Source: a virus
Direction: 5' to 3' (one strand)
DNA length: 23,315 nt
Virus record (IMG/VR): IMGVR_UViG_3300042294_002429
Location: 1-23,315 of that record
The translations under genes and the position numbers were made by a program. The notes under the pieces are model-generated. The model saw nothing but the letters and a program-made list of their open reading frames with translations, was not told the DNA's origin and ran no database searches. Below, piece by piece: positions 1-23,315 of this stretch. Each line of letters opens with the position of its first letter. Positions within the stretch are counted from its first letter, which is position 1.

Positions 1-619
1 CACCAGAAGTAATTTTAGCCACATAACCGTAAAGTGGCATCCGATCACCTGTGGTGTACTGTATTGCACCGTACAATTCAGGGTAGTCTGCAACCGTGTA
101 AGTGGTGCCGTTACACTCCAACCACGAGTCAGGTATGGCACTACCAGCAAAGGGCATAATGCTGCCCACAGGCTGTACTTGGTCAATACCCACAGTGGAC
201 GAGCCGCCAATCTGTGTGCCCAAGTAGTTGTTCAGCACAAAGCCGTTCAGGGTGGGGTGCTTGGTGGCTACAGGCTTGATGACCTGTCCCAAAGCACTGG
301 GCGGATTGGAAGTCAGCCCACCAGCACACACACCCGACAAGAACATGACAGGAAAACTAATACCACTAAACGCGGGCATTTCCAAATACCCGCCGTAGGT
401 GAGTTCAAAAGTGTTTGCGTCGGTGACTGCGTTCACGATGCCTAGCACTTCGGCGTTTTCTGCGGAGTCTGCTTGTGCAGGCACATACAGTTTTGGGGTT
501 CCGCTTGGGTTGTAGCGAATCACAGTTCCCACACTAAAACCGTGACCTGTTAGAGAGATGCTCTCCTTTAGGGTCTTGGTGGTTGCTGCTCCGCCTGTTA
601 GTACTAGTGATGATCCCAT
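1..619 (-). CDS. tail collar / short tail fibre protein (gp12-like), partial, cut by left edge
   Basis: The reading frame is open from an ATG at 619 to the edge of the window, giving 206 codons with no stop. Residues about 25-118 form a fibre module also present twice in the next gene upstream (motifs AENAEVLGIV, NTFELTYGG, GLTSNPPSALGQVIKPV). Residues about 150-188 match the N-terminal part of the phage tail collar domain (GSIMPFAGSAIPDSWLECNG, then a Y..LY element). In T4-like phages this domain occurs in short tail fibres, which fold out from the baseplate and hold the phage to its surface receptor. A Shine-Dalgarno AAGGT lies 8 bases before the ATG, and the gene starts 24 bases after the stop of the 962-residue fibre. 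T4 gene 12 also lies at the distal end of its baseplate cluster, which supports the call. The receptor-binding C-terminus is outside the window, so specificity cannot be judged. It could also be another collar-domain fibre rather than a strict gp12 counterpart. Confidence 0.85.
   Translation of the reverse strand, partial: MGSSLVLTGGAATTKTLKESISLTGHGFSVGTVIRYNPSGTPKLYVPAQADSAENAEVLGIVNAVTDANTFELTYGGYLEMPAFSGISFPVMFLSGVCAGGLTSNPPSALGQVIKPVATKHPTLNGFVLNNYLGTQIGGSSTVGIDQVQPVGSIMPFAGSAIPDSWLECNGTTYTVADYPELYGAIQYTTGDRMPLYGYVAKITSG
266..547 (-). repeat. fibre shaft module, copy C (in tail collar protein)
   Basis: Residues about 25-118 of the partial collar protein align with copies A and B in the adjacent fibre. 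Shared landmarks are F-x2-G-x2-(V/I)-R-(F/Y), then A-(D/N)-(S/T)-x-E-x-AE-(V/I)-x-G-(I/M)-V, (S/T)-F-(E/D)-(L/V), and G-x-V-x-K-(P/A) at the end. This copy lacks the canonical VYYLS or VYFLN element and has VMFLS instead. Confidence 0.7.
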
Positions 620-627
620 GTGTGATT

Positions 628-632
628 ACCTT
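628..632 (-). promoter_or_regulatory. ribosome binding site of the tail collar gene
   Basis: The minus strand reads AAGGT 8 bases before the ATG at 619. It lies in the 23-base gap after the stop of the 962-residue fibre, the largest intergenic gap in the window. It fixes the start of a gene whose other end is missing. Confidence 0.6.
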
Positions 633-642
633 TGATAACAGT

Positions 643-3531
643 TTACCGTAGTTCCGACCAACCCTCAACTATTCCCCCATTGGGAATTGAAACAACATAA
701 TTAGCATCAACAGGAACTATTGCATATAAAGAGACTCGTAGACCTGTAATTACTCCAAAATTTCCAACTAAAACACCGCCCACTGTAATTGCACCTGCTG
801 TACTAAAATTAATTGCTAACATTATGGGTTTACCAGTGGTATTGGTGTAGGTTGTACCAGTACTTCTACTAGCAGCAACATTCTGCCATGTTTGACCAAC
901 ACCAATATCTTTACTGTCCACATAATCCTTCGTGGTCAGCGTTTTGGCGTTTGAACTAGAGGTAGTAGATGTGGACGAACGAGCCTCACCAGTAATGTCT
1001 AGAGCAACAGCAGGAGACGCATTAGCAATTCCCACTTTTCCATCAGATGTAATACGCAGTCTTTCTGTATTATTCGTACCGATTCTCATATTCTTCGTAG
1101 CAGTTTCATACAAATACATATCACCATTCAAATCGTGACCTATTTGTGCGTTTCCACCAGAAGCAGTATTAGCGAATTGTATTTGTGCTTGCTTGAGAGC
1201 AACAGTTTCAACTATATCCAATTTTATGGCAGGAGTGTTGGTTCCAATTCCAACATCACCAGCAAAACTTGCAGTACTACCCACAATGCTAAACGCATCA
1301 GTCAAGGTAACAGCACTACCCAAAGCCGTTGAACCAGTAGGAGCAGTTTTCCACACAAGTGCAGGATCGCTGCCACTCAAACCCACAACCAGTGCACTTC
1401 TAGCGGTGCTCACAGAATTAGGCAGGCTGCTTATCCACCCGTCAGACCCCACCGCAGACCGCACACCGTGTCCCAAAGCAAGACTAGACGACAAGTAGCG
1501 AGTACTAATAACATTCACAGCAGCAGAAGTAGTGCCGTTGATAGACACACTGTCACCAGTATACCGAGACACCAACAAGTCGCGTCCTTGTGGTGTTGAA
1601 TCAACTGTTACGCCTACTCGTATCTCGCCACGCACATCAAGAGGAGCCAAGATTCGGTTGTTGCTGTTAGCCGTTGTAAAGGGTGTCCACCCACCACCAA
1701 CACCCACATATCCTGTAACACCAACACTGGTAGCAAATTTGCCCACACCTGCGGCAATACGGACGGCTTCTCTGCCGTTGGTGTTGCCGTCGTACACTCC
1801 AATCTTTAGATCGCCACTAATTCCATCAGAAATATCACTAACCAAGAAGTTGGCAAGATTGGCGTAACTAATGCCAACAGCAGCACCACGCACATCGCCA
1901 CGATACGAGAACAAGTAGCCACTCAAAGCACTTGTTGCCATAAGCATGGGCTTACGAACTGTGCCTTCGGTTGACGGTGGAGTAGAGGTAAGTGAAGACA
2001 CACCACTCTCAAACGAACCTGTTGTGCCTGCACAGCCTGTGTTCAAGAAGTACACGGTTCCAGGAGTTAGAGTGCTGTACGGAGAACTCCACGAAGGTAC
2101 GGTAAAGAAACCGTCCATGAGCACATCGAACGAGTCGTTAATGCCGTTGGTGGCTCCAACCGCAATAACCATTCCTGCAATTTCTGCTTCTTCAGGGGTG
2201 TTTGCCTGTGCCTTTACATAGATTCCATCAGAGTAGTTTGCTTCAGCAGTTGCACCTACGGTTGGTTTATACGACAGGGTAACACCACTCGGATACGCCT
2301 TAAACCGTACAATGTCACCCGCTTTAAAGGTGTTGAGTTGTACTATTCGCGTTGCTACTGATGAAGACGAAGCAATTTGAATGGGTGAAGCCAGCAATCC
2401 ACCAGTAAACGGCAACACAATGGCAGAAGCGGTTCCTGTGGCAATCAACACGGCTTTATGCACAGTTCCAGGACTTGTAGGCTGAACAGGAGTAATGATT
2501 CCAGGAGTTCCTGGAGAGAGATAGTACACTGTTCCAGCAACAAGACTCGTGCCTGATGTGTTGATTGGGGCAAAATCACCAAAAATCTCACCAATAAAGG
2601 TTAGTTCAAAGGAATCTGCGTCTATAACTTTGGACACAATTCCCACAACTTCTGCACTCTCTGTGTCTGATGCTTGTGCTGCTGCATAGTTGTTGGCAAC
2701 TTTATCAAAACGCACAGGAGTACCAAACACAAAGGTATGTGCTACTTGTGTAATGGTCTTGCGGTTTGCACCGTCAGAAATGTTTACAAACGGTCGGTTG
2801 CCGTATGTGGTTCCACTCAAAACTTCCATGAACACGGTGGCACCTGCTGGCGAATACCGCTCAAACTGAATGGAGCGGTTGCTTGTAGTGCCTGCAACGC
2901 CACTAGAAGTCAATTCAACAAGCAGCCCGTGATCGCTTGTGCTGCCACCGTCCAAACGAATACCGCTGCCGTGAACAGGCAGAACTCCACCCGCATTAGG
3001 ATAAATGCCAAAAGTGGCACCACTAATACCAATGTGTGCGTTGGCTTGCCACACACCAGTAAGCCCGTGAACCTGTGTGGTTTTCCACAGCCACTCTGCG
3101 GTTGAGCCGCTAGTTCCACGATTTATAAGCAGACCACCGCCGCCTGCTGCGTTGATTTTTGTGTCTGTTGAACCCGCAGCAGTGTCACCAAGCACAAGAG
3201 AGTAATCGTCAATAGTGACAATATTTGCGTTTACTGTGAATGTGTCTGCATTAAAAGTAACATTTCCGTTAAAGGTTACACCGCTTTGGAAGGTCACAGG
3301 CTGAATGAATGTAACACCTTTGTTTACATTATCCGCAATAGCAGCAGAAAGAGTTCCACCCGCAGCCACAGTAATATCAACTGAAGACGACGAAACTCCT
3401 TCGTAAATCTTGAGTTTGTTTAGTTTGTATACGCCAGTATTGGTAACATCCCTCCATGTATTGAAGGTGTCGCCAAGTGCCACTTCTGGAATGCTGTAGG
3501 TGTTTAGGTCTGGTCCTGTGTTTGCTGCCAT
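643..3531 (-). CDS. tail fibre protein, 962 residues
   Basis: This is a long, low-complexity protein rich in Gly, Ser, Thr and Val, as expected of a trimeric beta-structured phage fibre. The N-terminus (about 20-45, DTFNTWRDVTN and KLNKLKIYEG) resembles the attachment ends of phage fibres that bind the baseplate. Residues 75-115 (VTFNGNVTFNADTFTVNANI then IDDYSLVLGD) look like stacked short beta repeats. Two copies of a shaft module follow at about 264-375 and 402-535. At 757-773 and 832-847 there are two copies of a short motif of the form VGI-x4-PA-x2-LDI, common in fibre shafts. The C-terminal 90 residues, after TKDYVDSK, begin TWQNVAASRSTGTTYTNTTG and look like a compact end domain that may contact the receptor. 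No S74 peptidase chaperone motif is seen. The start has the ribosome site AGGA 5 bases upstream and overlaps the 69-residue gene by 28 bases. The likely role is host recognition from the baseplate. Sure of fibre, not of receptor. Confidence 0.85.
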   Translation of the reverse strand: MAANTGPDLNTYSIPEVALGDTFNTWRDVTNTGVYKLNKLKIYEGVSSSSVDITVAAGGTLSAAIADNVNKGVTFIQPVTFQSGVTFNGNVTFNADTFTVNANIVTIDDYSLVLGDTAAGSTDTKINAAGGGGLLINRGTSGSTAEWLWKTTQVHGLTGVWQANAHIGISGATFGIYPNAGGVLPVHGSGIRLDGGSTSDHGLLVELTSSGVAGTTSNRSIQFERYSPAGATVFMEVLSGTTYGNRPFVNISDGANRKTITQVAHTFVFGTPVRFDKVANNYAAAQASDTESAEVVGIVSKVIDADSFELTFIGEIFGDFAPINTSGTSLVAGTVYYLSPGTPGIITPVQPTSPGTVHKAVLIATGTASAIVLPFTGGLLASPIQIASSSSVATRIVQLNTFKAGDIVRFKAYPSGVTLSYKPTVGATAEANYSDGIYVKAQANTPEEAEIAGMVIAVGATNGINDSFDVLMDGFFTVPSWSSPYSTLTPGTVYFLNTGCAGTTGSFESGVSSLTSTPPSTEGTVRKPMLMATSALSGYLFSYRGDVRGAAVGISYANLANFLVSDISDGISGDLKIGVYDGNTNGREAVRIAAGVGKFATSVGVTGYVGVGGGWTPFTTANSNNRILAPLDVRGEIRVGVTVDSTPQGRDLLVSRYTGDSVSINGTTSAAVNVISTRYLSSSLALGHGVRSAVGSDGWISSLPNSVSTARSALVVGLSGSDPALVWKTAPTGSTALGSAVTLTDAFSIVGSTASFAGDVGIGTNTPAIKLDIVETVALKQAQIQFANTASGGNAQIGHDLNGDMYLYETATKNMRIGTNNTERLRITSDGKVGIANASPAVALDITGEARSSTSTTSSSNAKTLTTKDYVDSKDIGVGQTWQNVAASRSTGTTYTNTTGKPIMLAINFSTAGAITVGGVLVGNFGVITGLRVSLYAIVPVDANYVVSIPNGGIVEGWSELR
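1927..2328 (-). repeat. fibre shaft module, copy B
   Basis: Residues about 402-535 of the 962-residue fibre. This is the longest copy, with about 25 extra residues between the opening FKAGDIVRF and EEAEIAGMV and a further insertion after GTVYFLN. It ends TEGTVRKPMLMAT, matching SPGTVHKAVLIAT of copy A. The similarity is at protein level and the DNA is diverged. Confidence 0.7.
2407..2742 (-). repeat. fibre shaft module, copy A
   Basis: Residues about 264-375 of the 962-residue fibre. Its landmarks are FVFGTPVRF, ESAEVVGIVSKVIDADSFEL, GTVYYLSPGTPGIIT and GTVHKAVLIAT. It is the most canonical of the three copies, and copy B lies about 26 residues after it. Modules of this kind recur in phage fibre shafts. 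Confidence 0.7.
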
Positions 3532-3713
3532 AGGGTTCCTGTGCTCAATGCAGATTCAAGTTGCGATAGCCTAGCGTTCAATGTATTTATCTGATCTTGT
3601 AAAGCCTGTACAGTCATCTCCACGGTTTCTTGGTGTGCTCGCACGGCTAGCACATCCCGATCTTTCAAATATAATGCCCCTGTTTGGGGGTCACGCACAT
3701 ACCGACTGCTCAT
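3504..3713 (-). CDS. small coiled-coil structural protein, 69 residues
   Basis: I do not recognise a named family. The first 25 residues contain YVRDPQTGALYLKDRDVLAV. Residues about 27-57 form a heptad pattern (VQALQDQINTLNARLSQLES) predicting a short coiled coil, followed by a polar tail. The gene lies between the DUF4815-type protein and the tail fibre. It begins 2 bases after the upstream stop and runs 28 bases into the fibre gene, so the three are probably translated in a coupled way. The ribosome site GGAGGT is built from the last codons (Trp, Arg, stop) of the upstream gene. Position and coiled coil suggest a small oligomerising connector or assembly factor for the fibre, but this is inference. 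It is probably a real gene given its ribosome site, placement and codon pattern. Confidence 0.7.
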   Translation of the reverse strand: MSSRYVRDPQTGALYLKDRDVLAVRAHQETVEMTVQALQDQINTLNARLSQLESALSTGTLWQQTQDQT

Positions 3714-3714
3714 G

Positions 3715-6700
3715 TTACCTCCAAGTTACCACACGAATATTCTTTAGGGCAGGAGTCTTGGAATACGGTGTGTTAGACCCGCTTGCAGCCAAGAACTCTG
3801 CCTTGATTTGATACGAATTGATGCCTCCGCTCAAGCCAGTAATGGGTGCAACATTTGGACCAGTTATTCCGTATACTGCTTCTCGGAAATCTGCTTCTGT
3901 TGAACTGGTAAACAGGGGATTTACCCGCACAAGGGGTCGCCACTGGGATTGGAACAGTCCACTTTCACCAGAGGACGAATACTTGCAGTACAAGTTTACG
4001 GTGGCACCTTGTGGTATAACCGCGTTTGTATACACAAATATTCCATTAGAGGTTGCGTCTTGTGGTAACACCACAGCACGGGACACATATGAAGATGTGG
4101 AATACGGTGCTCCAGTAGACGGCTGTGTACCCAAATACATGGTTACTGCATATCCAGCAAATGTGCCAACATCAATAGCAGGAGACACCGCATCGCTTGT
4201 GCCTCGTGTAAGGGTAAACAGTACGGGCAAAGCGGTTTTTGCGGCAGTAAAATAAGTGTTTTGGCAGTTCTTTACAGACACACCATCAATGGTTCGGGAA
4301 ACAGCACACCCAATAGGAACTATTTCGTTGGTACAAATTTTTGCAATTTCAATGCTTCCACTTCCCCATCCTGAAGTGTTTGAGTACTGAAGAGTTCCGC
4401 TGTTTGTGGTAAACGCACAACGATTAACACGGAAAGCAATATCTGTGGCATTGTCTGCAACCCATGTGCTTGTGTTCTGCGGAAGATACAGAGTGCCTAC
4501 CGTTGCATTGTTTCCTGCCCGTCCGCCCGATGTGGTATTTAGAGAGGTGTCAGATGCGTACAGTTCGTACTTGCCGCTGTTTGTGACCACAGCAATAGCG
4601 TACTCCCCAGGTTCAAGATACACAGGGCTGCTAAATGTGAATGTGGTTGCTACTGGGTTTCCGTTATTTGAATCAACAGTTACCGCAGACGGCATCTTGG
4701 TTACTGTGGAGAACGGAAGAACCACAGACGGAGACGGATACCCATTAACGGTTGGACGAATCTGTACTGTTACTGGCAGCAAAGTGTCTGCTTTGGCAAA
4801 GAACAGATCAACACTAGACAAGAACAGCCCATCAGGATATGTTTTCTTGTCCACAATAAAAGTTTGACACAGCGGGTCAGACCACTGGTTGTTGTCAACA
4901 GTATTTGTATTGCTATCGTATGACACATCTCGGTTGAAAGGTGTCTTGATTACTCCATCACTAGTAACACTTTGACGACGCAGTTCAGGAGGACGAGTTG
5001 AATACGACCCCGAATCGCGTTTCGCAAGAGTGCCAACTGCATAGAAAATTGTTTCAGCAGCGGTTGATGCGTTCTGTGGATCAAAAGAGTCGCTAATACG
5101 AATCAGTTTTTCGCCAACCGTAAAGCGTCCAGCAGGAATGGTAAACGAGGTAGAAACGCTTCCGTATTTGTCAGCAGAAATTCCAGCACCAACACCACCT
5201 GCCAAAGACACACCATCAAAGAAAACAGAAAGATTGGTGGCGTTTGGCTTTAATCCGTGTGCTGTTACTGAAACTGATTGTGTTGAAATGTACGGAAGCA
5301 CGCTCTTGTCTACTACACGACTCTCTACCGTTTCTTTAATACGATTCTTGAGTCGCTTGGACTTGGCGTATCCCATCATTTTTTCGCTGGTTGTTGCGTC
5401 AATTCTGCGACCAACACCTATTGACGGATTTCCAGAGTCCACAGAGGCAACAGCAGACGGAGAAGCAGAACGAGGAAGTTCAAGAATGGCTCGTTGTAGA
5501 GTATCGTTTTCTTCTTGACGAGTCTCTATACCTGTCCACATGCTTTCCCAATCGTTCCATTGGGTTCCAAAGCCACGACGATCATACGCATCAGAAGAAA
5601 TCCAGTTATCGTTTTCTCCAAGAGCATTAGTCTTGGTAAGAGGACGATACGAGGTGTCCCAAACTGTTTCTATGGTCTTGGAAGCAGTCAAGAACCCTAA
5701 CCAATTAGTGGTGTTTGTTGGATTGGGCTTAACTGTCTTAGTGTATCCAAGATTTTGTGTGTGAGCAGTTACTCCGTATGCCAGTGTGCACAGTCCATCA
5801 GAAGACAGAGCAATAGACGGATTAGTGGTGTGTGTTCCAAGTGAAACAGGATACGACAAGAAAAATGGACGCAATTCGCCGTATTCGTAATCCACAGAGC
5901 AAATGTGTTCATCGCTTGAAACATCACCCGAGTTGTGTCCGTTGAATTCGTCCACATACAGAGATGTCTTGACTGGTTCTACTGTAATAGACGAACCAAT
6001 GGCTCTTGCGTATGTGAGAAGTGATTTGCCTTCAAGTTCAACTTCAGATGCAGACAAGGTTGCAAAAGTTTCCACATCGTCCACACGCTTCTCAATTTTT
6101 CCAATATCTGCCATTGTGTAGCGGTGGTTGTCGTATGGTGTCAGTACAATATCTGATGCCTTGTGAGTATATGCAGGCACAAGTGCAGTATACAGAGTAA
6201 TAGCATCGTCTGTGTCTGGCGGTGCAACAGGAACAAGATCGGGCTGTCCTTGTTCAACCACAAATAACGGAGCACCGTTTGACGGGTTTACCTTTAGTTT
6301 AATCTTGTCTATTCTTGGCAGATAGTGGTTGTACGAAACTATGGTATTTGCAAGAGCAGAACCAAACTCAAATAGTCCATACGGTTTTGCAAGTGGATCA
6401 GATGCAGTTGGGCCAGAGTGGCGGAAATCAATTGCGTTTGCTAGAGATATGGTCTTGCCTGTTCTTGAATTAGTGTACAGCGGAATGTGGCTGTAGTTCA
6501 CTCCGATATAAGAGTTTGCGCCAACGAATGGTGCAAATGTCAGCCCACCGTGCAAGAAATAGTTGTAACTAACACGGAAAGAAGCACCAGAAGTTAAAGA
6601 ATTTTGCTTTTCAGATTTCACAAACACTCTGGAATAATCGTAATAGTCTTCTCGCTGACCGTCATCCAATTCAAACCAAGAAGTGACATCTGAAGTCCCC

Positions 6701-8817
6701 ATGCTGATTCCACTAATAGAATACACATCCCAATGTGGAAGTTGGATGTATTTTCTTCCGCCTCTGATAGCAGAATTGCTAGCAACATTGTTGGTGGTGT
6801 GAGTAAATGCTGTAGTGGTTTTGGTTCTAATATTTGATGATGCGTTTGTTGATAGTCTGGTTGCGTCCAAAGAATATTTCAAAGGCAAAATCATTTTCAC
6901 AGGAGCAGCAGTAAATCCTACAGGATTAGCACTTCCTGGAATACTCAAAACAAGATTCGAAGAACCGTCAGAAGACACAGTAATTCCTGTCATGCTTGTG
7001 CTATGACCTGGACTATACGCTTGTGCTGTGGTTCCATTTAAACCACTAGACGATAACAAGGTTATCTGCTGAACATCTGCTGCGTTATTTGTTCCAGCGG
7101 CTCCGTAATTAAAAAATCCAAGCATTCCGTAATTTGTTGCACTAGGAATAGTGTTTGTAAAATTACTAGACGGAGTTACTGTATAAGTGATTGGGGTAGT
7201 GGTTGATGTAAACGACGGAGTTATATCGTTGCTTACAACTTTAGTATAAAATTCAACTTTGGTGAATCCTGAAATACCATATCCAGGTTTTATATCGTAA
7301 ACAAGAGGAAGTGCGTCTCCACCGTTAAGAGAAAATACTGCGTTTGCACCACATGCACCAAACACAGCAAGAGTTCTTCCGCTGTTTACTAGAGCACCAC
7401 TTGGCATTACTACTGCACTAGAAGCACCTGCAATAACTGAACCAGCGCAAACTCCATATAGGTACATCTTGTAGTGACCACGAGTCAATCCGCTTGCAGA
7501 GTTAACAAATCCAAATGGAATCAGTCCGTGCAATTTTGCCTGACCAATTACTGCTTTGTTTGTATTTCTAAAATATACTTCAGCAGAACCGTTATTTAAT
7601 GTGGTTCCAATATTGTTGTTGAATGTTGTACCAAAAGAAGCAAGGGTATCAGTATCAAAACCAGCACACACTCCAACCCAGTTTCCACTCGCAAACGGGA
7701 ACAACAGATCAGTTTCAGTCTGTGTGGTTCGTGCAGCGGGAACACTTACCTTTTGTGGATACTGTGAGTCTAATTCGTATCCCTGAACATACGCCTTGCC
7801 TTTTCCGAAGGTGTATTCAAGAGTGGTTCCTGTCAAAGAAACACTCACCTCAAAAGGCTTAACAATATACGATCCTGACTCGTCGTATGTTCTGCGAGAC
7901 AGTGTTTTTTCAATTTCTCCATAGGTTACACGCTCAACCTTGCGAGTAATTCTGCCGTTTTCAAACCGCAACAATTCAACAAAATTGTCTGGAACCGATA
8001 GCAGATCTTTTTGATCCAACACAAGGTCAATCTTGAAACGATCAGCCCCAGGAGCATTGTAGTTGTACGAACCAATAGCAGGATCACGCAGCGACGAGTC
8101 CTCTGATTCGGTAATAGAATCACGAGTAATAGCAAAACCAACTTTGGCGTTTAGATCCGCATATGCGGTTCCGTATTCAAAATCTCTACGGGAAACAGTT
8201 GCACTAACGGCAACTGTTCGAAAAGGAACATAGTACTGCTGTTGATTACGAACAAAGAACCCGTCAACATAGAAAATTCCATCATTGACAGACACCAACT
8301 TACACGATCCTGCTGCCCAAGAATCGGTTTCAGGAGTCAATGTGTATTGAACAGGAACTTCTGCGTCTGTTGTAAGACTAATATTTGAACCAGTATTGAA
8401 TTGTGATCCTGAAATATAGTCTAGGATAAGAATCAGATTTCCGTCTGTGGAATCTGGTTCAATATAGTGAACCACACGGGCTTCAGGCTGTGCTCCGCTT
8501 GCACCTTCTCCAAACTTTACGGTTGCGTTCAGTACAAAAGAGTAATCACTAATATCTGTTAGTCCTGCCACATCAGGCTGGATCATAAGGTAATTGGTAT
8601 TACGAACGCTAATGCCACCACCCACAATACGCGAACCGTCCTTGAACAGATGGTCGCCAATCTGTGAAACCTGATCCTGAAGAATAGACTGGATTTGGGT
8701 CAGTTCACGGGCTTGAACCGCGTAACCTGGCTTGAAAAGCACTCGGAGAAAAGCCTTGGCGGGATCGTAATCGTCGTAATACGGATTGATATTGAAGATA
8801 CTTGGATCGTAAGCCAT
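3715..8817 (-). CDS. DUF4815-type virion structural protein, baseplate-associated, 1700 residues
   Basis: The N-terminus (about 8-70: FNINPYYDDYDPAKAFLRVL, FKPGYAVQARELTQIQSILQ) matches what I know as the start of DUF4815 proteins of T4-like marine phages. Further recognisable blocks are WFELDDGQREDYYDYSRVF near 710-728, HRYTMADIGKIEKRVDDVE near 898-920, a Trp-rich WNDWESMW near 1080, a PYISTQSVSVTAHGLKPN block near 1200, and SDPLCQTFIVDKKTYPDGLF plus VQIRPTVNGYPSPS near 1310-1365. Such proteins are virion components placed among the baseplate genes, probably at the wedge periphery where fibres attach. The position corresponds to T4 genes 9-11, but I see no clear gp10 or gp11 match. Residues about 370-700 are low in charge and rich in Asn, Ser, Thr and Gly, and look like the variable part. 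The ribosome site AGAGG overlaps the stop of the gp8-like gene, and the ATG follows by 5 bases. The exact role in the virion is not known to me. Confidence 0.85.
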   Translation of the reverse strand: MAYDPSIFNINPYYDDYDPAKAFLRVLFKPGYAVQARELTQIQSILQDQVSQIGDHLFKDGSRIVGGGISVRNTNYLMIQPDVAGLTDISDYSFVLNATVKFGEGASGAQPEARVVHYIEPDSTDGNLILILDYISGSQFNTGSNISLTTDAEVPVQYTLTPETDSWAAGSCKLVSVNDGIFYVDGFFVRNQQQYYVPFRTVAVSATVSRRDFEYGTAYADLNAKVGFAITRDSITESEDSSLRDPAIGSYNYNAPGADRFKIDLVLDQKDLLSVPDNFVELLRFENGRITRKVERVTYGEIEKTLSRRTYDESGSYIVKPFEVSVSLTGTTLEYTFGKGKAYVQGYELDSQYPQKVSVPAARTTQTETDLLFPFASGNWVGVCAGFDTDTLASFGTTFNNNIGTTLNNGSAEVYFRNTNKAVIGQAKLHGLIPFGFVNSASGLTRGHYKMYLYGVCAGSVIAGASSAVVMPSGALVNSGRTLAVFGACGANAVFSLNGGDALPLVYDIKPGYGISGFTKVEFYTKVVSNDITPSFTSTTTPITYTVTPSSNFTNTIPSATNYGMLGFFNYGAAGTNNAADVQQITLLSSSGLNGTTAQAYSPGHSTSMTGITVSSDGSSNLVLSIPGSANPVGFTAAPVKMILPLKYSLDATRLSTNASSNIRTKTTTAFTHTTNNVASNSAIRGGRKYIQLPHWDVYSISGISMGTSDVTSWFELDDGQREDYYDYSRVFVKSEKQNSLTSGASFRVSYNYFLHGGLTFAPFVGANSYIGVNYSHIPLYTNSRTGKTISLANAIDFRHSGPTASDPLAKPYGLFEFGSALANTIVSYNHYLPRIDKIKLKVNPSNGAPLFVVEQGQPDLVPVAPPDTDDAITLYTALVPAYTHKASDIVLTPYDNHRYTMADIGKIEKRVDDVETFATLSASEVELEGKSLLTYARAIGSSITVEPVKTSLYVDEFNGHNSGDVSSDEHICSVDYEYGELRPFFLSYPVSLGTHTTNPSIALSSDGLCTLAYGVTAHTQNLGYTKTVKPNPTNTTNWLGFLTASKTIETVWDTSYRPLTKTNALGENDNWISSDAYDRRGFGTQWNDWESMWTGIETRQEENDTLQRAILELPRSASPSAVASVDSGNPSIGVGRRIDATTSEKMMGYAKSKRLKNRIKETVESRVVDKSVLPYISTQSVSVTAHGLKPNATNLSVFFDGVSLAGGVGAGISADKYGSVSTSFTIPAGRFTVGEKLIRISDSFDPQNASTAAETIFYAVGTLAKRDSGSYSTRPPELRRQSVTSDGVIKTPFNRDVSYDSNTNTVDNNQWSDPLCQTFIVDKKTYPDGLFLSSVDLFFAKADTLLPVTVQIRPTVNGYPSPSVVLPFSTVTKMPSAVTVDSNNGNPVATTFTFSSPVYLEPGEYAIAVVTNSGKYELYASDTSLNTTSGGRAGNNATVGTLYLPQNTSTWVADNATDIAFRVNRCAFTTNSGTLQYSNTSGWGSGSIEIAKICTNEIVPIGCAVSRTIDGVSVKNCQNTYFTAAKTALPVLFTLTRGTSDAVSPAIDVGTFAGYAVTMYLGTQPSTGAPYSTSSYVSRAVVLPQDATSNGIFVYTNAVIPQGATVNLYCKYSSSGESGLFQSQWRPLVRVNPLFTSSTEADFREAVYGITGPNVAPITGLSGGINSYQIKAEFLAASGSNTPYSKTPALKNIRVVTWR
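3717..3722 (-). promoter_or_regulatory. ribosome binding site of the 69-residue gene, embedded in the upstream stop
   Basis: The minus strand reads TGG AGG TAA C ATG. The Trp, Arg and stop codons of the 1700-residue protein supply a near-perfect Shine-Dalgarno (GGAGGT), and the next ATG follows after three bases. Spacing is tight. The arrangement favours translation of the small protein by ribosomes finishing the large one. Confidence 0.65.
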
Positions 8818-8827
8818 TGTTTCCTCT

Positions 8828-11263
8828 TTAGAAGCCTAATCGCAGACGGAATTCTTCAGATTGTCCCTTTACTCGTGAAATCGGGCGTATATTGTTTATG
8901 TATATGATTTCACCAGAGGTTGGATCAATGTCAGGCAAGGATATACTAGTAACAATATACGAACCAAGAGTGCTGCCAGTTATGCCGTTTTGTGCAACAT
9001 TTGCAAAGTTGCCAAACACATCTGCCAGATACAACCGACCGCTGGACGAATTTATAAATTCCCAATTGTAAACCGTTCCACTTGCGTAGTTGCCAAATGC
9101 GTCACCGCTTGAACCTTGTTGCACAAAGTCGCCATTTGAAAATGAGTTTTGAGTCAGGGCAGCAGAGGTCACATCTATACCACCTGTTGCACCACTAACA
9201 CTTGTTCCAAGAGACAGAATGGTAAGACCAGTATACGCAGGAGTTTCGTTCAGATCAAAATACGGACTACCTACTTCCACAATTCGGAACAGGTCGTATA
9301 CGCCACCCTCGTTTACGAAAGAATTAGTAGTAGGATTGTATACCCATGCGTACTCTCCGTAACGGGGTGTAACACCCGATGGTGCAGCAGAAGCACCGCT
9401 TCTGCTACCAATCACTTTAACAGACCCACTCACAAACGAATTGCGTTGTGTTCTAACTGTTAGTTTGTTGGTTTGTTTGGAAATCAACACACCCACGGTG
9501 TTTATATCGTAGCCGTAAGAAATACCTGCGGACAGACCTGGGTTTGAAGACGCAACAGTTGTGCCAGCAGGTATGGTTTGTGTTACTGTTTCTCCTGTAA
9601 TAAATCCAGAAAGATCAGCAGACGAAGCAAACGACAGTATTAGGTCGTTTGGACGAGACTGGTATGTGGTATAGTTTCCACCAATATTTTTTACTTTAAC
9701 TGTTAGTCTGCGTTCGTTACTGATATCCGATACTGCTTTTAACTGCTCTATTTTTGCTCCAACCGATGACTCTGTTCCAAACATAAAGTTTCTAATACCA
9801 CCATTAAAACCATTAGTCTTCCACCCGTCTAGCGTTCTACTTGTTTCGGTTCCATCGTATACAAGTGTAACATCTCGGTAATACGGATCAGCAGATCCCG
9901 CAACAGTTTGAGAACCGTCATTTAGAACAGGATTTTTTACTATTCCGAATTGACGATACGAGCCACCACCAACAAACTTGTCTTCGTCGTCTTCTAACAC
10001 CTCAATAATAACAATAATATCCTTTACATTCAGTTCTTTAAGAATATTGCTGCCGTGTCCACCTTTTGGTGCTAGTACGGCTGTAATGGTTGGGTGCACT
10101 TTGGTGGGTTGTGTTGAAATGGATGTAGTGACGAATACTGATGTTTGTGTATAGTCCTCACCGCGATTTATGAGATTAACTCCACCAATAGTATTGTCTG
10201 AATTCATTACAGGGAATGCGTAGGCACCACTTCCGTCCCCTGTGATGCGGATTCGTGGCAGGATTTCAAATGCCGTAAAATCGACTCCACCCGCTGATGG
10301 ATTGGTAACTGTAAAATCCAAAGCGTCGTTTTGCACTTTAAAATAAACTAAATTGTTTCCGCTGCCAGTATAGCCGCCTTCTGTAATAACCGCGTAATTG
10401 TTTATGGTTTGCGGATTGGTTGTAGAGTTAACCACGCGAAGAATGTATCCAGCCTTGTTACCTGGGGTTTCAATATTTGAGCGGTCTTCTGCTCGGATAT
10501 ACACAACCTTTTCGCCACTGCTTGTTTCTGTATAACTTCCCAAGCGAATAGGCTGGTTTGATGTGCCTTCTCGTTTTTCAGTTTGGCTGTAAACAGCAGC
10601 AGACACACCGCCGTTTGTTATGAAATCCAAACGAGTAATTTCTCCCGAAACTGCTGTAGCCTGAACAGCGTACTGATTGGTAGTTTCGGTGTCGTCTCTA
10701 CTGGTCACAAAATCAATGGGAATATAGTCAGTTAACTCATACGGCAGATCGGATGATCGAACAGTAGCCAAATACTTCCATGTGTACCCGTCTGAAAGAG
10801 TAAAGGGAGTAGTAAGCGTTCCGCTTGGTTTTACTGTAGACGCTGTGCCTTGTCCGTTATAGGTTCCGTCCACGGTTGGACGAGTTAAACACTTATACAG
10901 GTTGTTTTCGTCTGTAATCACATAAAAAATCTTGGGATCGTCGGTGTCAAACATGCCTTCACGGTCACTGTATTGGTCATAAGTTGTTCCGCTTGTCCAC
11001 TCGTAGCGGGGCAGAGCAAACAGGATATTTTTTGGATTCAGTTTCTTATAACCAATAATGTTACGCATTATCTCGCGTTCGTTTTCATCGCTGTCAGGAT
11101 ACTCTGCTGTTCCTGGGGTTGGTGGGCTGTTGTCGCCACCACTAGTCTGCCACGCTGTGGGCTTTCCTGCAAAGAAAAAATACTGGTTATCGTTGCGTTC
11201 CAGTTCGTTCAGGAAGCCTTCAGCATACGACCGCTTGATTGACGCTTTCAGATAGGCAGGCAT
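8828..11263 (-). CDS. 8: baseplate wedge subunit, T4 gp8-like, 811 residues
   Basis: The N-terminal 190 residues carry the pattern of the gp8-like family in marine T4-type phages: IKRSYAEGFLNELERNDNQY at 9-28, FYVITDENNLYKCLTRP at 113-129, and DGYTWKYLATVRSSDLPYEL at 158-177. The last 35 residues (SGEIIYINNIRPISR, then a short acidic-basic tail) also fit this family. In T4, gp8 joins gp7, gp10, gp6 and gp53 in each of six baseplate wedges. T4 gp8 is 334 residues, so this protein has a middle section of roughly 550 residues that is additional or much enlarged, rich in Thr, Ser, Gly and Asn and beta-like in character. The gene begins 12 bases after the 180-residue gene with GGAG 5 bases before the ATG, and 10 bases separate it from the DUF4815-type gene. 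Order after gp6 and the gp7-position protein supports the call. Confidence 0.85.
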   Translation of the reverse strand: MPAYLKASIKRSYAEGFLNELERNDNQYFFFAGKPTAWQTSGGDNSPPTPGTAEYPDSDENEREIMRNIIGYKKLNPKNILFALPRYEWTSGTTYDQYSDREGMFDTDDPKIFYVITDENNLYKCLTRPTVDGTYNGQGTASTVKPSGTLTTPFTLSDGYTWKYLATVRSSDLPYELTDYIPIDFVTSRDDTETTNQYAVQATAVSGEITRLDFITNGGVSAAVYSQTEKREGTSNQPIRLGSYTETSSGEKVVYIRAEDRSNIETPGNKAGYILRVVNSTTNPQTINNYAVITEGGYTGSGNNLVYFKVQNDALDFTVTNPSAGGVDFTAFEILPRIRITGDGSGAYAFPVMNSDNTIGGVNLINRGEDYTQTSVFVTTSISTQPTKVHPTITAVLAPKGGHGSNILKELNVKDIIVIIEVLEDDEDKFVGGGSYRQFGIVKNPVLNDGSQTVAGSADPYYRDVTLVYDGTETSRTLDGWKTNGFNGGIRNFMFGTESSVGAKIEQLKAVSDISNERRLTVKVKNIGGNYTTYQSRPNDLILSFASSADLSGFITGETVTQTIPAGTTVASSNPGLSAGISYGYDINTVGVLISKQTNKLTVRTQRNSFVSGSVKVIGSRSGASAAPSGVTPRYGEYAWVYNPTTNSFVNEGGVYDLFRIVEVGSPYFDLNETPAYTGLTILSLGTSVSGATGGIDVTSAALTQNSFSNGDFVQQGSSGDAFGNYASGTVYNWEFINSSSGRLYLADVFGNFANVAQNGITGSTLGSYIVTSISLPDIDPTSGEIIYINNIRPISRVKGQSEEFRLRLGF

Positions 11264-11275
11264 AGGATCTCCGTT

Positions 11276-11818
11276 TTACGCACCAGTGTTTTCCAAGTAA
11301 TCATATGTATCGCCCGACAACACCGTTCCTCCCGACAAGACTGTACCCTTAGACTTGTAAACCGTTTCGGGCATGTTTAAGAAATTGGTAATGGTTATGC
11401 CTGCAAACGACATACCATCAGGAATGGTTAGCAGGTCTTTGGAATTGGGGTGGTGAGCAATACTCCAATAGGTTAGCCCCTTTTCGTAACCGCTTGGGTG
11501 AGACAAATAAAACGAATCTGGAAGTTTAGAGTCTAAATTATATTTTCTTGACAGATATCCGTAAACCTGTTGTCTTTCTTCTTCTTGAAGTTTACGATCA
11601 AATACAATTATTTCGCTAATAACTCCACCAAACGAATACGAAGGAGTATTGGTCTGAACTGATGTGATCCAAGACGATGATCCGACCGCTCCTGTGCCTG
11701 TAGCACCAGAACTAACATTAACTCCAATTCTTCCCAATAATATATCTGATGAGTTAAATTGCTCTGGATTGGAAGCAAAAAAATCTTCTTGTTGCGGTAA
11801 AAATGTTTCATCTGCCAT
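11276..11818 (-). CDS. 180-residue protein with a LamG-like C-terminal element
   Basis: Residues about 63-95 (FGGVISEIIVFDRKL, then EEERQQVYGYLSRKYNL) match the closing strand and helix of LamG or concanavalin-like sugar-binding folds in phage and bacterial surface proteins. A complete fold of this type has roughly 150-200 residues before this point, whereas only about 62 are present here, so the fold looks truncated at the N-terminus. The rest (YLSHPSGYEKGLTYWSIAHH, DLLTIPDGMSFAGITITN) I do not recognise. Near the end, GTVLSG is repeated in tandem. The gene has its own good ribosome site and follows the 1594-residue protein by 15 bases, so it is expressed rather than simply debris. It may pair with the larger neighbour, whose second LamG-like module seems to lack just this closing element. 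No gene between 7 and 8 exists in T4. Confidence 0.75.
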   Translation of the reverse strand: MADETFLPQQEDFFASNPEQFNSSDILLGRIGVNVSSGATGTGAVGSSSWITSVQTNTPSYSFGGVISEIIVFDRKLQEEERQQVYGYLSRKYNLDSKLPDSFYLSHPSGYEKGLTYWSIAHHPNSKDLLTIPDGMSFAGITITNFLNMPETVYKSKGTVLSGGTVLSGDTYDYLENTGA

Positions 11819-11824
11819 TAAATT

Positions 11825-11830
11825 ACCTCT
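11825..11830 (-). promoter_or_regulatory. ribosome binding site of the 180-residue gene
   Basis: AGAGGT on the minus strand stands 6 bases before the ATG at 11818, in the 15-base gap after the 1594-residue gene. It shows that the apparently truncated LamG protein starts where its short frame begins and is not merely a frameshifted tail of the upstream gene, which ends in its own complete LamG domain. Confidence 0.65.
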
Positions 11831-11833
11831 TTC

Positions 11834-14800
11834 TTACACACCAAATCGGTTTCTTAACGAATTGAAGTTTTGTCTAATTTCTAAATCATTAAGAGCACGC
11901 GAATACACGCGAACACAAGAAACAGACCCCTCATATCCCCAATTAAATCCTAAACCATCAACGGATCGCCTTCCTGGATAGTCTGATTGGTTTTGTGCTG
12001 GTCTTCTATCACCTATAGTCAAGAAAGGATTAGAAACATCATAAGTTTGTTTTCCGCTAAATTTTTGAGATTCTACCAAATTGCCGTTTATGTACATTTT
12101 CATTGTGGTATATGATCCGTCATACTGGGCAACACACACCACATTACTCCACACACCAGCAGGCACACTACCAACAGGCGAGTTAATACCATAAGATGTT
12201 GTTCCTAGTCGTAATATCCAACTCGCTCTTCTGTCTCCTGATGGAGCGTTAAAGAACGGACGACCGCCTGCTCCCATATACATGTAATTAGTTTTTGCTG
12301 TTACATTTCCTAATGCTGGTTTAATCCACGCCTCCCATGTACTGTTTCCACTGTCACCAAGATTAAGTCCATTCTTGCTAGTAATTAAACCACCTTTCGC
12401 GTCAAACACAGCAGATCCGTTTCCGTCTGAAGACGAATAGCCAACATAATCGTATACTTCAGAAATATTTCCTGATGCGCTCAAATCGTAAACCGTATTT
12501 GGTATATTGTTTGTTAATTCTTCAATAGACACTTCGTTACCGTCAATCAAATCAATTCTTGGTTGTGCAAAATACACCAAAGTTCCTGGGATACTGCTAC
12601 CGTACAAAAATGTTCTCAAAACGGTAGAAGATGTACCACTTTGCCATATTTTATCTCCCTCTGAAAGTGATGCGTATGTTGTACCACTTCCAACAGTATA
12701 GAATCCGCTGTTTGGATGGTTTGCTCCAGAAGCACTTCCTGAAGGATGGATGTGTCCAACCAACAAAACCCATTGGTTTTGTTTTCCATCATACGGTAAA
12801 GATGTAGACCCATTAGAAGAAAAATACGGATTAGTAGTGGACGATCCGTTAGACCTCTCATATGAAGATTCGTTGTTTCCAAAATAAACATTACCGTTTC
12901 CAGCCACGGCACGATTTACCCACACAGAAAATCTATACAATTTTATGCTGTCAATTGGTACAGCAGGGGCATAAAAACCACCATTACCATTAAACGAAGC
13001 GTTAGTATTAATAGTAGAAAAATTAAGTGCTTGCCAAACAATTTGTTGCTTTCCCCAAGGTCCATTTCGGTATCCAACTTCATTATTTAAAGCGGTTCCG
13101 AAGCGAGTATAACCTGTTGGATACGACGACCGCAATCCAACTCCACTAATATCACTTGTTGCAGGGAAAGGATACAGTCCAATACGCCCAATTCTATACT
13201 TTACTCCGTCTGCAAGTCCAGTCAACCCAACAAGAGTAACATTGGTTGGTGTTGTTCCTGTTTTAGTTCGTGTCACTTTATACCAACCGTTTCCAAGATT
13301 TTCAATGGTTCCTGCTGCTGAATCGTTAGAACCCAAACCGTAAATGTAAACATTTGCAGAAGTAATAGCAGATCCATCTTCTTTACGAATAGTGGCAGTA
13401 AATGTCCAAGTGGTAGAAAGCAAAGAAGCATTTCTCCAAGCAGAAGGAGTATTTATGTAAACATTTTTACTGGATGATGGTATAAATTCATAAACTTCAT
13501 CTGAACCTAAATTTGCTCCACCGTCTTGTGTTACTCGTGTAACAGCAGGAACAACTGTGGTTCCGTCACGCCTAAACATAGACGGACTCAATGGAGCCAA
13601 CACATCTATTGAAGTTTCTGTTAGAGGGTACGGGTCTAACAAATTTTTATTTTTAGACAACACAAATTTATCAAGACACGCAGTTTTTCCTGGATCAAAA
13701 CTGTACACCAAGTTTTTAGTGACAATAAAATTGTCAGATTGTGGTGCAGTCAAAGAAATAATACTTCTTCCAGTTGTTGGCGATTGATTTGTAGCAATGT
13801 CGCCATTAAGGAAAGATTCAATTCTGTTAGAAGAATCTCGTCTTGCTTCTCCCACACAAATTCCCATACACACACCAGACACATGAGGATCGTATGCTAT
13901 AAAATTCTGCAATGCTCCGTCAGTATCGCCTTGTGGTCGGAAACCAACCAATCCAGCAGGCGGCAAAGACGCTCCTGGATAAAATAGTGTTCCGTTTGGC
14001 AGAACGGAATAATACGAAGAGTTCTGTACTGACGGATTTCTGTCTAGTGAGTTATATGAACGGCTAAACAACACAGAATCCATTCGCAAATTATTTCCAA
14101 TAGCATTGCTGTTTCTGGATGCAAGCAAACCGTAACCGTAACTAACACCCTCTAATGTGGTTTTATAGACTATAAAAATATCTGCATCATCTGTGATTTT
14201 TAGAGGACGCTTAAGATACATGTGCTGACCATTCATCAATTTTTCTGCGCTACTGCCTGCTGCTGTGAACCCCATAGAAATACCTTGAGCAAGGCTAATT
14301 CCACCGTAAGTTGTTTGTGGAGAAAATACTAATCCACCGTTGAAAGAAATTCCAGTAGCACCACCTGCTGCGGCAGTTTGTAGGGTTGGTCGAAGTTTAT
14401 CTACTGTGAGTCCTGCGTAATTTTCAACGGTTATGCCCGAACCAGTAACCACCCACGACGGCACAACAGGTGTGCCTTTATACGACATTTCCAAAATTTT
14501 GATGGATGTGCCTGCTCCGCTATATCCAGAAGTATCAGCGTAGAAAGTTAGTCCGTATCCAGCGTATACTGTTCTATACGAAACTCCGTTTACACGATAC
14601 ACAATGTTGGGTTCTGCGTACTCAATTTCGCATACAGTATTGTCGTGAAACGAAGAGTCTGCACTGGCAGTAACAAGGTCTGGTCCTTGCTTATTACTTT
14701 CATAAGCAATCAGTCTTCTGCTTGCTAAACCTCCTAAAAATGGTCCATACGAGTAAATGGCATAATCAATACTTGTAAAACTAGCGTTTGTGGCAGGATC

Positions 14801-16618
14801 ACTATTCAATCCAGCCATAAAAAGACGATCCGTTGTAAATCCACCACATTTTCCGTTCAGCAAAAACGAAAGTTTGGTAATTGGGTTTGTGGCATCGTGA
14901 ACACTTCTAGTCCAAGCAGTAGCAGATGCGTTTGTCCATATGTCAGAAACACCGTTCCACTTGTCCCATGTGGGCGGAACGGCATGGTTGCGAGACGGTG
15001 ACGCATCTCGCCACACATCCACACTGGCTCCATTGGCAACCGCACCACACACACCAATATTTTCAGGCTTCAGCCACAGCACTAGCCCACGCATGCCTTC
15101 AGGTGTCAGAGCAGTTTCTTTGCCGTTAAACCATGCAGTTGTACTGCCTAGTGGAGCACCAAGCGGATCGTGAGCAGTTTTGCCCCCTTCAGGCACGATA
15201 CAGTATGTGTAGCCCAAAGAAGTGCCGTAAAATAGAGTTCCAAGTGGAGCAGTTTTTCCGCTAGGGCCAACTTCGCTAGTGCTGCCAATATACGGATTGT
15301 AGCCCAACGGGTACAGGTCGCCTTCGGCTCCACACCAACCACCCCCACCTGTCAGACCGTTTGCTCGCAGATCAAGAGTGGTTCCGCTAGTGTACGGTGT
15401 ATAGTTTCCAATAATTGGATCGCGGAAAAATGTGCCTTGTGCAGAAGTATTTGGTGTGTTTTGCAGAGCGTCATTCACCAAAATAGAACCAAACATCCGC
15501 ATTCCTGCGGGATGAATCAGGTCTTTCAGCACAGAGAAATAGGTGTCTAGGCTTACCGCAGACTTTAGTTCATACGAAAAGTCTTGGTAGTAGTGTCCGT
15601 CTTGAATCTTTTTGGTGGACGACAGTTTTCCGCTGTTGTTGGAATAGTATCCAGGGTAACGAGTAACTGCTGTGGGACGGGCAAACACCACAGCCGAACT
15701 CAAGTTGCCTGTTTGGCTAATAAACGACACCGTGACTGTATTAAAGTAGTTGATGCCTGAATTCTTTACACCGATCTTTTTAATGGTTCCACCAAGACCT
15801 GTCTGCTCAATAAACGCAGAAAAGCCTATACCCTTGTCATCGGTAATGTAAATTTCGTCTCCAACGCGGAAATCTGACCCAGGTGTTTGGATAAAGAAGT
15901 CAGACAATACGCTAAAAACTGTTTCTTGATACTGTTGTCCGTCTACTATAAAAGTAACAGGAACAGTAGACACAAAATTGCCAACCAAGTTGTTCAAGAA
16001 AAATTCTGTGATCTCGTAACCGTCTTGATTGTACTGAACCACCGAATCCACTTCAGCAGAAGCCACCAATTGGTTTCCAATGTACTGGTATACGCTTTGT
16101 CCTTTTGCAGAAAACAGCGTTGAGCCGTTGGACGATGTGGTTTTTAGCGAAACCTTTTCAATCCACCGACCGTCAGATGTTTTCAGCACATCCTCTTTTG
16201 GATAGTAGAAGTCAACATCGCTGTCGTACAGTACTCGGAACAAGAACTTGTACGCATTCTCTGTGCCTTTGTTACCGTAAAAGTCACGAATTTGTTTGAG
16301 AAGAGTGTTCTTGTTTGGTTTTCTGCCGCTTGTATTGGTAGCCAACACATCAGGAAATCCGTCAAGATAGGTGTTCTTGAAATGTGAATAGTATTCTTCC
16401 AAACTCCTGTCTATATCGTAAACCGAAGACAGGTTTGATACCACAAACCCAGGATTTCCCTGCTTGTCCATCCACTCGTAATACGCCTTTATGAACATGA
16501 CTAGTTTTCTGTAGTCACGACGCATAAACGAAGGAAACTGCTCCTCAATAAAAGGAGCAATAACCTTTTCAAGTGCCTCGGTGGGCGTGTTGATTATAAT
16601 GTTTTTCAGGTCAATCAT
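11834..16618 (-). CDS. baseplate wedge protein at the gene 7 position, with C-terminal LamG and carbohydrate-binding modules, 1594 residues
   Basis: Residues 1-385 look like the conserved core of a wedge-associated virion protein of marine T4-like phages: MFIKAYYEWMDKQGNPGF at 41-58, EEYYSHFKNTYLDGFPD at 74-90, IRDFYGNKGTENAYKFLFRV at 110-129, and IHPAGMRMFGSIL at 368-380. A Gly/Pro-rich link follows (about 400-505). Then come display-type modules: LamG-like A (about 507-720, GLVLWLKPENIG and VDVWRDASPSRNHA), LamG-like B (about 738-990, RPTLQTAAAGGATGISFNGG, DADIFIVYKT, FLNGDIATNQ), a carbohydrate-binding-like module (about 1040-1150, WTFTATIRKEDG and NLGNGWYKVTRT), a jelly-roll-like module (about 1190-1365, YRFSVWVNRA, WVLLVGHIHPSG, YFAQPRID), and a final LamG domain (about 1371-1594, WEAWIKPALG, WSNVVCVAQYDG, MKMYINGNLVES, CVRVYSRALNDLE). 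T4 gp7 has 1032 residues and holds the wedge together. Placement between gp6 and gp8 suggests the gp7 role, but I cannot show homology to T4 gp7. The modules suggest sugar binding on the host surface. Confidence 0.8.
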   Translation of the reverse strand: MIDLKNIIINTPTEALEKVIAPFIEEQFPSFMRRDYRKLVMFIKAYYEWMDKQGNPGFVVSNLSSVYDIDRSLEEYYSHFKNTYLDGFPDVLATNTSGRKPNKNTLLKQIRDFYGNKGTENAYKFLFRVLYDSDVDFYYPKEDVLKTSDGRWIEKVSLKTTSSNGSTLFSAKGQSVYQYIGNQLVASAEVDSVVQYNQDGYEITEFFLNNLVGNFVSTVPVTFIVDGQQYQETVFSVLSDFFIQTPGSDFRVGDEIYITDDKGIGFSAFIEQTGLGGTIKKIGVKNSGINYFNTVTVSFISQTGNLSSAVVFARPTAVTRYPGYYSNNSGKLSSTKKIQDGHYYQDFSYELKSAVSLDTYFSVLKDLIHPAGMRMFGSILVNDALQNTPNTSAQGTFFRDPIIGNYTPYTSGTTLDLRANGLTGGGGWCGAEGDLYPLGYNPYIGSTSEVGPSGKTAPLGTLFYGTSLGYTYCIVPEGGKTAHDPLGAPLGSTTAWFNGKETALTPEGMRGLVLWLKPENIGVCGAVANGASVDVWRDASPSRNHAVPPTWDKWNGVSDIWTNASATAWTRSVHDATNPITKLSFLLNGKCGGFTTDRLFMAGLNSDPATNASFTSIDYAIYSYGPFLGGLASRRLIAYESNKQGPDLVTASADSSFHDNTVCEIEYAEPNIVYRVNGVSYRTVYAGYGLTFYADTSGYSGAGTSIKILEMSYKGTPVVPSWVVTGSGITVENYAGLTVDKLRPTLQTAAAGGATGISFNGGLVFSPQTTYGGISLAQGISMGFTAAGSSAEKLMNGQHMYLKRPLKITDDADIFIVYKTTLEGVSYGYGLLASRNSNAIGNNLRMDSVLFSRSYNSLDRNPSVQNSSYYSVLPNGTLFYPGASLPPAGLVGFRPQGDTDGALQNFIAYDPHVSGVCMGICVGEARRDSSNRIESFLNGDIATNQSPTTGRSIISLTAPQSDNFIVTKNLVYSFDPGKTACLDKFVLSKNKNLLDPYPLTETSIDVLAPLSPSMFRRDGTTVVPAVTRVTQDGGANLGSDEVYEFIPSSSKNVYINTPSAWRNASLLSTTWTFTATIRKEDGSAITSANVYIYGLGSNDSAAGTIENLGNGWYKVTRTKTGTTPTNVTLVGLTGLADGVKYRIGRIGLYPFPATSDISGVGLRSSYPTGYTRFGTALNNEVGYRNGPWGKQQIVWQALNFSTINTNASFNGNGGFYAPAVPIDSIKLYRFSVWVNRAVAGNGNVYFGNNESSYERSNGSSTTNPYFSSNGSTSLPYDGKQNQWVLLVGHIHPSGSASGANHPNSGFYTVGSGTTYASLSEGDKIWQSGTSSTVLRTFLYGSSIPGTLVYFAQPRIDLIDGNEVSIEELTNNIPNTVYDLSASGNISEVYDYVGYSSSDGNGSAVFDAKGGLITSKNGLNLGDSGNSTWEAWIKPALGNVTAKTNYMYMGAGGRPFFNAPSGDRRASWILRLGTTSYGINSPVGSVPAGVWSNVVCVAQYDGSYTTMKMYINGNLVESQKFSGKQTYDVSNPFLTIGDRRPAQNQSDYPGRRSVDGLGFNWGYEGSVSCVRVYSRALNDLEIRQNFNSLRNRFGV

Positions 16619-16621
16619 GTG

Positions 16622-18457
16622 TTATGAGATAGCCGCTGCTCGTGAAACTGTTTCCGAAGACAGAGAAACTGAAACAGAATCAGAATAACCGCGATTGATT
16701 CGGATAATTCTGTTCTCTTTTACATATAAGTCTTGGTTTTGTGGTTGAACAGTTACGGTGATTCCGTAAACAATTCCTTCTGCAATCTGTGGAACAAACT
16801 TTGAATTGAGTCTGATTATTCCTGTAGAATACTCTATTGTGCCTACGCCTTTTAGAACCACAGTTTTGGCTCCACTAGTTTCGTACTTGACCACATTAAG
16901 AACCCCGTAGCCGTCGTCTTCTAGTGTGCAGTTGTAAACAGTGGTTCCGTCATAGTTTTTGTGGGGGAACATGTTAGAAGACAAAATGGAAATGTGTCCG
17001 TCGTGTGGATGATACAGCGAGTTTCCGAAATCAATCACTAGTCCTTTAGAAGAAACAATTCGCCCCACCTCTACTGTTTTTCGCAATTTAACCGTGGTTT
17101 GGTTGCTCAAAATGGACGGGTGTAGATCACTTATTCCTTTGATAAAAGCAGAGTAATAAAAATTAGAACCAAACGAATTCAATTGGATATTAGAATACGA
17201 AAACGCATACGCAACCGCAAGTGCTTTAAGTGTTCCTGCACTAATGTTCAGGGCAGACGGATTGTAGGTAATCTTACTGTCAACAACCAAATCCAAATAA
17301 TCGGTGTCTACTATTTCAGGAATAATGCTGACCACAGACGCATTGTTACGCAAATTTCTGACTAGACTTTCTTTTTCGCTTGTGCTTAATGCCTGTCCCG
17401 AGGTGGGGCGAATAGCAATAAACACTTTGCCGTACTGTGGTGGCGTAACAGTTTCTCCTCCGTACACATACACAGACGCAGCATCGGGATAGTACCGATT
17501 AACTGCGGTAATGTAATCGTTTTCGGTTACTGCACGACTCTGTGACTTGTAGTATTTGGGAGCCATGAACTTGATACGAACGGATGTTTCTGCGTCTCCA
17601 CCACCAGCCGATTCAGAAACAGTTTCAACGGTGCCAAGTCCACTAACAGCAGAAGTAAAATCGCTTATTCCATTAGCCGCTGCTCCATTGGTTTCAAGAT
17701 ATTCAATTGAAATCAGGTTTCCAGTTTCAGGTTCTTGTCCCAAGAAACCGTCACCAAAATACAGTTCATACAGTCCTTTTTCCTTTTCTTGCAGGAAAAA
17801 CACCTTTGAGGTTGGAGTCAGATTTACATAAGACGCAGCCTCACTCCACACACTAGACGAGCCTGTTGAATCAGTCACAGAAGCCTGAACGCGAACACGG
17901 ATGGTTGTGGTATCAACCTTATCGTTAGGAATAAGCAAAACCGAAAGGTCTTTACGATTGCGGTCGTACACATAACTAACACGACGCAAACTGCCCTCGT
18001 AAACATCTACCTCTTCAAAACTGTTGGTTGTTGTGTCTGCGTAGGCATTTTCCAATAGTATAAACTTGTATTGACTGCCTTCGGGATCGGTTCCCGTAAA
18101 TTCAGTTCCACGAGCCAAGTAAGTGTCTGTGGTTGAAGATCCGCTTGAAATAGGAACGGTTAGAGTAGCCTTTGCTGCACGAGCCGACTGTGGAGTGTAG
18201 CCCAACTGCTTGGCATGAGACGCAATCGACGGACGCAGTACTGCACTGTCCAAGAACATTTCGTTGGCTACCATGTTGGCATAGAACCCTTGATAGTGGG
18301 TGTTGTATGCCATGACATCCAAAATGGTGCTCAATACAGAGCCATTGAAATTATAGTCTTTGAGTGTGTCTTGCGATTCGAGAAAAGCCTTTAGAGAAGC
18401 CTTTGCCTCGCTAAAATCTAGTCCAACCACATTCAGAGCGTTAGCGTTTGTTGCCAT
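16622..18457 (-). CDS. 6: baseplate wedge subunit gp6
   Basis: At 611 residues it is close to T4 gp6 (660). The N-terminal 100 residues are typical of the cyanophage-like gp6 family: LDFSEAKASLKAFLESQDTL at 13-32, LSTILDVMAYNTHYQGFYAN at 42-61, NEMFLDSAVLRPSIASHAKQ at 65-84, and a LGYTP turn. A middle block from about 285 (SVRIKFMAPKYYKSQSRAVT, then ENDYITAVNRYYPDAASVYV) is the baseplate J-like part shared with gpJ-type wedge proteins. In T4, gp6 dimers form the ring that links the six wedges around the hub and drive the switch from hexagon to star before sheath contraction. The start overlaps the gp25 stop in TGATG, and the ribosome site AAGGG lies within gene 25. The next gene begins 3 bases after the stop. 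Confident. Confidence 0.95.
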   Translation of the reverse strand: MATNANALNVVGLDFSEAKASLKAFLESQDTLKDYNFNGSVLSTILDVMAYNTHYQGFYANMVANEMFLDSAVLRPSIASHAKQLGYTPQSARAAKATLTVPISSGSSTTDTYLARGTEFTGTDPEGSQYKFILLENAYADTTTNSFEEVDVYEGSLRRVSYVYDRNRKDLSVLLIPNDKVDTTTIRVRVQASVTDSTGSSSVWSEAASYVNLTPTSKVFFLQEKEKGLYELYFGDGFLGQEPETGNLISIEYLETNGAAANGISDFTSAVSGLGTVETVSESAGGGDAETSVRIKFMAPKYYKSQSRAVTENDYITAVNRYYPDAASVYVYGGETVTPPQYGKVFIAIRPTSGQALSTSEKESLVRNLRNNASVVSIIPEIVDTDYLDLVVDSKITYNPSALNISAGTLKALAVAYAFSYSNIQLNSFGSNFYYSAFIKGISDLHPSILSNQTTVKLRKTVEVGRIVSSKGLVIDFGNSLYHPHDGHISILSSNMFPHKNYDGTTVYNCTLEDDGYGVLNVVKYETSGAKTVVLKGVGTIEYSTGIIRLNSKFVPQIAEGIVYGITVTVQPQNQDLYVKENRIIRINRGYSDSVSVSLSSETVSRAAAIS

Positions 18458-18867
18458 CAGCGTACCCTTTCAAGCAGTGTTGTTACTCTGTCTACCGCTC
18501 CAATGGACTGTACGGTATACTCTACCGCAACTTGATACTCGTTTGAATCAGGATTGGACACCACATCCACTATTATATTGTTCACTCGCGGCTCGTTCTT
18601 ACGAATGGTTTCCAAGATTCTGTCGCGTATTTCAAAAGCGGTAATTGAATCCACAGGCTCAAACAGCAGCGGACGAAGCGAGGCTCCAATCTGTGGCTGA
18701 AACAGCCGTTCACCAAAAGCCGTAGACAGCAGGTTTTGAACCGCTACCTTGATGGCTTTGGTGTCTTTGGTTGCAACCACATCGCTGGTTTTGGGATTTC
18801 GGGTAAACAGCGGGTCTATATCGGTATAGACAGGCTCTTGTGGTGTTGAATTTATTTTAAGAGGCAT
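18457..18867 (-). CDS. 25: baseplate wedge subunit gp25 (GPW/gp25 family)
   Basis: At 136 residues it matches T4 gp25 (132). It carries the GPW_gp25 signature: an N-terminal DIDPLFTRNPKTSDV, AIKVAVQNLLSTAFGERLFQ, PQIGASLRPLLFEPVD, and then FEIRDRILETIRKNEPRV, including the conserved E-P-R-(V/I). The fold is related to lysozyme but has no hydrolase role in tails. gp25 joins gp6 and gp53 at the inner wedge and provides the first anchor for the sheath. Its start overlaps the end of the GAF-like membrane protein gene by 11 bases, with a weak GGGTAA ribosome site inside that gene, so translation may depend on the upstream gene. In T4, gene 25 lies elsewhere, but in many other T4-like phages and in R-type systems it stands next to gene 6 or its counterpart. 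Confident. Confidence 0.95.
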   Translation of the reverse strand: MPLKINSTPQEPVYTDIDPLFTRNPKTSDVVATKDTKAIKVAVQNLLSTAFGERLFQPQIGASLRPLLFEPVDSITAFEIRDRILETIRKNEPRVNNIIVDVVSNPDSNEYQVAVEYTVQSIGAVDRVTTLLERVR

Positions 18868-19522
18868 GGCGTTTACCCATAGTTAGGTGTGAATTTATTG
18901 TTTTAGTGGACACCGAAACCACCTCTGAAAGTGAACTTTCGGGTATCCCTTCGTCGTGAACTGCGTCCAAATCGCCAATATCACACCAATGGCAGCACAC
19001 AAATCCCATAGGAGTCAGCCCGTCTTCGCATTTCAAGGGGCTAACCGCAAAGAACAGTACATTATTTATTTCAAGTCCGTAACGAAACGAGCACTGGGGC
19101 AGATCAGAAACCTTGATTATTTGATTAGACCGATTTTCTAAAATATCAACCATTTCTCGGTAACGGTTCAGTAATACATCTTGTGATTCCAACAACATGC
19201 CCTGAACCCCTGTACCACAAGACTCGTGGGTAACAGAAAAGCGTTTAATGGAACTGCCGTCAGCAAATCGCCCACCGTTGTGGAACTGAAACACCATTGC
19301 CCGAGACGCACGAACAAGCAGACGCAATTCTGTCAGAGTTTCGTGAACTTGGCTGTGTGCTTGTGCCACTTTTTGCTCTTTCTTTATTTCAAGCAAAGCA
19401 GTAAACTTTTTCTTCTTTAGCATAGTCCACAACCCAACAACAATACCAACGCCAAACACACCAATAATCTCACCTATGGAGTACACCAAATCTGAATACG
19501 ATGAGATGGAAGACGCTATCAT
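18857..19522 (-). CDS. predicted membrane-anchored protein with GAF-like domain, 221 residues
   Basis: Residues about 13-35 form one hydrophobic membrane-spanning segment (IGEIIGVFGVGIVVGLW) followed at once by KKKK, predicting the N-terminus outside and the bulk in the cytoplasm. Residues about 40-70 are charged and helical (LLEIKKEQKVAQAHSQVHET), likely a stalk or coiled coil. Residues about 70-185 look like a GAF-type sensor fold: ASRAMVFQFHNGGRF at 72-86, a central helix, and a closing MGFVCCHWCDIGDLD at 172-186. Six cysteines (102, 144, 165, 176, 177, 180), three in CCHWC, could bind metal or respond to redox. The gene overlaps its upstream neighbour in ATGA and gene 25 by 11 bases, so it is an integral part of the baseplate operon. 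No known baseplate component has this layout. It could act at the host inner membrane late in infection or in lysis timing, or be carried in the virion; none of these is shown. The GAF call is by eye. Confidence 0.7.
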   Translation of the reverse strand: MIASSISSYSDLVYSIGEIIGVFGVGIVVGLWTMLKKKKFTALLEIKKEQKVAQAHSQVHETLTELRLLVRASRAMVFQFHNGGRFADGSSIKRFSVTHESCGTGVQGMLLESQDVLLNRYREMVDILENRSNQIIKVSDLPQCSFRYGLEINNVLFFAVSPLKCEDGLTPMGFVCCHWCDIGDLDAVHDEGIPESSLSEVVSVSTKTINSHLTMGKRHAS

Positions 19523-20349
19523 CTGGTTGTTGTGCTCCCTGAACTTGCGAATGGAGACGCTACCGATGCGTTTGCTGCACCCGCTAACTGCTGAAACTCT
19601 GGTGTTAGCAATCCTCCCTGATTGACCGCAACACTCATTTTGTTACACGGATCGTTTGCTTCTCCGATTAGATTGCTGAAAAAATTGATCTGGCTATATT
19701 TTGATATTGCACCTGCTGCTTGACTAATCATGTTTACACTATCACCTGTAACTTTGTTTAGTGCTCCTGTTGCGTCGTTTATTTTTGAAGTTATTCCCTC
19801 TAGTGCGGTATTGAATTCTTTTGCAGCGTTTTCCATACCAGCACCAGACGGATTTCTTGAAAAATTATCTATGATGCGATCCAAATCAACCTGAACACCA
19901 CCAGCAACACTAATTGCGTTTTGACCGTTTCCAGTCAGTACGCCAATAGAAACGGTAACATCAAGTCCCTCAATCCCAAGAGCACACCCCAAATTTGCGT
20001 AAAAATTCATGCTACCAATCACGCCCATAAGAGTTTGAGGGTTGCTTAATCTATCTGCTTGGGATTTAAAAGCATTAACTGCGCTTTGCATATTGGTTGT
20101 GTCGGCTATAATTTTATTGAGTCTGTTAACATCAACACCGCTGTTTCCAAGAGCAGAGCCAACAGTTCCTATTGTTGGTGTTTGAATAGCAGTAGCAAGA
20201 GCACCGAGTCTTCCAATAGACTGACCAAGAGCACTACTAACGCCTCCAGCCTGTCCGCCTGTAGTGTTTTGCACAAAAGACTTGCCCGATTGGCTATTGA
20301 CCAAATCTTTTTGTTCGTCTGTTAGTTTTTGTTTACATGGACACGCCAT
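19519..20349 (-). CDS. hypothetical hub-associated structural protein, 276 residues, CPC N-terminus
   Basis: I do not recognise a named family. The protein starts MACPCKQKLTDEQKD and then becomes rich in Gly, Ala, Ser, Asn and Ile with few aromatic residues. There are helical stretches at about 72-105 (VDVNRLNKIIADTTNMQSAV) and 155-225 (LDRIIDNFSRN, GMENAAKEFNTALEGITSKI), and a glycine-rich middle at 125-152. Cysteines are at 3, 5, 122 and 235. It has no signal peptide or clear membrane segment. The composition resembles tail-interior proteins such as hub or tape-measure-related proteins, and the gene lies immediately after the PAAR tip, which places it with the central hub set. The start is 3 bases after the PAAR gene stop, and its stop overlaps the next ATG as ATGA. 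It may be a hub component or a packed or injected protein; function unknown. Confidence 0.75.
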   Translation of the reverse strand: MACPCKQKLTDEQKDLVNSQSGKSFVQNTTGGQAGGVSSALGQSIGRLGALATAIQTPTIGTVGSALGNSGVDVNRLNKIIADTTNMQSAVNAFKSQADRLSNPQTLMGVIGSMNFYANLGCALGIEGLDVTVSIGVLTGNGQNAISVAGGVQVDLDRIIDNFSRNPSGAGMENAAKEFNTALEGITSKINDATGALNKVTGDSVNMISQAAGAISKYSQINFFSNLIGEANDPCNKMSVAVNQGGLLTPEFQQLAGAANASVASPFASSGSTTTR

Positions 20350-20352
20350 AAA

Positions 20353-20613
20353 TTACCCCACTATTACTCGTGCTGAACCGCTTGGAACATCACCACACGA
20401 TGCCTGACTTGCTTCTGTGCAGACAGGAATCCCGTTTACTACAACTCGTGGATTGCCATTAATCATTGTTGCTGCGTCGTGCTCGTTGTTTCCGTGATCT
20501 TCGACAGGATTTCCCTCTACTACTATGGGATTTCCTTCTACCAAAACCGAAGAGTCTCCAACCAAAATAGTACCTCCAGCAGTATCTATGAATGCTCTAC
20601 AAACCCCTGGCAT
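20353..20613 (-). CDS. 5.4: PAAR-domain spike tip protein (gp5.4-like)
   Basis: At 86 residues this is a minimal PAAR protein. The layout is MPGVCRAFIDTAGG, a repeated EGNP turn (26-29 and 33-36), a His pair at 40 and 45, INGNPRVVVNGIPVC, and ASCGDVPSGSARVIVG. His40, His45, Cys65 and Cys73 are the likely four ligands for the single metal ion that sharpens PAAR tips. In T4, gp5.4 caps the gp5 needle and first touches the outer membrane on contraction. The gene stands two genes after gp5, as in the T4 cluster. Its ATG overlaps the stop of the 73-residue gene as TAATG. There is no C-terminal effector extension, so it is a pure tip. Confident in fold and role. Confidence 0.9.
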   Translation of the reverse strand: MPGVCRAFIDTAGGTILVGDSSVLVEGNPIVVEGNPVEDHGNNEHDAATMINGNPRVVVNGIPVCTEASQASCGDVPSGSARVIVG

Positions 20614-20834
20614 TAGATCAGTCCTCCGTCTATAATACTTGGATTTGGCGAAGGATCAACAGTCAGAGACATGAGAGTAAATCCTGATTCTGTTTCGCTT
20701 GGCAAATACCCATAAGATTGGGTAACTCCACATATCCAAAACTTACCTTCACGAGACACCACATCTCCGTAAGCGTATACACGATATACGGAACTGTTTG
20801 GCTCGTACTTGCGGTGGTCGCCACGATAGTTCAT
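20613..20834 (-). CDS. small protein between spike and PAAR tip, 73 residues
   Basis: There is no family I can name with certainty. The core, YRVYAYGDVVSREGKFWICG at about 17-36 followed by a Tyr/Pro-rich loop, resembles the short aromatic beta hairpins seen in small chitin-binding-like modules and in many small phage virion proteins (pattern Y-x-x-G-D-V-V-x-x-x-G-K-x-(W/Y)-x-C). The C-terminus is Pro/Asn rich (DPSPNPSIIDGGLI). The gene overlaps the spike gene by ATGA and the PAAR gene by TAATG, so all three are coupled. Placement between spike and tip suggests a small spike-associated or tail-tip part, or a small adhesive module; this is inference. The overlaps at both ends support it as a real gene. 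Confidence 0.7.
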   Translation of the reverse strand: MNYRGDHRKYEPNSSVYRVYAYGDVVSREGKFWICGVTQSYGYLPSETESGFTLMSLTVDPSPNPSIIDGGLI

Positions 20835-21928
20835 TGCAACTGCACCTTGCTTGGGCGAACAGACGGCTGACCAGAGTTCAACTCAATACGGCTACCCACC
20901 ACAGCCACAGAGCCATCAGATATGAATTCCACAGTCTTGCCCGAGAACGCAATACTATCAGCAGCAAAAAATTCCATCTGTTTGCCTGAAGCACGGAACT
21001 TGCCTTCGCATTGCAGATTTACTTCAGCCTTTGCAAAAATATTAATGTTGCCGTCTATTTGAATATTGCTGCCGTTGCCGTTGACTGTAAGGTTGACTGG
21101 CCCATCAACCACGACATTAAGTCCTTCTTTGCCACCAATATACACCTTTTTGTTTCCCAAACATATTTCGTAATCGTCACCCACGATTTTCTGAACTCGG
21201 GTTCCATCAGGATTATTTGTCCACCCGTTTCCAACCTCTGTGAAAGTGCCTGATGTGTGATACTCGTGGATGCGTTCTGCTCCAGGGGTATCGTCATATT
21301 CTTTTACATGACCGCTTTCGGTATACAGTACATGATTTTTTGGATACACGGCATTGTATGGGGTTTGTGGCTCGCTCCATTGGCTCTTACCGTCTTTGAT
21401 TCCAGGAGCACTTTGAACATTTTGTTTGACTGTTCTTGCCCGTCTTTCTGCGACAGTTCCTTGCCCATTATTTTCTCCATTGTTTCTAGCAAGTCTGTTT
21501 GTGTCGGCTTCACCAACAACAGACACGCCAACAGGAAACACTCCATTGTTCACATCTTCGGCTTTTGCAGGATAGATTCCGCTAGGATCATCAAATCCTT
21601 TAGATGTATCAGCGTTTGCTTGTGGCACACCACCAAAAGATCCCATCATTACAGGCTCTTGTGCGTCGTCTCCGTCTCTAAAGAATCCAAACACATGAGA
21701 GCCGTTCAGGAGTCCTGTGGGAGACTGTCCAATACCAGACAGAGCAGCACTTGTAATTGGCTGCATAGGATACGCCCACGGCAGGGCTGCGGTAGGCAAC
21801 TCTACTTTGTTGTCGCTATGAAATCCAAATATGCGAACTCGGCAGCGTCCAAGATACAACGGATCAGCGTTGTCCTCAACGACACCGTGCCACCACACAA
21901 ATCCTTCTCGTCCTGAAAAGCCTTTCAT
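20831..21928 (-). CDS. 5: baseplate central spike protein, gp5-like, without lysozyme domain
   Basis: Residues about 8-102 form the gp5 or VgrG-type OB fold (FVWWHGVVEDNADPLYLGRC, RVRIFGFHSDNKVELP, PWAYPMQP, GSHVFGFFRDGDDAQEPVMM). Residues 105-190 are a polar linker. From 198 the sequence has the spike signature LYTESGHVKEYDDTPGAERI and HEYHTSGTFTEVG, then a repetitive beta needle (about 245-350) with alternating Val, Ile, Gly and Asn. T4 gp5 has 575 residues with a lysozyme domain between OB fold and needle. Here that region is too short and shows no lysozyme motif, so this spike punctures without digesting peptidoglycan by itself. It sits on the gp27-like hub and carries the PAAR tip encoded two genes on. 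The start overlaps the hub gene stop as TAATG, with GGGGG about 5 bases upstream. Confident. Confidence 0.92.
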   Translation of the reverse strand: MKGFSGREGFVWWHGVVEDNADPLYLGRCRVRIFGFHSDNKVELPTAALPWAYPMQPITSAALSGIGQSPTGLLNGSHVFGFFRDGDDAQEPVMMGSFGGVPQANADTSKGFDDPSGIYPAKAEDVNNGVFPVGVSVVGEADTNRLARNNGENNGQGTVAERRARTVKQNVQSAPGIKDGKSQWSEPQTPYNAVYPKNHVLYTESGHVKEYDDTPGAERIHEYHTSGTFTEVGNGWTNNPDGTRVQKIVGDDYEICLGNKKVYIGGKEGLNVVVDGPVNLTVNGNGSNIQIDGNINIFAKAEVNLQCEGKFRASGKQMEFFAADSIAFSGKTVEFISDGSVAVVGSRIELNSGQPSVRPSKVQLQ

Positions 21929-23253
21929 TATACCCCCATCGCATTTCTTGAAAGTTCAAGTTTGCAACTGTAAGCAGTTCCAAAGGTGTGTCGCACCGAT
22001 GTAATCAGATAATTGCCGCTAAAATTCTTGTCTGCTTTATCACTTTTTATCGCATGATCTGCCGAAAACTTTGGAGTGTACAGGTTTACAACCTGACCAA
22101 CACGCTTGGTGCTGTCTCCGTATATGTCTATGGCAATTTTCTGTGTCATTATAGCATTCACATGATATTTTCGTTTCAAGAAATACGATTCAACTCCAAC
22201 ATTATCTACGATGTTATTTTGCTCGGTGTAAGCCGTGTAACTATTAGACGGCAAAAAGTAATACGAGCACGGTTGATTGTAGAAATACTCATCATCGTTT
22301 TTTGAGTTCTTGTAGTGTGGTTTAGAACCCAATTTCTTACAGTCTTCAAACACATCGCTCTCTCTAAACTGTATCTCTCGTTGCTCTTTACGCAGCATAT
22401 CGTGAACAATCAAACGCGAAGACACAACACCACCAATAATGTTTTCTGCCATGTTAAACCGCGACACCTCTTCTAACGCCTGAACTCGGTGAAACACAGC
22501 ACTCAATGGTCCATCTGTTGGAAGACTTGATGGACCTCCATCGGGTGTAGCGAGTTTATCTTTTATAAAATAGTAGTCTTGAACAACTTTTGACCCGTCT
22601 TCGATTATTTTAGTCAGGCTCTTAAAAGAGTATCCGTCAAATGTCTCGTAAAAGAAAAACGGACTGTAATCATCAACCGCATCGCTTATTCCTTTTCCTG
22701 CCAACCACGATATGGCTTTGAATGGTGTATAACTTTTTGGAAGAACAAACGAGTAATTGTCAACTGTTGGTTGAACATCAAAACGGTTTTCCCATATATG
22801 GGACGGAAAATGTTTTGTTACAACAGTTTCTATCATTTTAGAAACCGAACCGTTTACAGCATATCCGCAGCGTTGGGAATGGTTTATCATTCCACCTTCG
22901 CTTATTAGGTGCAAAGTATATTGCTGTCCTTTTCCGTTAGGATCTGGGCTGTGTTTATCCAGTTTGTAAACTCTAAAAGTTTTCTTTACTGGTTTTACAT
23001 TCTGAACATCAGTCTTAAACTCTACATCTAAAAACTCTTGCCCAGTGATTGGAAGGATTTCAGGAGCATTAAACGATTCGTTCATGTACACCATTCCACT
23101 CATGTACGGAGAAAACAGGTCTTCAAACAATTCAAACTTTGAGTACAGATTAGATACATCCAATTCTTTATTGGTAACAGAAGAGCGGAGCAATAACTTG
23201 GTGAGTTTATAATCACCAGCCTTGATTAGATTGCTGCCTATCTGTTGTGCCAT
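21928..23253 (-). CDS. 27: baseplate hub subunit, gp27-like
   Basis: At 441 residues it is near T4 gp27 (391). Recognisable parts are SKFELFEDLFSPYMSGMVYM at 38-57 with NAPEILPITGQEFLDVEF, FRVYKLDKHSPDPNGKGQQY with the following HLISEGG, SKMIETVVTKHF, and PFKAISWLAGKGISDAVDDY leading to SPFFFYETFDGYSF. These are typical of hub proteins in marine T4-like phages. The C-terminus includes a LYTPKF-type beta barrel segment and LITSVRHTF. A trimer of this protein would form the ring joining the tail tube to the gp5-like spike, which is encoded directly after it with a one-base overlap. The ribosome site AAAGGTG stands about 8 bases before the ATG and overlaps the end of the preceding gene. In T4, gene 27 is not next to gene 5, but adjacency is usual in other contractile-tail systems. 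Confident in family. Confidence 0.88.
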   Translation of the reverse strand: MAQQIGSNLIKAGDYKLTKLLLRSSVTNKELDVSNLYSKFELFEDLFSPYMSGMVYMNESFNAPEILPITGQEFLDVEFKTDVQNVKPVKKTFRVYKLDKHSPDPNGKGQQYTLHLISEGGMINHSQRCGYAVNGSVSKMIETVVTKHFPSHIWENRFDVQPTVDNYSFVLPKSYTPFKAISWLAGKGISDAVDDYSPFFFYETFDGYSFKSLTKIIEDGSKVVQDYYFIKDKLATPDGGPSSLPTDGPLSAVFHRVQALEEVSRFNMAENIIGGVVSSRLIVHDMLRKEQREIQFRESDVFEDCKKLGSKPHYKNSKNDDEYFYNQPCSYYFLPSNSYTAYTEQNNIVDNVGVESYFLKRKYHVNAIMTQKIAIDIYGDSTKRVGQVVNLYTPKFSADHAIKSDKADKNFSGNYLITSVRHTFGTAYSCKLELSRNAMGV

Positions 23254-23257
23254 AATA

Positions 23258-23315
23258 TTACACCTTTAGGAGATTTTCTATCTCTCGCTTTACACTATCC
23301 GCATAGCGTGGATGC
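23258..23315 (-). CDS. C-terminal end of an unknown upstream gene, partial
   Basis: The frame is open from the right edge to TAA at 23258-23260 and encodes HPRYADSVKREIENLLKV, a charged amphipathic helix typical of a protein end. It is 4 bases from the hub start, and its last codons contain the hub ribosome site AAAGGTG, the same coupling pattern as elsewhere in the operon. Only 18 residues are visible, so no family can be named. Other frames here contain stops. Confidence 0.5.
   Translation of the reverse strand, partial: HPRYADSVKREIENLLKV

Follow-up and report, generated by a model that had tools for sequence, protein, structure and literature searches.

A stretch of viral DNA of 23,315 nucleotides (positions 1 to 23,315 of IMG/VR virus record IMGVR_UViG_3300042294_002429; the window in what follows) carries, within a T4-like baseplate operon, a gene whose product combines a single N-terminal transmembrane (TM) segment with a domain modeled as a GAF fold. 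Distant phage relatives of this protein, denoted here TM-GAF, stand at the head of lysis cassettes, and the same fold is found in the globular domain of the T4 holin T; on this basis we tentatively favor, at a probability just short of even, the reading that TM-GAF is a membrane protein of lysis timing, either holin-like or a regulator of a holin, in which the GAF domain is regulatory. It would then be a lysis gene in an uncultured T4-like clade for which none had been recognized. A first-pass annotation of the window had described a membrane-anchored GAF-like protein made together with tail parts, and had suggested that it might bind a small ligand at the host inner membrane, affect lysis or superinfection, or be delivered with the tail. 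The observation is confirmed here and the interpretation partly supported, lysis being the only functional guess to have gained evidence, both from the relatives in lysis cassettes and from the fold shared with T.

Gene and Operon Context

The features discussed below are collected in Table 1. A length of 221 residues, an 11-base overlap with gene 25 and an ATGA overlap with the upstream gene, as originally annotated, all fit the open reading frame given there (the overlaps lie at 18857-18867 and, over 4 bases, at 19519-19522), but the range listed at the time, 18968-19522, is too short, comprising 185 codons only and missing 111 bases (37 codons at the 3' end, stop included). Downstream of TM-GAF lie gp25 and then gp6, and farther upstream of the DUF7217-like gene are genes for a PAAR protein, a 73-aa product, a gp5 OB-domain protein and a tail protein. 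In the gp5-like protein (20831-21928) Pfam finds the OB domain and no lysozyme domain, a difference from T4 gp5.

Table 1. Positions of TM-GAF, its parts and its operon neighbors in the window, and of two candidate lysis genes in the related genome G001
Feature	Position	Strand	Basis or remark
TM-GAF gene	18857..19522	minus	ORF; 221 aa plus stop, ATG start
DUF7217-like gene, upstream	19519..20349	minus	Pfam PF23854, E = 1.6e-4, under the family cut-off
gp25 baseplate wedge gene, downstream	18457..18867	minus	PF04965, E = 4e-13; phrog_261, E = 5e-42
N-terminal membrane segment, residues 12-34 (about)	19421..19489	minus	hydropathy in 61/61 members
KKKK flank, residues 36-39	19406..19417	minus	charge pattern, same sense in 61/61
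Helical stalk ("bridge" helix), residues 40-72	19307..19405	minus	AlphaFold2 model (helix 4-70) and alignment
GAF-like domain, residues 73-218	18869..19306	minus	AlphaFold2 and Foldseek
FHNGG motif, residues 80-84, strand 1	19271..19285	minus	alignment
MGFVCCHWC block, residues 172-180 (MGF 172-174), last strand	18983..19009	minus	alignment
3-TM protein, 145 aa	G001 93349-93786	minus	
Lipoprotein with second TM segment, 101 aa	G001 93034-93339	minus	directly after the 3-TM gene

TM-GAF homologues occur in at least 152 IMG/VR stretches, 80 of which were retrieved for study. With gp25 alone as the query, chosen so that the synteny count would not be circular, each of the 80 best loci (80/80) has TM-GAF as the gene immediately before gp25. 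Of 61 distinct loci, 58 retain the 4-base ATGA overlap and all 61 have a distance to gp25 between -11 and +6 bases, and the order DUF7217, TM-GAF, gp25, gp6 is constant in the loci examined, contig ends excepted. An alignment of 61 sequences (60 distinct homologues) contains 40 invariant positions, and dN/dS values of 0.05-0.17 show that the gene is under purifying selection. Sequence change is faster in the DUF7217-like gene than in most other genes of the operon (dN/dS up to 0.27), and its identities are often 28-35% where TM-GAF holds 50-65%.

Profile searches find no TM-GAF in T4, S-PM2, Mosig or Melnitz, where the same gp25/gp6 core is present, and cellular genomes, bacterial and archaeal, yielded no copy when scanned, so that TM-GAF appears to be among the core genes of a single uncultured T4-like clade. 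Conserved synteny beside gene 25, proposed at first pass as a check, thus holds within this clade and does not extend to those four phages. As for a baseplate structural protein, the gene is encoded in the baseplate operon, and it might be argued from the unbroken position upstream of gp25 and the nearly constant ATGA overlap that the product is an accessory of the virion or of baseplate assembly, tethering baseplates to the inner membrane while they assemble, or being delivered there at ejection. We regard this as quite improbable: phages with the same gp25/gp6 core do without the gene, homologues in phages LE1 and P12024S lie beside cell-wall hydrolases (see below) and we know of no baseplate precedent for either a GAF fold or the layout of a T holin. 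Nothing was found in favor of delivery with the tail.

Membrane Anchor, Stalk and GAF-like Domain

The one membrane segment and the stalk that had been proposed both hold up, in hydropathy across the family and in the modeled helix (Table 1). Residues E18, G26 and G30 of the segment are invariant in 61 sequences, and H56, H60, E61, T64, E65 and R67 are invariant in the stalk. The flanks of the segment carry mean net charges of -1.2 on the N side and +4.4 on the C side; in 61 of 61 sequences the N side has a net charge of zero or less and the 15 residues past the segment one of at least +3. By the positive-inside rule a positively charged flank stays in the cytoplasm, and since the charge pattern has the same sense throughout the family the C-terminal GAF-like domain is predicted to be cytoplasmic (N-out/C-in).

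An AlphaFold2 model built from 23 sequences has a mean pLDDT of 75.7 and is clearly the best of five, the other four lying lower at 55-62. Its best Foldseek matches in the PDB are GAF domains (E = 1.4e-6 to 1e-4, probability 1.00) and, of 120 matches with E ≤ 0.001, every one of the 50 listed is a GAF domain or a GAF-containing sensor protein, with modest query-normalized TM-scores of 0.3-0.5. Among viral models (BFVD) the top matches are phage TM-GAF proteins, several of them named as GAF-domain proteins, and next come T-type holins of Proteus phages Stubb (E = 5.5e-4) and phiP4-3 (1.8e-3) and of Serratia phage PS2 (2.3e-3), each with probability 1.00, beyond which the matches are noise from about 0.07. 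The Pfam GAF family (PF01590) does not match the window protein and is matched by 2 of 23 members, with E = 0.038 at best; the relative P12024S_12 reaches 0.009, under the cut-off, and searches of Pfam, NCBIfam and PDB sequences with the window protein gave no usable match. The GAF-like domain seen at first pass is therefore supported by the modeled fold, not by sequence. GAF folds are common, so that sharing the fold is no proof of a shared role.

Invariant residues cluster within the GAF-like domain, and no ligand is implied by them. The HNG of the FHNGG motif is present also in the relatives from LE1, P12024S, cr127_1 and Mel-JY01, and in the MGFVCCHWC block G173, F174, C177, W179 and C180 are invariant in 61 sequences, with C176 kept in at least 95%.

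Phage Relatives and Their Lysis Cassettes

The window protein matches phrog_14038 over the stalk and first strands (E = 1.3e-6), and 23 of 23 members match both phrog_14038 and phrog_30125; for Leptospira LE1-0048 the match to the former has E = 1e-17, and Microcystis LMM01 gp021 matches the latter along its whole length. A profile of the proteins from LE1, LMM01, P12024S, P12024S-like, cr127_1 and Mel-JY01 finds the window family at 9e-24 and a family from Bacteroides phages at 1.5e-12, both E-values referring to a database size set at 40,000. A direct hhalign comparison of the window and Bacteroides-phage families is not significant, and their kinship rests on these intermediate sequences. 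A protein of nearly matching length, Polaribacter P12002L gp25, was ruled out as a homologue by its sequence.

Bacteroides-phage-type (BS-TP1-type) loci present a consistent arrangement in which TM-GAF is followed by a hydrolase of the GH108, M15 (M15_3) or Amidase_3 type and by a lipoprotein or TM spanin-like gene. A hydrolase lies within the next one to three genes in 21 of 22 such loci, many of which are near-identical, so that they amount to about eight distinct cassettes and not to 22 independent events; the exception, L149, has a spanin-like gene only before the contig ends. Hydrolase types were confirmed by Pfam in L147, L161, L164 and L165 and judged in the others by similar N-terminal sequences. 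Across L147-L168 the endolysin type swaps (GH108, M15_3, Amidase_3) behind one TM-GAF gene, and one of the spanin-like genes bears DUF6808. In L146 a small 2-TM protein and an Amidase_2 follow TM-GAF. Farther afield, the homologue of Leptospira phage LE1 overlaps the M23 peptidase gene directly after it, whose product matches an endolysin family, and in Nonlabens phage P12024S an M15 peptidase comes directly after the homologue. A constant first gene ahead of hydrolases that are themselves unrelated is the pattern expected of a holin or a gene controlling lysis.

Not all homologues are so placed, the neighbors being a tail ring gene in cr127_1, capsid and PhoH genes in Mel-JY01 and thymidylate synthase in LMM01. 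These loci speak against a lysis role, as do the position of the clade's own gene in a baseplate operon with no adjoining endolysin, the separate pair of candidate lysis genes described below, a charge topology opposite to that of T and the lack of a sequence link to T. Homologues outside lysis cassettes agree with a membrane-bound cytoplasmic GAF sensor unrelated to lysis, acting for example in superinfection exclusion, membrane counter-defense or late control of host metabolism, for which the predicted cytoplasmic domain, the strongly invariant FHNGG, THES and CCHWC motifs and the candidate separate holin/spanin pair could also be cited. Such a sensor would leave the repeated position at the head of the cassette, before unrelated endolysin types, hard to explain, and no link to any defense or exclusion gene was found; we consider it a fairly unlikely alternative.

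Other Candidate Lysis Genes in the Clade

G001, the contig of locus L029 (147,410 bases), is probably a complete genome of the clade since it has a 100-base terminal repeat. Its region 93034-93786 (13034-13786 of L140) encodes a 3-TM protein followed by a lipoprotein (Table 1), in a layout that makes a holin/unimolecular spanin (u-spanin) pair plausible. The 3-TM protein is conserved in 4 of 10 contigs (the others are mostly fragments) and has homologues in Verrucomicrobia phage P8625. Near the pair, at L140 11364-12131, lies a lipoprotein-type trypsin-like serine protease (PF13365, E = 2e-14) that is also present in G002. A search for five endolysin families (PF00959, PF08291, PF01510, PF05838 and PF07486) in 10 relatives, G001 and nine others, recognized no endolysin in the clade; the GH108 search was validated.

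If the separate pair of G001 is real, TM-GAF would be a regulator and not the pore, and the presence of this pair in a probably complete relative favors regulation over pore formation. In the lysis-timing reading that we prefer, TM-GAF would be a late protein anchored in the inner membrane and built like T: a short N-terminus is followed by one TM helix, in which E18 and G26-xxx-G30 are invariant and which probably self-associates, then by a long bridge helix and a regulatory domain of GAF fold. Unlike that of T, this domain would, by the charges around the TM helix, lie on the cytoplasmic side. The gene sits within the baseplate operon, joined to its neighbors by overlapping start and stop codons, and the protein would therefore build up at the pace of tail assembly. 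Its action might be that of a holin; no less likely is that of a regulator, by which a separate holin would be held or released when the GAF domain binds a ligand or partner. Lysis timing may, if this is correct, be set by a sensor-type domain, and TM-GAF would become a marker gene in searches for holins or holin regulators in phages that have none annotated.

Comparison with Known Systems

The GAF domains of bacterial sensors and phytochromes (PF01590) are alike in fold to that of the window protein, which differs from them in having no kinase or cyclase output domain and in falling below Pfam detection. Its operon partners are those of the T4-type baseplate neighborhood (gp5, PAAR, gp25, gp6), which in T4, S-PM2, Mosig and Melnitz holds no counterpart of TM-GAF. 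Closer are the phrog_14038/phrog_30125 proteins (LE1-0048, LMM01 gp021, P12024S_12, BS-TP1 gp129), similar in length, with an N-terminal membrane segment, a GAF-like domain and in most cases the HNG motif; these are encoded in lysis cassettes or other modules, whereas in the window clade the gene stands between DUF7217 and gp25, and the CCHWC block is peculiar to this clade.

The T4 holin T shares with the window protein a single N-terminal TM segment, a bridge helix and a globular domain of GAF fold. A model of the T family (PF11031) from 11 sequences superimposes on the T crystal structures (PDB 6PXE) with an rmsd of 2.6-2.9, and its next matches, set apart from these structures by a wide E-value gap, are GAF domains (E = 1e-5, probability 1.00). 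GAF is thus the closest fold to the T soluble domain outside its own structures (L121, 1722-2375; model m925252a65e6d). In the literature covered we found no paper linking the T domain to GAF, although the authors of the T structure (Krieger 2020) may have noted it. The elements of T run in the order long helix, two strands, helix, short strand, two strands, helix, and the window protein keeps this order while adding helices on either side of its last pair of strands.

We do not assign the window protein to the T holin family, on several grounds. A PF11031 search finds no T match in 10 relatives, the same search detecting T in two T4-like controls, and hhalign and hmmsearch comparisons of the window family with T are negative. 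T is N-in/C-out, opposite to the topology predicted from charge in 61 of 61 window-family sequences, and has an N-terminal amphipathic helix for which the approximately 11 residues before the TM segment leave no room.

That helix is reported to be essential for the pore (PMC12162936), and its absence weighs against the sub-case of the lysis-timing reading in which TM-GAF is itself the pore-forming holin, T-like with inverted topology. The T-like layout and the invariant E18 and G26xxxG30 of the TM helix would suit such a pore, as would the occupancy of the holin slot in L152, L153 and L161, where an adjoining spanin-like gene on the same strand encodes the only other membrane protein seen nearby. 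Other small membrane proteins are present in the cassettes of L146, L162 and L164, and G001 has its 3-TM protein; we judge a pore-forming role unlikely.

The domain structure of T has been called unique among holins, with a globular domain that has a regulatory role and is dispensable for the pore (PMC12162936), and the TM-GAF family of lysis cassettes would, if the lysis-timing reading is correct, provide T with relatives. T and the TM-GAF proteins could share an ancestor, or the GAF fold may have been recruited twice. It is conceivable, though on balance doubtful, that both belong to an unrecognized phage class of single-TM lysis proteins with GAF-fold regulatory domains, in which T would be one divergent branch with inverted topology and the proteins of the window clade another, reading the lysis signal in the cytoplasm and made in step with tail assembly.
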